Source of the DNA: Clostridiaceae bacterium
Lineage (GTDB): Bacteria; Bacillota; Clostridia; Saccharofermentanales; DTU023
Assembly (NCBI GenBank): GCA_012838135.1
Contig: DUPV01000016.1
Coordinates: 1-64,000 of the forward strand
Length of the DNA: 64,000 bases
Direction of reading: 5' to 3'
Shown here: positions 1 through 64,000 of the stretch, piece by piece
Position numbering within the stretch: position 1 is the stretch's first letter
Layout: every line of letters starts with the position of its first letter
Notes under the pieces: model-generated
Told to the model about the DNA's origin: nothing
What the model saw: only the letters and a program-made list of their open reading frames with translations
Databases searched by the model: none
Made by a program: the position numbers and the translations under genes

Positions 1-48
1 CGGTTCATACCCGGACGGTCGTAAGTTCAAATCTTACCGCCGCTACCA
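1..48 (+). tRNA. tRNA-Met (CAT), 5' end cut by the window
   Basis: The window opens inside the anticodon stem. The anticodon loop TTCATAC gives anticodon CAT, followed by a T-arm with TTCAAAT loop, the 3' acceptor strand CGCCGCT, A and an encoded CCA. The anticodon-stem and acceptor sequence resemble the elongator tRNA-Met of Bacillus rather than the initiator, which would have three G:C pairs next to the loop. The 5' half lies outside the window. Confidence 0.85.
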
Positions 49-52
49 AGAT

Positions 53-127
53 GGCCCGTTGGTCAAGAGGTTAAGACACCGCCCTTTCACGGCGGAATCA
101 GGGGTTCGATTCCCCTACGGGTCACCA
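53..127 (+). tRNA. tRNA-Glu (TTC)
   Basis: A full cloverleaf can be drawn: acceptor GGCCCGT pairs with ACGGGTC (one G:T), the anticodon loop CTTTCAC holds TTC, the T-loop is TTCGATT in an AGGGG/CCCCT stem, and CCA is encoded. It starts four bases after the tRNA-Met, so both come from one precursor. The window also encodes both GluRS and GlnRS on the other strand. Confidence 0.95.
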
Positions 128-131
128 CTAT

Positions 132-166
132 AGCCTGTAATGACTCGAATTACAGGCTGTTTTTTT
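132..166 (+). terminator. Rho-independent terminator of the tRNA operon
   Basis: A 10-bp perfect stem (AGCCTGTAAT / ATTACAGGCT) with a 7-base loop is followed by G and seven T residues, four bases after the tRNA-Glu CCA end. Confidence 0.92.
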
Positions 167-239
167 AAATGTAATTAGCTATATGGCTATTGCTAAACGT
201 GTTATATAAATGAGCAAATTACTTGATGGAGGTGTTAGG

Positions 240-437
240 ATGGCTAAATGTGAAATTTGTCAAAAAGACATACATTTTGGTAGAAAAATTACGATTACAC
301 GTTCTCAAATCTCACGCCGTGGTCTTAGACAACAAAAAGCCAATGTGAAACGCGTTCGTGTGATGGTTAACGGCACACCGCGAAGAATGAATGTTTGTAC
401 ACGTTGTCTCCGTTCTGATAAAGTCGAACGAGCTTAA
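240..437 (+). CDS. rpmB: 50S ribosomal protein L28
   Basis: A 65-residue protein starting MAKCEICQK. It carries the two zinc-ribbon pairs CEIC (residues 4-7) and CTRC near the end, as in the zinc-binding (C+) form of bacterial L28, and the basic core with SRRG and NVKRVRV. The start at 240 is chosen over an in-frame ATG 30 bases upstream because GGAGGTG lies at the right distance before it. L28 is a component of the large ribosomal subunit. It stands alone between the tRNA terminator and its own terminator. Confidence 0.95.
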   Translation: MAKCEICQKDIHFGRKITITRSQISRRGLRQQKANVKRVRVMVNGTPRRMNVCTRCLRSDKVERA

Positions 438-461
438 TAATATTACATCTCACTTTTCCGG

Positions 462-505
462 AGGACTGTCTCAAAAGAGGTAAGATTTTGAGATAGTCCT
501 TTTTT
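462..505 (+). terminator. Terminator after rpmB
   Basis: A 15-bp stem (AGGACTGTCTCAAAA / TTTTGAGATAGTCCT, one G:T pair) is followed directly by a T run. It lies 25 bases after the rpmB stop. Confidence 0.92.
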
Positions 506-654
506 ACTTTTTTATTTGAAACAATTTCTTTTAAATTATTAGTATTCTTAGTCTTATTTATGTAAAATAGATGATAAATAATTATTGTCACTTAAGTATG
601 CAAAACAATGAGTGATTGGGAAGATGCTAAATTTTTGTATAAGGATGATTATAT

Positions 655-1359
655 ATGAGCAAGTTAGAATTATTGATTAGAAAAACTGTAGTATTCGGAT
701 TAAGTTTAATTTTTTGCATAACAATGATCGGTTGCAAATCTGACAAGAATAAAACTGATACTGATGCGAAAACAAATGCCGGCGATCAGTCTAAAGACGA
801 AGTGGTGATTAATCAGGACAAGCAATCTGAAGATGAAGTTGTGATAAATCAGGCAGACCAAGCAGGGCAATCAAATTTGGATAAGCAAATTACACCGATT
901 AGTGAGATTGAAACAGTCAGTGATCTCAATGCTGCGAAGTCGATAGTTGATGATGTGTCGCAAGTCAGTGGTCTGGAAATTGACTCTAATACAAAAGGTA
1001 TTGCCTTGATTGTAAAGCATGATAATAAATTGAAAGAAGTTCCGTTTCAATATAATTTGCTGAATTGGCTGATTGATCAGGACAAACCGATAATTGTTGA
1101 ATTGGTTGCCGACTATTCACCTCCAAGTCAAAAATCTCTGCCTTATTTGAACGGTATTGCTGATTATTATGGTGATAAGGCAATGGTAATTAAAATTGAC
1201 ATTGAGCAAAACAAAAACTTAATCCAGGATTTTGACATCCAATATCTTCCGGCTTACCGGATTGCTAAAAATAAAACATTATATAATGTAGAAAACGCTT
1301 TTGATCCGACCGCTAAACCGAGCTTATTTGACAAAATCGAACAAGTTTTGAATGATTAG
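655..1359 (+). CDS. Thioredoxin-fold lipoprotein lacking both redox cysteines
   Basis: 234 residues. Residues 1-27 are a lipoprotein signal peptide with lipobox MIGC, so Cys27 is the likely lipidated residue. A polar linker follows with a duplicated DEVVINQ (48-54 and 60-66). Residues ~130-230 align with thioredoxin: a hydrophobic strand before residue 152, then SPPS (155-158) where the CxxC motif should be, a YGDK-type helix end, and the cis-proline (Pro199 in YLPA). The fold is therefore supported but disulfide chemistry is not. The gene ends 18 bases before an ABC exporter pair and may be co-transcribed with it. A structural or binding role at the membrane surface is inferred. Confidence 0.75.
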   Translation: MSKLELLIRKTVVFGLSLIFCITMIGCKSDKNKTDTDAKTNAGDQSKDEVVINQDKQSEDEVVINQADQAGQSNLDKQITPISEIETVSDLNAAKSIVDDVSQVSGLEIDSNTKGIALIVKHDNKLKEVPFQYNLLNWLIDQDKPIIVELVADYSPPSQKSLPYLNGIADYYGDKAMVIKIDIEQNKNLIQDFDIQYLPAYRIAKNKTLYNVENAFDPTAKPSLFDKIEQVLND

Positions 1360-1377
1360 TCAGATTAATTTCTCACA

Positions 1378-3264
1378 ATGATTCAACCTGTATTGAGCAG
1401 AATTAGGCCCTATCGCAAACGGATTGCAGTAGGGCAAAGTTTTAAATTTACGGAAGTTATTCTTGAATTAATCGTACCCTTGCTAATAGCACGGATGGTT
1501 GATCGAGGGATTACTGCCGGAAATTCAAATCTGATTATTCAATATACTTTACTAAGTTTAGGCCTGGCTGTTTGTGGAATGTTATGTGCTTATGTTTGTC
1601 AATATAATGCATCAGTGGCTTCCCAGAGTTATGGTACGGATTTACGCAATGATTTATATTTACATATACTCCATCTTGCTGAAAAAGATATCAATAAATT
1701 CGGTACGGCTTCTTTAACAAGCCGTATAACCTCCGACATTCAAACCTTGCAGCAGGCACTGGCGATGTTGATCAGATTGGTGCCGAGAACACCTTTCATC
1801 TGTATAGGCTCGTTGGTGATGGTCTCGCTGATTAACAGTAAATTTTTGCTTCTCTTTCTCCTTGCAGTATTAATCTTTATTTTAATTCTGTTTATCATCA
1901 TAAAATCAATTTTGCCCTTGATAAACAGATCTCAGCGTTTAACGGATCGTTTGATCGGTAGATTGTTGGAATTACTTGAAGGAGTCAGAGTAATCAGAGC
2001 GGTTTCACGCAGTGAAGAAAAAGCCAAGCAATACCACTGGACTAATGAAGATTTGAAAAAGATAATGTGGAGAATAGGACGTTTATCTGCTTTGTTGAAT
2101 CCTTTGACTATGTTAGCTTTGAATTTGATTGCAGTTTTCTTGCTTTGGATATCAGCCGGTGAAATCAGATTAGGGAATTTACATTCCGGCGAAGTGATTG
2201 CCCTAATTAATTATTTAACTATGTTGTTGACGGCACTGACGGTTCTTTCTAATTTAGTTTTGCTCTACACCAGAGCCTATGCAAGTGCTTTACGGGTCAG
2301 CGAAATATTTCTGACAGAAAAACGAGTGAGAAATCCTCTGAAAGAAGAAGTATCAAAAATTGTCCAAGACAATTCGCCTGATCTGAAACAAAATATGAAT
2401 GATTCGGCAGCTGAAAATTATTCAGTTAATGAATTTATTAATAATAATTTGTTCGCCAAAAATAATTCGGAATCAAGCTACTCGATTTCTTTCGCAAAGG
2501 TAGATTTTGCTTATCCCAGCAGTAGTGTTTTATTATTTGATAACTTATCTTTTTCGCTACCGTTGGGTAAATCTTTGGGGATAATCGGTCCGACCGGTTC
2601 CGGTAAATCAAGTTTGGCTTTTTTATTAGAAAGACGTTATCCGATTCAAGCCGGCAAGATTGAATTGTTCGGCCGCAATATAAACTCATATACCGAAGCT
2701 GAATTATTGAATCTAATCCAAATTGTTCCGCAAAGCAGTTCATTATTCAGTGGCACCCTGCGTGACAGCTTGACTGCCGGGTTAACCGGAATAGCGGATG
2801 ATGAAATTTGGCATGCTTTAACTATTGCCCAAGCAGAAGATTTTGCAGCAAAAGATAAACTGGGGCTGTTACAACAAGTTGAGCGTGGCGGAGGGAATTT
2901 TTCAGGAGGTCAAAAACAAAGATTGTGCATAGCACGGGCATTGTTACACAAACCGAAGATCTTAATCTTTGACGATAGCTCAAGTGCTTTGGATTTAGCT
3001 ACGGATGCAGCTTTACAAAAAGCCTTGCGCAATGATCCTCTGTTTCAAAAGTTAAATTTGATTACGATAAGTCAGCGCATTGCTACAGTTCGCAGATCTG
3101 ATGTGATTCTATTGCTGAATAACGGACAAATTGCCGGATTCGGTACGGATCAGGAATTATTGGCTGAAAATAAATTGTATCAAGAAATTTATTGCTCGCA
3201 GACTGAATTTGATAATCAAAATTTGCAGCCGGATTTATCAAAGGGGAATTTACAAGATGCTTGA
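1378..3264 (+). CDS. ABC exporter half-transporter, subunit with degenerate catalytic site
   Basis: 628 residues: six-helix exporter membrane domain (about 1-330), an Asn/Ser-rich insert (about 335-385), and a nucleotide-binding domain. Walker A GPTGSGKSS begins near residue 404, the signature is FSGGQKQR, and Walker B reads IFDDSS with Asp533 where the catalytic glutamate belongs. This is the pattern of the non-catalytic subunit of heterodimeric exporters such as TM287/288 or BmrCD. The partner gene follows 64 bases downstream. The start has only a weak ribosome binding site. The substrate (drug, lipid or peptide) cannot be read from sequence. Confidence 0.88.
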   Translation: MIQPVLSRIRPYRKRIAVGQSFKFTEVILELIVPLLIARMVDRGITAGNSNLIIQYTLLSLGLAVCGMLCAYVCQYNASVASQSYGTDLRNDLYLHILHLAEKDINKFGTASLTSRITSDIQTLQQALAMLIRLVPRTPFICIGSLVMVSLINSKFLLLFLLAVLIFILILFIIIKSILPLINRSQRLTDRLIGRLLELLEGVRVIRAVSRSEEKAKQYHWTNEDLKKIMWRIGRLSALLNPLTMLALNLIAVFLLWISAGEIRLGNLHSGEVIALINYLTMLLTALTVLSNLVLLYTRAYASALRVSEIFLTEKRVRNPLKEEVSKIVQDNSPDLKQNMNDSAAENYSVNEFINNNLFAKNNSESSYSISFAKVDFAYPSSSVLLFDNLSFSLPLGKSLGIIGPTGSGKSSLAFLLERRYPIQAGKIELFGRNINSYTEAELLNLIQIVPQSSSLFSGTLRDSLTAGLTGIADDEIWHALTIAQAEDFAAKDKLGLLQQVERGGGNFSGGQKQRLCIARALLHKPKILIFDDSSSALDLATDAALQKALRNDPLFQKLNLITISQRIATVRRSDVILLLNNGQIAGFGTDQELLAENKLYQEIYCSQTEFDNQNLQPDLSKGNLQDA

Positions 3265-3328
3265 ACTGAATATTGTGAAGAATCTATTTGTTTTATTAAT
3301 TTGTTTTTGTTAAGTAGAGATTTTATGT

Positions 3329-5104
3329 ATGGGTAAATCTATCAATAATGAAAATCAGATTGATTATCGTTCAAGTTCGAAGTCTCCGTTTAGGCTTTTA
3401 ATGCACAGAATGTTAAAAGCTCCCGGGCAATTGACAGCAATTATTATTTTTGCTGTTTTGAGCAATATTTTAATTTTGCTGGGACCTAAATTAATCGGAC
3501 AAGCCATAGATCTGTTGGTTGCTAATCAAGGTGCAATAACAGAACAATTTACCAGTTTGACTTTGGTCTTAATCAGTGTGTATATTCTTGCTTCAACTTT
3601 AAATTGGTTACTCGGTTTACTGACTACCCGAATTTCAGCCAAGATTATTGCAGATTTACGTACTGATATCTACAATCACATAGATAAATTGCCTTTGAGT
3701 TATTTTGATTCCGTCAAATACGGTTCGCTCAGTAGCCTGATCAGTACAGATATAGATCAAGTCAATGACGGTCTAATCAACGGTTTACCTCAGTTGTTTT
3801 CAGGGCTGGTCAGTTTAGTCGGTTCAATTTATTTTATGTTTTCCGTCAGTTGGCAAGTTACGCTGTTGATTTTGTTTTTGACACCGATTATTATGCTTGT
3901 TTCAAGAACTATCAGTCGCAGTTCATATAAGATGTATAGTTTGGAAGCGGAGCAACGAGGTATACTCAACGGTCTGGCAGAAGAAACCATTGCCGGACAC
4001 ACTTTGGTCAGAACTTTGCAGGCAGACCGGCAATTTATTGAACAATATCGTGAATTGAATCAAGAACTATATCGTTACGGTCAAAAAGCACAGTTTTATT
4101 CTTCTTTAACTAATCCTTCAACCAGATTGATTAATGCAACATCATATATTTTATGCGGAGCTTTAGCCAGTTATTTGGCGCTGAAAGGTGAGTTGACAGT
4201 TGGACAAGTCGGCAGTTTGTTATTTTATGCCAATCAATTTTCCAAACCGATTAACGAAATTACGGAAATCATCACTCAATTACAAGCAGCCCTGGCTTCA
4301 ACCAGTAAAATCTTTGAAGTATTAAGCATTGAACCTGTGCCGAGTGAGCCGACGGATATGGCGGAACTAAAAGTAGATCAGGGAGAAATCAAATTCGATC
4401 AGGTCAGTTTTTCTTATGACAAAAATAAGCCTTTAATTGAAAATTTGAATGTTACAATTCCCGGACGTTCAAAAATCGCAATTGTCGGTCCGACCGGAGC
4501 GGGCAAAACGACATTGGTCAATTTATTAATGCGATTTTATGATCTGGATGCCGGCAATATCTTGATTGACGGTCAGGACATTACTCAAGTTACAAGACAG
4601 AGTGTTAGACGCAATTTTGGTATGGTCCTGCAAGATGTTTGGCTGTTTAAAGGTACAATCATGGAAAACTTGTCATTTGCCAATCCCCGAGCAACCAGAG
4701 CAGAAATTGAAGCAGTATGTAAAAGTATCGAAGCGGATCAATTTATCAGGCGTTTGCAACATGGATATGAAACAATTATCGGCGAAGATCATGTCTTATC
4801 TCAGGGACAACAACAATTGTTAACCGTGGCAAGAGTAATGTTGCAGAATCCGCCGATGCTGATTTTGGATGAAGCAACTTCAGATATCGATACAATGACT
4901 GAAATGCGTGTACAAAAAGCTTTCCATAAACTGATGAAGGGGCGAACAAGTTTTGTCATTGCACATCGCTTATCAACCATTCTCGATGCAGATTTAATAC
5001 TAGTGATGCAAGACGGCAATATCGTGGAACAGGGAAATTTCACGTCCCTGATGCAAACTGATTCTCTATTCAGAAACTTATACGAAAGCCAATTTTCTGT
5101 TTAA
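3329..5104 (+). CDS. ABC exporter half-transporter, catalytic subunit
   Basis: 591 residues: six-helix membrane domain (about 20-330) and nucleotide-binding domain with Walker A GPTGAGKTT near residue 387, Walker B LILDEATS with catalytic Glu515, and signature LSQGQQQ (490-496) in place of LSGGQ. The altered signature here and the missing glutamate in the upstream partner would face each other in one site of a heterodimer. One site should therefore be degenerate and one competent. It is the last gene before a strong convergent hairpin. Confidence 0.9.
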   Translation: MGKSINNENQIDYRSSSKSPFRLLMHRMLKAPGQLTAIIIFAVLSNILILLGPKLIGQAIDLLVANQGAITEQFTSLTLVLISVYILASTLNWLLGLLTTRISAKIIADLRTDIYNHIDKLPLSYFDSVKYGSLSSLISTDIDQVNDGLINGLPQLFSGLVSLVGSIYFMFSVSWQVTLLILFLTPIIMLVSRTISRSSYKMYSLEAEQRGILNGLAEETIAGHTLVRTLQADRQFIEQYRELNQELYRYGQKAQFYSSLTNPSTRLINATSYILCGALASYLALKGELTVGQVGSLLFYANQFSKPINEITEIITQLQAALASTSKIFEVLSIEPVPSEPTDMAELKVDQGEIKFDQVSFSYDKNKPLIENLNVTIPGRSKIAIVGPTGAGKTTLVNLLMRFYDLDAGNILIDGQDITQVTRQSVRRNFGMVLQDVWLFKGTIMENLSFANPRATRAEIEAVCKSIEADQFIRRLQHGYETIIGEDHVLSQGQQQLLTVARVMLQNPPMLILDEATSDIDTMTEMRVQKAFHKLMKGRTSFVIAHRLSTILDADLILVMQDGNIVEQGNFTSLMQTDSLFRNLYESQFSV

Positions 5105-5158
5105 TTTTTAGCAGCACTCAAGATCAGACGATTTACATCTTGCAAAGCAATAGTGTAT

Positions 5159-5206
5159 TATTACTCAACTTTTCTCATATGAGAAAAGTTGAGTAATATG
5201 TTTTTA
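5159..5206 (+). terminator. 40-bp perfect palindrome, terminator between convergent genes
   Basis: Positions 5159-5198 form a perfect inverted repeat centred on CATATG, followed by TGTTTTT on the plus strand. It sits between the ABC exporter gene (plus) and glnS (minus). The T run favours the plus strand. The minus side lacks a good T tract. Confidence 0.85.
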
Positions 5207-5212
5207 TATTGA

Positions 5213-6916
5213 TTATTCCGGTTTATAGCTTTCACGTAATGAAACACTGCGGTTGAATACCGGTTTTTCCGGTGTGGAATCTTTATTATCTTGCACAAAG
5301 TATCCTTGGCGGATAAATTGAAAAGCCGATTCGCGGAATTCCGGTTGTAATAACCAAGGTTCAAGTTTGGCATTTTTATATGTTTGTAATGAATCAGGAT
5401 TAATCAATTCGTGGTAGTCGGAAGCTGAAACGTCCGGTTCTTTAACAGTAAACAGATTTTCATAAACTCTGACTTCGCTATCTATTGCGGCATTGACGTC
5501 AACCCAATGGATCGTACCGCGCACTTTGCGACCGTCAGCAGCTTTGCCGCCCTTGCTCTCCGGATCATATTCAGCCAATACGGCAGTTATGTTGCCGTTT
5601 TCATCTTCCTGATGACCGGTACATTTTACAATATATGCACCACGTAAACGCACTTCATTACCTGCGTATAATCTATGATATTTTTTAGGTGGATTTACCG
5701 CATAATCATCACGTTCAATCCAAACTTCGCGTGAAAAACTCATTTCGTGTGAACCGAATTCAGGTTTGTAAGGAAAGTTTTGAACTTCGACTTGCTCAGT
5801 TTGATCTTCGGGATAATTCGTAATAATTAATTTCACAGGATCTAAAATTGCCGAGCCGCGCAGGGCATTGTCATTCAAATCTTCGCGCAAACAGAATTCA
5901 AGGAAATCATGGCTGACAACAGAATCAACCTTTGAAATGCCGATTCTTTCACAGAAGTTGCGAATCGACTGGGGTGTGTAGCCTCGACGCCGTAATCCGC
6001 TGATTGTTGGCATACGAGGGTCATCCCATCCGTCAACAATTCCTTCTTCAACGAGATTGCGCAGTTTACGTTTACTCATGACCGTGTATTCGATATTTAA
6101 ACGGGCAAATTCGATTTGACGCGGTTTGTAAGGAACACTGCAATGTTCAACAAACCAATCGTATAAAGGTCTGTGATCTTCAAATTCCAGTGAACAGAGC
6201 GAATGGGTAATTCCCTCGATTGCATCTTCCAAGGGATGAGCAAAATCATACATCGGATAAATACACCAGGTATCGCCTGTCCGATGATGGCTTTCATGAG
6301 CAATACGATAAATAACCGGATCGCGCATGTTGATATTACCGGAACTCATATCAATCTTTGCGCGCAGAGTCATTTCTCCATCTTCGAATTCACCGGCTCG
6401 CATCCGACTGAACAAATCCAAATTTTCTTCAATGGAGCGATCACGATAAGGGCTGTTTTGACCCGGCTCAGTTAAAGTACCCCGCGTCTCACGAATTTGC
6501 TCGGCGGTTAATTCGCAAACATAAGCCAGACCTTTTTCAATCAGCTCAATTGCATAACCGTACATATCTTCAAAATAATCGGAGGCATAATAGAAACGAT
6601 CTTCCCAATCATAACCTAACCAATGCACATCTTCTTTGATTGCATCAACATATTCGACATCCTCCCGTGTCGGATTGGTATCGTCCATCCGCAGATTACA
6701 TAGACCCTGATATTTTTCTGCCGTAGCAAAATCAATATATATAGCTTTAGCATGACCGATATGTAAATAACCGTTCGGTTCGGGCGGGAAACGGGTATGT
6801 ACGGTTCGTCCTTCGTATTGTCCGCCTTTTGCTATATCCTGATCAATAAAGTCATGGATAAAATTATTCGGCATATTTCCGGGATCTTTTAAAACAGATT
6901 TTTTATTTTCAGTCAT
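5213..6916 (-). CDS. glnS: Glutaminyl-tRNA synthetase
   Basis: 567 residues, close to the ~555 of E. coli GlnRS. Class I signatures: [16 protein letters not shown] near residues 44-59 and the KMSKS equivalent VMSKRKL. The C-terminal anticodon-binding beta-barrels are complete. The enzyme charges tRNA-Gln with glutamine directly in the cytoplasm. Many Firmicutes lack GlnRS and use GluRS plus GatCAB, so a full-length copy suggests the direct route or an acquired gene. GAGGTGA lies before the ATG. It lies downstream of gltX on the same strand. Confidence 0.95.
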
Positions 6917-6978
6917 TAGTTCACCTCAAATGATAATTTTCATGCAATTTTTATATCAGATTATTAAAAAGCACCAAA

Positions 6979-7005
6979 GTCTTATTTGTTAATAGATTCT
7001 TCCAA
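6979..7005 (-). repeat. Diverged second copy of the gltX 3' end
   Basis: These 27 bases match positions 7047-7073, the last codons and stop of gltX, with three mismatches (offset 68 bp). Read on the minus strand they encode LEESINK followed by TAA, against LEEYIDN and TAA in gltX. The stop and the next three bases (TAAGAC) are included in the match. Confidence 0.7.
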
Positions 7006-7049
7006 ACGATTAATCGTAACGACGAATACTATGACTTATTGATTAGGTC

Positions 7050-8540
7050 TTAATTGTCAATATATTCTTCCAAATTATTAACGGCTTCTTTTAAGCGTTT
7101 AAGCGAGTCCTCTTTACCAAGCAATAAAAGAAGTTCAATTGAGCCGCCCGGAGTAACCTGTCTGCCGGAAAGAGCGATTCTGACCGGATTCATAATTTGA
7201 CCTGTTTTTAATTCTAACTCCGGACCCAGATTCATTAATAAGCTATGAAGATGATCACGTTCATAAATATCCGAAGCTGAAATACGGTCGACAATTATCT
7301 GTAAAACCCGAGCTGATAATTCAGGAGTCAGCTTGCTTTTTTTATGAACGTACATTTCCGGATTGAACGGATCCGGTTTTTTAACAAAATCCAACATTAC
7401 AGCCAGATCGGTTCTTTTGGTAATTCGATTTTGCAACATTTCTGCCAGCAGATTCATGTCATAAGTTTTATCAGCAAAAAACTTTTCAGCTTCCGGCTCA
7501 AGCCAATTTTTAAATGTTTCGACATCCATATTACGAATGTACTGCTCATTATACCAATCCAGCTTATTATAATCGAACGTGGCAGGAGATTTACTGATGC
7601 CGGAAATTGTAAATACTTCACACAATTCTTCCAAGCTGAAGATTTCACGTGTATCTCTGCTCGGTGCCCAACCTAAAAATGCAATATAGTTGATAATGGC
7701 TTCAGTTAAATAACCTTGTTTACTCAATTCTTCAAATGTAGTTGCTCCGTGACGCTTGGAGAGCTTTGTACCGTCTGTACCGAGAATTAAAGGCAAATGT
7801 ACGTATTTAGGAATTTCCCAACCGAAAGCTTCATATAATAAATTATATTTCGGTGTCGAAGAAAGATATTCCGAACCTCTGACAACATGGGTAATTTCCA
7901 TTTCATGATCGTCAATTACATTGGCAAAATTATATGTTGGATAACCATCAGATTTTATCAGAATTTGATCTTCAAGTTCTTTATTTTCTACGCTGATTTC
8001 ACCGAAAATTTCATCGTGAAATGTCGTGCTGCCGGTTAATGGCATTTTTTGTCTGATAACATACGGTTCACCGGCTGCTAACTTTGCTTCAATTGTCGTT
8101 TTATCCAAATTACGGCAATGTCTGTCATAGCCGAAATGTTCCGGAACTTCACCCTGCTCGTTTTCGCTTATGTCTGAAACCTGGTGTAAAGAATCCAGAC
8201 GATCTTTAGAGCAAAAACAATAGTAGGCTTTATCCTGTTTGACTAATTGTTCGGCATATGGCAAATAACGTTCAAGCCGTTCACTTTGGACATAAGGTTC
8301 GTGAGGGCCTCCGATATCGGGTCCTTCATCATATTTCAGATTAACCTCAGCTAAAGTCTGATAAATATGTTCGACTGACCCTTCAACCAAACGTTCCTGA
8401 TCAGTATCTTCAATTCGCAAGATAAATTTTCCATCCTGGCTTTTGGCTACTAAAAATTCATATAAGGCTGAACGCAAGTTGCCGACATGCATGAATCCGG
8501 TTGGACTCGGGGCAAATCTGGTTCTTACAATTTTCTGCAT
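7050..8540 (-). CDS. gltX: Glutamyl-tRNA synthetase
   Basis: 496 residues, the usual bacterial length. Class I signatures are FAPSPTGFMHVGNLR at the N-terminus and LSKRHGATT (the KMSKS loop) in the middle. The C-terminal helical anticodon-binding domain is complete and ends LEEYIDN. The enzyme makes Glu-tRNA-Glu in the cytoplasm. AGGAGGA precedes the ATG. The presence of glnS next door suggests this copy need not be a non-discriminating enzyme. Confidence 0.96.
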   Translation of the reverse strand: MQKIVRTRFAPSPTGFMHVGNLRSALYEFLVAKSQDGKFILRIEDTDQERLVEGSVEHIYQTLAEVNLKYDEGPDIGGPHEPYVQSERLERYLPYAEQLVKQDKAYYCFCSKDRLDSLHQVSDISENEQGEVPEHFGYDRHCRNLDKTTIEAKLAAGEPYVIRQKMPLTGSTTFHDEIFGEISVENKELEDQILIKSDGYPTYNFANVIDDHEMEITHVVRGSEYLSSTPKYNLLYEAFGWEIPKYVHLPLILGTDGTKLSKRHGATTFEELSKQGYLTEAIINYIAFLGWAPSRDTREIFSLEELCEVFTISGISKSPATFDYNKLDWYNEQYIRNMDVETFKNWLEPEAEKFFADKTYDMNLLAEMLQNRITKRTDLAVMLDFVKKPDPFNPEMYVHKKSKLTPELSARVLQIIVDRISASDIYERDHLHSLLMNLGPELELKTGQIMNPVRIALSGRQVTPGGSIELLLLLGKEDSLKRLKEAVNNLEEYIDN

Positions 8541-8664
8541 TATGTCCTCCTGATACTCTGTCTGAGACCAACATATATATTATCATACTTGAGAAACAAT
8601 CTATCAAATAGTTGTTCTGTATTTGATATTATCTGTATCTAATGTTGTTTTAACCTTGAATTTG

Positions 8665-10146
8665 TTATTGTGGCTTATTGATACGGTCTTTTAATTGTTT
8701 TTGAATATTATTTAATCTGTATAAGTGAATTTGACTTGCCAAGGCCTTGCCCAAACGGAAAATTTTATACAATAAAATGATGCAAAGCAAAATCACCAAG
8801 GCAATAATTAATTTGCCTAAATTAGGATTTTGTTGCAGGGAATTAATCATGGTACTGAGTAAGGTATTGCCTGAAAGAATCGAGACATCGGAGCCGACGT
8901 CAGCTTCTATTTGTGATCCGTCATTTAGCGTAAAAATAACATGACCCACCGGAGTTCCGCGTGCTAAAGGGCGATTATGCGGACCATGTGAAATATATTT
9001 AACAGCAGGATGCAGGAAACTATCATTGACAGGGTGGATATAATTAATAGTTTTCAAAAATAACAAGCCGATTTTATCGCCTTCTTTGGTTTGATCATAA
9101 CTGGGATAAGCCTGACCTTGAGTGACTAATGGTGTTACCACGTAATACTCTGAGATGCTTTGTAATAATTCAACAATCTGTTTGGCAAAATTATTATTGG
9201 TTTTATCACTCATGAAAATCAGATACTTTATTTGATTTTTTTCACCGATTGCCATACTGAACGACATGTCTTGATGTCTAAAATTCCAAGCACCTTCAAT
9301 ACCCAAATCGATTGATGCAAAAATCTGATCAAAAGGATGTCTTAAAGTGATCATTGTTCCATCAGGCATTCGCGTAAAATATTCTCTTTCACTGAACATT
9401 TGGTTTGCAGTCTGATTTTTAATTAAAGTGGCGACAAGCTTTGCAAGATCGGACAATGTGCTTTTTTGATTTAATAAGTCTGTATCTTTGATTAAGTCAA
9501 AATCGATTGACCATTTTTTTTCTCCCTTTAAATCAGCAAATCCCAAAATGTTGGTAAAATTGGTATCATTCATTTCAAGCTGTGCAGCTTTTTCATTCAT
9601 TAATTCCACACATGCCTCTTCAGAACCGGCCAAATGTTCTGCTAAAACCATTGCTGCAGCAGAGGAATGTTCATACATATGTAGAGCCAATAAATTTGAA
9701 ACGAGATAAGTTTCATTATACTTAATAGTAACGGAATGATTGTTTTGCTCTTCTTGTCCGAATTTGATTGCCTTGGCACTAGGCATAACTCTTTCATCCA
9801 GTTCCAGCCGTTCAAAAACCAATAGGCTGAGCATTAAGCGGTTTGCCGCCGGTAAAGGAATCGGACTTGATGCTTGTTGTGAAAATAGAGTTTTGTCAAA
9901 TTCAGTACTGATTACCAATACATTATTAATATTTACTTCAGGATTAAAACCATGAGTTAATTGATTGGTATCGGAATTTGCATAAACTGTCTGTTGATTA
10001 TTGCCGAATGCAATCAAAACAAGAAAAAAACAGACAATTAAAAGGATGCAAACAGATAACGTATGCATTCTCTCCTTGCCGAATTTACATTGTGCCTTAG
10101 GCTTATGTTTACATTTGGTCTTTGGGTTGTTTTTTATATTTAGCAT
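8665..10146 (-). CDS. PBP5-like (peptidase S11) membrane protein, predicted inactive
   Basis: 493 residues with an N-terminal membrane segment (about 28-47) and a C-terminal one (about 443-464). The middle aligns with D-alanyl-D-alanine carboxypeptidases: LLVFERLEL after the active-site region, VLAEHLAGS, and MNEKAAQLEMNDTNF are clear family landmarks. The catalytic motifs are gone: SxxK reads AANR (100-103), SGN reads HSS (160-162) and KTG reads GAW (285-287). It cannot be a normal serine carboxypeptidase. A peptidoglycan-binding or regulatory role is inferred. The start at 10146 has a weak RBS. A second possible start is Met27, preceded closely by AAGGAG. Confidence 0.72.
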   Translation of the reverse strand: MLNIKNNPKTKCKHKPKAQCKFGKERMHTLSVCILLIVCFFLVLIAFGNNQQTVYANSDTNQLTHGFNPEVNINNVLVISTEFDKTLFSQQASSPIPLPAANRLMLSLLVFERLELDERVMPSAKAIKFGQEEQNNHSVTIKYNETYLVSNLLALHMYEHSSAAAMVLAEHLAGSEEACVELMNEKAAQLEMNDTNFTNILGFADLKGEKKWSIDFDLIKDTDLLNQKSTLSDLAKLVATLIKNQTANQMFSEREYFTRMPDGTMITLRHPFDQIFASIDLGIEGAWNFRHQDMSFSMAIGEKNQIKYLIFMSDKTNNNFAKQIVELLQSISEYYVVTPLVTQGQAYPSYDQTKEGDKIGLLFLKTINYIHPVNDSFLHPAVKYISHGPHNRPLARGTPVGHVIFTLNDGSQIEADVGSDVSILSGNTLLSTMINSLQQNPNLGKLIIALVILLCIILLYKIFRLGKALASQIHLYRLNNIQKQLKDRINKPQ

Positions 10147-10285
10147 ATTTGATTTACAATGTATCTATTAAGTTCGAAATTCTGAATTTTTGAATCTTAA
10201 AAATACAATATTTAATAAATTTATGTTCTCTAATTTTAACAGAAAGCTTATTGCAGGTCGAATATAAAAAGGTTAAAATGACATT

Positions 10286-11596
10286 ATGAATTTTATTAAG
10301 AAACTTCGTAGTTTTTCAATATTTTTACTTCTGTTAGTGTCCTTGATTTTGCTAGCTGCTTGTCAGAATTCTGCCGACAACAAGTTAAGTATGCCGGCAC
10401 GTTACGGTAATGGCGGTAGAGCTTTAGCAGTTAATTTTGCCCAAACTTTTCCTGAAAGATATGCCGGAAGCGAACAAGAGAATTCTGCCGGAGATTGGCT
10501 GATTAAGAGATTGGAAAATCTCGGTTATAATCCACAGGTAGATGATTTTACGTTTACTGATAATTCCGGTAAACAACTTGCATCAAGAAATATTTCAGTT
10601 AAAATTAAGGGAACGGGATTTGAGTATACCGGATCGAATTTCGCTGTAAAGACAACACTCAATAGTGTTAATGAGCGATTCATTCTTATAGGAACCCATT
10701 ACGATACTCCAATTAAAGATAAGCAAGCGGTGGATACGGTTTCGGCAACAGGTGACGGAATTCATAATAATGCGGCAGGAGTTGCTTCATTGTTGACAAT
10801 AGCGAAAGAAATGCAACGAGACCGACCTGCCTATAATGTGCAACTGGTGTTTTTCGGTGCCGGTACGCAACATTTTGCCGGTGCTGAAGCATTTCTTGAA
10901 CAGATGTCAGTATCGGACCTTGAACAGTTTGAAGCGATGTATAACATAGACAAAATTTATGCCGGTGACAAAGTATATGCTCATGCCGGACAAAATTCCG
11001 TAATTGAAGGACTAAAGAAGTCGTATGAAAAGCGGAAAAAGCTATATGAAATGACTGATGTCTACTATAATTATATGCTCTTAACAAACAATGATTTTTC
11101 TTTATACACGAATCAGAATATTTTTACAGTTGAAGCTACGGACTTTACAGAACCGATATTGTTTCGGGAATGGACTACTCACCTCGGAGATCATACACCT
11201 TTTGATCAAGTGGGAATTCCGATAGTCTTTTTGGAATCATTTGAATATGATGTAGAATCTTATGATGAATTGGGCCAAGAGTCCACCGACCCGACATTTA
11301 ACGTTGTTGGAGGAATAATCGATTGTAGCAATTTGGATTCAAGTGCTTTTCTTAATGATTATTATCAAATTGCGGAAGAAGAGAAACAAGAAAATGTTTT
11401 CGGTGATACAAAAACTACTGAAACTGAGCAGGAAGATAACGACTCAGATGATCCGGATAAAATGGATGTTCAATCTTTGGAGGAATTACGCAATAATCGC
11501 CAGATTGACCGGTTGGAAAGAAGGATTAACAATGTTGCTTTTCTGATAATCAAGAGTGCTCAACGTGGTGATAATGATTTTGTTCCGAAAAAATAA
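10286..11596 (+). CDS. M28 aminopeptidase-like lipoprotein with missing catalytic residues
   Basis: 436 residues. Lipoprotein signal with LLAAC (Cys26). Residues 40-330 resemble M28 zinc peptidases: GTHYDTP (His138, Asp140), GIHNNAAG (157-164) where GxNDNASG is usual, FFGAGTQ (189-195) where the catalytic GAEE is usual, YNID (Asp222) and GDHTPF (His303). The bridging Asp is thus Asn and the general-base and ligand glutamates are replaced by Gly-Thr. Residues 370-436 are an acidic, charged tail. Either the metal site is rebuilt or the protein is a non-enzymatic surface domain. The gene is monocistronic in appearance. Confidence 0.68.
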   Translation: MNFIKKLRSFSIFLLLLVSLILLAACQNSADNKLSMPARYGNGGRALAVNFAQTFPERYAGSEQENSAGDWLIKRLENLGYNPQVDDFTFTDNSGKQLASRNISVKIKGTGFEYTGSNFAVKTTLNSVNERFILIGTHYDTPIKDKQAVDTVSATGDGIHNNAAGVASLLTIAKEMQRDRPAYNVQLVFFGAGTQHFAGAEAFLEQMSVSDLEQFEAMYNIDKIYAGDKVYAHAGQNSVIEGLKKSYEKRKKLYEMTDVYYNYMLLTNNDFSLYTNQNIFTVEATDFTEPILFREWTTHLGDHTPFDQVGIPIVFLESFEYDVESYDELGQESTDPTFNVVGGIIDCSNLDSSAFLNDYYQIAEEEKQENVFGDTKTTETEQEDNDSDDPDKMDVQSLEELRNNRQIDRLERRINNVAFLIIKSAQRGDNDFVPKK

Positions 11597-11762
11597 ATTT
11601 CTGAGGGAAAGATTTTTGAAAAACAAATCGATTTTGGGAAAATTATTTTAAAAACAAATTCTCCTGAAAAATTGAGGAAAGAATAATTTTTTCCGAAAAT
11701 TAGGTAGAATTATATTTTCTCAATAATAATTAAGTTTTAAATTAACAATGAATTAAAGAAAA

Positions 11763-12998
11763 ATGTTAGTTGGAATTAGTATAAAAAATTATGCATTGTT
11801 GCAAGAATTAAAGTTGGGTTTAGAGATGGAAAAACTCGAACAAATCCAGTGCGTTTCAGGATTGCAAAAACTTGATTCTTTGCAGCAATTTACTGTGCTG
11901 ATTGGTCAAAATGCTTCAGGTAAAACAACCTTTTTTGAAGCTTTGGAATTTATTTCGAATCTTTTAACACGTGATGTTCAAGTGGCTGCTAATAAAAGCA
12001 AACAAGGCAGTTATCGCGAATTGATGACCTCTTATGTGCGAAATGGTGCTGTCTTGGAATTCGATCTTATTTTTAAACAAACCGTTTCGGGCAGTTATCT
12101 GCATTATTTCGTCAGCATTGATGCCGATCACAACTATCGACCTTTTGTGCAAAAAGAATTGGTACAGCAAATTACATTTGATTCTTGCGGAATAAAGAAA
12201 TTCACTCTTTTAGATATTGACCAAGGTCAAGGCTATATTCAGACGAAGCTGATGCCAGTTTCAAAGACCGAAACCGGATTCGAGACACAAACGGATTTTT
12301 CTTCTCAACAAGAAGTTGTGCAGCTTACCGAACGCAAAATCTCAGCCTTATCTATTTATGGCAAAATGCAGCAACATCAAGCACTTGTTTGGTTATATCA
12401 CCAAATGACCAATTTTTATTTTGCTCGACTAAACAATTTACCTAATTTTACCCCGAAAAATGTTCAAACCGATGGCCATAAACATTTAAATCGCAATGCT
12501 ACCAATATGGATAATGTCTTATATTATTTGCGTATGGAAAAACCGAAGCAGTATAAGAGCTTATTGAAACGCTTGAATGACAATCTGCCGCCCGGCAACA
12601 AAATTGATTTGACAAAGACAGATTCGATTAATGGAGCGGGAAATTTAAAGCTGTTGATAATCTATCTTATTTTGGCGGATCAAAGACCTATTATTGCCTT
12701 AGATCAACCTGATGCCGGACTTTATTATGATATGATGGATGCTTTATTGGTTGAATTGCGAGATTATTCAATTCGTAATCCGGAATCTCAAGTTTTCATT
12801 TCAACCCATAGTGCTAACATGTTGGATGCTTTTGCTCCTTCAGAAGTTTGGTCATTTGATCGAACGGTTGACAGTAATAATCAACCGCAAATCACAGCTA
12901 ATTATGTAGCCAGGAATCCGATAGTAAATGCAATGTATGAGGAGGGTATAGGTCTGGGTTCACTGTGGTATAGCGGTTATTTAGATAGCGATCGTTGA
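11763..12998 (+). CDS. AAA/SMC-like ATPase of a two-gene ATPase-TOPRIM pair
   Basis: 411 residues. The N-terminus MLVGISIKNY is the usual first strand of RecF/OLD-like ABC ATPases. Walker A is GQNASGKTT (48-56). Walker B is IIALDQPDAGL (Asp314) with Gln315 in the position of the catalytic glutamate and PD in place of PE. An STHS switch histidine follows near residue 350. No nuclease domain is fused. The next gene, 80 bases away and in the same direction, encodes a TOPRIM-like protein. The pair recalls split OLD, PARIS and AbiL-type defence modules. The function is inferred from family and context. Confidence 0.75.
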   Translation: MLVGISIKNYALLQELKLGLEMEKLEQIQCVSGLQKLDSLQQFTVLIGQNASGKTTFFEALEFISNLLTRDVQVAANKSKQGSYRELMTSYVRNGAVLEFDLIFKQTVSGSYLHYFVSIDADHNYRPFVQKELVQQITFDSCGIKKFTLLDIDQGQGYIQTKLMPVSKTETGFETQTDFSSQQEVVQLTERKISALSIYGKMQQHQALVWLYHQMTNFYFARLNNLPNFTPKNVQTDGHKHLNRNATNMDNVLYYLRMEKPKQYKSLLKRLNDNLPPGNKIDLTKTDSINGAGNLKLLIIYLILADQRPIIALDQPDAGLYYDMMDALLVELRDYSIRNPESQVFISTHSANMLDAFAPSEVWSFDRTVDSNNQPQITANYVARNPIVNAMYEEGIGLGSLWYSGYLDSDR

Positions 12999-13018
12999 AA
13001 ATTCATTAATGAATTTTC
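12997..13018. repeat. 22-bp perfect palindrome between the ATPase and TOPRIM-like genes
   Basis: GAAAATTCAT followed by TA and ATGAATTTTC, overlapping the ATPase stop codon. A half-copy (AAAATTCATTA) recurs near 13048. It has no following T run, so it is more likely an operator or RNA-processing stem than a terminator. Confidence 0.5.
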
Positions 13019-13078
13019 CCAATAGTATAAATAAGAATTACACAAGAAAAATTCATTACACAGTAGATTCAAAAGCTT

Positions 13079-13783
13079 ATGATTATTGAAGTATTAAGTG
13101 AAGACAAATCAAGTGTTCCGGTACTTTCGCAGATTATTTGCGAATTGCTGCCGACTTATCAAAACCTGATTAAAAAAGTTAATATTTTTCCGCATCGGGG
13201 TAAGGGTAACTTACCGGCTGATATAGATCAGAAACCGAGGGCTTTTGCCAGCTCTTTGCTTGATTTATTACCGGCAAAAATTCGTGCTTATCATAAGGTC
13301 TATTCTGATCAGGAAATAATACTGGTAATTGTTTTAGATGCAGACAATGATGATATTAGTGAAATTTATCGTAATATTGAATATGTCGTACGCAAAGAGG
13401 CTCCTAATAAATTCTTTGTAATCGGAATTCCGACCGAAGAAACGGAAGCTTGGTTATTGGGTGATCGGAATGCTTTACTGACTGCTTATCCTGATGCGAG
13501 AACAGCAATTATGGATAATTATCAACAAGATTCAATTTGCGGTACATGGGAGTTACTCGCCCGTGTGATTATGGGTTCCCAAGCAGAGACTTTAATTCGA
13601 ATAGGCTATCCGGCGGTCGGTGCATATAAGCATTTATGGGCGGAAAAGATTTCTCAAAACATGAAAATTGCAAACAATAAATCAGCCAGTTACCAAGATT
13701 TTGTCAAACGCTTAACTCAAGTTTTTAATTGGGCGAAACGCGACTATAGTCAAATTCAAGTACATAATAATGCTCAAACCTAA
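13079..13783 (+). CDS. DUF4276/TOPRIM-like protein paired with the ATPase
   Basis: 234 residues. The order of acidic residues fits a TOPRIM-like core: an N-terminal strand with Glu4 in MIIEVLSED, a hydrophobic strand followed by DADND (about residues 87-91, the DxD position), and TEETEAWLLGD further on, as in DUF4276 and RloB-type partners of ABC ATPases. TOPRIM domains in such pairs act as nucleases or effectors. Whether this one cuts nucleic acid is unknown. It follows the ATPase gene in the same direction with an intervening palindrome. Family assignment is from motif reading only. Confidence 0.6.
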   Translation: MIIEVLSEDKSSVPVLSQIICELLPTYQNLIKKVNIFPHRGKGNLPADIDQKPRAFASSLLDLLPAKIRAYHKVYSDQEIILVIVLDADNDDISEIYRNIEYVVRKEAPNKFFVIGIPTEETEAWLLGDRNALLTAYPDARTAIMDNYQQDSICGTWELLARVIMGSQAETLIRIGYPAVGAYKHLWAEKISQNMKIANNKSASYQDFVKRLTQVFNWAKRDYSQIQVHNNAQT

Positions 13784-13972
13784 AATCAATCTCGCACATG
13801 ATCAATTTTCAATATCAGCTGACGCAAAAAAACTAAATCCTAGGTCAAATCTAAGTTCAAACCGAAACTGAAGTTTAGCCATAGACGCAGTTCCAGTTCC
13901 AATCATATTCGTCATGGTTGTGGATGTCATAAGATAAGATATTTATATTGTTAATCAAGAAAAGAGGATGTT

Positions 13973-15205
13973 TTGTCCAATATTTCAGTCGAATCAAAAC
14001 AGAAGAATCCTAACATAGTTGATCTGAAAAATTCTAACACTGTTGATCTGAAAAATCCTAACATTACAGATCCGATCGAGAGCCTCTATATTCATGTTCC
14101 TTTTTGCACCAGAAAATGCGGATATTGTGATTTTTATTCGCTCAGTTCAAAAGTTGCTGATTTTTCCGCCTTTTATTATGGACTGCAAGCGGAGTTGGCC
14201 GCTACACTCGCAGATATTGAGCTAAATAATTTACACTTAAATAAATTAAAAACCTTATATATAGGCGGCGGAACACCTTCTGTTTTACCACACGACGTTA
14301 TGACGTCTATAATAGATTTAATTCGAAAAGAAATTGGTTTTACTCAAGATTTGGAATTCACGGTTGAAATTAATCCTGAACTGAACGGTCATAATACGGT
14401 ATTAGCTGCGATTGAAGCGGGAGCTAATCGCATATCCATAGGTTACCAAACCAAACAAGATTCTCTTCTGCAAAAAATCGGGCGTTTACATAGTTATGAA
14501 GATTTTTTAATAATATTGAATTTGATCCGAGAATCCGGAATCGAAAATATCAGTTGTGATTTGATGTTCGGATTACCTGATCAGACTTTAAAAGATGTGC
14601 TTGAAAGTGCAGAGCAATTGATAGAACTCAAAATTCCTCATATCAGTTTTTACTCTTTGATTTTGGAACAAGGTACTTTATTTTATAAAAAATATGCCGA
14701 ACATCCTGAATTACTTCCTTCAGACGATTTAGAGCGTCTGATGTATCGAGAATTACTTGATTTATTCGAACAACATCAATATCAATATTACGAACTTTCT
14801 TCAACAGCAAAACCCGGATTTTACTCTAAGCATAATTATAATTATTGGAGTACCAAACCCTATCTGGGATTGGGACCTTCTGCCCATAGTTACTATAATG
14901 GTATCAGACGCGGCAATGTCCGTTCATTCAAGAAATGGTCGGATAATCCGTTTACCAGTGCGGAACTTGAACCGGTCAACTTTTTTCAAGCAATGCAGGA
15001 ATATGCAATGCTGACCTTCCGCCTGGCTGTAGGTTTTTCACCGGAAAAATTCAAACAACGTTTCGGTATAAACCAGCCGTTTGACGCTGAACTGGAGCGT
15101 TTACTCAATAAAGACTTAATTTATTATAATTCAAATACAAAATCATATATTCTAACCAAAAAAGGCTTAGATTTCGGTAACCAGGTTTTTATTGAATTTG
15201 TTTGA
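13973..15205 (+). CDS. hemW: Radical SAM heme chaperone HemW (CPO-like)
   Basis: 410 residues with a TTG start preceded by AAGAGG. The radical SAM cluster motif is CTRKCGYC (Cys45, Cys49, Cys52), followed by YIGGGTPS and a complete HemN-like C-terminal domain. HemW inserts heme into target proteins. It is often mislabelled as oxygen-independent coproporphyrinogen oxidase. Unusually, residues 12-33 are about three copies of an 8-residue unit (DLKNPN-like), encoded by imperfect 24-bp direct repeats near 13997-14070, giving an N-terminal extension beyond the family's usual start. Confidence 0.88.
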   Translation: MSNISVESKQKNPNIVDLKNSNTVDLKNPNITDPIESLYIHVPFCTRKCGYCDFYSLSSKVADFSAFYYGLQAELAATLADIELNNLHLNKLKTLYIGGGTPSVLPHDVMTSIIDLIRKEIGFTQDLEFTVEINPELNGHNTVLAAIEAGANRISIGYQTKQDSLLQKIGRLHSYEDFLIILNLIRESGIENISCDLMFGLPDQTLKDVLESAEQLIELKIPHISFYSLILEQGTLFYKKYAEHPELLPSDDLERLMYRELLDLFEQHQYQYYELSSTAKPGFYSKHNYNYWSTKPYLGLGPSAHSYYNGIRRGNVRSFKKWSDNPFTSAELEPVNFFQAMQEYAMLTFRLAVGFSPEKFKQRFGINQPFDAELERLLNKDLIYYNSNTKSYILTKKGLDFGNQVFIEFV

Positions 15206-15471
15206 AGATAATATCATTACTGATTTTATTTCCTGACAATAATATTGTAGCTGATATATTCAATGTTAAATTTATTCGGTATAAGCAGTTTTTCTTACCT
15301 CCTGGCAGAATGTCATAATAATGCTAAAGGGAAAACGCAGTAACCAATAAAGTTTCAGAGCTTCCACAAAGTTTAAAATTCAAAAATATTATTTTATTTA
15401 AGAAGAAATGTAAGTAAAATCTTAAAAAGATAGTAACAATTAAAAACACCAATTTTAAGAAGGAGTTCAAT

Positions 15472-16002
15472 ATGAAGACCTCACACATTATTCTTGTACT
15501 TTTATTCACCTGTACTGTTTTATTATCTTCGTGTAAATCTACATCGAATGAGATAACCAAAGAAGAAGAGGAGAAAGTTATGGTAAGTTCCGAGATAAGT
15601 CGTATTTATTATCAATATAGAGCTGCCAGAAGCTGGTCATATAATATTGAAATAAAAAGAGAAGACTCTGATTATTATCTTCATGCTGAATTCGATGACC
15701 CTGAGAATTCATATTAACCTACAGATTTAATATGGGAAGGAGCAGAGTATGCGAAAACTGTAAAGTCGTTTTTTGATAGAATTGTCGAGGTTATTGATGA
15801 TAACGATGTTCTTTCTTGGAACGGATTTGACGGATATGACCCGGAAGCAAAGGACGGTTGGGGTTTCAATTTAAGTATTGATTTCGAAAACGGCGCACAT
15901 TTGGTTGCTGACGGTGAAAATGAATTCCCACCGGGATATTCTGTAGTTGAAAAAGAATTTAACAATTCGATGAATGAAATTATTGCAATATATCATGAAT
16001 AA
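15472..16002 (+). pseudogene. Lipoprotein gene interrupted by an in-frame TAA
   Basis: AAGGAG precedes an ATG that opens a lipoprotein signal ending LLSSC (Cys21) and an 81-residue product. A TAA at 15715-15717 stops it, but the same frame continues without any other stop to 16002. It encodes a further ~94 residues with normal codon use (for example WNGFDGYDP and ENEFPPGYSVVEKEF). The complete product would be 176 residues. A single-base nonsense mutation is the simplest reading. I do not recognise the family. The translated N-terminal part could still be made. Confidence 0.7.
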
Positions 16003-16069
16003 TATGAAGAAAGCACGATTTTAGTTGTAGAGAAACAATTATAAAATGATAATTTAAGGAAATAGAATA

Positions 16070-16384
16070 ATGAAAAAAGTAAAGATTACGGTGAAGCGAA
16101 TAGTAGTCCATCAGGATCTCATAGATGAGTATGAGAATCCGATTGAGAATGCTTGCAACTTGGCAGAGGGGCAGGTATTTGTCACAAATGGCTGGCGAAA
16201 GCCGGAAGAAATGTGTGAAAGTGCCTGGGAGACGATGTCGCCATTTGTAATGACTTTGGCTCATGGCGGCGAGGATATCTACAGTGGCTGGATGAAGAAC
16301 AAAAAATCCGCGATGATTTCCTGTAATGACGGTTTTCGCCCTGTCAGTTTTCTCTTAGAAGCTTTGGACGAAGACGCTGATTAG
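16070..16384 (+). CDS. TIGR04076 family small protein
   Basis: 104 residues. The N-terminal KKVKITVKR strand, the EGQVFVTNGWRKPEEMCESAW block and the LAHGGEDIYSGW block match the TIGR04076 family of small cysteine-containing proteins common in Clostridia. Their function is unknown. The gene has a modest ribosome binding site (TAAGGAA) and lies intact among broken genes. Confidence 0.7.
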   Translation: MKKVKITVKRIVVHQDLIDEYENPIENACNLAEGQVFVTNGWRKPEEMCESAWETMSPFVMTLAHGGEDIYSGWMKNKKSAMISCNDGFRPVSFLLEALDEDAD

Positions 16385-16408
16385 AGATACAAGTATGATA
16401 AAAATAGA

Positions 16409-16558
16409 ATGAAAATCGAAGAACTTAGATTAGATTTAAAGGAATATGATAAGGAACATTTAATGAAAAAGGCAATGCTTATCTCGCTGATTGTAGACAT
16501 GGAAAAGTTAATCTTAGATATGATGAAACTTACGAACTTGTTGAGGTGTAAATATTAA
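16409..16558 (+). pseudogene. Coding remnant of unknown origin
   Basis: A 49-codon frame opens at 16409, but the shifted frame after about 16468 gives a more protein-like peptide (KGNAYLADCRHGK and DETYELVEV) ending at the same region. This suggests a frameshifted 3' remnant of a lost gene. There is no clear ribosome binding site and no family recognised. Confidence 0.3.
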
Positions 16559-16616
16559 TGAACAAGCACATCAGAGTTGTTCCTTTATTCCTTAACCTGT
16601 TATGAAATTAATAAAA

Positions 16617-16855
16617 GAAATATTGTAGAAGAAGAAAAGGAAAATCTTGTTTTAATGTAAAACAGTGACGGTATGTGGTACCTGACCCCGGAAAATGACC
16701 CAAATAGCTACTTTTATAGCTATGTATTCGATAAGGAACAGGATTTGGAGTTTAGACAGGTACTCCTGGTTCATATTTTGTAAGTGTAACAGCAAGTCAC
16801 TATGATTGGGCGATAAAAAAACTGAAAGCTCATCAAAAGAATTGTAAAAATGTAT
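16617..16855 (+). pseudogene. Remnant of a small gene with stop and frameshift
   Basis: One frame reads EEEKENLVLM, then TAA at 16658-16660, then NSDGMWYLTPENDPNSY onward. After about 16760 the reading continues only in the next frame (GTPGSYFVSVTASHYDW and on to a stop at 16853-16855). Both halves look like one ~75-residue domain broken by a nonsense change and a one-base shift. Family not recognised. Confidence 0.5.
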
Positions 16856-16874
16856 AAATGAAGGGGGAAGAGTT

Positions 16875-17507
16875 ATGGCGTTTGACTTTAAGAAAGAGTA
16901 TAAAGAGTTTTATCTTCCGAAAAATAAACCTGAAATTGTTACTGTAACAAAGGCGAATTATATTGCGGTTCGCGGAAAGGGAGATCCTAATGAGGAAGGC
17001 GGAGCATATCAGCAGGCTGTAGGAGTTTTGTATGCAGTGGCGTACACTTTGAGAATGAGTTATAAGTCCGATTATAAAATTGACGGTTTCTTTGAATATG
17101 TTGTTCCGCCTCTTGAGGGTTTTTGGTGGCAGGATGGCGTTAAGGGTGTCGATTATTCTGACAAATCTTCTTTTAATTGGATTTCAGTAATCCGCTTGCC
17201 TGATTTTGTTACGGAAAAAGATTTTGCATGGGCTGTGGAAACTGCGTCTAAAAAGAAAAATCTAGATTGTTCATCAGCAGAATTTCTCACGATAGATGAG
17301 GGATTGTGCGTTCAGATGATGCACATCGGCTCTTACGATGATGAGCCGGCCAGTGTAAAACTTATGGACGATTTTATTAAAGAAAACGGTTATAAAACAG
17401 ACATAAATCAAAAAAGATTTCATCATGAAATTTATCTTTCAGACCCAAGAAAAAGTAAGCCTGAAAATTTAAAAACGGTAATACGACACCCGATTAAGAA
17501 GCTGTAA
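16875..17507 (+). CDS. GyrI-like small-molecule-binding domain protein
   Basis: 210 residues. The start follows AAGGGGGAAG. The pattern MAFDFKKEYKEFY, then YIAVRGKGDPNEEGGAYQ, then KIDGFFEYVVPPLEGFWW is typical of stand-alone GyrI-like proteins of Firmicutes (effector-binding fold shared with SbmC and the BmrR family). They bind or hydrolyse small amphipathic molecules. No DNA-binding domain is present. It is intact and flanked by remnants. Confidence 0.8.
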   Translation: MAFDFKKEYKEFYLPKNKPEIVTVTKANYIAVRGKGDPNEEGGAYQQAVGVLYAVAYTLRMSYKSDYKIDGFFEYVVPPLEGFWWQDGVKGVDYSDKSSFNWISVIRLPDFVTEKDFAWAVETASKKKNLDCSSAEFLTIDEGLCVQMMHIGSYDDEPASVKLMDDFIKENGYKTDINQKRFHHEIYLSDPRKSKPENLKTVIRHPIKKL

Positions 17508-17523
17508 AAATTGAGGTGATATT

Positions 17524-17595
17524 ATGGCATCCGGCAAAGATTTCTTAACAGGATTGTTTAATGCTATGTTTGATGAGTTGCCTGTTAAAACCTAA
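17524..17595 (+). other. Very short frame with a good RBS, probably a truncated gene start
   Basis: TTGAGGTGATATT precedes an ATG that opens 23 codons (MASGKDFLTGLF and on to a TAA). The same frame stays open after the stop to 17703. It may be the 5' stub of a lost gene in the degraded region. I see no family. Confidence 0.25.
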
Positions 17596-17703
17596 TTCAA
17601 AAAACTTATGTTATTGATAATGTTTATACTGAATTTAGATAGCGGCAAGCGTTATAAGAGGAATGGTATTAATATAACTATGCGTAAAACTTTTGATAAA
17701 TAA

Positions 17704-18080
17704 AAGTTTTGCGCACATGATGAATATATTTTATTCGGTTCTTTGCCGTATACCGTTACAGAGCCGGATGAGCCCGCTAAAAGAGATTATTTGGAAATGG
17801 TGGCAAACACCGTTATAACTAGAGATATGATTGATCGTTATGATATACGAAATGAAGAAGTTTTCTGCGGGGTGATTCACGTTCTTTGCTCATCTATTGG
17901 CTCGGCGGTATCGCATAATAAAATAGCGAACACATTACAAAGCAGCGGATACAAATCTGTTGATAATGAGACAGTGGGTCGTTATCTGCAACACATAGCG
18001 GATGCTTTTTTTACAAAGTCGAACGCTATGATCTTAAGGAAAGAGCATATCTCAAAACACAAAATAAGTATTATTATTTG
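17704..18080 (+). pseudogene. Fragment of a DUF4143-type ATPase
   Basis: The frame reads DEYILFGSLPY, then RDYLEMVANTVITRDMI and SHNKIANTLQSSGY. These blocks correspond to the middle of DUF4143 ATPases such as the intact gene at 21008-22246. At a T run near 18005 the frame must shift to continue the match (FYKVERYDLKERAYLKTQNKYY). The Walker A half and the C-terminal third are missing, so this is a dead relic. Confidence 0.7.
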
Positions 18081-18205
18081 ATGTCAAACAAATGCTACAC
18101 ATGGAAAAGGTTAATTTCATAAGGTTCTAAGAATGTAAAAACAACCAAAAACAGTATATTATTTTCGACTCTGTCTCAGGGGAGGGTGTCATAATTATGC
18201 TACAA
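18080..18205 (+). repeat. Imperfect direct repeat, copy 1
   Basis: Begins GATGTCAAACAAATGCTACA and ends in GGGGAGGGTGTCATAATTATG. The same order of blocks recurs at 18666-18795. The two copies bracket the csaA-like gene. Each ends with a ribosome-binding-like GGGGAGG and an ATG. Confidence 0.6.
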
Positions 18206-18293
18206 GAGAAAAATGCATGATGACTTGAATGAGGACATAAAGACAGTTTATTATAGACGTGGAATAATTAGAATTTGAAGGCGAGATGATAAG

Positions 18294-18623
18294 GTGGCAA
18301 CATTTGATGATTTTCTAAAATTGGATATCAGAGTTGGAACTATTATTGAGGCAAAGGTATTTGAAAAAGCAAAGAAGCCTGCTTATCAATTAAAAGTTGA
18401 TTTGGGTAATGAAATAGGTATAAAAAAATCTTCTGCACAGATTACAGAATTATATAAGTGTAAGGATTTGATTGGCAAGCAAGTATTAGCAGTTGTAAAT
18501 TTTCCGCCAAGACAAATAGCAGATTTTATGTCAGAAGTTCTGGTATTAGGAACTTATAGCAACACTGGCGTTGTTCTGATTATTCCGGATAAAGATGTTC
18601 AAAATGGAGATAAGTTAGGTTAA
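18294..18623 (+). CDS. csaA: CsaA-like tRNA-binding domain protein
   Basis: 109 residues, the usual CsaA length, with a GTG start after GGCGAG. Landmarks are FLKLDIRVGTI, GIKKSSAQITELY, LIGKQVLAVVNFPPRQIA and SEVLVLG. CsaA has the EMAP/Trbp111 OB fold, binds tRNA as a homodimer and is described as a secretion-related chaperone in Bacillus. The gene is intact and lies between two copies of an imperfect direct repeat. Confidence 0.88.
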   Translation: MATFDDFLKLDIRVGTIIEAKVFEKAKKPAYQLKVDLGNEIGIKKSSAQITELYKCKDLIGKQVLAVVNFPPRQIADFMSEVLVLGTYSNTGVVLIIPDKDVQNGDKLG

Positions 18624-18665
18624 ATACAAATCCCGACTTGTCGTATCTGTAATAACTTAACCCCT

Positions 18666-18795
18666 GATGTCAGACAAATGCTACATGTGGAAAAGCTTGA
18701 TTTTACAGGGTTTGCTGGTTTGAAAATGTAAATAAACAGCATTTTTTATTCGACTTTTCCTCCGGGGAGGATGTCATAATAATGACACAAGCTTC
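18666..18795 (+). repeat. Imperfect direct repeat, copy 2
   Basis: Starts GATGTCAGACAAATGCTACA and ends GGGGAGGATGTCATAATAATG, matching copy 1 at 18080-18205 block by block at roughly 70% by eye. A shorter look-alike (GAATGTCATAATAATGC) occurs near 15311, after hemW. Confidence 0.6.
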
Positions 18796-18868
18796 AAAAG
18801 CTAAATATAGCAAAGTTTTAAAGCTTTCACACAAACAAAAACCATGGAAAAGGATACGTTGTGCTTAA
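18782..18868 (+). other. Short basic frame at the end of repeat copy 2
   Basis: A 28-residue frame (MTQASKAKYSKVLKLSHK and on) begins at the ATG that follows GGGGAGG and runs into a terminator-like hairpin. It could be a real small peptide or the stub of a lost gene. No family recognised. Confidence 0.25.
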
Positions 18869-18905
18869 AAAATTATAGGAAATAAGCTGACGTATCTTTT
18901 TCTTT
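18848..18905 (+). terminator. Terminator-like nested hairpin
   Basis: Outer stem AAAAGGATACGT with ACGTATCTTTT (one G:T pair) and inner stem GCTTA with TAAGC, followed by TTTTTCTTTTT. It closes the short frame above. Confidence 0.65.
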
Positions 18906-19186
18906 TTAACAATTATATACGATGCACCATTCCATTCAACAAGGCAGTTTTATCTCAAACAGAACAGAATCATCCAAACGTTGAAAAGGGAATAAGGTTA
19001 AACGATACTGAAAAGAAGGTGTTAGAGCTTTTAATAAGAAATTAAGATTTGGTTGCAGACGATCTTTCAAAAGAGATAGGTGTTACAGTCAGAACGATAT
19101 ACAGAGCATTTGCCAAATTACAAGAAGAGGGGTATTTGGAGAGAATCGGATCCAAGAAAGATGGGAAGTGGATCGTAATTAAATAA
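18902..19186 (+). pseudogene. C-terminal winged-helix remnant with internal stop
   Basis: The frame encodes RCTIPFNKAVLSQTEQ, LNDTEKKVLELLIRN, a TAA, then DLVADDLSKEIGVTVRTIY and a wing ending KWIVIK. This is the winged helix found at the C-terminus of AlbA_2/RecG-like ATP-binding regulators. Only the 3' part remains and it holds a stop near 19045. Confidence 0.55.
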
Positions 19187-19208
19187 AATGACGCTTCAGA
19201 TAAATATA

Positions 19209-19240
19209 TTTAACCTGACATTTTGAGATGTCAGGTTAAA
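19209..19240. repeat. 12-bp inverted repeat hairpin
   Basis: TTTAACCTGACA and TGTCAGGTTAAA enclose an 8-base loop. A third TGTCAGG follows directly. There is no T run, so an operator or relic end of an element is as likely as a terminator. Confidence 0.45.
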
Positions 19241-19304
19241 TGTCAGGATAAAAATTTGCCTAAGGCATAACTGATTATAGGATGTAGATTTTAGATAAAA
19301 AACA

Positions 19305-19559
19305 TTTCGTAAATGCAAACAGACGTATGCACCTTTTAATACAATCATTGAAAATAAAATAAAAAATGTATTGGAAGAAATATTTTGTTCGCTCCTTTCA
19401 CAACAAAGTTCGGTGATGGATTTAGAAACAATAAAAATCGGTTCTGCAGTATTAAGTTATGGACTATACGGGGCTTCACTCGATTGGAAAAATAACAGCT
19501 CGCTACCTGTAGAACAATACATCAAAAAAGCTATGATTTTTCTTCCTATTAGTGTGTGA
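19305..19559 (+). pseudogene. C-terminal fragment resembling a TetR-family regulator
   Basis: The open frame ends in SYGLYGASLDWKNNSSLPVEQYIKK, the shape of the TetR C-terminal ligand domain, and extends upstream as TYAPFNTIIENKIKNVLEE. No helix-turn-helix precedes it, so the DNA-binding half has been lost. Confidence 0.4.
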
Positions 19560-19638
19560 ATAATAAACACGATAGACAGATGTCATATATAAAACTGTAT
19601 AATTAAGTTGAATCAAACTTATAGGAGGGATCTTTGTT

Positions 19639-19803
19639 ATGGACATAGAATAAGCAGCACAGGCAGTCTGTATAATTAATCCAAAGGTTGTGTTCCCGAT
19701 GCATCAGTCTAATAAAGATCCCAAGATATTCAAAAAAGAAGTGAGTTCAAAATCGGATTCCAAAGTCATCATTCTCAAAGTGAGAGAAAAAGCACATGAA
19801 TGA
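19639..19803 (+). pseudogene. 3' fragment of an MBL-fold metallo-hydrolase
   Basis: After ATG GAC ATA GAA TAA the frame encodes AVCIINPKVVFPMHQSNKDP and ends near VIILKVREKAHE. This is the typical last segment of UlaG-like metallo-beta-lactamase-fold hydrolases (NPKVVxPMH). It has one internal stop and no N-terminal metal motif. Confidence 0.5.
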
Positions 19804-19816
19804 GGGAAATCAAAGT

Positions 19817-20782
19817 ATGATAGGGATAGAATATGAAAAACTATTGAAAATTAGTGATGACTGGCTGAAATATGCAATTCGTCTTAATTTAGGGCATGAA
19901 CCTAAGAATGATCTTGTTGAAATCAGAAATGCGGCGTTAGCTGATGAGCGTATAAAAAAGTACCTTTCAGATATTGCGAATTTTCATGAAATTCTGGTGA
20001 CAAATCATAAAAATCCCGGTTTGCCGATACGAAAATTACTGTTTTTGCTTGACCTCGGATTTGATACGGAAGTTCCTGAAATCAAAACTGCTATTGCTGA
20101 AATTCTTAAGCATCGGGAAGATCACGGTATTTATCAGTCCATGACCAATATACCAAAGCATTTTGGCGGTACGGGCGAAGATGTATTCAGCTGGTGTCTG
20201 TGTGATGCTCCATTGCTTTTGCTCGCTCTGCTCAAGTCGGGTATGGATTATCATGAATATATCAAACCCGGCGTTGGCCATCTGATATCTTTGTGCCGTG
20301 ATAACGGATTCCCTTGCGCTGTGTCACCTGAGTTAGGCAAGTTTCGCGGTCCGGGGAAAAAGGACGACTGTTGTCCGTATGCGACACTAATTATGACTGA
20401 TTTACTGTCGTATATCCCGGAATACAGGGGTTCCCAGGTTGTTGCTTCCTGTGTTGAAGTGTTGTTGAATTTATGGGAAAACAGCCGCGATCAACATCCA
20501 TATATGTTCTATATGGGTACGGATTTCCGTAAGTTGAAAGCACCTTCGTGCTGGTATGATATTGTCAGTGTAGCAGGAATTCTGAGTAAATACGAGTTTG
20601 TGCGAGATGACCCGCGATTTCTTGAAATGATTAATCAGATAAAGGATAAACAAGATAAGGATGGTCTTTTCACACCGGAATCAGTATACCTGAAATTGAA
20701 AGACTGGGATTTTGGGCAGAAGAAAGTGCCTTCTCCATATTTAACATACCTTTGTTATCAAATTTTTGAACGTTTGGAATAA
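19817..20782 (+). CDS. Helical-toroid (prenyltransferase/cyclase-like) hypothetical protein
   Basis: 321 residues from the ATG at 19817, which has AGGGA nine bases upstream. An in-frame ATG at 19796 is possible and would overlap an upstream remnant. The protein is a series of helical pairs with SWCLCDAPLLLLALLKSGM, CCPYATLIMTDLLSYIPE and a closing PSPYLTYLCYQIFERL. This resembles the alpha-alpha toroid of terpenoid cyclase-like proteins common in Clostridia as single-domain hypotheticals. No catalytic motif is obvious. Cysteines are fairly frequent (CLC, DDCCP, SCVE). It is soluble and has no signal peptide. Confidence 0.6.
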   Translation: MIGIEYEKLLKISDDWLKYAIRLNLGHEPKNDLVEIRNAALADERIKKYLSDIANFHEILVTNHKNPGLPIRKLLFLLDLGFDTEVPEIKTAIAEILKHREDHGIYQSMTNIPKHFGGTGEDVFSWCLCDAPLLLLALLKSGMDYHEYIKPGVGHLISLCRDNGFPCAVSPELGKFRGPGKKDDCCPYATLIMTDLLSYIPEYRGSQVVASCVEVLLNLWENSRDQHPYMFYMGTDFRKLKAPSCWYDIVSVAGILSKYEFVRDDPRFLEMINQIKDKQDKDGLFTPESVYLKLKDWDFGQKKVPSPYLTYLCYQIFERLE

Positions 20783-20835
20783 AGAGATACTCTTATACTT
20801 AACTGATAATCTTATGAATAAGCGCCAAAAGTTTT

Positions 20836-20890
20836 CAGTTAAATGAAAATACTATGAATAATTTAAGTTAGTTTGCAGTTAAATGAAAAT
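20836..20890. repeat. 15-bp direct repeat upstream of the DUF4143 ATPase gene
   Basis: CAGTTAAATGAAAAT occurs at 20836-20850 and again at 20876-20890, 40 bp apart, in the AT-rich gap of 225 bases. Spacing near four helical turns would suit a repressor dimer of dimers, but no partner is evident. Confidence 0.4.
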
Positions 20891-21007
20891 TGCAATATAA
20901 TAGATTTAATATTAATTAGTCTTTACTCAAATATTGCACCTAAAAATAAAAGAAATATGTAAATATGATTTTAGGTAAAGATATAGCTTTAAGATTTCAG
21001 GTTAAAA

Positions 21008-22246
21008 ATGGAGAATATAAAATCGAAAATTATTAATCGAGAACAAGGAATTAATTTTCTGAAACGATGGAGTAATCAACCGATTATTAAAGTTGTTTCA
21101 GGTGTTCGGAGATCGGGGAAATCGACATTGTTTGATATATTCCGAACACAATTGTTGAATGATGGTATTTCAGAAGAGCAAATTCAGACAATAAATTTTG
21201 AAGATATCAAAAACCATGAATTAACAGATCCGAAATTATTACATAAATATATTCTGGATAATATGGTCGTTGATGCAATGAACTATATTTTTCTTGATGA
21301 AATTCAATATGTAGAAGATTTTGAGAAAGTCATCAATTCATTACTATTAATAAAAAATACTGATCTTTATATAACAGGTTCAAATGCATATTTTTTGCGC
21401 GGTGATTTGGCTACAAGATTAACCGGTCGCTATGTTGAATATAAATTATTGCCTTTATCATTTAAGGAATATTATGAATGGCACCGACAAAATACGGATA
21501 TTGCGGATGCCGAAGAGAGCACGAAAAAAATATTGTTTGAAAAATATTTGCAGGGGACTTTTCCTTTTATATTGTTTTTAACTGAACGCAAGCAAATTTT
21601 GGATTATTTACAAGGAATTTATTCAACAGTTGTCCTATATGATATAGTTGAAAGACTTTCAGTAAAAGATGTGAGACTACTGGAAAGATTAATTCAGACT
21701 TTATTCAGTTTAATAGGCAGTCCGGTTTCGATCAATAAACTAAAGAACACAATGGTCAGCAAAGGTTTCTCAATTTCAAATAACACAATTGATCGTTATC
21801 TTTCCGGGATTTTAGATAGTCTTATCATGTATGAAGCAAGAAGATTTGATATTAAAGGCAAAGCTTTACTCGAAACTCAAGCGAAATATTATGCGGTAGA
21901 TTCAGGCTTACGGAGTTTAATTTTACCTGATCATTTTCAAGACTATGGTCATATTATTGAGAATGTTATTTATTTAGAACTATTACGACGAGGAAATGAA
22001 GTTTTTGTTGGCAAAACAGATAACTACGAAGTAGACTTTGTGTCTGTTAATTCGCAAAACGAAATTGAATACTATCAGGTCACATTAACAACTTTGGATG
22101 AGACAGTTTTAGCAAGGGAATTAAGATCATTACAAGCCATTGATGATCAATATCCTAAATACCTATTAACTTTAGATGATTATAATCAAGAAGCTAATTA
22201 TGCCGGTATCAAAAAACTCAATATCATAAATTGGCTTTTAGGTTAA
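21008..22246 (+). CDS. AAA_14/DUF4143 ATP-binding protein
   Basis: 412 residues. Walker A is GVRRSGKST (about 32-40), Walker B is YIFLDEIQ, sensor TGSNA, followed by LTGRYVEYKLLPLSF that marks the family. The C-terminal DUF4143 part has a winged-helix segment and an E...D...QV arrangement (ENVIYLEL, EVDFV, YYQV) reminiscent of PD-(D/E)xK folds. These proteins are numerous in Clostridia and their role is unclear. Mobile or defence roles are often suspected. A broken relative lies at 17704-18080. It stands alone. Confidence 0.85.
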   Translation: MENIKSKIINREQGINFLKRWSNQPIIKVVSGVRRSGKSTLFDIFRTQLLNDGISEEQIQTINFEDIKNHELTDPKLLHKYILDNMVVDAMNYIFLDEIQYVEDFEKVINSLLLIKNTDLYITGSNAYFLRGDLATRLTGRYVEYKLLPLSFKEYYEWHRQNTDIADAEESTKKILFEKYLQGTFPFILFLTERKQILDYLQGIYSTVVLYDIVERLSVKDVRLLERLIQTLFSLIGSPVSINKLKNTMVSKGFSISNNTIDRYLSGILDSLIMYEARRFDIKGKALLETQAKYYAVDSGLRSLILPDHFQDYGHIIENVIYLELLRRGNEVFVGKTDNYEVDFVSVNSQNEIEYYQVTLTTLDETVLARELRSLQAIDDQYPKYLLTLDDYNQEANYAGIKKLNIINWLLG

Positions 22247-22314
22247 TTTATTGCATAGAGCCTTTTGTTTCACTTTCAGTTCAAATTTTTACATAATTCT
22301 TTACTTTCCATTAG

Positions 22315-22374
22315 TTGACACTTATAAACCAGGGTGATAAAGTTGTTTTGGCACTCTGGGTTAACGAGTGCTAA
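22315..22374 (+). promoter_or_regulatory. SigA promoter and CIRCE operator of the heat-shock operon
   Basis: TTGACA (22315-22320), a 17-bp spacer and TAAAGT (22338-22343) with a TG at 22335-22336. The CIRCE operator follows at 22348-22374: TTGGCACTC, nine bases, GAGTGCTAA. It differs from the consensus TTAGCACTC-N9-GAGTGCTAA at one base, which leaves a G:T pair. HrcA, encoded next, is the known repressor for this site. Confidence 0.9.
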
Positions 22375-22463
22375 AATGTGTGCAAATCACTATACTGATA
22401 AGAGCAAAATTATATATGAGAATGAATAAAATATGCACATAGAACAACGAATTGGAGAATTAA

Positions 22464-23639
22464 TTGTTAACTGAACGCAAAAGACAAATTTTAAGAGCGA
22501 TTATCGACGATTATGTTGTACATGCCGAGCCTGTCGGTTCCAATTATTTAGTCAATAAATACAAATTGGGCGTCAGTTCTGCTACAGTGCGTAATGAAAT
22601 GAGCGAATTGGAGGAGTTAGGTTATTTAGAGAAACCTCATACTTCCGCCGGTAGAGTACCTTCGGATAAAGGCTATCGTGCCTATATAGATTTACTTTTA
22701 GATTTGAAACCTGTTTCTCAAACTGATCAAGATAAAATTGAGAGTTTTTTTAATAATCATATGACTGAAATAACTACTTTAGTGCGTCAATCAGCAAGTG
22801 CGTTGTCTGAACAAACAAATTTTCCATCTTTGGTTATTTCACCAAGATACAGTGATACCAGTTTGGAACAAATAAAGTTATTGATGATCGAACCGGGTAA
22901 AGCTCTGGTAGTGGTAGTATTATCTCCCGGTATTGTTAAGGATCGGATGATCAGGATACCGCATGAAATAAAGCAAGAAGATTTACATTTAATCAGCAAA
23001 ATTATTGAAGAGAAATTAAGCGGACAAAAACTGGATCAAATTACATTGATTACCATATCTGCCGCAGCAGAAGATGTGCCGGTACCGGAATCTTTATTAA
23101 ATCAGGTTTTATTTGAAGCATATGTTTCAATTAAGCAAGCAGAGAATATTGAATTATATATTGAAGGAACTCATAGATTATTTAATCATCCGGAATTTCA
23201 AGAATTAGCACTTGCTAAAAGTTTTTTGGATACGATGCATCAAGAAGGCATTGTTGCAGGATATATGAGTGAATGGGAAAGCATGAATGCCGAGCTTGAA
23301 CTTACTGAAACCAACAATCCTGAAGAAATTGAACAAGTAGAGAGAACCAGACGTGAACAACCATATCTGAAAGAGAATCCCTCATACATGGTTCGGATAG
23401 GACAGGAAATTACCTTAAAGGGTTTAGAAGAATGCAGTTTTATAACAGCTGCATATAAAATAACTAATAAAATTACCGGTCGAATCGGTGTGATCGGTCC
23501 GAGAAGAATGGAATATGGCAAAATTATTTCGCAAATAAATTTCATTAATTACACCTTGGATCAACAAATTATGGAATTGGCATCCGGTTATGATCGTAAG
23601 GAGGATATTAATGGCAAAGAAAAAGAAGAGCAAGCTTGA
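22464..23639 (+). CDS. hrcA: Heat-inducible transcription repressor HrcA
   Basis: 391 residues with a TTG start after TTGGAG. The N-terminal winged helix LTERKRQILRAIIDDYV and the block SSATVRNEMSELEELGYLEKPHTSAGR are diagnostic. It is somewhat longer than the ~345 usual, because of an acidic insert around residues 285-305. HrcA binds CIRCE, found 90 bases upstream, and is folded by GroE. The gene overlaps grpE by 29 bases. Confidence 0.96.
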   Translation: MLTERKRQILRAIIDDYVVHAEPVGSNYLVNKYKLGVSSATVRNEMSELEELGYLEKPHTSAGRVPSDKGYRAYIDLLLDLKPVSQTDQDKIESFFNNHMTEITTLVRQSASALSEQTNFPSLVISPRYSDTSLEQIKLLMIEPGKALVVVVLSPGIVKDRMIRIPHEIKQEDLHLISKIIEEKLSGQKLDQITLITISAAAEDVPVPESLLNQVLFEAYVSIKQAENIELYIEGTHRLFNHPEFQELALAKSFLDTMHQEGIVAGYMSEWESMNAELELTETNNPEEIEQVERTRREQPYLKENPSYMVRIGQEITLKGLEECSFITAAYKITNKITGRIGVIGPRRMEYGKIISQINFINYTLDQQIMELASGYDRKEDINGKEKEEQA

Positions 23640-24216
23640 ATCAGAAGACTTGAATCAAAAACAAACTGACTCTCCGGAAGAAGTAAAAGATTCTGAAGAA
23701 ATGTCTGAAACAGCTGAAACAGATGATAATGATACAGATGTAACGGCTGAAACAGAAATAAAAGCAGAAGAGTCTAATCTGAAAGATGAGTATGCTGAAT
23801 TAAATGATAGGTTTTTACGTTTAGTTGCAGAATATGACAATTTCAGAAAACGCTCACAAAAAGAAAAAGATTTTTTGTATAGTGATTCAGTTTTTGATGT
23901 TTGCAAAGCTTGGTTACCGGTTTTAGATAATTTGGATAGAGCGATTGATGCGTCTGAAAAATTTGTCAGTGAAGAGAGTAAGCAAATGGCTGAAGGTATG
24001 GAAATGGTTAGACGTCAGGCATTAGAAGTTATGAGTGGGCTGGGTGTTGAAATGATGGATTGTCTGGGTGAAAGATTTGATCCGGAATATCATGAAGCGG
24101 TAGCTCATGTAGAAGATGACTCGTACGGTGAAGGCGAGATTATAGATGTTTTGCAAAAAGGTTATATTAAAGGCGATCGTGTGATCAGATACGCTGTAGT
24201 CAGAGTGGCAAATTAA
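23611..24216 (+). CDS. grpE: Nucleotide exchange factor GrpE
   Basis: 201 residues. The start at 23611 is preceded by TAAGGAGG and lies inside the end of hrcA. Residues 1-60 are acidic and disordered with many Glu, Ser and Thr. A coiled coil follows, then the beta domain with GEIIDVLQKGY and VIRYAVVRVA at the end. GrpE releases ADP from DnaK and acts as a thermosensor. Confidence 0.96.
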   Translation: MAKKKKSKLESEDLNQKQTDSPEEVKDSEEMSETAETDDNDTDVTAETEIKAEESNLKDEYAELNDRFLRLVAEYDNFRKRSQKEKDFLYSDSVFDVCKAWLPVLDNLDRAIDASEKFVSEESKQMAEGMEMVRRQALEVMSGLGVEMMDCLGERFDPEYHEAVAHVEDDSYGEGEIIDVLQKGYIKGDRVIRYAVVRVAN

Positions 24217-24253
24217 CTTTTTTATAATAAATTAACAATAAATAATAATATGA

Positions 24254-26128
<1,875 letters not shown>

Positions 26129-26178
26129 TTCTGTTCTAGTCAACAGATTAATGCTAGAATAAAAATATTTGAATACTA

Positions 26179-26204
26179 CCCGCTGTCATTAATTTGATGG
26201 CGGG
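26179..26204 (+). terminator. dnaK-dnaJ intergenic hairpin
   Basis: A 10-bp stem beginning CCCGC and closing GCGGG, with two G:T pairs and a 6-base loop, followed by a weakly T-rich ATTTATCGATTAATTTT. Probably a partial terminator or mRNA-stabilising stem that lowers dnaJ output relative to dnaK. Confidence 0.5.
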
Positions 26205-26244
26205 ATTTATCGATTAATTTTGAATGTGAAGGAGGCTCTGATTA

Positions 26245-27423
26245 GTGTCGGATAAACGTGACTATTACGAAGTTTTAGGCGTACAAAGAGATGCTGATGA
26301 AAATACGATAAAAAGAGCTTTTTGGAAATTAGCAAAAAAGTATCATCCGGATGTGAATCCGGATAATCCCGAAGCTGAACAAAAATTTAAAGAAGCTAAC
26401 GAGGCATATGAGGTTCTCAGTGATAAAGAGAAACGCCAGCGTTATGATCAATTCGGTCATGCCGGTGTTGACGGACAGGGATTTAGCGGCTCTTATGGCG
26501 GTGGCTTCGGCATAAATTTAGAAGACATTTTCAGTTCGATTTTTGGTGATTTGGGTTTTGGTTTCGGTGGCAGCAGCCGTGAAGGATATCGCCGTCAAGG
26601 CCCGATTCCCGGAGCAAACTTACGTTATCGTATGAATTTGACTTTCATGGAAGCAGCTTTCGGAACCGAACGTGAAATAAAAATTCGTAAAGAAGATTTG
26701 TGTAAAACCTGTAACGGATTCGGAACAAAGGATGGCAAAGAACCTCCTGTTTGCGGAACTTGTGGCGGAAGCGGTCAAGTGACGGGAGTTCAACAAACTA
26801 TCTTCGGTCAGGTGCGCACCTCGCAAACTTGTAATAATTGTCACGGTTCGGGGCGTGCAATTGATGAACCGTGTCCGGAATGTATTGGTACGGGTAGGAT
26901 AATGATTACAAAACGTCTTAATGTAACTGTTCCCGCCGGAATTAATGAAAGAGAGATGCTGACTTTAAGCGGAGAAGGTGAGCCTGGAACGATGGGTGCA
27001 CCGAATGGTGATTTATATATAGAAATCCACATCAAGCCGCATGAGGTTTTTTCCAGACAAGGCAACACAACATTCTGTGTTGTTCCGATAACCTTTGCTC
27101 AAGCGGCTCTCGGTCAAGAAATAGCCGTGCCGACAATAGATGGTTCAATGCAGTTTAAATTAAAGCCGGGCACGCAATCTGGTGATATTTATACTATCCA
27201 TAATAAAGGTATTCCTTATATTAACCGGCGTAATTCACGTGGTGATCATAAATTTCAGGTAGAACTGGAAGTACCGCATGATTTGAATAAAGAGCAAGAA
27301 GAATTGCTGGAAAAATTTGAAGCTAGCATGCAAGAAGACAATTACAAAAAACGCAAAGGTTTTTTTAATACAATTAAAAAAATATTTACTGATTTCGATT
27401 CTAAAAAATCAAAATATAAATAA
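26245..27423 (+). CDS. dnaJ: Chaperone protein DnaJ
   Basis: 392 residues from a GTG start behind AAGGAGG. J domain with the HPD tripeptide (YHPDVNP), a Gly/Phe region, and four zinc repeats CKTCNGFG, CGTCGGSG, CNNCHGSG and CPECIGTG. The C-terminal substrate domains are complete and end in a Lys-rich tail. It stimulates DnaK ATPase. Confidence 0.97.
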   Translation: MSDKRDYYEVLGVQRDADENTIKRAFWKLAKKYHPDVNPDNPEAEQKFKEANEAYEVLSDKEKRQRYDQFGHAGVDGQGFSGSYGGGFGINLEDIFSSIFGDLGFGFGGSSREGYRRQGPIPGANLRYRMNLTFMEAAFGTEREIKIRKEDLCKTCNGFGTKDGKEPPVCGTCGGSGQVTGVQQTIFGQVRTSQTCNNCHGSGRAIDEPCPECIGTGRIMITKRLNVTVPAGINEREMLTLSGEGEPGTMGAPNGDLYIEIHIKPHEVFSRQGNTTFCVVPITFAQAALGQEIAVPTIDGSMQFKLKPGTQSGDIYTIHNKGIPYINRRNSRGDHKFQVELEVPHDLNKEQEELLEKFEASMQEDNYKKRKGFFNTIKKIFTDFDSKKSKYK

Positions 27424-27541
27424 TATAATATTTGCCATATAAAATATAACTAAATGATATGAATAGTCTGAAAACGACATAAGTCAAAGCATTTGAAGTC
27501 TAAATAATATAGAAAAAAATCTATTTTTAAGGAGAGAAAAT

Positions 27542-28606
27542 GTGACTGAAAAGCAATGGCTGATTTTTCAGTTCAAAACGACTCATGAGGCGGCTTTTGC
27601 ACTCAATAATTATCTGCTTGCTTGTGGTGCTGCGGGAATATCAACAATAGATAAAACCGAATTAAAAAAATCATTTCGCAAAAACTATTCTCCTGATGTA
27701 ATCGCAGAAGATTTTCTCAATAACTTAGATTATGAAGTAGTTATTGAGGCATATTTTCCGGTATATAGCGAGTCGTTGCTTCAAGAAAACAAAACATGTT
27801 TTTTGTCTGAAGACAATTTCAAGGTAGAAATAAATCAAGAATTGAATCTTGCTATAACTGAAATGGAAAAAATAGCGAAGCAGCGAATTTCCATTGCTCA
27901 ATTCGAGATGAAAATTGAAAAAAGTTTAGCACGTATAGCCGAATTTTCAGACATCGGAGAAGGCTATACCGGTTATCGTCGGATCAAAACGGAAAATTGG
28001 TCGGAGCAATGGAAACAATATTATCATACGCATAAAATCGGACGTATTGTAATTAATCCCAGTTGGTTGGAATATAGTGCACAGGCAAATGAAATAGTGC
28101 TTAATCTTGATCCGGGCAGTGCATTCGGCACAGGTGAGCATGAATCAACTTCTTTAGTCCTTAATTTTTTATCGGAGTTTGATTTTAAAATTTTGCCATC
28201 GGGACCTATTTTGGATCTGGGAACCGGCAGTGGAATTTTAGCCATTGCATTGGCAAAATTATTACCCGATGCTGAAATTATCGCATTGGATATCGATCCG
28301 CATGCTATAGAGGTAGCCAAGGCAAATTCTGTAATCAATTCAGTTGATAATATTGCTTTTTCAACAGGTGAACTTCATATGCAAAATCAAAAATATAGTT
28401 TAATAGTCGCTAATTTAACCGCAGATATTCACTTGGATTTGATGCAGACATATAAGAGCAAATTGATTTCAGGTGGTTACTTGATAGTTTCGGGAATTAT
28501 TGAACGGCGAGCAGCTGAAGTCAAGGCGATTTTTATGCAAAATGATTTCGCATTGATTTCCGAAAAGAATGAGAATGATTGGCTGAGCATCATATTTCAC
28601 ATTTAA
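27542..28606 (+). CDS. prmA: Ribosomal protein L11 methyltransferase
   Basis: 354 residues with a GTG start after AAGGAGAG. The SAM-binding signature ILDLGTGSGILAIALAKL and the preceding LDPGSAFGTGEHEST are characteristic of PrmA, which trimethylates L11. The N-terminal substrate domain is longer than in E. coli. Placement after dnaJ is common in Firmicutes. The 118-base gap suggests it may be read from the heat-shock transcript. Confidence 0.92.
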   Translation: MTEKQWLIFQFKTTHEAAFALNNYLLACGAAGISTIDKTELKKSFRKNYSPDVIAEDFLNNLDYEVVIEAYFPVYSESLLQENKTCFLSEDNFKVEINQELNLAITEMEKIAKQRISIAQFEMKIEKSLARIAEFSDIGEGYTGYRRIKTENWSEQWKQYYHTHKIGRIVINPSWLEYSAQANEIVLNLDPGSAFGTGEHESTSLVLNFLSEFDFKILPSGPILDLGTGSGILAIALAKLLPDAEIIALDIDPHAIEVAKANSVINSVDNIAFSTGELHMQNQKYSLIVANLTADIHLDLMQTYKSKLISGGYLIVSGIIERRAAEVKAIFMQNDFALISEKNENDWLSIIFHI

Positions 28607-28745
28607 AGATTATCTGGAAAATTTGAATTTTGGCAAATTTCAAAATAGAAAAATCAAGTTTAAAAAGTATGCGAGCCCAGCGCAGGAAAGTCAATTTTAT
28701 TAAAGGATTTGTATATAATTTAAGCTTGCATGGAAAGAATTGATT

Positions 28746-29234
28746 TTATGTACGATAAGAGAATTGCTCTTTTTTAGCTTTGATATCATAAAAGCGGTCG
28801 ATCTCATGTGCCAGGAAGTTCACTCTTTTTAGAATGTTTTTTCTGGTAATAATTCCGAGAAATTGATTATTATCACCAACCACACAAACAAAGTTGTGAT
28901 TTACCATTTGATGCAAAATATCTTCCAAGTCAACATTTTCATGTACTACTGAAAAATCATAACAGATGATTTCTGCAACTTTTTTTTCAGATAATTTGTC
29001 CCAATCATACGATATTTGATTTTTGACTCCTTCTATTACTAAAGGGAGAGATATTACACCGTGCAGACGGTGATGATTATCAATTACGGGAATGGAGCTG
29101 TAGCCCACTGTAGATAAGATCATCATTGCGTGTAATAAAGTATTTTCTGTTCTTACTGTAGCAACCGCATCAGCTGGAATTATTAATTCATTGTCGTCAA
29201 AAAGTAGTAGATTTTCAATATATTTATTAATCAT
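28746..29234 (-). CDS. CBS-domain protein, CbpB/DarB-like
   Basis: 162 residues made almost wholly of two CBS motifs: residues 20-80 (GYSSIPVIDNHHRLHGVI) and 90-145 (NFVCVVGDNNQFLGIITRK). Size and order match the c-di-AMP-binding CbpB/DarB (YkuL) family, which signals to the stringent-response enzyme Rel in Bacillus and Listeria. The ligand is inferred. ACGGAGGT stands before the ATG. It converges on prmA. Confidence 0.65.
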   Translation of the reverse strand: MINKYIENLLLFDDNELIIPADAVATVRTENTLLHAMMILSTVGYSSIPVIDNHHRLHGVISLPLVIEGVKNQISYDWDKLSEKKVAEIICYDFSVVHENVDLEDILHQMVNHNFVCVVGDNNQFLGIITRKNILKRVNFLAHEIDRFYDIKAKKEQFSYRT

Positions 29235-29449
29235 TCACAAAAACCTCCGTCTTTTTGTTGTCTGATAATAGCATAATAGACAAATGCGACGTATACAAGG
29301 CGAAAATATTAAGAATGTGTATCGGTTGTTCATATTTTTTTAATTTACTGAAACTTAAGATTTTAGTAAATTAAGAAATAATGTTACTAAATTGCGATTA
29401 GAACAATTAAACTGAATAAAACTATAAAACTGAATTATAAATTAAATGA

Positions 29450-31297
29450 TTACAGATCATTTTTGACAAATGAATCTCTGGCGATCCAGATCAAACCTAT
29501 TATCATCGCAAGCCAATAGAGATAAGGCAGAGTTGATGGAGTTCTGAGCACAAATTCCCGACTATTATTAATTCCGGAGAAAATGAAACTGGAAAAAGAA
29601 GTATCATTCATTACCGGAAAGATATACTTACTTAAATCAAGATATTCAAAAGGTAAAAAAGCGATAATCGGGTGTAAATTGATGGAAATCAATTTGATAA
29701 AATTATAAATGCTAAGCAAACCAAATTGCATAACCATTGTAATACCAACTGAAATGGAAGTACTGCGAGTAATACTGGAAAACATTAATGCAGTAGCGCC
29801 GGTAATCAATACAAAACTGACTTTGCTAAAACTTAATAACAGTAAATAGACGGGAAACTGTAATGCAACTACACCGTTTTGAGTTGCGAAAGCATAAGGC
29901 AAACGATAAAAAGGCTCAACAAATACATAAGAAGAAATCAAGGTAGTCAGATATACGATCAGCATACCGATTAAGCTGATACTTAAAATGCTTAATGCCT
30001 TGGCAAAGAAAATTTTATAACGTTTTACAGGTGCAATAATCAGACCTTTGATTGATCCTGTAGAAATTTCTTGCGAAATGGTACTTCCCGCCAGAATTAT
30101 TATCAGACAAATAATTGCATATGTACCGAGATTAATTGCTAAACCAGGATAGAAAGACATTGAAGCATCGGTTGTAGGCAAATCTGTAACGGGTAAATTC
30201 AGATAATAATTTGCCACTTGGAAATCATGCCTTGCCTCTTCGATTTCAACCGGTAATAATGGACGATATGAGAGATAGCCGTTATTTATTGCCGCAAAAG
30301 AATTGTCGCGTAAATGTTGTAAAGACAGAAAATAATTTTTGCCCGGATAGTGCGTCTTACCAAGGGGGTTAACTTGTAATTCTAATTCTAAATCTGAAAT
30401 CTTAAAATCCTTTTGCTGATCATTTAATGCTTGGTTCGACTTAATGTTATTAATTTGATACTCAATAAACATCGGATAACTATTTTCTTCGATAATCTGA
30501 TCAATTTTTTTGATTTTTTGTTCAATAGCCTCAACTGTCAGATCAGAATATTTCTCATACGGATAATAATCATATGGATAATAATCAATAGAATAATTAT
30601 CGATAATTATTCCATGGATGGTATCGGTTTGTTCACTTGAGAAATCAGATAGGCTTCTGCCTTCATCAAGGCTTGATCCTTCCGCTACAGCCTCGTCTGA
30701 GGATGTTTCTGATTCTTTCGAGTTTGTCTCATCTATGATTGCTTCTTCGTTGATTGCTTCCTCCGAGATTATTTTATCCGTATTTGAATCTTCCGGACTT
30801 GCTTTCTCTGCGATTGCTTCATCATATGCATGAATTTTCTCATTGATCTTTGGAGAACCTGCTAATTTAGCTTCTTTGGTAAGTTGCAAATCTGCCCAAT
30901 CATTGATTAATTGTCGCCGGAAATCCGAACTGTAAATATTGATGTTTTTTGCCAATCCGAGTTCAAGTAATAATTTATAATGTTTTAAGTTTGCCAGGTT
31001 TATATGTAAATTAAGCAAATCTTGTGCTTGATCCGATTTATTATTTTCTTCAATACTTTCCACATGTTGTTCCAGATCCGAAATTTCCTTTTCGATATTG
31101 AAGAGTTCTTTTTCCATTTCACTTTTGCTTTCGGTATAAGGAATTTGGTCATCCGAATAATACGAAAGCGAAAACAACTTAAAGATACCCCCCAGAGCCA
31201 CGATGCCCAATACGGTTAAAATCAGGATAAAATAAACAATCTTCTTGCGTAAAATTTTTGTCCATTCATTACGCAAAAGAACAAATACTTTATTCAA
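29450..31297 (-). CDS. ABC-2 type transporter permease with a large extracytoplasmic insert
   Basis: 615 residues. One membrane helix at about 18-40 is followed by ~340 residues outside the membrane: a Glu-rich coiled coil (about 45-105), a low-complexity acidic Ser/Glu tract (about 160-235) and a tyrosine-rich YDYYPYEKY segment. Five or more helices follow from about residue 385. The topology is that of ABC-2 permeases. It overlaps its ATPase gene by 8 bases. The acidic insert may bind cations or cationic peptides, which is conjecture. Confidence 0.8.
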   Translation of the reverse strand: MNKVFVLLRNEWTKILRKKIVYFILILTVLGIVALGGIFKLFSLSYYSDDQIPYTESKSEMEKELFNIEKEISDLEQHVESIEENNKSDQAQDLLNLHINLANLKHYKLLLELGLAKNINIYSSDFRRQLINDWADLQLTKEAKLAGSPKINEKIHAYDEAIAEKASPEDSNTDKIISEEAINEEAIIDETNSKESETSSDEAVAEGSSLDEGRSLSDFSSEQTDTIHGIIIDNYSIDYYPYDYYPYEKYSDLTVEAIEQKIKKIDQIIEENSYPMFIEYQINNIKSNQALNDQQKDFKISDLELELQVNPLGKTHYPGKNYFLSLQHLRDNSFAAINNGYLSYRPLLPVEIEEARHDFQVANYYLNLPVTDLPTTDASMSFYPGLAINLGTYAIICLIIILAGSTISQEISTGSIKGLIIAPVKRYKIFFAKALSILSISLIGMLIVYLTTLISSYVFVEPFYRLPYAFATQNGVVALQFPVYLLLLSFSKVSFVLITGATALMFSSITRSTSISVGITMVMQFGLLSIYNFIKLISINLHPIIAFLPFEYLDLSKYIFPVMNDTSFSSFIFSGINNSREFVLRTPSTLPYLYWLAMIIGLIWIARDSFVKNDL

Positions 31298-32228
31298 TGG
31301 GATTACCTCCTCCGGTGATTGAGAGATAAAGTTCTTCTAAATTCGTTTGATGCGGTTGAACGGCAGTTAATGCGATATGAGCCTGACTGAGACGAAAAAT
31401 AATTTCTGAGATTTGTTTTTCTTCAAGAGCTAAAATCAATGTATTTTGATCGATGATGCTTGGCTTATAAATTGAATTCTCATTGAATAATTCCAAAGCT
31501 TTATTCATTTGTTCAGCATCCAGAAAACGGAATAAAGTCAAACTTTGTTCCGGTTGTTTAATCATTTGATTAATCGGCTGATTATCAATCAATTTACCTC
31601 GATCAATGATAATAACCCGATCACACATTTTTTGAATTTCAGCTAATTGATGGCTGGAAACTAAGACTGCAATACCGTCTTCATGTGCCAACTTAACCAA
31701 TAAATTTCTTAATTCACGAATACCGCTCGGATCCAATCCGTTTGTCGGCTCATCTAAAATCAATACTCTCGGTTTGGGTAATAAAGCTTGAGCTATACAC
31801 ATACGCTGTTTCATACCGAGAGAATAATGCTTGACCTTCTGATCAGCTCTGTTCTGCATATGCAATAGTTCAATTACTTCATCAATCCGGGATTTATCCA
31901 CTCCCGGATGTAGTCGGCGATACATTTCTAAATTCAATCTGCCTGATAAATAATGATACATTTCAGGATTTTCAACGATGCCGCCAATGTTCTGCATAGC
32001 CTCTTCGTACTCGGTGCGATGATTTTTTCCACAAATTGTTATTTCCCCGTAGTCTAAAGTAAGGAACCCCATGATCAGCTTAATTGTAGTGCTTTTTCCG
32101 GCACCATTCGGACCGAGAAATCCCAATATTTCCCCCGCATGCAGATCAAACGACAAATCTTCAATAACCTGATGTTTGCCGAATGATTTATACAAATTCC
32201 TGACTGACAAAGATATTTCTTTTTCCAT
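31290..32228 (-). CDS. ABC transporter ATP-binding protein (ABC-2 type)
   Basis: 312 residues. The start at 32228 is chosen because AAGAGG lies six bases before it. An upstream ATG would run into the preceding gene. Walker A GPNGAGKST, signature YSLGMKQRM and Walker B VLILDEPTNGLD are all intact, with SSHQL as the switch. It is of the drug/bacteriocin-resistance type (NatA/BcrA-like). It couples to the permease that overlaps its 3' end. Confidence 0.92.
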   Translation of the reverse strand: MEKEISLSVRNLYKSFGKHQVIEDLSFDLHAGEILGFLGPNGAGKSTTIKLIMGFLTLDYGEITICGKNHRTEYEEAMQNIGGIVENPEMYHYLSGRLNLEMYRRLHPGVDKSRIDEVIELLHMQNRADQKVKHYSLGMKQRMCIAQALLPKPRVLILDEPTNGLDPSGIRELRNLLVKLAHEDGIAVLVSSHQLAEIQKMCDRVIIIDRGKLIDNQPINQMIKQPEQSLTLFRFLDAEQMNKALELFNENSIYKPSIIDQNTLILALEEKQISEIIFRLSQAHIALTAVQPHQTNLEELYLSITGGGNPIE

Positions 32229-32238
32229 ATGATACCTC

Positions 32239-32880
32239 TTATTCACCGTAATACGTTTCATATACTGTTTCTTCGTAATACGTAAATTCCGGTGGAAAAA
32301 TCGGATCGGCTATAATTATTTTCCATTGGTTATTGATTTTTTGCCAAACAATTTCACTTGTAACGTAGAAAAAGTAATCAGAGATAATCTGATTATTATT
32401 TCGAATTTCCAAATCGCTTTCAATTTCCCACAAGGTAGAACTTTTAATTTGATTTTTTAGATTCCATTGGAATGTTTGATCGCTAGTACTCATGTTTGTA
32501 ATATTATTCAGATATGTCCCATTGATAAAGGAATTTTTTAACAGATCACAAAATAATCGCTTATGTAAATTCAGTGTATCTTGATCATAATAATAATCTG
32601 CAATTTGAGCTTGAATCTCTATCCAATGATTTTCGGCAAATTCTTCCGCCCGTTGTTCTATATCCTTTCCTGAGGCTAGGACGGAATTAAATTGAGAAAT
32701 TTCAGCCGGTTTGGCAATCAAAGCTTTGGTCATTGTTGTTTGGTAGCTTTTTACTTGTTCCTGCAGATCGGATTTTGCTAAAGCAACACGACTATTCAGT
32801 ACTATAAAGACAATGATAATGCTTAAGAGCAGAAATGCAGTTATTAAAAATCCCACATTGATTTTCTTTTTCGGTTTCAT
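32239..32880 (-). CDS. Membrane-anchored hypothetical protein upstream of the ABC-2 transporter
   Basis: 213 residues. Basic N-terminus, one membrane helix (about 9-29), and an extracytoplasmic domain with NTF2-like length and a closing IVWQKINNQWKIIIADP strand pair. It is the first gene of a three-gene operon with the ATPase 10 bases downstream and has TAGGGG before the ATG. No family recognised. It is likely an accessory or sensor subunit. Confidence 0.65.
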   Translation of the reverse strand: MKPKKKINVGFLITAFLLLSIIIVFIVLNSRVALAKSDLQEQVKSYQTTMTKALIAKPAEISQFNSVLASGKDIEQRAEEFAENHWIEIQAQIADYYYDQDTLNLHKRLFCDLLKNSFINGTYLNNITNMSTSDQTFQWNLKNQIKSSTLWEIESDLEIRNNNQIISDYFFYVTSEIVWQKINNQWKIIIADPIFPPEFTYYEETVYETYYGE

Positions 32881-33297
32881 CTTTTACCCCTATTGAATGT
32901 TCTTAAACAATTTCCTTTATAAATATCCTTCAACAAAGGATGCTGAACACTTGATATAATCATTGTCACAATTTTTATTTGTTCTTATAATAGATATATA
33001 AATAATTGTAACAATTCATTTTCAATAAGATAAATATAACAACAATAAACAATTTTGTTTCTTAGATTTTTCTTAAGAAAATTAATTGTTAATTATAAAA
33101 AGCATATTTATATTTAAAGAATAATTTAAACTCAATCTATGGCATAGATGCAAATTTAATTGTCAACTGGATTTACAAGTATTCGACATTCAATTGGATG
33201 ATCATTTGATGATTGCAAACATAGTGATATTCACATGCAATTCAAAATGTTATAAAGCGAATCCGGTTCAAAATCTGAATATCAGGAGAGAAAAATC
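32881..33297. other. AT-rich divergent intergenic region
   Basis: 417 bases without a gene. A clear plus-strand promoter lies at 32963-32991 (see separate entry), more than 300 bases before the XRE-like gene, so a long leader or extra promoters are implied. No RNA structure with a T run or riboswitch-like core was seen. Confidence 0.5.
32963..32991 (+). promoter_or_regulatory. Consensus SigA-type promoter
   Basis: TTGTCA (32963-32968), a 17-bp spacer and a perfect TATAAT (32986-32991). It points toward the kinase/glycosyltransferase island that begins at 33298. Confidence 0.65.
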
Positions 33298-33753
33298 ATG
33301 ACAGAAATAAATGACAAAGCTAACAAGAATCCTCTCGATACTTCCCTTATGCATGAGAAGCTGAAAGGAGATTCTTTTCCTCAAAATTGGGATGAATTTC
33401 TGGATGATGATATTCGTGAGTTCTTTGATCAGTTATTAAATATTACGGGACAAAAGAAGAGTGATGTGATCAGAAAAGCAAATCTCTCCAGAGTTTATGG
33501 TTACCAAATTATGGAAGGGCGAAGACGCGGCAAACGTGACTACTATCTTTTGATCGCTCTTGCAATGTCTCTTGATCTGAAAACCACACAGAGAATGTTG
33601 GCAGTAGCACAATACGGTGCACTGCATCCGCTCATCAAACGTGATGCTGCAATAATTTTTGCAATTAATCATGAATATGACATTATGCAGACTTATGATT
33701 TTATGTGTTCGCTGGGACTTGCTCCTTTGGATGATGGAACGGAAAATGAATAA
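33298..33753 (+). CDS. XRE-like helix-turn-helix protein at the head of the kinase island
   Basis: 151 residues, CAGGAGAG before the ATG. Residues ~40-100 hold a five-helix bundle with ITGQKKSDVIRKANLSRVYGYQIMEG-type helix-turn-helix and a LLIALAMSLDL helix, as in XRE proteins. The last 40 residues (RDAAIIFAINHEYDIMQTY) resemble a family found beside clostridial Ser/Thr kinases. It may regulate the island or be a kinase substrate. Both are inferred from position. Confidence 0.6.
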   Translation: MTEINDKANKNPLDTSLMHEKLKGDSFPQNWDEFLDDDIREFFDQLLNITGQKKSDVIRKANLSRVYGYQIMEGRRRGKRDYYLLIALAMSLDLKTTQRMLAVAQYGALHPLIKRDAAIIFAINHEYDIMQTYDFMCSLGLAPLDDGTENE

Positions 33754-33908
33754 ACATTTCTTAGTGTGCGAAAATCAGATCTCAGATATCTGAAACAACA
33801 CAGATAACAAAAAACATGTATTAGAGTTAAACTGACAATTTAATACTATAACCGGTTTTTCAGGGAGATTATCGCTAAGATTAATAATTCAAAAGTGTGG
33901 AGGTAAAA

Positions 33909-35192
33909 ATGGGCAAATCGATAAAACCAGCGAAAGCGATACTATGCATGATTATTGTATTTGCTATGATACTAACCGGTTGTAATTCTGAGCGTGAAGT
34001 TGAGCCTGATGCAACAGAAATAACAAAAATTTCTTCAGCAGCAGGCTTTTTAGCAGATAAAGTTGAAGGAAGCATGGGTTTTATTGCAAGTACTCCTAAA
34101 AAATCCAAAAATTCTGAGAATGCTTACCTGTATGATAATGCAGTAGCAATACTTGCGTTATCGTATGCAGGAGCTGACTGGCATGCTCAAAAAATTGCGG
34201 ATGCCATTTTATTTGCGCAAGAACATGATCGAACGTTCGATGATGGCAGACTTAGAAATGTCTATATCAGCGGTGATCCCAAAAGTGATTCAGGAAGATC
34301 TATTACGGCCGGGAAAGTTACGATCAGACTTCCCGGATTTTGGCAGGATGGACGTTGGCAGGAAGATTCTTATACTGTTTCAACCTCAACGGGAAATATT
34401 GCTTGGACTATTTTGGCACTTTGTACTGTGGCAGAAAATGCTACTTCCGAACAACGAGAGGAGTACATTGCGGCAGCGATTCGTGCGGCGGATTTTGTTC
34501 TTACTTTAAAATCTGATAGTGGAGGTTTTACAGCAGGATATGTAGGCTGGGATGATACGCAAGAGAAAGTTACTTATAAATCGACGGAACATAATATCAA
34601 TCTGATTTCTGCATTTTCTGCTCTGGCTGATCTCATCACAGAGCAAAGACCGGAAAAAGCGGCAGAGTATCTGGAAGCGTCAGAGTATGCCAAAATGTTT
34701 GTACTGTCTATGTATGATAAAAAGTTGCATTGTTTTTATACCGGCACGGAAGAAGACGGCAAGACAATAAGTAAGGGAGTTATTCCGCTTGATACGAATA
34801 CTCTGACGATTCTTGCACTGGAAGAACTGGAAGATACTCATAAAATTATTTCATTTGTCGAGGAAAGCATGACTGTAGGCGAAGGTTTTGATTTCAGTGC
34901 CGGGGATCTGGATGGTATCTGGAATGAAGGCACCGCGCAGATGGCTGTTTGTTACAGCAAACTCGGACATTTGGAGAAGTATGAGTCAATCATGCAATAC
35001 TTGAAGACTCAGACCGACAAGGATGGAAGCATCCCGGCTGCAGATAGGGATGGGGTTTCTACCGGTTTTGTTATTGTCGGAACAGATATTTTATGGGAGT
35101 ATAACAATTCACAAAGTATAGGAGCTACAGGCTGGCTTGCTTTTGCACAGATGAAAAAGAATCCTTTAGGGCAAAATTCTGAGCAGGAATAG
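33909..35192 (+). CDS. Helical-toroid lipoprotein paired with the glycosyltransferase-kinase
   Basis: 427 residues from the ATG at 33909 with GGAGG nearby (a GTG 12 bases upstream is less likely). Lipobox ILTGC gives Cys25. The mature part is a repeated helical-hairpin toroid, with DNAVAILALSYAGAD, TGNIAWTILALCTV, IWNEGTAQMAVCYSKLG and a closing ATGWLAFAQMKKNP. This is the (alpha/alpha)6 shape of glycan-active enzymes. Its stop lies one base before the next start, so it is translationally linked to the glycosyltransferase fusion. By analogy with BcsA/BcsZ pairs it may act on the polymer made by that enzyme. No catalytic residues are proven. Confidence 0.6.
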   Translation: MGKSIKPAKAILCMIIVFAMILTGCNSEREVEPDATEITKISSAAGFLADKVEGSMGFIASTPKKSKNSENAYLYDNAVAILALSYAGADWHAQKIADAILFAQEHDRTFDDGRLRNVYISGDPKSDSGRSITAGKVTIRLPGFWQDGRWQEDSYTVSTSTGNIAWTILALCTVAENATSEQREEYIAAAIRAADFVLTLKSDSGGFTAGYVGWDDTQEKVTYKSTEHNINLISAFSALADLITEQRPEKAAEYLEASEYAKMFVLSMYDKKLHCFYTGTEEDGKTISKGVIPLDTNTLTILALEELEDTHKIISFVEESMTVGEGFDFSAGDLDGIWNEGTAQMAVCYSKLGHLEKYESIMQYLKTQTDKDGSIPAADRDGVSTGFVIVGTDILWEYNNSQSIGATGWLAFAQMKKNPLGQNSEQE

Positions 35193-35193
35193 A

Positions 35194-38100
35194 ATGCGAA
35201 AAAAAACAAGTCGAAGAAAAAGAAAAATACCGGAAGATCAAAGAGCAAAAAGACAAATTCCGGAAAATCTCGGGAACAGCCTATGTGGTGTTTGGTCATA
35301 TATAGTCGTGCTTGCAATTGATGCAGGCGTTCATATTACGTTATTCTTTCTTTATGGTCAGACGTTGGGAGATTTGATACGACTTTTTCTTTCTTTTATC
35401 TTTTTCATTTACCCTTTACAATATATAGCTGATACTCTGTGGTCGCTTCGACCGTCGGTTTGTGAGATCCTTGCCGGAAGACTTCAAATCAATAGAAAAT
35501 ATTATATGAATACGATTCGGAAAGAAGTTGCTCGCGAGGCTCTTCTCCCGGTTACTATCAGTATACCTGTCTACTTGGAAGATAATGAAGTTATTTTTCA
35601 AACTCTGCGCCAGAGTATGATTGCAGTAAAACGTTATCATGAATATAGCGATCAGGAAAGCAATATTGTAGTTTCAGATGACGGGCTTGGCCCAATGTGC
35701 GGAGGTCATTGTACGAAAGAGAAAATCGACAGGCTGATTCAGACTTTTTTGTATGATTTTTCAGCATTAACACAACTGGAAGTACAGGCTGCTGAACGTG
35801 TTCTGTTTTATCGGAAAAACCGAATACCTTTTGTTGTGCGTCCGCAAGAGGGAAGGCTCGGTTTGTTTAAAAAGTCTTCTAATCTCAATTACACTTTATG
35901 TTTCGGTAATGCCGTAGCCGCAGGTAATTCTCCGGAAAACCTGACGCAGAAAGGACAACCTTTTGCAGAAGGTTATGCAGAAGGAAATATTAAGACTAAT
36001 GAGATAATCCTGCTTCTTGATAAAGATTCCGGAGTAAAAGAAAAAATCATTGAGGCAATTATTCCGGAATTTGCAGCAGATGAAAAACTGGCTTATGTAC
36101 AATGTGCCACCAAAGCTGAAAATTTATCTGAAAACTATTATTCGTATGCTACAGGTCATCAAATCAATAATCTGTTCCACAATGTTTGGCCGTGTAAAGC
36201 ATTGCAAGGTTTTTTTGTACCGCTGATCGGCCATAATGTGTTCTTGCGAAAAAGCATTTTGGAAAAGAGTGGATTTTGGTCTGAGAATAAAGTATCGGAA
36301 GATTTTGATAAAGCTATTAGTTTATACAGTATGGGTTATCATGGCAAATATGCCCAATTGAAGGGACTTGAGTTTACAGAATATGCAAGCAGGACGTTTA
36401 CTGAAGAAACATGTAAACAACGCAGGTATGCTTATGGTCTTTTGGAAATGATTTTTGACGGAACCATCGCTCCGAAAACAACACGAAACTGTGACCGGTT
36501 TTATATGTTGATATATTTTTTCTCTCTCTTGAATCAAGTGCTGCTTCTGCCGACAGTGCTTTATGAATGTTATCTGGGGAATATTTATCTTTTATGGGTG
36601 GGATTTATTTTCTGCAGTATCTGTTTTATTATGCTTCCGCGTGTCAGAAGTTTTATTATGCGACGGCGGCTGCCAAAAGAATATGCTGAACAAACTACAC
36701 ATACCGTGATCATTTCCCTTTCTTTTGTAGGACATTCGTATTCAGTTCTGGCGGGAGCATGCCGATATCTGATTAATAAAATCAAAGAAAACAATACACC
36801 GTTTCCCTCCACAAATGTAGATAAACTAGAGTATAGTTTTACTGCCGGCGTAAAAATTATGTTTGAATATATTCGTAAGAACAAATGGTTTCTCATAATA
36901 GCAGCTCTTTGTCTTGACCGTGCTATATTTATGCTCACAAGGAAGGGGATTGCAACAGCGACGGTATTTACGTATTGTTATATACTGTTTTGTGCTGTAT
37001 TCATTCCGTTTTTATTGACGCCACAATTCTTTGCGGGTTTGAAAATAAAACAGATGGTGAACAAAAGAAAGGCAGCAAGCGATATGAAAATATTTGGGAC
37101 TGATGTGCCTGATACTGCGCAAAACCAAGATGACATGGTGACAGCCTGGAATATGGATATGCAGATATTATCGCCGAGAATTGTCGATGAATCAGGGAAT
37201 AGTGAATTTCCAAACAGTGATATAGAGATTTTTCTCAATTCTTATAAAAAAACACTTAGTGATTTATTACCTGAAGCAAGTATGCCGGAAGAGCTTTTAG
37301 CTAATTATTCTTATGAAAGTTGTTTGCGTAAAGATCCGGAAGGCAAGAAGGAAATTTATTTGCTTCGACGGGATGATAATACCGGAGTCTTACTTAAAAT
37401 TACACAGGACTATCCTGAAGAAGATGCACTTGAAGAAGCAAATCTGTTAGCAAAATTGGATCATCCGGGGATTCCGAAAGTATTTGACTCTTTTGAGTAT
37501 GCCGGGAAAAATTTCATACTGCGCGAATATTTTGAAGGACGTTCGCTTTATGAGATCATTAAAAAAGGCGGTTGTCTGGGAGCAAAAGATATTTTTGGCA
37601 TAGTGCTGAAGCTTGTGGATATTTTGAGTTATTTGCATTCCAGGATACCTCCTGTAATTCATCGTGATATCAAGCCTCAGAATATTATCGTCGGTAAAGA
37701 CGGAAGCATACATTTGATTGATTTTGGAATTGCGAGATTGCATAAGTACGAACGTATACAAGATACTTCGGTGATTCTGACACTAGATTATGCTTCACCT
37801 GAACAATATGGTTTTGAACAGACAACACCTTTGTCGGATATTTATTCTCTTGGTGTTGTAATGCTTTTTATGGCTACAGGCAGAACTGCCAGAACAGGCT
37901 TGGAATCACAAATTGTTAATAATCGGCTGCGCAACTTGATTGAGCAATGTATTGCATTCAATCCGAAATCTCGAATTCAGAGCGTAGAGCAGATCAGGCA
38001 TTATATCATGCGCGACAGCAATCAACGGAAGTCAAAAAGAAAACGTTCACTGATAGTTGCAGCCTTATTGTTGATTTGTGCGACTTTTCTTTCTTTTTTG

Positions 38101-39072
38101 TCTTACGGAATAGGACTTTTCAGAGGAAAAAGTCATGCTGAAAGTCTTGGTTATGATCAGGGTTACGGTGTAGGTTATACAGATGGGTATGATGCAGTGC
38201 CTGTTCTTCATATGAGAGAAATACAGTCTGATCTAAATCGCGGCAATAGTCTCGGCAACTCAGCCATTGCCGGAGGAGCTTATGCTGTGCAGAGTGAAGA
38301 TTCTATTTTCTTTCTTTCAAATGGGAATATATACAAAATGTCGGAGCGCGGAACGGAAACCGAGCTTTTAGTGGAGGGAAAAGATGCCGCTGCTTTAAGC
38401 TTTTGCAATGGCTGGTTATATTATTCTTCCGGCAAGAATATTCTGCAAACAAATATTTATACTCTTGAAACCGATGTACTTTGTGAAAACTTGCCCGGAG
38501 AAATACATATATTAAATGATTGCTATTATGTCAAAACAGATGACGGACTATATTTGCTGAATACGATGACCGGTAAATTGACATCTTTAAACAATTTCTC
38601 TGCTTTAATGTCTTTGAACATAGTAGAAAACGGTTTGTTTTACGTCGATGAAAATGATAATTCCCTTTATAGTGCTAATCTAAATGGCAGTAGTGCAACT
38701 AAAATCTTGGATCGGCATTGTAGTAGCATTTGTTGGTTTGAGGATACTCTCTTTTGTGCAGTTAATGATGATGAAAAAAATGAATTGATTTTAGTTCGCG
38801 AGAATTTTGAAGAAGCTGAAACTCTTTCCGAGACAAATGCTGCTATGATCAACGTAACCGAAAACGGAATATATTTTATCAATGGATATGACAGAACAAT
38901 TAACTTGTGTTCGTTTGACGGACGCATCAGAAATAGAATCTCAAAAAATCGTGCTACTGACTTTAATATTGCCGGGAATTGGATTTTTTACCATAATGCC
39001 GCAGACGATAATAGGCTGTGGTGTGTAAGGCTTGACGGAGCCAATGATCACCCTGTACAGGTTGGAGGATAG
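35194..39072 (+). CDS. GT2 glycosyltransferase - Ser/Thr kinase - extracytoplasmic propeller fusion
   Basis: 1292 residues. Two N-terminal helices (about 33-80). A processive GT2 domain (about 115-440) with Asp162-Asp163 (VVSDDG), DKD (276-278), SED (368-370) and QRRY (409-412) as the QxxRW equivalent. Several helices (about 425-620). A complete kinase domain (about 715-945): beta3 Lys735, HRD (823-825), DFG (843-845), SPEQYG. A single membrane helix (about 953-977), a GYxxGY repeat (986-1001) and a DUF5050-like beta-propeller (about 1020-1292). GT2 and kinase lie in the cytoplasm and the propeller outside. A sensor that gates polysaccharide synthesis is inferred. Confidence 0.85.
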   Translation: MRKKTSRRKRKIPEDQRAKRQIPENLGNSLCGVWSYIVVLAIDAGVHITLFFLYGQTLGDLIRLFLSFIFFIYPLQYIADTLWSLRPSVCEILAGRLQINRKYYMNTIRKEVAREALLPVTISIPVYLEDNEVIFQTLRQSMIAVKRYHEYSDQESNIVVSDDGLGPMCGGHCTKEKIDRLIQTFLYDFSALTQLEVQAAERVLFYRKNRIPFVVRPQEGRLGLFKKSSNLNYTLCFGNAVAAGNSPENLTQKGQPFAEGYAEGNIKTNEIILLLDKDSGVKEKIIEAIIPEFAADEKLAYVQCATKAENLSENYYSYATGHQINNLFHNVWPCKALQGFFVPLIGHNVFLRKSILEKSGFWSENKVSEDFDKAISLYSMGYHGKYAQLKGLEFTEYASRTFTEETCKQRRYAYGLLEMIFDGTIAPKTTRNCDRFYMLIYFFSLLNQVLLLPTVLYECYLGNIYLLWVGFIFCSICFIMLPRVRSFIMRRRLPKEYAEQTTHTVIISLSFVGHSYSVLAGACRYLINKIKENNTPFPSTNVDKLEYSFTAGVKIMFEYIRKNKWFLIIAALCLDRAIFMLTRKGIATATVFTYCYILFCAVFIPFLLTPQFFAGLKIKQMVNKRKAASDMKIFGTDVPDTAQNQDDMVTAWNMDMQILSPRIVDESGNSEFPNSDIEIFLNSYKKTLSDLLPEASMPEELLANYSYESCLRKDPEGKKEIYLLRRDDNTGVLLKITQDYPEEDALEEANLLAKLDHPGIPKVFDSFEYAGKNFILREYFEGRSLYEIIKKGGCLGAKDIFGIVLKLVDILSYLHSRIPPVIHRDIKPQNIIVGKDGSIHLIDFGIARLHKYERIQDTSVILTLDYASPEQYGFEQTTPLSDIYSLGVVMLFMATGRTARTGLESQIVNNRLRNLIEQCIAFNPKSRIQSVEQIRHYIMRDSNQRKSKRKRSLIVAALLLICATFLSFLSYGIGLFRGKSHAESLGYDQGYGVGYTDGYDAVPVLHMREIQSDLNRGNSLGNSAIAGGAYAVQSEDSIFFLSNGNIYKMSERGTETELLVEGKDAAALSFCNGWLYYSSGKNILQTNIYTLETDVLCENLPGEIHILNDCYYVKTDDGLYLLNTMTGKLTSLNNFSALMSLNIVENGLFYVDENDNSLYSANLNGSSATKILDRHCSSICWFEDTLFCAVNDDEKNELILVRENFEEAETLSETNAAMINVTENGIYFINGYDRTINLCSFDGRIRNRISKNRATDFNIAGNWIFYHNAADDNRLWCVRLDGANDHPVQVGG

Positions 39073-39076
39073 TTCC

Positions 39077-40663
39077 ATGGCAATCAAACCGAAATTCAAG
39101 TGGGCAAATCAGGAAGAACGCTCTGTTTTTGAAATTGTTTCGGAAGACGGAATCATGCAACCGAATGAAATTTTGTATATTGTTCAGCAAATATGTTATT
39201 TGTTCGAGAAACAATATTATGATGACCTGTCAAAGTTTCACAGATATATTCATCCGAAAAATATTATCATACATAAAACAGATCGTGTTCAAATATCTGA
39301 ATCAATACGGCCGGTTTTTGAGCGGGAAGCTTATATTCCTCCGGAACAAAGTCAATCCGATGATTATACTTTCGAAGCAATTGTATATGGATTAGGCGCA
39401 CTCATGATTTTTATGGCAACCGGTCATGAGAAGAAAACAAATTTGGAATCGTTTATTGAAAATCGTGCACTGCGTGATCTGATAGAACACTGCATTGCCT
39501 TCGATCCGCAGTCACGCTTTCACAATATAAAAGAACTGCTGAATGCAATAAAAAGAACAAAGATTTCTCTGAATAAAAAGTTATTTGTTTTTATGATATT
39601 AGCTTGTGTCCTTTTAATATCAGGTTTGATCTTCTGTTTTTATCGACATGGAACAAAGCGGGGTAACTCCATCGGAGAAAATTCCGGCTACGCAACAGGC
39701 TATGCAATCGGCTATGAAAAAGGTTTTTCAGATGCGCCGGGAATCGGAATCAAAAATCCTGTTTTTGATTCGAAAAACGGAAATCTTTCAGGAAATTATG
39801 CATCGGAACTAGGTGCAATTGCAGCCAACGGTGAAGATGAAGTATTTTTTATTTTTGAAGATAATATATATCGGATGGATCCCTATACAGAAGAAATTAC
39901 AATGTTGCTATCGCATGTCGGAGCACGTGACCTCAATTATTTTGAGGGCTGGCTATATTTCTGTACAGCTGAAAAGATTTTTAGAATCAATCCCGATACT
40001 TTAAAAGAAGAAGAATTTTGTGATTCACATTCAGGAAATCTTTATATTGTTGATGAAATATTTTATCTCTATGACAGCTCAGGAACCGGGTATTTGTATG
40101 AGATAGATCCTGAGACGAAAACACTTACTCAATTAAGCGGTTCGATGGAATACCTTTGTCTTAATATTGTAGATAAGAAGTTGTATTATATTGATTCAGA
40201 TAAAGGTAATAATATTTATAGCAGTGATTTAGACGGCGGAAATTTAAATCTTATTAACAGTAATTATTGTGAAAGCTTTTGTATTAATAATGATGAAATA
40301 TTTGCCTGTACATATATTTTTAAAGAAGATTCAAGTACAGATAATGTTAAAAAAGATTCAAATATATATTGGGAAAGCTCCTTGGTCAGAATGGATTTAG
40401 ATGGTGGAAATCTTGAAAGTTTGACAAATGTTTCTGCCCATTATCCGAATGTTACAGATGGAGGGATTTATTATGTTGCAGGTCAGAATAAAACTCTCGA
40501 ATGGATGTCTTTAGACGGCAGAACCCACTATACCATTGTGCCTTCGCGTACCGGTTCATTTAATGTTGCAGGTCGTTGGATATTCTATCGAAATGAAGAA
40601 GATGACGGTAATCTGTGGCGAGTAAGAATTGACGGTTCAGGAAATACCAAGTCAACTCATTAA
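39077..40663 (+). CDS. Truncated pseudokinase with propeller-like sensor
   Basis: 528 residues, starting at the ATG 39077 behind GGAGG and four bases after the upstream stop. Residues 1-160 align with the C-lobe of the upstream kinase: FHRYIHPKNIII (54-65) with HRY in place of HRD, no DFG (SES follows), PPEQ for APE, and YGLGALMIFMATG. The N-lobe with glycine loop and Lys is absent. A membrane helix (168-190), GY repeat (204-217) and DUF5050-like domain (about 235-528) follow in the same order as its neighbour. It is not an active kinase. A regulatory partner of the fusion protein is the simplest inference. Confidence 0.78.
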   Translation: MAIKPKFKWANQEERSVFEIVSEDGIMQPNEILYIVQQICYLFEKQYYDDLSKFHRYIHPKNIIIHKTDRVQISESIRPVFEREAYIPPEQSQSDDYTFEAIVYGLGALMIFMATGHEKKTNLESFIENRALRDLIEHCIAFDPQSRFHNIKELLNAIKRTKISLNKKLFVFMILACVLLISGLIFCFYRHGTKRGNSIGENSGYATGYAIGYEKGFSDAPGIGIKNPVFDSKNGNLSGNYASELGAIAANGEDEVFFIFEDNIYRMDPYTEEITMLLSHVGARDLNYFEGWLYFCTAEKIFRINPDTLKEEEFCDSHSGNLYIVDEIFYLYDSSGTGYLYEIDPETKTLTQLSGSMEYLCLNIVDKKLYYIDSDKGNNIYSSDLDGGNLNLINSNYCESFCINNDEIFACTYIFKEDSSTDNVKKDSNIYWESSLVRMDLDGGNLESLTNVSAHYPNVTDGGIYYVAGQNKTLEWMSLDGRTHYTIVPSRTGSFNVAGRWIFYRNEEDDGNLWRVRIDGSGNTKSTH

Positions 40664-40805
40664 AAATCCGGTTTAAGCAGAATAAAATTAATTTGTTGCA
40701 GATCGGGAAAATCCTGAATATCCCGAACATCCTAATGGTGATGATACAACAGCTTTTACTACAATTATTTGGCATTAGTTGCAATGTTGTTACCGTTACT
40801 TTTAC

Positions 40806-40846
40806 TTTCATAATTAATGTTTTTTTGTATGCTCCAAGCATACAAA
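40806..40846 (+). promoter_or_regulatory. Shared promoter/operator module, copy 1
   Basis: TTTCATAATT (40806-40815), nine bases, then the inverted repeat TTGTATGC-N5-GCATACAA (40825-40845, extended by one pair). CATAAT with TTGTTA 16 bp upstream would make a promoter. The repeat then covers the transcription start region. The same arrangement with identical spacing occurs at 44436-44477. Confidence 0.6.
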
Positions 40847-40954
40847 CTGTCTGAAATTCCATTCTATATTGTAAATGAATAATAATCATACATATAAAAG
40901 TCCGGAAGGAATTTTTATGTGAACAAGTAGAACAATATCAGTAGGAGAAAAACA

Positions 40955-42529
40955 ATGCTGGAAATATTAGGAATAATACTATTGAGTAATGTAAACCGGA
41001 AGAATGCTCTGGCTCGCGGACGCCAACCGGGAGGTTTCATAGCGCTTACCATCTGTCTGTGGCTGGGTTTAGAGTTTTTAGGTGCTTTTATCGGCATAAT
41101 GGCGAAACTCGGTATCGGCTCATATATTCTTGCTATCGTCATGGCTGCGATCGGCGCCATCATCTCGTATCTTGTAGCGAAAAACTGCAAACCGGGCACT
41201 TATGTGCCATCGGCGCCGATGGTACATAACTATACCGCGAATGTTGAGCCGCTTGCTGGTTCCGGACCACCACAAATGCAGTATGCGGCTATGCCGTATT
41301 CAGGAAACGAACAAGGAACACCAACTTCGTTTTGCCATAAATGTGGCGCACCGTTAATCGAAGGTGCAATGTTTTGTGGAAACTGCGGACAACAGCGCTT
41401 TATACAGGTTGAAACTGCCAACACTCGGACACCCGAAACAGAAGCTGCTGTACTGTTCCCGTTTAATAGCGAAGAAACAGTTCCTTATACAGTAAAACCG
41501 ATGCGTGCCGTATGGACAGCAGTTTGGGTTATCGGTGCCTGGATTATGATCTTTATCGCCCATATTTTTTTAGGCATCCATCTTTTATACTGCAATGCCG
41601 TTTCGGCTGTGATTGTTCATGTCCTTTTCGGTACGGGTATGTATCTGCTTATGCAAAAGAGCGTAAAATACAAGGTGTTTGCAGGAGGTACCATGGTCAT
41701 TGCCGTACTAATTAATGTTTTTAATTATTGTTTACTGCGTATGCCTTTACTAAGAGAAAGTCCTTTCGGACTGAAAGAATTGTTTGCGATTCCGATTTCC
41801 CCTATGATGATTATAAGTATCCTTCTGCGAGCATTTGTTGTTGCAGGTGGTGCGTTATTTTTTGCCTGGCTTTTGGGACCAAAACAACAGCGGGAACCGT
41901 CTCTTGATAACGGCACAACAGCTGCTTCGGATATGAAGGCCAAAGTTGAAAAGAAGAGAGTTTGGCAGACGGCGTTATACACTGTATTGGTGAGCTTGCC
42001 GGTCTATATAATTTTTATCCTTGCTACCTCGCCGATATACTTGCAGCGCCCTTTGCTTTTACTGCAATTTTTGATCAGATGTTTACTCACAGCGATGACA
42101 CTGATTTTTACTCCTCCTGCTTTACATGGACTTTCCACTATGAATACTAAGCGCATACGACTTTCAGGCTGGGGACTCGTCTGGTGCTGGCTCTGTGTGG
42201 CAGGGATGTTCTTTTCGCTCGTGATGTGTATAATATATGCGGTATCCTCCTTTGCAGCACCCATGTACTCCTCTCAGCTTTTCATGAGTATTACCTTGCT
42301 TACGGGCTTTATCATGCTGATCGCAAGAAGACGCTTGGGTTGGTACGTTATTCTGTTCGGTGCATATATTTCGCTTGTCGGGCAGTTTGATGAATCTCTT
42401 AGTGCCGTTATCCAAGGAGCAAATCATTACATTCCGTTTTTAATAGGTGCGATATCCGGTGCTTTTAATCCGTTAATCACATGGCTCTCCATCCGGGGCG
42501 CTTGGTATGCAAAATTTCCGAAGATGTAA
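40955..42529 (+). CDS. Zinc-ribbon multi-pass membrane protein
   Basis: 524 residues, AGGAGA before the ATG. Two helices at the N-terminus (about 28-75), a Pro/Met-rich loop, a zinc ribbon CHKCG...CGNCG (Cys127, 130, 141, 144), then about nine more helices. A Lys/Gln-rich cytoplasmic loop lies near 300-330. No transporter motif is recognised. Third-codon positions look richer in G and C than in the flanking genes, by eye. It lies behind operator module copy 1 and is co-directional with the kinases. It may be an adaptor or channel-like component of the island. Confidence 0.65.
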   Translation: MLEILGIILLSNVNRKNALARGRQPGGFIALTICLWLGLEFLGAFIGIMAKLGIGSYILAIVMAAIGAIISYLVAKNCKPGTYVPSAPMVHNYTANVEPLAGSGPPQMQYAAMPYSGNEQGTPTSFCHKCGAPLIEGAMFCGNCGQQRFIQVETANTRTPETEAAVLFPFNSEETVPYTVKPMRAVWTAVWVIGAWIMIFIAHIFLGIHLLYCNAVSAVIVHVLFGTGMYLLMQKSVKYKVFAGGTMVIAVLINVFNYCLLRMPLLRESPFGLKELFAIPISPMMIISILLRAFVVAGGALFFAWLLGPKQQREPSLDNGTTAASDMKAKVEKKRVWQTALYTVLVSLPVYIIFILATSPIYLQRPLLLLQFLIRCLLTAMTLIFTPPALHGLSTMNTKRIRLSGWGLVWCWLCVAGMFFSLVMCIIYAVSSFAAPMYSSQLFMSITLLTGFIMLIARRRLGWYVILFGAYISLVGQFDESLSAVIQGANHYIPFLIGAISGAFNPLITWLSIRGAWYAKFPKM

Positions 42530-42649
42530 ATTGATTTTTTGCTCTCGTTATAGCAATACAAAAGCAGAGTGATAATAACCAAGCTAACAACGTTATTACG
42601 TTAATAAGACAGTAACTCTATATTATTCTTTATCAGGAGGTGAATTCGC

Positions 42650-44383
42650 TTGTCCGATGTGTCAGAATTTTTACAATCATATAGCGAAAAGCTCCAACAG
42701 GGAATAGCTGATGCAGATATGCCCTCGGAACTGACAGAGCAGTTTGTTTTTGACAGCTTGATCAAACAAGATGACGGAAAAGAAGTATATTTTATTACCC
42801 GTAAATCAGACGGTTTGCGTGCCGTACTTCGTATTACAAGTGCTGAGAGCGGCGAAGATGCTGTTACTGAGGGAATGGTACTGACAAAACTTGATCATCC
42901 TGCCATACCGAAAATGCTCGGTACATGGGAGCATAACGGACGCAGTTTCATGGTGCGGGAATATTTTGCAGGTGATGATCTTAATGCCTTCATCCGTAAG
43001 CACGGTACATTAAGCCGGGAAATGCTGTTTAATATTACTCTGCAATTGTGTGATATTCTGACCTACATTCACGGCCAGAATCCTGCCGTTATTCATCGTG
43101 ATATCAAACCGGAAAATATAATTATTTCAGGTAAAAGTGATGTGAAACTTATAGACTTCGGCATCGCCCGCGATTTCAAATCAGAAACCGATAGCGATAG
43201 AGATACGCAAATTGCGGGTACGAGGTCATACATGGCACCGGAACAATTCGGCAGTGAACAGACCGATCATCGTGCTGATATCTATTCTTTAGGCATGGTC
43301 ATGGTTTTTATGGCCACAGGAAAAACAAAGAGACATAATCTGAAAACCATTTATCCTTATAAAGAATTGGTGTCAATCATTGAAAAGTGCCTGAGAAAAG
43401 ACCGCGATCAGCGTTTTAAGACAGCGAAACGGCTGAGAAACAAAATCCTTTGGGTTCAACGACAATTTACTAAAAAGATACTAGTGTCTGCCGGGATATG
43501 TTTCCTGATTGCCGCAGCGTTTTTATCCGGCTTGTTTATCGGACAAAAGCGAGGTTTTCAAAACGGTGTAGATTTCATCATGGATATTCCTGTCGATAAG
43601 AATCGTCCGTTTACAGAAGAGGAACTCATAGAGCCAATTACCTTTGGCAGCGAATATCTCGATTTAGCGGTGCGAAATATTTTGAATAAGCAGCAAGGCG
43701 ACACAATCTACCGTACCGAAGTCAACAATCGCATTGATGAAATTCGGATTTATGGAACCTATATCCTGCATCCGGATTTGGAAGATGAATTACTCAAAAC
43801 GCATGTAGGCAAAGGAACAGTCAGTTACATTACCGATACGGGGTTTCGCATTGATGGACGAGGTGATATCAGTTCTCTTACGGACATTCCCAACATGTAT
43901 TATCTGCGCAACTTAATTCTGACCTCACAATCGATTTCCGATCTCTCTCCTCTTACAGGCATGAAGTTGGAAAAGATTAATTTAAGCAACAATTTTGTAG
44001 GGAATTTATTGCCGCTGAAAGATATGGTGACACTGCGCGAGCTGGATGTATGCCAAAATCCTCTGCGTGATCTCACCCCGATTTCTCGCCTGCTCTCACT
44101 GGAAAGCCTTGACATCAGCCAAACACAGGTGACAGATCTGATGCCGCTTGCCGAGCTTACCAAACTGCAAACACTGCAGCTGGAATATTGCGATATTGAA
44201 GATATAAGAGTGTTAGCTAAACTGCCTAATTTGCAAGAGGTTGATCTGAGCAATACGCTTATCACAGACCTTTCACCGCTCATAAGGCAGCATAATCCCG
44301 TGACAGTACGTTGCGTGGGTTTGCCCCGGAATGTTGTCGATGCTGTACGAAATAATCCGGGCATTGTATTGATTGAGGAATAG
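42650..44383 (+). CDS. Ser/Thr kinase with extracytoplasmic leucine-rich repeats
   Basis: 577 residues with a TTG start eight bases after AGGAGG. Kinase domain (about 38-270): HRDIKPEN (149-156), DFG (169-171), APE (196-198). The beta3 position, Lys735 in the neighbouring fusion kinase, is Arg61 here. A pre-kinase segment (1-40) is shared with that kinase. Membrane helix (277-298), then a short GQKRGFQNG motif. Residues ~400-560 hold at least six leucine-rich repeats of internalin type (for example SISDLSPLTGMKLEKINLS). The sensor lies outside the cell. Activity with Arg61 is uncertain. Confidence 0.85.
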   Translation: MSDVSEFLQSYSEKLQQGIADADMPSELTEQFVFDSLIKQDDGKEVYFITRKSDGLRAVLRITSAESGEDAVTEGMVLTKLDHPAIPKMLGTWEHNGRSFMVREYFAGDDLNAFIRKHGTLSREMLFNITLQLCDILTYIHGQNPAVIHRDIKPENIIISGKSDVKLIDFGIARDFKSETDSDRDTQIAGTRSYMAPEQFGSEQTDHRADIYSLGMVMVFMATGKTKRHNLKTIYPYKELVSIIEKCLRKDRDQRFKTAKRLRNKILWVQRQFTKKILVSAGICFLIAAAFLSGLFIGQKRGFQNGVDFIMDIPVDKNRPFTEEELIEPITFGSEYLDLAVRNILNKQQGDTIYRTEVNNRIDEIRIYGTYILHPDLEDELLKTHVGKGTVSYITDTGFRIDGRGDISSLTDIPNMYYLRNLILTSQSISDLSPLTGMKLEKINLSNNFVGNLLPLKDMVTLRELDVCQNPLRDLTPISRLLSLESLDISQTQVTDLMPLAELTKLQTLQLEYCDIEDIRVLAKLPNLQEVDLSNTLITDLSPLIRQHNPVTVRCVGLPRNVVDAVRNNPGIVLIEE

Positions 44384-44435
44384 ATATTAACAGTACAAGG
44401 GATTTTCGAATAGACACTGAGAAAGAGCAAATGCC

Positions 44436-44477
44436 TTTCATAATTTTACTCTAATTGTATGCTTTATGCATACAATT
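44436..44477 (+). promoter_or_regulatory. Shared promoter/operator module, copy 2
   Basis: TTTCATAATT (44436-44445), nine bases, then AATTGTATGC-TTTAT-GCATACAATT (44453-44477), a 10-bp perfect inverted repeat with 5-base centre. Core TTGTATGC-N5-GCATACAA and spacing are identical to copy 1 at 40806. The -35 region is not clear here. The small membrane-protein gene starts 82 bases downstream. Confidence 0.6.
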
Positions 44478-44559
44478 GATGTTCCGCCTAAGGTTAATCT
44501 ACCAATATAGTTACAACACAATTGCTCAATAAATAAGTAATCAAGGAGGCATCTCAATT

Positions 44560-44781
44560 ATGAAAAAAGAGAATAAAAAAAGTAAATTTTTAGATATTCT
44601 GGGTATCATTTTACAAGGAATAGGTTTTTTATTTTTAGCAGTTTTAATAAACCTTTTCTTACGTGAACGTGAACAAATCGATTGGACAGGGACTGGGTTT
44701 GGAATTATTGTATTTGTCGCTTTTATTATCATAGGAAGAATTCTTTGTAATAAAAACAATCAAAATATTAGCAATAAATAA
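44560..44781 (+). CDS. Small two-helix membrane protein
   Basis: 73 residues, AAGGAGG before the ATG. Two hydrophobic helices (about 12-32 and 46-64) joined by a charged loop, with basic ends. It is 13 bases upstream of the WG-repeat gene and behind operator module copy 2, so these are likely co-transcribed. No family recognised. Confidence 0.7.
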   Translation: MKKENKKSKFLDILGIILQGIGFLFLAVLINLFLREREQIDWTGTGFGIIVFVAFIIIGRILCNKNNQNISNK

Positions 44782-44794
44782 GAAAGGAAATGTT

Positions 44795-47383
44795 ATGAAT
44801 AAAGAAATATTTACTATATCAATGGGAATTACGCTCTTTGCAGATAGCAGGTATCCCGGTCCTGTATCGCAAACCCCTGAAGATGTAAACCGTTTCCTGG
44901 CACCGTTTGTTATGCAAATCTTTAAGAAATATTATCCGGGAGCAAGCGAAGACAAAAACAATCATTGGAATTACGATACTCGTTTCACGGTTATTCGGGA
45001 TTTTGGCATACAGAATACACAGCATTTAGAATTTCGCAATAGAAACACCGGTGAAATTATTGATACGGCAAAATATTCGGATATTTGCAATGCAGCCAAA
45101 GAGAGCTGGAAAAATGCCGTAATGCAAGCATATCCCGGATACAGCCATGCTGCTTTGGCAGAAGGAATGGCCAATGCACGCTTTGAATTCTTTCCGCAAA
45201 ACGGCTTGCTCATTGGCTTTACATTGCTAAAAGGGCTGGTTGAACAAGGCGCGGAAGATTTTATGACAGAGCGTGAACGCAATGCAACTCAAGGCTATCC
45301 TCAAGGCGTACAAAGAACTTTATATCTGAGATTTGATATTGAAAAACTATCCGGCAGATACGGAGCCGATAGTTATCGAATTTTGTTTACTTCCATTCCA
45401 TCTACATTGTTAGTGGGAGCAATTTTACGGATGGGAGATTCGGCCGATACACTTGCCGGCAGAGAAAATGTAAATGTAGTAGGAATAACAATGATAGACA
45501 GCGGTCAATTAGACATGATCAGGAAAGAACTCTCTGACTCTACTGCGTTTATGGCGGTTGCTGCCACCCGGCCTTTTTTACTTGCAGAAGGATTGGGTCA
45601 GGAACCACTTGTCTTGGATGGAGTCTTTACCGCTTTAGGTGTGGAAGTTCAAAACGATAATTTTTCTTGGGCAAAAAATGTATGGGACGGGCTAAAGGAA
45701 TCCGGTAAAGTAACAGATCCGATCATCCCTTCTGAAAATCCCGAAGCAGACATTTCCGGCATATTGTCTGTTGAGTACGGCAACGTTCAGGAAATTCCTT
45801 TTCCGGCAGAAACCAAGCCCTTTGCAATGCTCGGCACTAATCATTTTGTAGTCACAAACGGCAAATCAATCGGTAAGAAGTATGGTGTGATCGATAATAA
45901 TGGCAGGATTGTATTACCTATTACTCTAAAACACTCAGAAGCAATGTATGGTCCTATCAAATTTGAGATGCTGAATGAGAAGGCAATTTTACTTAAAAGT
46001 AATGTATTTACTGTTTTCAGCTTGAACGGCAATCCGATCGCAAGCTTTAAAAGAGTGGTCAGCCTTGGTTCAGAACTACTGGCAGTTTCCAATGGCAATA
46101 AATTTGCAATCATGAGAATCGACGGCAGTATGGTAAGCAGTGAAGAATTTGACTTAATCCATCCTTTTAACGATGGGATTGCTATTGCCCAAAAAGGGGA
46201 TACTGTGCTTGGCTATTCAACAGAGGCGACCGTTGTTTTTATACTGAGAGGCATTGATGAAATTCGCACGTATTGTAACGGATATGCCGTATTCAGAAGA
46301 GGAAAAAAATGGGGAGCTATCGACACTAAGGGGAATATTGCATTGGAGGCAAAGTGGAGCTGGCTCAGAGATTGTATGTTTGATGCTTTCGTTTTTTCCG
46401 AATCTCCTCAACCAAAAATTAATTTAGATAATTTCGGATTGGTAGCTGTTGGTGACCGTGTCATTTTGCCATGTCAATATAAAAATTTGGAACAAATAGA
46501 TGCAAATATGTTGAAGCATGGAACCGTGATTTTTTTTCAATATACAGTGGGAAATACACGCTATACTCAATCTTTGTTGACCTTTGCCGTCATCGATTTG
46601 CAAGGAAACGAGCTTATTCCCCAGGGATTAGCTGCTATCGGTACAGAGAGCGAAGGGTTGCGTGCTTATGCAAGGTATTATTCTGATAAACATATAGAAT
46701 TCGGCTACATGGATAAAGATTGGAAAAGTGTCTTTATCGCATCGATTGTGACTAAGGTTCCTACCGGAGATGCCTTTAAATTCGGTATTGTCAGTACCAG
46801 TTCCTATCTGTTTTCTTACAAAATAGATGATTTGTTTTCACCTTTTTCAAATGGCAAGGCTTGGGTGAGATTGTCACAAGATGGACGATATTTAAAAGAT
46901 GGACGCTGGATTAATAAGGCAGGACAAGAAACGACTGCCGGCGAAAAACTAACTCCTACAGAAACGGTAATTAGTCCTGACGAAAAGAAAGCTCAAGAGG
47001 TCCTTGAGAGACTTAGCAGTTATTTCACACGTTTAGGCGGGGAAGATCCACACAAAAGTTGCAGACGTGTCATCGGTGATTTATGGGAGATCGAAGCACA
47101 TGATGGCAAAAAATCCTTCGTTTTCAGCCAGATGGAGTCGGTTAACGGTTTCAGTTGTGGCTTAATTGCAGTCAAGGCTCTGTCTAACCAAAAGTGGGGC
47201 TATGCAGATTATAACGGTAATTTGATTGTGCCCCCGAAATATGATGAGGCTAAACCCTTTAATAATAATCGTACATGGGCTAGGCTGGGGAAAAATTATT
47301 TCATTATTAAGAGAGAAGCAGTTCTTAATAATAGCAAAAATAATGCCGAAAATAATAGCGAAAGTAATACCGAAGTTTTATAA
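44795..47383 (+). CDS. WG-repeat protein with an unassigned N-terminal domain
   Basis: 862 residues, no signal peptide, AAGGAAA before the ATG. Residues 1-~300 form a domain I do not recognise (RYPGPVSQTPEDVNRFLAPF, then WKNAVMQAYPGYS). Residues ~330-860 contain repeats of the WG type: GKKYGVIDNNGRIVLP, GKKWGAIDTKGNIAL, QKWGYADYNGNLIVPP. WG repeats form beta structures in proteins of unknown role. A Asn/Ser/Glu-rich tail closes it. Likely cytoplasmic, possibly a substrate or scaffold for the island's kinases. Confidence 0.75.
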   Translation: MNKEIFTISMGITLFADSRYPGPVSQTPEDVNRFLAPFVMQIFKKYYPGASEDKNNHWNYDTRFTVIRDFGIQNTQHLEFRNRNTGEIIDTAKYSDICNAAKESWKNAVMQAYPGYSHAALAEGMANARFEFFPQNGLLIGFTLLKGLVEQGAEDFMTERERNATQGYPQGVQRTLYLRFDIEKLSGRYGADSYRILFTSIPSTLLVGAILRMGDSADTLAGRENVNVVGITMIDSGQLDMIRKELSDSTAFMAVAATRPFLLAEGLGQEPLVLDGVFTALGVEVQNDNFSWAKNVWDGLKESGKVTDPIIPSENPEADISGILSVEYGNVQEIPFPAETKPFAMLGTNHFVVTNGKSIGKKYGVIDNNGRIVLPITLKHSEAMYGPIKFEMLNEKAILLKSNVFTVFSLNGNPIASFKRVVSLGSELLAVSNGNKFAIMRIDGSMVSSEEFDLIHPFNDGIAIAQKGDTVLGYSTEATVVFILRGIDEIRTYCNGYAVFRRGKKWGAIDTKGNIALEAKWSWLRDCMFDAFVFSESPQPKINLDNFGLVAVGDRVILPCQYKNLEQIDANMLKHGTVIFFQYTVGNTRYTQSLLTFAVIDLQGNELIPQGLAAIGTESEGLRAYARYYSDKHIEFGYMDKDWKSVFIASIVTKVPTGDAFKFGIVSTSSYLFSYKIDDLFSPFSNGKAWVRLSQDGRYLKDGRWINKAGQETTAGEKLTPTETVISPDEKKAQEVLERLSSYFTRLGGEDPHKSCRRVIGDLWEIEAHDGKKSFVFSQMESVNGFSCGLIAVKALSNQKWGYADYNGNLIVPPKYDEAKPFNNNRTWARLGKNYFIIKREAVLNNSKNNAENNSESNTEVL

Positions 47384-47447
47384 TAATCTATAGACTATAA
47401 AAATGAATAAGTTCACAGAAGATCAAGATGAAGAAGGAGAATTTGAT

Positions 47448-49460
47448 ATGATTTGCAAAAATTGCGGGACACAAGTGCCGGAAGGTCAAAAGTTTTGCCA
47501 CATCTGTGGTAATGCCATAATAGTAAATCCTCCCGAAGTTGAAGTAACTTATAATATAGAAGGAAGCACATCTACACCTGTTGAGCAGTCGGATCAAGAT
47601 CCTGTTTATCCGCCGCCAGTTGAATCAGCCGAGCAAGTTCCGGGCTCACCTGATATAACAGCAGCAGATGTATTTCCGCCTTTAGAGCAGTCAGATCAAG
47701 GTTCCGTTTATCCGCCGCCGGTTAAATCTGCCAAACAAGTTTCGGGATCACCTGATATAACAGCAACAGGGGTATTTCCGCCTTTAGAGCAGTCAGATCA
47801 AGGTTCCGTTTATCCGCCGCCGGTCGAATCTGCCGAACAAGTTCCGGGCTCACCTGATATAACAGCAGCAGATGTGTTTCCGCCTGTTGAACAGTCAGAT
47901 CAAGGATTTATTTATCCGCCGCCGGTCGAATTTGCCGAACAAGTTCCGGGCTCACCTGATATAACAGCAGCAGGAGCATTTCCGCCTTTAGAGCAGTCAG
48001 ATCAAGGTTCCGTTCAAGGTCCCGTTTATCCGCCGCAATTTGAATTCACTGAGCAAGTTCCGGAATTACCGAAGAAAAAACATAAAAACAAAAAACTATT
48101 TATCATTATCGCCAGTACGACTTTAGCTCTGATTATAATTGCGGCAATTCTGATTGTTCCTTTAATTATTAATAAAACAAATCAAAAAAAATACGACAAT
48201 GCGATGGCGTTATTAAATGCCGGTAATTATACTCAAGCTGAAGAGCAATTTACGGAACTTGGAGATTTTGGAGATGCTCAAGCTAAAGTCAAATACTGTC
48301 AAAACAAAGAAAAATATGACAATGCGATGGCGCTATTGGATGCAGGCAAATATACTCAAGCTGAAGAGCAATTTACTGAACTTGGAGATTTTGAAGATGC
48401 TCAAGCAAAAGCTGCATACTGTCAAAACAAAGAAAAATATGACGATGCGGTGGCGCTATTGGATGCAGGTAATTATACTCAGGCTGAAGAGCAATTCACG
48501 AAACTTGGAGATTTTGAGGATGCTCAAGCAAAAGCTGCATACTGTCAAAACAAAGAAAAATATGACAGTGCGGTTGCACTGTTAGATGACGGAAACTATG
48601 CTGAAGCCAAGGAGAAATTCGTTGAACTTGGAGATTTTGAAGATGCTACGATTCAAGTAAAAAATTGCGAAAATATAATTGATTATGAAAAAGCTGAGGA
48701 ATTACTGACGCAAGAAAAATATAGTGATGCGTCTACAGCATTTGAAAAATTGGGCGATTTTCGCGATTCAAGTGACAAAGTAGAATACTGTGAGAATTGG
48801 TTGGATTATTTAAAAGCTGAAGAATTATTTGCAGCCGGTGATTATGCAGCAGCAAAAGTTCTGTATGGAGATTTACCGCAAGATTCTTTCAATGATGCGA
48901 CAGAAAAACATTCGAAATGTGTTAATAAAGAAAAATATAAAGATGCGGAAACACTTTATACAGAAGGATCTTATTATGACGCTTATCTGGCTTTTAAAGC
49001 ATTGGGTTCTTTTGAAGACGCAGAACAACGCAAGTCCGAATGCATACAGCCTTTTCCCAACACCGGAGAACAGTATCACAATCCAAATTATTCGGGCAGT
49101 AGTATCTCATTATTGATTCTACCTCCGGCTAGTGATCAAAGCCGGAATTACATAAAAATCTACACACAGGATGACGTATTGGTCAGCACTATTGCCATTG
49201 ATCAAGGTGCATCGGCGGAAGTATTTTTACCAGAGGGCAGTTATCGAATCAAAAATGCTTATGGAACCGGTGCTTGGTTCGGGGAAGACGACATGTTCGG
49301 TGATGAAGGAATCTATTTGATTTTACTTAACAGCGAGAATAATAATGATTTGTTTAGCTTAGAGGCGTATAAATCATATACTCTTTATTTACGCTCTGCA
49401 GATGATGGTATGCCCGGGGATCCGGTAGATTCGAAAAATGAAAATAGAGATAATTTTTAA
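47448..49460 (+). CDS. Zinc-ribbon, proline-rich repeat, TPR-like membrane protein
   Basis: 670 residues from the ATG at 47448 with AAGGAG eight bases before it (an ATG 45 bases upstream lacks a site). Zinc ribbon CKNCG...CHICG (residues 3-22). Four full and one partial 34-residue units starting EQSDQGSVYPPPVE (about 46-200). Basic cluster and one membrane helix (about 220-240). Seven or eight TPR-like units of 41 residues (for example KYDNAMALLDAGKYTQAEEQ). A beta-rich C-terminal domain with LPEGSYRIKNAYG. By the positive-inside rule the TPR part is outside. A surface interaction module of the island is inferred. Confidence 0.75.
   Translation: MICKNCGTQVPEGQKFCHICGNAIIVNPPEVEVTYNIEGSTSTPVEQSDQDPVYPPPVESAEQVPGSPDITAADVFPPLEQSDQGSVYPPPVKSAKQVSGSPDITATGVFPPLEQSDQGSVYPPPVESAEQVPGSPDITAADVFPPVEQSDQGFIYPPPVEFAEQVPGSPDITAAGAFPPLEQSDQGSVQGPVYPPQFEFTEQVPELPKKKHKNKKLFIIIASTTLALIIIAAILIVPLIINKTNQKKYDNAMALLNAGNYTQAEEQFTELGDFGDAQAKVKYCQNKEKYDNAMALLDAGKYTQAEEQFTELGDFEDAQAKAAYCQNKEKYDDAVALLDAGNYTQAEEQFTKLGDFEDAQAKAAYCQNKEKYDSAVALLDDGNYAEAKEKFVELGDFEDATIQVKNCENIIDYEKAEELLTQEKYSDASTAFEKLGDFRDSSDKVEYCENWLDYLKAEELFAAGDYAAAKVLYGDLPQDSFNDATEKHSKCVNKEKYKDAETLYTEGSYYDAYLAFKALGSFEDAEQRKSECIQPFPNTGEQYHNPNYSGSSISLLILPPASDQSRNYIKIYTQDDVLVSTIAIDQGASAEVFLPEGSYRIKNAYGTGAWFGEDDMFGDEGIYLILLNSENNNDLFSLEAYKSYTLYLRSADDGMPGDPVDSKNENRDNF
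47583..48060 (+). repeat. 102-bp tandem coding repeats (proline-rich region)
   Basis: Four full units start at 47583, 47685, 47787 and 47889 with a partial fifth. They are nearly identical in places, suggesting recent expansion and possible copy-number change. They lie in frame within the zinc-ribbon/TPR gene. Confidence 0.85.
48189..48680 (+). repeat. 123-bp tandem coding repeats (TPR-like region)
   Basis: Units at 48189, 48312, 48435 and 48558 have a 123-bp period and high identity. Three or four more diverged units follow to about 49050. Period 41 residues rather than the canonical 34 of TPR. Confidence 0.85.
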
Positions 49461-49516
49461 TTCGGTCTATGCTTAATATTTCTGTTGGAAAGTGTAAAGA
49501 AGAACAGAAACATTAA

Positions 49517-49558
49517 CAAAAAGAATCACGATTTACGCTCGGTGTTTCTGGCAGAAAC
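49517..49558 (-). repeat. Diverged second copy of the cysE 3' end
   Basis: These 42 bases align without gaps to 49583-49624, the last codons of cysE and the bases after its stop (offset 66 bp). On the minus strand they encode VSARNTERKS and a stop, against VSARNIEHK and a stop. Several differences are at third codon positions, as expected of a diverged coding homologue. Confidence 0.65.
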
Positions 49559-49594
49559 TGCAAAAATACAGAGAACACCTTTCAAAAAGAATTC

Positions 49595-50113
49595 TTATTT
49601 GTGTTCAATATTTCTGGCGGAAACTCCTACTGCAGTTGCACCCGGTGGAACATCCTTCAAGACAACGGCCCCTGCTCCGACTTTTGCTCCATCTCCAATC
49701 GTGATCGGACCGAGCATAGTTGATCCTGTTCCCAACAGACAGTTATTCCCGACCGTCGGATGACGTTTGGCATCTTTTTGTTTACCTGTTCCTCCCAAAG
49801 TCACACCGTGAAACATTGTAACATTATCGCCGATTACGGCAGTTTCGCCGATTACTACACCCATACCGTGATCGATAAACAAATTTTTACCGATAGTTGC
49901 ACCGGGATGAATTTCTATACCGGTCTTACGTCTGGCTCGATTAGAAATCCAACGAGCTAAAGTAGTATGACCTCTTTTATATAATTTATGGGCAAAGCGA
50001 TGAGTACGAAGTGCTCTGACCATAGGATACATAAACATTGCTTCAAATAATGATTTGCATGCAGGATCCTGATCCAAAATATAACGTGCGATTTCTATCC
50101 AGTTTTTGAACAT
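49595..50113 (-). CDS. cysE: Serine O-acetyltransferase
   Basis: 172 residues, the short form typical of Firmicutes. A helical N-terminus precedes the left-handed beta-helix: IHPGATIGKNLFIDHGMGVVIGE and HPTVGNNCLLGTGSTMLGP hexapeptide repeats. Acetylates serine with acetyl-CoA, first step of cysteine synthesis. Its ATG overlaps the cysK stop (TAATG), so it is translationally coupled to cysK. Confidence 0.95.
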   Translation of the reverse strand: MFKNWIEIARYILDQDPACKSLFEAMFMYPMVRALRTHRFAHKLYKRGHTTLARWISNRARRKTGIEIHPGATIGKNLFIDHGMGVVIGETAVIGDNVTMFHGVTLGGTGKQKDAKRHPTVGNNCLLGTGSTMLGPITIGDGAKVGAGAVVLKDVPPGATAVGVSARNIEHK

Positions 50114-51009
50114 TAATATTCCTCAAATAAAGCTGTAGATAAATATCTTTCAGCAGTATCAGGCAATACGGTAACTATCTTGCCTGTAATCTGTTCTGCC
50201 ATTTTTAAAGCTGCACATACATTGGCACCGGAAGAAATTCCGACTAACAAGCCCGCTTCCCGACTAAGTTTTTTACTCATTGCAATTGCTTCATCACCGG
50301 TAACGGTAATTGTCTTGTCAATCAAGGACAAATCTAAGTTTTGCGGGATGAAATTTGCACCAATACCCTGAATATTATGTGAACCGGAATGTCCCTCGGT
50401 AATAAGGGGAGATTCAGCCGGTTCCATTGCCCAGATTTTGATGTCCGTATTATGTTTTTTCAAAGCTTTACCCACTCCGGTAATAGTACCACCGGTGCCG
50501 ATACCTGCGACAAATCCGGCGATATCCGGTAAAGCATTAATAATCTCTATACCGGTTGTTTTTTCATGTGCCAAAGGATTATTCGGATTATTAAATTGAT
50601 TCGGCATGAAATAACCTTTAGCGGCGACGAGTTCAGCAGCCTTTTTTTCTGCTCCGGCCATGCCTTCTGCCCCGGGTGTCAGGAGCAGTTCAGCACCGTA
50701 AGCTTTAATTAAATTGCGTCTTTCGACACTCATTGTATCCGGCATAACCAGGATGACTTTAAGCCCTAATTGCGAACCGAGCATTGCCAATGCAATTCCC
50801 ATATTACCTGAAGTCGGTTCAATTACGGTCATACCGGGTTTCAGGTCGCCTGAATCAATTGCAGATTTTAGCATATAGTATGCAGGTCTGTCTTTGATAC
50901 TGCCGGCAGGATTTGTCTTTTCTAATTTGACATAGATTCTGTCAAAGCCCAGACGATTTAAATCTATTAATGGTGAATTACCAATTGTATTCAGTAAATT
51001 GTAATTCAT
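50113..51009 (-). CDS. cysK: Cysteine synthase A (O-acetylserine sulfhydrylase)
   Basis: 298 residues. The PLP lysine is Lys39 in NPAGSIKDRPA. The substrate loop TSGNMG, the phosphate-binding GTGGTITG and the closing LPDTAERYLSTALF are all present. It converts O-acetylserine and sulfide to cysteine. First gene of a cysK-cysE operon. Confidence 0.96.
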   Translation of the reverse strand: MNYNLLNTIGNSPLIDLNRLGFDRIYVKLEKTNPAGSIKDRPAYYMLKSAIDSGDLKPGMTVIEPTSGNMGIALAMLGSQLGLKVILVMPDTMSVERRNLIKAYGAELLLTPGAEGMAGAEKKAAELVAAKGYFMPNQFNNPNNPLAHEKTTGIEIINALPDIAGFVAGIGTGGTITGVGKALKKHNTDIKIWAMEPAESPLITEGHSGSHNIQGIGANFIPQNLDLSLIDKTITVTGDEAIAMSKKLSREAGLLVGISSGANVCAALKMAEQITGKIVTVLPDTAERYLSTALFEEY

Positions 51010-51222
51010 AATATAACCTCTATTTTGTAAATATACATTTAATGTATCTTTAGATCTCGGTCAAATGATGTTAACATAAATAACAAATATTTACACCTTG
51101 CGTTTGGTACAGAAATATTTTCATTAATTCTCAGTTTAATTGAAACGGAGATTTAAATTAGTTGAAATTTAATTTCAGTTTAACTTGTAATGAGCAATTC
51201 TCTGAAATTTTTACAAGGTCAA

Positions 51223-51252
51223 TTGACTTTACAATTCATTAAATGCTATCAT
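51223..51252 (+). promoter_or_regulatory. Promoter of the rplU operon
   Basis: TTGACT (51223-51228), 18-bp spacer, TATCAT (51247-51252), leaving a leader of about 75 bases before the rplU start. Confidence 0.6.
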
Positions 51253-51255
51253 ACT

Positions 51256-51328
51256 TCGGCGACCACTCTGATCGGGTGTTATTAAAGCATGATTGCTACC
51301 TGGATTAGGTGAGACTGTTTACAGGGAG
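51256..51328 (+). promoter_or_regulatory. Possible L21 leader in the rplU 5' UTR
   Basis: The leader contains two short stems (CACTC with GGGTG near 51263-51278, and ACCT with AGGT near 51298-51310) just before AGGGAGG. Ribosomal protein leaders are known upstream of rplU in Firmicutes. I cannot match the Rfam consensus by eye, so this is a position-based suggestion. Confidence 0.3.
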
Positions 51329-51334
51329 GAAAAA

Positions 51335-51643
51335 ATGTACGCTATTATTAAAACAGGCGGTAAGCAATACAAAGTTGCAGAAGATGATGTGATTTACATC
51401 GAAAAATTAGAAGGTGAAGCAGGTGATGAAATCGTTTTTGACGAAGTTCTTGCACTTTCTAAAGATGATGATTTTGAAGCAGGTTCACCATTAGTGAAAG
51501 GTGCTACTGTCAAAGGTGAAATTGTCAAACAGGGTAAAGGCAAGAAAATTACGATATTCAAATATCGAGCCAAGAAAACCTATCGTCGTAAAATGGGACA
51601 TCGTCAGCCTTATACTTGTGTAAAAATTACAAGCATAGCATAA
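51335..51643 (+). CDS. rplU: 50S ribosomal protein L21
   Basis: 102 residues starting MYAIIKTGGKQYKV, the family hallmark. The start is set by AGGGAGG a few bases before 51335. Ends with YRRKMGHRQPYTCVKI. First gene of rplU-prp-rpmA. Confidence 0.96.
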   Translation: MYAIIKTGGKQYKVAEDDVIYIEKLEGEAGDEIVFDEVLALSKDDDFEAGSPLVKGATVKGEIVKQGKGKKITIFKYRAKKTYRRKMGHRQPYTCVKITSIA

Positions 51644-51656
51644 AAAGAGGCAATAA

Positions 51657-52007
51657 GTGATACAAGCAAAGTTTGTCTTAGATCAGGAAAAAAGAATTGA
51701 ATCTTTTTATCTAACGGGACATGCTGAATATGCTGAATCGGGTAAAGACATTTACTGTAGTGCGGTATCGGCGATTACACAAACTGTAATCGGAACATTG
51801 ACCGAAATCATAGAAGCAGGTCGGGATTTTGTTTATCTGAATCAAACAGGTGTAATTGAATGCCGAATTCTGAACTATAACAATTTATCGCAAGATAAAA
51901 AAATAGCTGCACAAAGTTTGATGTTGTCAGCATATATAGGGCTTAAACAAATTGAAATGATTGACGGACAAGAGTATTTGTCCATTGAGAAAGTAGAGGA
52001 ATACTAA
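51657..52007 (+). CDS. prp: Ribosomal-processing cysteine protease Prp
   Basis: 116 residues with a GTG start after AAGAGG. The catalytic pair is His22 (TGHAEYA) and Cys34 (DIYCSAVSA), as in Prp (DUF464). Prp removes the N-terminal extension of L27, encoded by the next gene with a TAATG overlap. The pairing and the L27 extension agree with this role. Confidence 0.95.
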
Positions 52008-52291
52008 TGATTAAGATTAATTTACAATTATTAGCTAGCAAAAAGGGTGTAGGCAGCACAAAAAACGGTCGTGATTCACAATCCAAGCGTTTGGGCGCGA
52101 AACTTGGTGATGGTCAATATTGTTTAGCCGGTAATATCATCTATCGCCAGCGTGGTACTAAAATTCACCCGGGACTAAATGTTGGAAAAGGTAAAGATGA
52201 TACCTTATTTTCAATCATTGACGGTCAAGTTCGTTACGAAAGATTGGGTCGTAAACGTACTCAAGTCAGTGTTTATCCAATCGCTGAATAA
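52007..52291 (+). CDS. rpmA: 50S ribosomal protein L27 with Prp-cleavable extension
   Basis: 94 residues. The N-terminus [17 protein letters not shown] has the extension seen in Firmicutes, where Prp cuts after the alanine of an LQFFA-like motif. Here the motif is LQLLA. The mature protein would start [13 protein letters not shown]. The start codon overlaps the prp stop. Confidence 0.95.
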
Positions 52292-52636
52292 TTTGACTTC
52301 GAATTACTTGTTTACTTTAAGGTAAACTTGCTGATTTATTTAGTTGCAGCAAATTTATTCGTTTTCAGTTTAGATTAAATTGTTTGCTTCAGTTTACGAT
52401 AAGATTGTTTGCGTAGTTTAAAGTGAGTTTGTGCAATTTTATTCAGATTAGGAAGTTAGTTCGTTTTGATAATTAATAAAATTTTAATCAAGCCCGGCTT
52501 ATTAGTCGGGTTTTTTGATTTTGTTTTATGATTTTAAACTTGAGATTTTGTTGAAATTAAACAGTTTAATAATTAATTGTTGCTGATTATTATCGTGAAT
52601 GTTTAGCTCGATTACTCAGTTAGAAAGCAGGTCGTT
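52292..52636. other. Intergenic region between rpmA and obg
   Basis: 345 bases, AT-rich. Short repeats of GTTTAC/TTTAAG type occur at 52310-52430, including GTTTAC-N6-GTAAAC near 52310-52330. A terminator lies at 52491-52516. No coding frame or structured RNA was recognised. Confidence 0.5.
52491..52516 (+). terminator. Terminator after rplU-prp-rpmA
   Basis: Stem CCCGGCT / AGTCGGG (one G:T) with a TATT loop, followed by six T residues. It separates rpmA from obg. Confidence 0.85.
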
Positions 52637-53911
52637 TTGTTTTTTGATCAAGTTGTTATAGATGTTAAAGCCGGTAACGGCGGTGACGGTGCTGTATCTT
52701 TTCGACGCGAAAAATATGTACCGGAAGGTGGTCCGGACGGTGGCAATGGTGGTCAAGGCGGAGATATTTATTTAAGAGTAAATTCCGGGATTAATACTTT
52801 ACAAAATTACCGTTATTCAAGAAAATTCAGAGCGGCGTCCGGCGAGAACGGTATGGGTAAAATGTGCTACGGTAAATCTGCCGAGGATTTATATTTGGAA
52901 GTGCCGCAGGGAACTTTAGTTTATGATGCTGAGAATGGCGAACTCTTAGCGGATTTAACTGATGATAATCAAGAATTTCTGATAGCTAAAGGCGGACAAG
53001 GCGGTTTGGGGAATTCACATTTTAAGACATCAGTCAGACAAGCTCCGCGTTTTGCCAGAGCCGGCGGTATAGGTGAAGCGAAATCAATTAAACTGGAGCT
53101 CAAATTAATTGCTGATGTCGGCTTGATCGGATTTCCCAATGTCGGTAAATCGACACTCTTATCTGTAGCAACCGCAGCAAAACCTAAAATTGCCAACTAT
53201 CCTTTTACCACACTCGCACCACAACTAGGTGTGGTGACATATGCGGATGTTTCTTTCGTGATGGCAGATATGCCGGGTTTAATTGAAGGAGCATCAGAAG
53301 GTATAGGCTTGGGTCACGATTTTCTGCGCCATATTGAAAGAACCAGAATGTTTCTTCAAATTATTGATCCGACAATGGGTGATTTTGAAAATGTTGTTAA
53401 GCAGTTTGAGTTAATTGAATTTGAGCTGGGTGAATATCAAGCAGAGTTATTGGAACGCAGGCGTCTGATTGTGATCAATAAAATTGATATAGCCGATAGT
53501 AAATTAGTTGCTGATTTAAAGCAGGAATTTGAAAACAGAGGATTTGAAGTATTTTTAATTAGTGCAGCAACCCGCAAAAATATTGATCAGTTGATTGCCA
53601 AAACAGCTGAATACATTTCTGAATTGCCTCCGATTCCTAAATTTAAGACTGAAGATACCGAACATAAAACATATCGCTATCAGGCTAAAGAATTATTCAA
53701 GATTCATTTTGACGGTGAATTCTTTATCGTGGATAGTGAATGGGCCGAACGTTTAGTAAGATCAACGGATTTTACTGACAATGAAGCATTTTTCTATTTT
53801 CAAAGATTGATTAAGCGTAGAGGTTTAGATACAGCTTTATATGATGCAGGACTAGAGAACGGTGATTGGGTAAAAATCGGCAATATGGAGTTCCAATGGC
53901 TGGACGAATAA
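52637..53911 (+). CDS. obg: GTPase Obg/CgtA
   Basis: 424 residues with a TTG start behind AGCAGG. Glycine-rich Obg fold (FRREKYVPEGGPDGGNGGQGGD), G domain with GFPNVGKST, DMPGL and NKID, and a C-terminal OCT domain ending GLENGDWVKIGNMEFQW. Involved in 50S assembly and stress signalling. Usual neighbour of rplU-rpmA. Confidence 0.96.
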   Translation: MFFDQVVIDVKAGNGGDGAVSFRREKYVPEGGPDGGNGGQGGDIYLRVNSGINTLQNYRYSRKFRAASGENGMGKMCYGKSAEDLYLEVPQGTLVYDAENGELLADLTDDNQEFLIAKGGQGGLGNSHFKTSVRQAPRFARAGGIGEAKSIKLELKLIADVGLIGFPNVGKSTLLSVATAAKPKIANYPFTTLAPQLGVVTYADVSFVMADMPGLIEGASEGIGLGHDFLRHIERTRMFLQIIDPTMGDFENVVKQFELIEFELGEYQAELLERRRLIVINKIDIADSKLVADLKQEFENRGFEVFLISAATRKNIDQLIAKTAEYISELPPIPKFKTEDTEHKTYRYQAKELFKIHFDGEFFIVDSEWAERLVRSTDFTDNEAFFYFQRLIKRRGLDTALYDAGLENGDWVKIGNMEFQWLDE

Positions 53912-54044
53912 GAATTAATGTATAATTGGATAATGATGTTGACATTTTTCATAAGAATTGTTGATCTGCTAGTCCAATGTTTAATCTGATCAATATCAAG
54001 TAGCACTCATGGTTTGTGTGAATACTGAATGCGAAGGGAATTAT

Positions 54045-54617
54045 ATGTTTCAGAATTGGGATGGTGACCTACTATATTTTTTTCAAAAAATAACAGAGCA
54101 TCCGTTACTGGATAAATTTTTTATATTCTACACCACTCTGGGAAATAAAGGCTACCTTTGGATTGCGCTCGGCATAATATTAATAATTTTTAATAAAACA
54201 CGTAAAACCGGTTTGTTACTTTTAATTTCGCTCTTAATCAGTCATCTTTTAAATAACTTTGTACTCAAAACTCTAATTGATCGCCCGCGTCCATACGAAG
54301 TACTACCAAATGTTCGCATGGTAATCGGCAGAGTAGAGGAAACTTCATTTCCCTCAGGTCATTCTGCTACAGCATTCGGATCAGCCTTTGTTATTTTTCT
54401 GCGAGAAAGAGGTTGGTTGCGTTGGACTGCTTTAGCAATGGCTATTCTGATGGCTTTTTCCAGACTATATGTCGGTGTCCATTATCCAACAGATGTCTTG
54501 GCGGGATCGATCGTGGGGATATTGATTGCTTCAGGTGTAGTTTTCTTGGAAAAGTGCATTTCTCAAAAAATTAAGCCAACATTGAATCAAAAAAGGAATA
54601 GAAAAAACTCAAAATAA
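54045..54617 (+). CDS. PAP2-family phosphatase (membrane)
   Basis: 190 residues from the ATG at 54045, which has GAAGGGAA before it. The three PAP2 motifs are KTLIDRPRP, FPSGHSATA and SRLYVGVHYPTDV. About five helices and a basic tail. Likely dephosphorylates undecaprenyl pyrophosphate (BcrC-like) or phosphatidic acid or PGP. The substrate is unresolved. Confidence 0.88.
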   Translation: MFQNWDGDLLYFFQKITEHPLLDKFFIFYTTLGNKGYLWIALGIILIIFNKTRKTGLLLLISLLISHLLNNFVLKTLIDRPRPYEVLPNVRMVIGRVEETSFPSGHSATAFGSAFVIFLRERGWLRWTALAMAILMAFSRLYVGVHYPTDVLAGSIVGILIASGVVFLEKCISQKIKPTLNQKRNRKNSK

Positions 54618-54964
54618 AATCTTGTCATGCTTAGACTTGTTGCAATAATTAGGCGCTACTGACACTATAGAAAAGAAATTCTGACAATATCACAATTTAA
54701 TCTTTATCTGCAATGACATGGTATAACCTTAAATTGTATACAGATTCTTTAACAAACTCACTTCTGTGCAAAGTGTTTCGAATTTGTGCTGGAAGTTACA
54801 AGAAGTTACAAGATGTTTAATTGGGTTGAAGTTTGATCTTATTGATGATAGACTTTGCACAGAATTATGTTTTTTCTATATTATAATTTTTAAGAAAACT
54901 AAATTCTATTTGGCATAATTTATATAATTGTAAAACAAAGAAAAGTAAGGAAGGAAATAAAACG
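54618..54964. other. Intergenic region with long inverted repeat upstream of rubredoxin
   Basis: No gene. A 13-bp perfect inverted repeat (TTCTGTGCAAAGT at 54762-54774, ACTTTGCACAGAA at 54852-54864) is separated by 77 bp that include a tandem AAGTTACAAG pair. TTGCAC near 54856 with TATATT 16 bp later is a possible promoter overlapping the right arm. Confidence 0.5.
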
Positions 54965-55126
54965 ATGAAATCATATGTTTGTGATGTATGCGGATATATC
55001 TATGATCCGGCAGAAGGTGATCCGGATAACGGAGTAGAACCGGGAACAGCTTTTGAAGATATTCCTGAAGATTGGCTCTGCCCACTGTGTGGCGTAGGCA
55101 AAGAAGATTTTTCACCATTAGACTAA
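54965..55126 (+). CDS. Rubredoxin
   Basis: 53 residues: [15 protein letters not shown] at the N-terminus and [11 protein letters not shown] near the end give the four iron-binding cysteines. Length and spacing are canonical. It is a one-electron carrier, often serving peroxide or oxygen-detoxifying reductases in anaerobes. GGAAGGAAA precedes the ATG. Confidence 0.95.
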
Positions 55127-55151
55127 TCTTTAACAAAGGAAATATTAAATA

Positions 55152-55199
55152 AAAAAGTGGTGCTGAAACACAGGTTAAAATCTGTTAGCATCACTTTTT
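55152..55199. terminator. Convergent terminator, first hairpin
   Basis: AAAAAGTGGTGCT pairs with AGCATCACTTTTT (one G:T), with an inner CAG/CTG stem. A/T flanks allow both directions. Immediately after it ATTGATGT (55200-55207) and ACATCAAT (55215-55222) form a second small stem. Confidence 0.85.
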
Positions 55200-55224
55200 A
55201 TTGATGTTTTTAGTACATCAATAA

Positions 55225-55265
55225 AAAAAGCCAATACAGATCGGAATAATCTGTATTGGCTTTTT
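55225..55265. terminator. Convergent terminator, second strong hairpin
   Basis: A 17-bp perfect stem (AAAAAGCCAATACAGAT / ATCTGTATTGGCTTTTT) with a 7-base loop. A and T runs on both sides make it bidirectional between rubredoxin (plus) and the aldolase gene (minus). Confidence 0.9.
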
Positions 55266-55282
55266 AAACAAAAAATAAAAAT

Positions 55283-55924
55283 TTATTTGTTGCCTCTTAC
55301 ACTATTAAAGATTTCTTTTGCTTCTTTGCATAATTTTGTGATTTCAGCAAAATTACCGTCGGCAACTAATTTCTTGTCGCAAATCCATGAACCGCCAACA
55401 GCCACAATTTTGTCGAATTCTAAGAATTCTTTTAAATTACTGGCATTTACACCACCTGTCGGCATAAACTTGACATCGCCGAATGGAGCAGCTAATGATT
55501 TCATTGTTTTCAAACCGCCGTAATTGCCGGCAGGGAAAAACTTGACAGTATCTAAACCTTCATTAAGTATTTGAATGATCTCCGTAGGGGTTACACCACC
55601 GGGGAACATGGCCAAATTCAATTCTTTAGCTCTTTTGACAATGTTTATGTCAAAACCGGGTGAAACAATAAATTTTGCTCCTGCCTGATAAGCTCTTTCT
55701 AATTGATCCATTGTCAAAACTGTGCCGGCTCCAACTAATATTTCCGGTACATTTTCTGAAATTTGTTTAATTGATTCTTCAGCTGCTTTTGTCCGGAAAG
55801 TTATTTCTGCTACATCGATGCCACCAGCTAATAAGGCTTCAGCTAAAGGCACTGCATCTTTTACATCGTCCAATACAACAACCGGGACGATACCGCATTG
55901 TTCTAATCTTTTTGCAATAGACAT
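55283..55924 (-). CDS. eda: KDPG/KHG aldolase
   Basis: 213 residues, the usual length of class I 2-keto-3-deoxy-6-phosphogluconate/4-hydroxy-2-oxoglutarate aldolases. The Schiff-base lysine lies in DTVKFFPAG. GAGTVLT and MPTGGV phosphate-binding loops and IVAVGGSWI are present. It splits a 2-keto-3-deoxy sugar acid (phosphate) to pyruvate. Last gene of the catabolic cluster, 95 bases after the epimerase-like gene. Confidence 0.92.
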   Translation of the reverse strand: MSIAKRLEQCGIVPVVVLDDVKDAVPLAEALLAGGIDVAEITFRTKAAEESIKQISENVPEILVGAGTVLTMDQLERAYQAGAKFIVSPGFDINIVKRAKELNLAMFPGGVTPTEIIQILNEGLDTVKFFPAGNYGGLKTMKSLAAPFGDVKFMPTGGVNASNLKEFLEFDKIVAVGGSWICDKKLVADGNFAEITKLCKEAKEIFNSVRGNK

Positions 55925-56019
55925 AATTCCTCCTAATAAATATATCTTTATTCATGTACAGACCATTAATTAGTATCTCATGAACAGATTAACAATCTGC
56001 TCCTCATGATTGAAAATTT

Positions 56020-56865
56020 TTAATTCATCTCGTATTTTTCAATCATCTTTCTTGCGAATTTTATACTTTCATTGATAAAGGTATCACGATCAGGCACTAA
56101 TTGACGCCATACCCAAGTACTCATATTATCAGTAACATCTGAAAATCCTTCGAAGCCCAGGTATCCGTTGAAACCAATCTCTTTGAAGCCACGGAATATA
56201 TCATCAAAATTGATATGACCGCTTCCCGGAATTCCACGATCATTTTCACAAATATGGAAACATTTTAATTTATTGCCTGCTGTGATGACCGGATCATAGA
56301 AATTCTTTTCTTCTACATTCATATGATAAGAATCCAAATGAACAAAAACATTATCTTCATCAATCATATCAATTAATTTAACAGTTTGCTCAGATGTATT
56401 TAATAAATAAGATTCATATCTGGTAACAGGTTCAAGTGCTAATTCTACGCCTAAATTCTTAGCATACTGAGCGACCTCTTTTAAGGCTTTGGCGGAAAAT
56501 TCCCACTCCTCCTCTGTCGGAGCACTTTTAGCATCTTTTAAATATTGCGAATAAATGACACCTGAGAACATTTTCCCGCCAATATCCGCAGTAGCCTTTA
56601 CACAATCTTTTAAGTATTGGACGCCGTTTTTTCTTGCTGCCGGATCAAATGAGGTAATATCAACATCATCAGCAAGTAAGACATTTGAAGTTACAGCTTC
56701 TAAACCGTCTAGTCGTTCTTTAACTGCAACAGGATCAAATAAATCCAGACGCATCAATGGAATTTCAAGATAATCTAAGTTTGCTTCCTTAGCTTTGTCA
56801 ATAATATAAAGAGTATCATTAGACCATTCACTACACCATGCATAAGCGTGTATTCCTAATTTCAT
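56020..56865 (-). CDS. Sugar phosphate isomerase/epimerase (TIM barrel)
   Basis: 281 residues of the AP-endonuclease-2 TIM-barrel superfamily. Metal-ligand segments: ALEPVTRYE (Glu), VHLDSYHMN (Asp, His), FHICEND (His) and GFEGFSD (Glu). This fits ketose 3-epimerases of the tagatose/allulose epimerase group. The substrate is not fixed by sequence. AGGAGGTAG precedes the ATG. Confidence 0.82.
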   Translation of the reverse strand: MKLGIHAYAWCSEWSNDTLYIIDKAKEANLDYLEIPLMRLDLFDPVAVKERLDGLEAVTSNVLLADDVDITSFDPAARKNGVQYLKDCVKATADIGGKMFSGVIYSQYLKDAKSAPTEEEWEFSAKALKEVAQYAKNLGVELALEPVTRYESYLLNTSEQTVKLIDMIDEDNVFVHLDSYHMNVEEKNFYDPVITAGNKLKCFHICENDRGIPGSGHINFDDIFRGFKEIGFNGYLGFEGFSDVTDNMSTWVWRQLVPDRDTFINESIKFARKMIEKYEMN

Positions 56866-56893
56866 ATAGCTACCTCCTAGGTTTAGACTTTGT

Positions 56894-56928
56894 TCTGTTA
56901 ACTTAAAAAATCATTTTTAGTTAACAGA
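56894..56928 (-). terminator. Hairpin between the GntR and epimerase-like genes
   Basis: TCTGTTAACT pairs with AGTTAACAGA over a 15-base AT loop. TTAGACTT repeats flank it. It could attenuate or process the long transcript. Confidence 0.5.
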
Positions 56929-56967
56929 GCCTTAGACTTATAATTTTTCATGATGAAATCAAAATAT

Positions 56968-57726
56968 TTATGTCTTGTATATTTCAACAAGAAATTTTGT
57001 TTTGTCACCTCTGTAACGTGCAATTGAATATTCAATTGGAATTTTATTGTCAGTAAAAGATACTGATCTTGTTAGACAAATTGGGGCATTTTCTTCTATT
57101 CTTAATAATTTAGCTTCATTAGCCCTGGCAGGAACTGCTTCTATATATCTTTGGGCATGTGTGACTACAATGCCGCAAACTTCATTCATCAGAGAATATA
57201 ACGAGTTTTCTGCTAAATTTTCTTGTAATAATAATTGAAATGTATCATAAGGCATATATGTATCCAAATAAACAATTGGACAATCATCAGCATATCTTAA
57301 TCTTTGTAAATGAAGTAAACTTTTATACAAATCAAGATTTAATTTTTTGTTGACATGACCAATTGCCGGAATTTCTTTAAATCTAAGAACTTCAGTATGA
57401 GGGACTCGATCTTGCTTGATTAACTCGTCATTATAACTTTCTAATTTTACAAAGAATTGATCAGTCAGTTTAGGTTTAGTAACAAATGTTCCCACACCTC
57501 TATTACGGATTAAATAACCTGAATCAACCAGAGAATTTAGTGCTTGTCTAACTGTTGGTCTGCTAATTTCTAAAAAATTAGATAATTCTTTTTCAGTAGG
57601 AATTAAATCACCTTCAACGAAAACCCCTTCCTCAATCAATGCCAAAAGATTTTGTTCCAATTGGTAATATAAAGGTATCGGTACATCTTTGTTTAATTTA
57701 ATTTTATTTAAGATATCATTACTCAA
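56968..57726 (-). CDS. GntR-family regulator (HutC/UTRA type)
   Basis: 252 residues. Winged helix (about 10-80) with LIPTEKELSNFLEISRPTVRQAL and YLIRNRGVGTFV, followed by a UTRA ligand domain (about 95-245) with IPIEYSIARYRGDKTKF at the end. Such regulators usually repress the sugar operon they sit in and respond to a phosphosugar. Candidate site at 63619-63637. Confidence 0.93.
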   Translation of the reverse strand: MSNDILNKIKLNKDVPIPLYYQLEQNLLALIEEGVFVEGDLIPTEKELSNFLEISRPTVRQALNSLVDSGYLIRNRGVGTFVTKPKLTDQFFVKLESYNDELIKQDRVPHTEVLRFKEIPAIGHVNKKLNLDLYKSLLHLQRLRYADDCPIVYLDTYMPYDTFQLLLQENLAENSLYSLMNEVCGIVVTHAQRYIEAVPARANEAKLLRIEENAPICLTRSVSFTDNKIPIEYSIARYRGDKTKFLVEIYKT

Positions 57727-57759
57727 AAAATGTCTCCCGTGACTCTTGAAAAATTGAAT

Positions 57760-58695
57760 CTATATCTTTCCTTGTTTTCTAAATGTTTCTAAAATATTAT
57801 CAACTGCCATCATACTCATTTTATCAATTGCTCCGGTAGAAGAAGCAGAACAGTGTGAGCCGACAATAACATTGTCTAACGTTAATAAAGGTGAATTTGT
57901 TGCCGGCTCCTCTTCAAACACATCAATACCTGCACCGTAGATTTGACCATTTTTTAAAGCTTGATATAAGTCATCTTCATTAATTACTCCGCCTCTGGCT
58001 GTATTTACTATGATCAATTCTTTTTTTGCTGTACTTAATAAATCTTTATTAATGAGATATCTGGTATCTTCTGTCAAAGGCAGATGGATCGAGATAAAGT
58101 CACATTCTTTAAATATTTTTTCAACAGAGGTAAATTTAATGTTATGTTTTTCATTAAACTCTTTGTCTTCAAAAATATCATAGCCGTATAATTCCATGTC
58201 AAATCCACGAGATCGTAAAGCTACTTGTTTTCCAATAGCACCAAGTCCCAAAATTCCAAGTTTTTTATTCTTAATATCCAGAGAAATTCTCTTTTTCCAA
58301 TCACCTTTACGGCAAGCAGCATCAATTTCGCAAACCCTTCTTGCTACAGCTAAAATTAAAGCAAATGCATAATCAGCGACAGCATCATTATTAGCACCTG
58401 CAGTAATTTTTACTTCAATACCGTTATCCTCACAATAGGCTAAATCAATATTGTCTAATCCTACCCCGTATTTTGAAATAACAGATAGATTCTTTGCATT
58501 TTTCAACACATCTTTTGTTAAAGGATCAACGCCTATAATAATGCCGTCTAAATCTTTTACGAGTTCCTTTAATTCTTCTTCGGTGTATATATCGCCTTTA
58601 GTATTTAATTGTAATTCAATTGAATTATCTTTCAATTTGTTGATAGGTTCTTTGCTATAGCTTGCAAAAGAACGAGCAGTGGCTAAAACTTTCAT
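57760..58695 (-). CDS. D-2-hydroxyacid dehydrogenase (NAD)
   Basis: 311 residues of the phosphoglycerate-dehydrogenase family. NAD fingerprint GLGAIGKQ, catalytic Arg in NTARGGV, Glu in DVFEEEP and His in VGSHCSAS. No regulatory ACT domain, so a catabolic or reductive role on a sugar-derived hydroxyacid is more likely than serine synthesis. 17 bases after the lactonase-like gene. Confidence 0.9.
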   Translation of the reverse strand: MKVLATARSFASYSKEPINKLKDNSIELQLNTKGDIYTEEELKELVKDLDGIIIGVDPLTKDVLKNAKNLSVISKYGVGLDNIDLAYCEDNGIEVKITAGANNDAVADYAFALILAVARRVCEIDAACRKGDWKKRISLDIKNKKLGILGLGAIGKQVALRSRGFDMELYGYDIFEDKEFNEKHNIKFTSVEKIFKECDFISIHLPLTEDTRYLINKDLLSTAKKELIIVNTARGGVINEDDLYQALKNGQIYGAGIDVFEEEPATNSPLLTLDNVIVGSHCSASSTGAIDKMSMMAVDNILETFRKQGKI

Positions 58696-58712
58696 AATAC
58701 CTCCTGTATATA

Positions 58713-59672
58713 TTATTTTCTGAATGCTAAGATATGTTTGGCATTTTCTTCTGTCATAAGATTGATGTGTGATTTTTCAATACCAAATTCCAGCATTCTG
58801 TTTATAAATGTTTTTAAAATATAATCTAAGCCCATGTAACCGCCATAAGAAGACAAACGCTCATTCGTAGTGTCTAAACTCAAAACAATTTGCTTTGCGA
58901 AACCTTCGTCCAGAACGAATTGAATTAATTCTAATTCTTGCTGCTCACTCAGATATTTCAGCCGATTAACACTATCGTAACAGAGATTGACTCCTCGACT
59001 GAGAACTTCCTTATGATAAGAAAAATTATAATTTGTTCTATCTAAGTGACATATTAATAGCCTGTTTGTAGCAATATTATAAGACTCAAAAAAATCAATT
59101 AAAGCGTGAATATCTGCATGATTATCAGTATGAATCATGATGGGAACACCGGTTTCCAATGCTGCATTAGCTATTGCACAGAATAATTTCTTATAATCAA
59201 AGTCATTAAAACCTTCTTTGGTAATAGCTCCTTTAATAATACCCGCTTTTGCTGAAATTATTGTATTGTCTTCTGAAATCATTCCTTCCTTAATTTCAGA
59301 GATGAAAAAAGAAGTGTTTTCTTCTTCTGTCCCGGTCTTTATTATTGAATTTTCATCATAGAAAATGGTTTTGTAGAAGCCGGTAGTCGAGATAATATTC
59401 AGATTTGATTCCCTTGCCAGATTAACCAGATTATTTGCCATTCTGCCACATAGAGCCGGTTGTGCATCAACGACAGTTCGTCCGCCTGCCTCATAAAAAT
59501 CTATAGCTTCAGTTAAGGTTTTGTTGTAATCATCCATGTGTAAAGAACTTACAAGACTACAGGGAATTCCTTTTTCTATGAAGAGATGCTCATGACATTG
59601 AGTGAAACCCAAATTATCGGTATTGACATCACCCAGTACAGTTCTAACAAAATTTTGATTTGATATTTTCAT
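58713..59672 (-). CDS. Phosphotriesterase-family hydrolase, lactonase-like
   Basis: 319 residues of the PTE branch of the amidohydrolases. HxH in QCHEHLF, a lysine in SAKAGIIKG for the bridging carbamate, His in PIMIHTDNH and ICHLDRTN, and Asp in LSLDTTNE. Characterised members near sugar genes hydrolyse (phospho)sugar lactones. True phosphotriesterase activity is unlikely. The cluster supports a lactonase role by inference. Confidence 0.82.
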   Translation of the reverse strand: MKISNQNFVRTVLGDVNTDNLGFTQCHEHLFIEKGIPCSLVSSLHMDDYNKTLTEAIDFYEAGGRTVVDAQPALCGRMANNLVNLARESNLNIISTTGFYKTIFYDENSIIKTGTEEENTSFFISEIKEGMISEDNTIISAKAGIIKGAITKEGFNDFDYKKLFCAIANAALETGVPIMIHTDNHADIHALIDFFESYNIATNRLLICHLDRTNYNFSYHKEVLSRGVNLCYDSVNRLKYLSEQQELELIQFVLDEGFAKQIVLSLDTTNERLSSYGGYMGLDYILKTFINRMLEFGIEKSHINLMTEENAKHILAFRK

Positions 59673-59743
59673 TGTATAATCCTAATTATTCTTGTTTCTG
59701 AAATTGTATTATTAATGATAACTAATAATGTAATGAATGTGTA

Positions 59744-59781
59744 ATTTGCTCAGCATTCTCTATAGAGGACGCTGAGCAAAT
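59744..59781 (-). terminator. Hairpin downstream of the cupin gene
   Basis: An 11-bp stem ATTTGCTCAGC / GCTGAGCAAAT with inner CTCT/AGAG pairs. It lies 36 bases after the cupin stop on the minus strand. The T run is weak, so read-through into the lactonase gene is plausible. Confidence 0.6.
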
Positions 59782-59817
59782 ATATTTGAACTGTTGATAA
59801 AAACTCTAGACAGCTGA

Positions 59818-60420
59818 TTATTCCTCTTGCCATTTTGGATTCGCTTTGAATGTAGGAATACCACGTTCTTCAACCAAAATCGTTCTGTAGCCTTTTGTTT
59901 CAATTGTTCCGTAATCATGTCCGGCATCGGCACGATAAGTAAAAAATGTTATTAAAGGAACACTTCCTGTATTGATTGTTCTATGTGCATAACGTGGCGG
60001 GACATAAACAGCGACACCAGGACGAATTGGCAAGAATTTCCAATCTCCTTCCGGATTTTCAAGCAACATATAGCCTTCACCGGATAATCCATAATACACT
60101 TCTGCTGTTTCTAAAATGGTATGAAAATGTCCCTTAGTGAAATAATATTCATCACCGATTTTTCCCGGATAGGTAATTGAAGTACCCATTCCTAAATGGG
60201 CATCAGTCTCAGGGAAACCCATTTCATAAAATTCGTAGATTACTGAGTCTTCCTCTTTTAGAGCTTTTTCATAAGCTTCTTCATCACTGAACATACCTTT
60301 CATCTGTGACAAATATCTTTTAGTAGAAATAGCCTTCTCAGAAAGACCGTCTTGTAAATTAAAATCACAAACAAACCCTGTTTCATACATTTCTTTTGAA
60401 AAAATATCCGAATTATTCAT
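59818..60420 (-). CDS. Cupin-type glucose-6-phosphate isomerase family protein
   Basis: 200 residues. The cupin motif THFHTILETAEVYYGLSGEG (here KGHFHT... with following Glu) and PPRYAHRTINTG match the archaeal-type phosphoglucose isomerase cupin family (PF06560). It binds a divalent metal. In this cluster the substrate may be another aldose-ketose pair. AAAGGAG precedes the ATG. Confidence 0.82.
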   Translation of the reverse strand: MNNSDIFSKEMYETGFVCDFNLQDGLSEKAISTKRYLSQMKGMFSDEEAYEKALKEEDSVIYEFYEMGFPETDAHLGMGTSITYPGKIGDEYYFTKGHFHTILETAEVYYGLSGEGYMLLENPEGDWKFLPIRPGVAVYVPPRYAHRTINTGSVPLITFFTYRADAGHDYGTIETKGYRTILVEERGIPTFKANPKWQEE

Positions 60421-60440
60421 CTTAAATTTAAACTCCTTTT

Positions 60441-61424
60441 CTATCTAAACTTTTTTGCTATATCATCAAGATTGTCCAAGACTTCACCCTTTATTTCGAT
60501 ATGGAAAACTTCTGCAATAACTTCTGTCCAGCCATAAATGAAGTATCTCCAACCATCTTCAACATGTAGATTGGCTTCTTCTTCTTGAGCCAAAGCCTGA
60601 TGCATGAAATCCAACTCACCTCTGTAATTAATTTCCCAAACCAAAGAATTTTCAGGGAATTTGGCATTGTCTGTAAGGGGCGAACCGGGACGATCTTTAC
60701 CCAGTCCGGTTGCATTTACAATAACAGAATAGGGTTTAACGGACGTAAGAATTTGATCATTATCTGTGCTTACAGGGCATAGGTGATATTCAAAATCAAT
60801 ATTACCCGGATCCAGATCAGTAAAAATCCTTTCAATTTCGGTTAAGCGGGGTTGAGAGCGATTTGTAACAATGATTCGGTTGGGATAATTTCCTTTAAAT
60901 TCTTCCTTCATTAAATAAGATCCCATAGCAATGGCACTTCCTCCTGCTCCAATGACACAAAAATCACCGTTATGCTCAGACCACCAATTTTCCGGTACAA
61001 AGTCTTCCAAAGCTTTACCGCTTGTGATGGGATCTTTAGCATGACCTCTTAATTGACCATCCAGTTTTGATATAGAAGATAGTTCTCCGAACATTAAAGC
61101 GTAAGGATCCAAATACTCAAACAGATCTTTAGTTGCTTCATACAAATCTAATTTATGGGTAGTGACTAGAGCACCCATTGATAATTCATCATTTTTAATA
61201 AAACTAACAACTTTTCTGTAAACTTCGGGATCTTCATGTATGCCGATATCGATACCTACAATGACAGTATTATCTAATCCTAATGCTTTTGCCCAAGAAG
61301 GGAAAATCTTCATAATAGAGGATTGTCCGGTTGTTACTCCAATAAAATACATGGTTGGTTGTTTTGCGCTTGGTACATTAAAAGTGTCCTTGTCGACTTT
61401 ATAAGCGATGATATTTTGTTCCAT
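60441..61424 (-). CDS. Shikimate-dehydrogenase-like oxidoreductase
   Basis: 327 residues, longer than the ~270 of AroE. N-terminal substrate part with MGALVTTHKLDLYEA, Rossmann motif VIGAGGSAIAMG, and VNATGLGKDRPGSPL, which corresponds to the VNAT(S/P)xG of shikimate dehydrogenases. The aro pathway is not nearby. The sugar cluster suggests a polyol or sugar-acid dehydrogenase using this fold. GAAGAGG precedes the ATG. Confidence 0.75.
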   Translation of the reverse strand: MEQNIIAYKVDKDTFNVPSAKQPTMYFIGVTTGQSSIMKIFPSWAKALGLDNTVIVGIDIGIHEDPEVYRKVVSFIKNDELSMGALVTTHKLDLYEATKDLFEYLDPYALMFGELSSISKLDGQLRGHAKDPITSGKALEDFVPENWWSEHNGDFCVIGAGGSAIAMGSYLMKEEFKGNYPNRIIVTNRSQPRLTEIERIFTDLDPGNIDFEYHLCPVSTDNDQILTSVKPYSVIVNATGLGKDRPGSPLTDNAKFPENSLVWEINYRGELDFMHQALAQEEEANLHVEDGWRYFIYGWTEVIAEVFHIEIKGEVLDNLDDIAKKFR

Positions 61425-61575
61425 TTTTTACCTCTTCCCAATAGTTTTTAAGAGTTATCTCTTTGTAAAATGCAATTGTTCAAATGACAAAAGATTAATT
61501 TGTCTTTACATTAAAAGGTATCATCAAGGTTTTTTTATGTCAATGTTGGCAAAATAAATAAGATTTTGGGAAATT

Positions 61576-61607
61576 AAAGAGGACGGGGATTAATCCACGT
61601 CCTCTTT
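61576..61607 (-). terminator. Hairpin downstream of the aldo/keto reductase gene
   Basis: AAAGAGGACG pairs with CGTCCTCTTT, with an inner GGAT/ATCC stem. Located 31 bases after the aldo/keto reductase stop on the minus strand. Confidence 0.7.
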
Positions 61608-61637
61608 ATGATTACAATCTGTTATCAAATAAAAGCC

Positions 61638-62624
61638 TTAAGGCATTAATCGAAACGGTTCAATTATTTCATTTATTCGTTCGATTTCATTCTCGTTTAA
61701 ATCCCAGCGTAAAGCATCTATATTTTTTTTCAGTTGTTTAACGGAGGAAACACCGCCGATTATGGAAGTAACTTCCGGGATTTGACGTAACCAATTAATA
61801 ACAATTTCATTGGTGGGATGGCCTATTTCTTTAGAAAACTCCTCTAGCTTTTCATAACCATCGAGATAGATTTCCAGTTTGTCACCAGACAATTTGGGAT
61901 TTTCATTCCGAATATCAGATTTCGAAAGATTTTTATTTTTTGAAAAACGTCCTGTCAATAAACCTTGGAAAAGAGGACTATATGGCAAAAAGGCTTGTCC
62001 ATATTTTTTTACGTTCGGTAATACTTCTTGTTCGGTTTTATATTCGAGAGGAATATTATGATATGATGTAGCATTTCGTTCAAACATATTATATAAACTC
62101 TGCTGAACATCAACACCAACTAATTGATCAAATTTTACCATGTCTTTTTGAGCAAAGTTTGACAATCCTATATATTTTATTTTGCCACTCTTCTTGATTT
62201 CAGAAAGAGCCTCACAGGTTTCCTCTATAGGAGTATTGTGATCAGGCCAATGTAGTTGCCATATATCAATATAATCTGTCTGTAAGCGCAAAAGACTACC
62301 GTCAATTTCTTTAAATAAATTTTCTTTGGATAAATCATTGGCGGTAACATGATCATCACCCCAGGTTAATCCGCATTTGGATGCAACGATGACTTTGTCG
62401 CGCAGGTTTGCATCTTTTAATGTTTGACCAAGAATCTTTTCAGCCTGAAACCAACCATAAACAGGAGCAACATCAAATAAATTAATTCCCAGATCAACGG
62501 CTGTTCTGATAATTCTATCCGCACTGCGTTCATCAGAAGTTTCCCAATCGCCGCCAAAATTCCAACAACCTATTCCCAGAACAGAAATATCTTCCTTAAT
62601 TCTTTTTGTGTTTTTGTATAACAT
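61638..62624 (-). CDS. Aldo/keto reductase
   Basis: 328 residues from the ATG at 62624 with GAGGA nine bases upstream (a longer frame reaching into deoC lacks a site). Catalytic tetrad: Asp and Tyr in FDVAPVYG, Lys in VASKCG and His in WQLHWPD. NADP-dependent carbonyl reductase or sugar dehydrogenase by family. Close to YghZ/IolS-type members often found in sugar operons. Confidence 0.9.
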   Translation of the reverse strand: MLYKNTKRIKEDISVLGIGCWNFGGDWETSDERSADRIIRTAVDLGINLFDVAPVYGWFQAEKILGQTLKDANLRDKVIVASKCGLTWGDDHVTANDLSKENLFKEIDGSLLRLQTDYIDIWQLHWPDHNTPIEETCEALSEIKKSGKIKYIGLSNFAQKDMVKFDQLVGVDVQQSLYNMFERNATSYHNIPLEYKTEQEVLPNVKKYGQAFLPYSPLFQGLLTGRFSKNKNLSKSDIRNENPKLSGDKLEIYLDGYEKLEEFSKEIGHPTNEIVINWLRQIPEVTSIIGGVSSVKQLKKNIDALRWDLNENEIERINEIIEPFRLMP

Positions 62625-62652
62625 AAATTCTCGATCCTCGTTTCTCTTTATC

Positions 62653-63288
62653 TTATAAAAGAACGATCCCGTTTCCGGCACCTATGCGATCAGCACCGGC
62701 TTCAATTAATTCTTTAGCAAATTCAGGCGTGCGGATACCTCCGCTTGCCTTAACTTTTGCTTTATTTTTTACTGTGTTTTTCATAAGTTTGACATCATCC
62801 ACGGTAGCACCGCCTGTAGAAAATCCGGTAGATGTTTTTACAAAGTGAGCCCCGGCTTCAACAGATAATTCACATGCTTTAACTTTTTCTTCATCACTCA
62901 ACAGACATGTTTCAATTATTACTTTAACGATAGCCGGTTTAGAGGCTTCAACTACCGCAGCAATATCTTCTTTGACTAACTTATAATTCTTATCCTTTAA
63001 AGCACCTACATTGATAACCATATCGATTTCGTCAGCACCGTCTGCAACAGCCTGTTTTGCTTCGAAAGCCTTTGCGGGAGTGGCCATAGCACCTAAAGGG
63101 AAGCCTACCACACAACAAGTTAGAACATCACTACCGGAAAGTTCCTGATGTACTAGCGGAACATGTGTTGTATTAACACAGACAGAACAAAAATGATAAT
63201 CCTTTGCTTCGGAACAAAAACGTTTGATTGTTTCAGTTGTGGCGTCTGCCTTTAACATTGTGTGATCAATTAATGAAGATATACTCAT
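62653..63288 (-). CDS. deoC: Deoxyribose-phosphate aldolase
   Basis: 211 residues. The Schiff-base lysine is in FVKTSTGF, with [10 protein letters not shown] and ASGGIRT at their usual places. Cleaves 2-deoxyribose-5-phosphate to glyceraldehyde-3-phosphate and acetaldehyde. First gene of the minus-strand cluster. AAAGAGGT precedes the ATG. It may serve deoxyribose or another 3-hydroxy aldol product here. Confidence 0.94.
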
Positions 63289-63524
63289 AAAATTACCTCT
63301 TTTCTTTTCTTTTTAATTTATATTGCATTTATCTACTCATTGTACATTAAAACACATAGATGGAACTTCGCTAAAAATTTTTCAAATACAACCTTTTGTT
63401 CGTCAATACGCCCAAAAGAATGCCGTTAAACACGACAAAGCGCACAAATATTTTCGAAAATTTAAAGAAATAATGACAAAAACGTTAAATTGGTATAAGC
63501 TCCATCATAGAGTGGCTTGCATGT

Positions 63525-63542
63525 AATGGGAACGATTCCATT
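63525..63542. promoter_or_regulatory. Possible catabolite-responsive (cre-like) site
   Basis: AATGGGAACGATTCCATT has the central CG and flanking half-sites of a LacI/CcpA-type operator, with two mismatches to the cre consensus. Placed in the divergent control region of a sugar cluster. Confidence 0.35.
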
Positions 63543-63618
63543 TATAAAAATAATGATTTATCTGAATAAATGTCATCGATTTGTTAACCTTGTTTGCATG
63601 TTGAGCTGAAGTTAAGTA

Positions 63619-63637
63619 TTTGTGTTAAATACACAAA
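63619..63637. promoter_or_regulatory. Possible GntR operator
   Basis: TTTGTGT-TAAAT-ACACAAA, a 7-bp inverted repeat with 5-base centre whose GT..TA..TA..AC pattern suits HutC-type GntR regulators such as the one at 56968-57726. It lies 57 bases before the binding-protein ATG. Confidence 0.4.
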
Positions 63638-63693
63638 ACCCTATTTAAAAACATTTTGTTTTTAAAGAAAAATCATTTTCTTAAGGAGGAAAT

Positions 63694-64000
63694 ATGAGAA
63701 GAACTAACAAAATTTTAGTAGTTGCTTTGGCTCTGATTATGGTTTTAGCAGCAATCACCGGTTGTGGAAAAAAAGAAAAAACCGAAGAGAAAAAAGCTGA
63801 CGAACCAAAAACAGAAGAAAAAGCAGAAGAAAAAGAAGAAAAAGCAGAAGAAAAAGAAGAAAAAACTTCAGACGGTAAAAAGATTGAAATTGGGGTATTA
63901 ATCAAAGGTACAGACTCCGATTTCTGGCAACAAGTACTTGTAGGTGCGTATAACTTTGGTGTAGATCATCCTGATGTAAACATTACGGAATATGGTCCTA
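63694..64000 (+). CDS. Sugar ABC transporter substrate-binding lipoprotein (3' end outside window)
   Basis: The first 102 residues are visible, behind AAGGAGG. Signal peptide with lipobox ITGC (Cys24), a Lys/Glu linker of repeated AEEKEEK units (about 27-64), then IEIGVLIKGTDSDFWQQV and VLVGAYNFG, the start of a ribose-type periplasmic-binding fold (PF13407). It lies divergent to the catabolic cluster and probably opens an import operon beyond the right edge. Confidence 0.88.
   Translation, partial: MRRTNKILVVALALIMVLAAITGCGKKEKTEEKKADEPKTEEKAEEKEEKAEEKEEKTSDGKKIEIGVLIKGTDSDFWQQVLVGAYNFGVDHPDVNITEYGP

Follow-up and report, generated by a model that had tools for sequence, protein, structure and literature searches.

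Locus architecture

The window, that is, the whole stretch of 64,000 nucleotides analysed here, contains an open frame of 1292 codons at 35194-39072 (+) with no internal stop. It encodes a glycosyltransferase (GT2) synthase joined in one chain to a Ser/Thr kinase, a transmembrane (TM) helix and a DUF5050 β-propeller. The surrounding operon genes nearly abut one another. The features are listed below, with the basis of the assignment in parentheses.

33298-33753, +: small protein of 151 aa, HTH-like, whose gene opens the conserved unit (HTH by eye)
33897-35192, +: lipoprotein-like secreted (α/α)6 protein with a glycosidase-like fold (AF2, Foldseek)
35194-39072, +: GT2 synthase-Ser/Thr kinase-TM-DUF5050 propeller fusion (Pfam, homologue alignments)
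35194-37041, +: GT2 synthase module, residues 1-616 (Pfam, alignment, hydrophobicity)
36415-36429, +: KQRRY, residues 408-412, counterpart of QxxRW with Gln replaced by Lys/Arg (BcsA alignment)
37291-38031, +: Ser/Thr kinase domain, residues 700-946 (Pfam, alignment, fold search)
37348-37350, +: invariant Lys719, placed as in WNK kinases where the lost glycine-rich loop would have its third glycine (alignment, PMC1821047)
37396-37398, +: Lys735, β3 position, Arg at five of ten fusion loci
38047-38103, +: single TM helix, residues 952-970, RKSKRKR just before it (hydrophobicity)
38251-39069, +: DUF5050 β-propeller, residues 1020-1292, predicted outside (Pfam, model, PDB profile match)
39077-40663, +: pseudokinase-TM-DUF5050 propeller protein, adjoining every fusion locus examined (Pfam, alignment)
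40955-42529, +: multi-spanning membrane protein with a zinc ribbon; most loci conserve it downstream
42650-44383, +: second kinase, kinase-TM-LRR, observed in the genus of the window only (Pfam, alignment)

Pfam assigned Glyco_trans_2_3 to residues 271-473 (E 1.6e-22), Pkinase to 742-919 (E 5.8e-33) and DUF5050 to 1114-1287 (E 2.4e-23), all three well above the curated cut-offs. An earlier note on this DNA had described a glycosyltransferase, a kinase and a propeller in a single chain. On the translation, the GT2 motifs (DD162-163, DKD276-278, SED368-370, QRRY409-412) and the kinase motifs (Lys735, HRD823-825, DFG843-845) were found at the positions it had given, and its proposed membrane helix corresponds to the strongest hydrophobic stretch of the C-terminal part (952-970). 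The single chain was confirmed and proved recurrent; the note had, however, overlooked the adjacent pseudokinase-TM-propeller gene, whose ATG in the window lies 4 bases past the stop codon of the fusion.

Recurrence of the fusion

With the GT part as the query, matches were obtained in 8 of the 188 genomes of the order, the window included. Five named records matched as well, three of them apparently being the same contigs as genomes already found. The ten fusion loci, that of the window included, span three families of the order plus two further named records, labelled Erysipelotrichaceae and Oscillospiraceae by their submitters. At the other loci, the GT part shares 54-86% identity with that of the window. 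The whole chain is a single open frame of 1269-1308 aa in G033, G035, G037, G028, G029, G047, L012, and L013. The G108 copy is open through the GT and most of the kinase and then shifts frame in the kinase C-lobe; this frameshift (L018, 2296-2342) is either a sequencing error or the mark of a broken gene.

The earlier note had named a stop or frameshift between the GT2 and kinase parts, or a loss of GT2 motifs in homologues, as findings that would speak against it. We looked for both: the junction is in frame at all ten loci, and the catalytic GT2 residues are invariant in 11 GT sequences. The source of the window is a draft genome of 72 contigs, but a wrong joining of two genes by assembly or annotation is practically excluded by the nine further loci, from independent genomes, with an in-frame GT-kinase junction. 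The GT2-kinase-propeller fusion is real and recurrent, and not an assembly join.

The fusion chain is conserved across at least three families. Its coverage of the order (8 of 188 genomes) is patchy, and the system is therefore accessory. A sample of 398 genomes of the phylum, searched at E 1e-40, returned the window itself as the sole match, and the viral contigs searched held no relative. A test of the fusions as one clade gave p 0.509 with a poorly resolved free tree, so that monophyly is neither rejected nor established.

The GT2 synthase module

The GT2 module has two membrane segments before the catalytic domain and four to five after it. The acidic motifs of the BcsA type (DD, DxD, TED-type) are all present in the GT of the window, and D162, D163, D276, K277, D278, S368, E369, D370, R411, and Y412 do not vary across the 11 aligned sequences. 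In the alignment with BcsA, QxxRW pairs with K408-Q409-R410-R411-Y412, which places Lys408 at the position of the Gln. The QRRY that the earlier note had taken for a GT2 motif is thus present at residues 409-412 but belongs to a KxxRY; QxxRW itself is changed at both ends, with Gln replaced by Lys/Arg and Trp by Tyr.

BcsA (PDB 4hg6, 5ej1) and the fusion are both membrane GT2 proteins with DD/DxD/(T/S)ED motifs, and in both a cytoplasmic regulator stands behind the last membrane helices. In BcsA this regulator is PilZ, whereas the fusion, in which a Pfam scan gave no PilZ match, carries a Ser/Thr kinase with an outside propeller. They also differ in KxxRY versus QxxRW, and their sequence similarity is remote (E 0.0055). 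For these reasons, we rejected a cellulose synthase proper. The GT2 is probably processive and makes a polymer.

The kinase domain

Among the homologues, Glu748, H823-R824-D825, Asn830, and D843-F844-G845 are invariant; HRD, DFG and the αC Glu (E748) of Hanks-type kinases are thus in place. The other Hanks-type features, a GxGxxG loop together with a β3 Lys, are not those of this family. The loop is absent, and the Pkinase match begins at profile position 42. The β3 residue is Lys in the window, G033, G035, G037, and L013, and Arg in L012, G028, G029, G047, and G108. Of the complete set of kinase motifs claimed before, HRD and DFG therefore held up, but the glycine-rich loop is missing and Lys735 is kept at only 5 of 10 loci.

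Lys719 (in GKKEIY) does not vary, and in the alignment it falls on the third loop glycine of canonical kinases. WNK kinases carry their catalytic lysine at this position and are active with the relocated residue (PMC1821047, PMC4718504). The arrangement recurs in the second kinase (42650-44383), which has Arg at β3 and Lys in the loop. Compared with the WNK arrangement, in which the β3 lysine is dispensable (PMC1821047, PMC4718504), K719 is invariant, and the β3 Lys is missing at five loci and in the LRR kinase but present at the other five. Since half of the homologues keep the β3 Lys, the likeness to WNK is positional, not familial. Arg at β3 also occurs in other kinase-like families (PMC1821047). 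On this pattern of residues, activity of the fusion kinase is plausible, although it may be weak without a glycine-rich loop.

Membrane helix and propeller

The RKSKRKR stretch ahead of the helix favours, by the positive-inside rule, a location of the kinase inside and of the propeller outside. The propeller-like C-terminal domain was substantiated by a DUF5050 score of 83.2 bits (Pfam cut-off 27), by profile matches to the PDB and by an AF2 model. For the profile of the C-terminal domain (both chains), the best PDB match was the β-propeller 3s25 (E 2.1e-18), with a weaker match to 7eq5, a membrane kinase with a β-propeller. In the AF2 model of residues 687-1292, the propeller part is all-strand with a pLDDT of about 72-91; the activation segment and the region of the membrane helix are modelled with low confidence. 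A fold search with this kinase-propeller model gave only kinases and no propeller among the best 50 matches listed. The propeller call therefore rests on the sequence profile and the secondary structure.

The fusion has the order kinase, one TM helix, propeller, with predicted sidedness and the GT2 fused in front. Mycobacterial PknD is a receptor of the kinase-TM-propeller type. This protein, PDB 7eq5 and Deinococcus RqkA/DR2518 (PMC11007091) resemble the fusion in having a Ser/Thr kinase, one TM helix and an outside β-propeller, but they lack a fused glycosyltransferase. RqkA/DR2518 is stimulated by PQQ (PMC11007091). The layout of a kinase plus an outside propeller is established as ligand-responsive; responsiveness to PQQ itself is a feature of RqkA, and the likeness of the fusion, known from sequence, is one of layout. 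DUF5050 has been described as a propeller in TsgL of the type VII secretion variant T7SSg (PMC11217815). TsgL shares this domain with the fusion but is part of a different system, without a fused kinase or glycosyltransferase.

Conserved neighbours

At every fusion locus examined, the gene order is HTH-like protein, (α/α)6 lipoprotein, fusion, pseudokinase-TM-propeller protein. The HTH-like protein is about 72-96% identical across these loci. Few products of the unit are as conserved, yet it has no match in Pfam or NCBIfam.

In the lipoprotein, a hydrophobic stretch runs up to a Cys at residue 29. Its AF2 model (pLDDT 79.5, pTM 0.84) gave the glycosidases MmpH, 5z3c, and CPF_2247 as top Foldseek matches (E 1e-8 to 4e-7). 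An assignment as pectate lyase was rejected, being under the Pfam cut-off and less favoured by the fold search than the glycosidases; nitric-oxide-synthase matches to the lipoprotein profile were short (40 residues) and were dismissed. In BcsA-type systems, the (α/α)6 glycosidase BcsZ trims or releases cellulose outside the cell. A secreted (α/α)6 glycosidase-like partner encoded in the operon is thus a further likeness of the fusion to BcsA.

The pseudokinase has no N-lobe and no DFG, and HRD is changed to HPK in most copies. Its chain is ~33% identical to the kinase-propeller half of the fusion and therefore looks like a paralogue of it.

The same synthase with other regulators

Genome G523 encodes the same GT2, at about 42-44% identity with that of the window, fused to an EAL domain (E 1.1e-43) and a weak GGDEF domain (E 0.00027). 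Within its genus, G523 is one of 4 genomes out of 79 in which a GT of this type lies in a frame of 1114-1197 aa; it is also the only one for which the whole fused EAL was read. By eye, the GGDEF signature of G523 is SGGNF and the DDFG of its EAL is DGFG, which suggests a degenerate pair acting as a c-di-GMP receptor more than as an enzyme. At this locus (L019, 7643-14999), the GT2-GGDEF-EAL gene is followed by an (α/α)6 domain fused to GDPD, and a sulfatase-family protein, LtaS-like by eye, is encoded upstream. These neighbours hint at a glycerol-phosphate decoration of the polymer. In G1019, the GT stands alone (629 aa, 51% identity to the window), preceded by the same kind of (α/α)6 lipoprotein and followed by a histidine kinase and a response regulator; the histidine kinase presumably controls the neighbouring GT.

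These arrangements suggest one synthase unit with interchangeable regulators, namely, the kinase-propeller, the degenerate GGDEF-EAL or the neighbouring histidine kinase. In architecture, the kinase-propeller occupies the place of the degenerate GGDEF-EAL of the sister proteins, and it probably does so in function. The exchange of regulators on the same GT2 makes it more likely that the C-terminal part regulates the synthase. Since GGDEF-EAL is expected in the cytoplasm, it also places the C-terminal side of the GT inside.

We had expected all genomes with the fusion to lack c-di-GMP, which was not the case: four of the eight carry 8-16 GGDEF matches (G000 16, G033 8, G035 11, G108 12). The whole drafts of the other four, their close relatives G037, G028, G029, and G047, which are 89-96% complete, gave none, and a loss of GGDEF in them is likely. 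As these four keep the fusion without detectable GGDEF, its control there should not need c-di-GMP. Listeria PssC/PssE (PMC4125290) is likewise a Gram-positive GT2 exopolysaccharide synthase with an operon-encoded regulator, and the sister GT2-GGDEF-EAL proteins recall PssC with its degenerate GGDEF receptor PssE. PssE, however, is a protein of its own that acts as a receptor for c-di-GMP, whereas the regulator of the fusion is a kinase in cis, and GGDEF is sometimes absent from the genome.

Proposed mechanism

The best reading, to which we assign a probability of about 50%, is that of a receptor-controlled exopolysaccharide synthase gated in cis by its kinase. A conserved fusion with all three modules under constraint is consistent with synthesis being controlled directly from outside. 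The membrane GT2 would carry its regulator in cis: a Ser/Thr kinase in the cytoplasm, linked across the membrane by one helix to a β-propeller outside. The likely partner of the fusion is the co-encoded pseudokinase-TM-propeller protein. Pairing of the two chains probably involves contacts of kinase with pseudokinase and of propeller with propeller. The propellers may meet a ligand, perhaps polymer that has been exported or the cell wall, that alters this pairing and so switches the kinase. By phosphorylating the GT part, the linker or a partner close by, the kinase would then open or close the synthase. Outside the cell, the (α/α)6 lipoprotein may act on the polymer in the way BcsZ acts on cellulose, by trimming or releasing it. 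A more specific version, in which the synthase's own receptor kinase with a WNK-style relocated catalytic lysine and a paired pseudokinase receptor gate it in place of c-di-GMP, is tentative.

Alternatively, the fusion might only co-localise its parts, with the kinase signalling in trans and the GT unresponsive to phosphorylation in cis. Candidate targets are encoded in the operon, namely, the HTH-like protein, the zinc-ribbon membrane protein and the second kinase; the high conservation of the first (72-96%) and the variable GT-kinase linker (alignment end) would also suit such signalling. Yet signalling in trans requires no fusion, and three unrelated kinds of regulator occur on or beside the same GT2. 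We consider this explanation rather improbable.

Decidedly unlikely, in our view, is a dead or nearly dead kinase part that serves as a ligand-driven conformational switch, through which the propeller would move the synthase by allostery. It would account for the missing glycine-rich loop, the change of Lys735 to Arg in half of the homologues and a partner chain that is a clear pseudokinase. It does not sit well with the invariance of Lys719 (the WNK position), Glu748, HRD, Asn830, and DFG, nor with the activity of WNKs of such an arrangement (PMC4718504, PMC1821047).

Among the ways in which bacteria control membrane GT2 polymer synthases, that by c-di-GMP is the best studied. Each module of the fusion is already known, as are kinase-TM-propeller receptors and, with PilZ in BcsA, synthases fused to a regulator. 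No description of a GT2-kinase fusion was found in the open-access text searched; judged against this literature, the joining of a GT2 synthase to a receptor kinase appears to be new. If the kinase-gated reading is true, a single molecule would lead from an outside signal to polymer output, via a receptor kinase in the synthase's own chain. With three regulators occurring naturally on one synthase, the interchangeability of modules becomes testable, and the relocated-lysine kinase offers a test case for the tolerance of bacterial kinases to the loss of the β3 lysine.

Further observations on the operon

A role in anti-phage defence was considered and rejected: PADLOC matches were confined to the kinase domains, with none for the HTH-like protein, the lipoprotein or the zinc-ribbon membrane protein. 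Further downstream of the fusion, the window encodes a WG-repeat protein (44795-47383) and a zinc-ribbon/TPR-like protein (47403-49460), both with relatives at several fusion loci.
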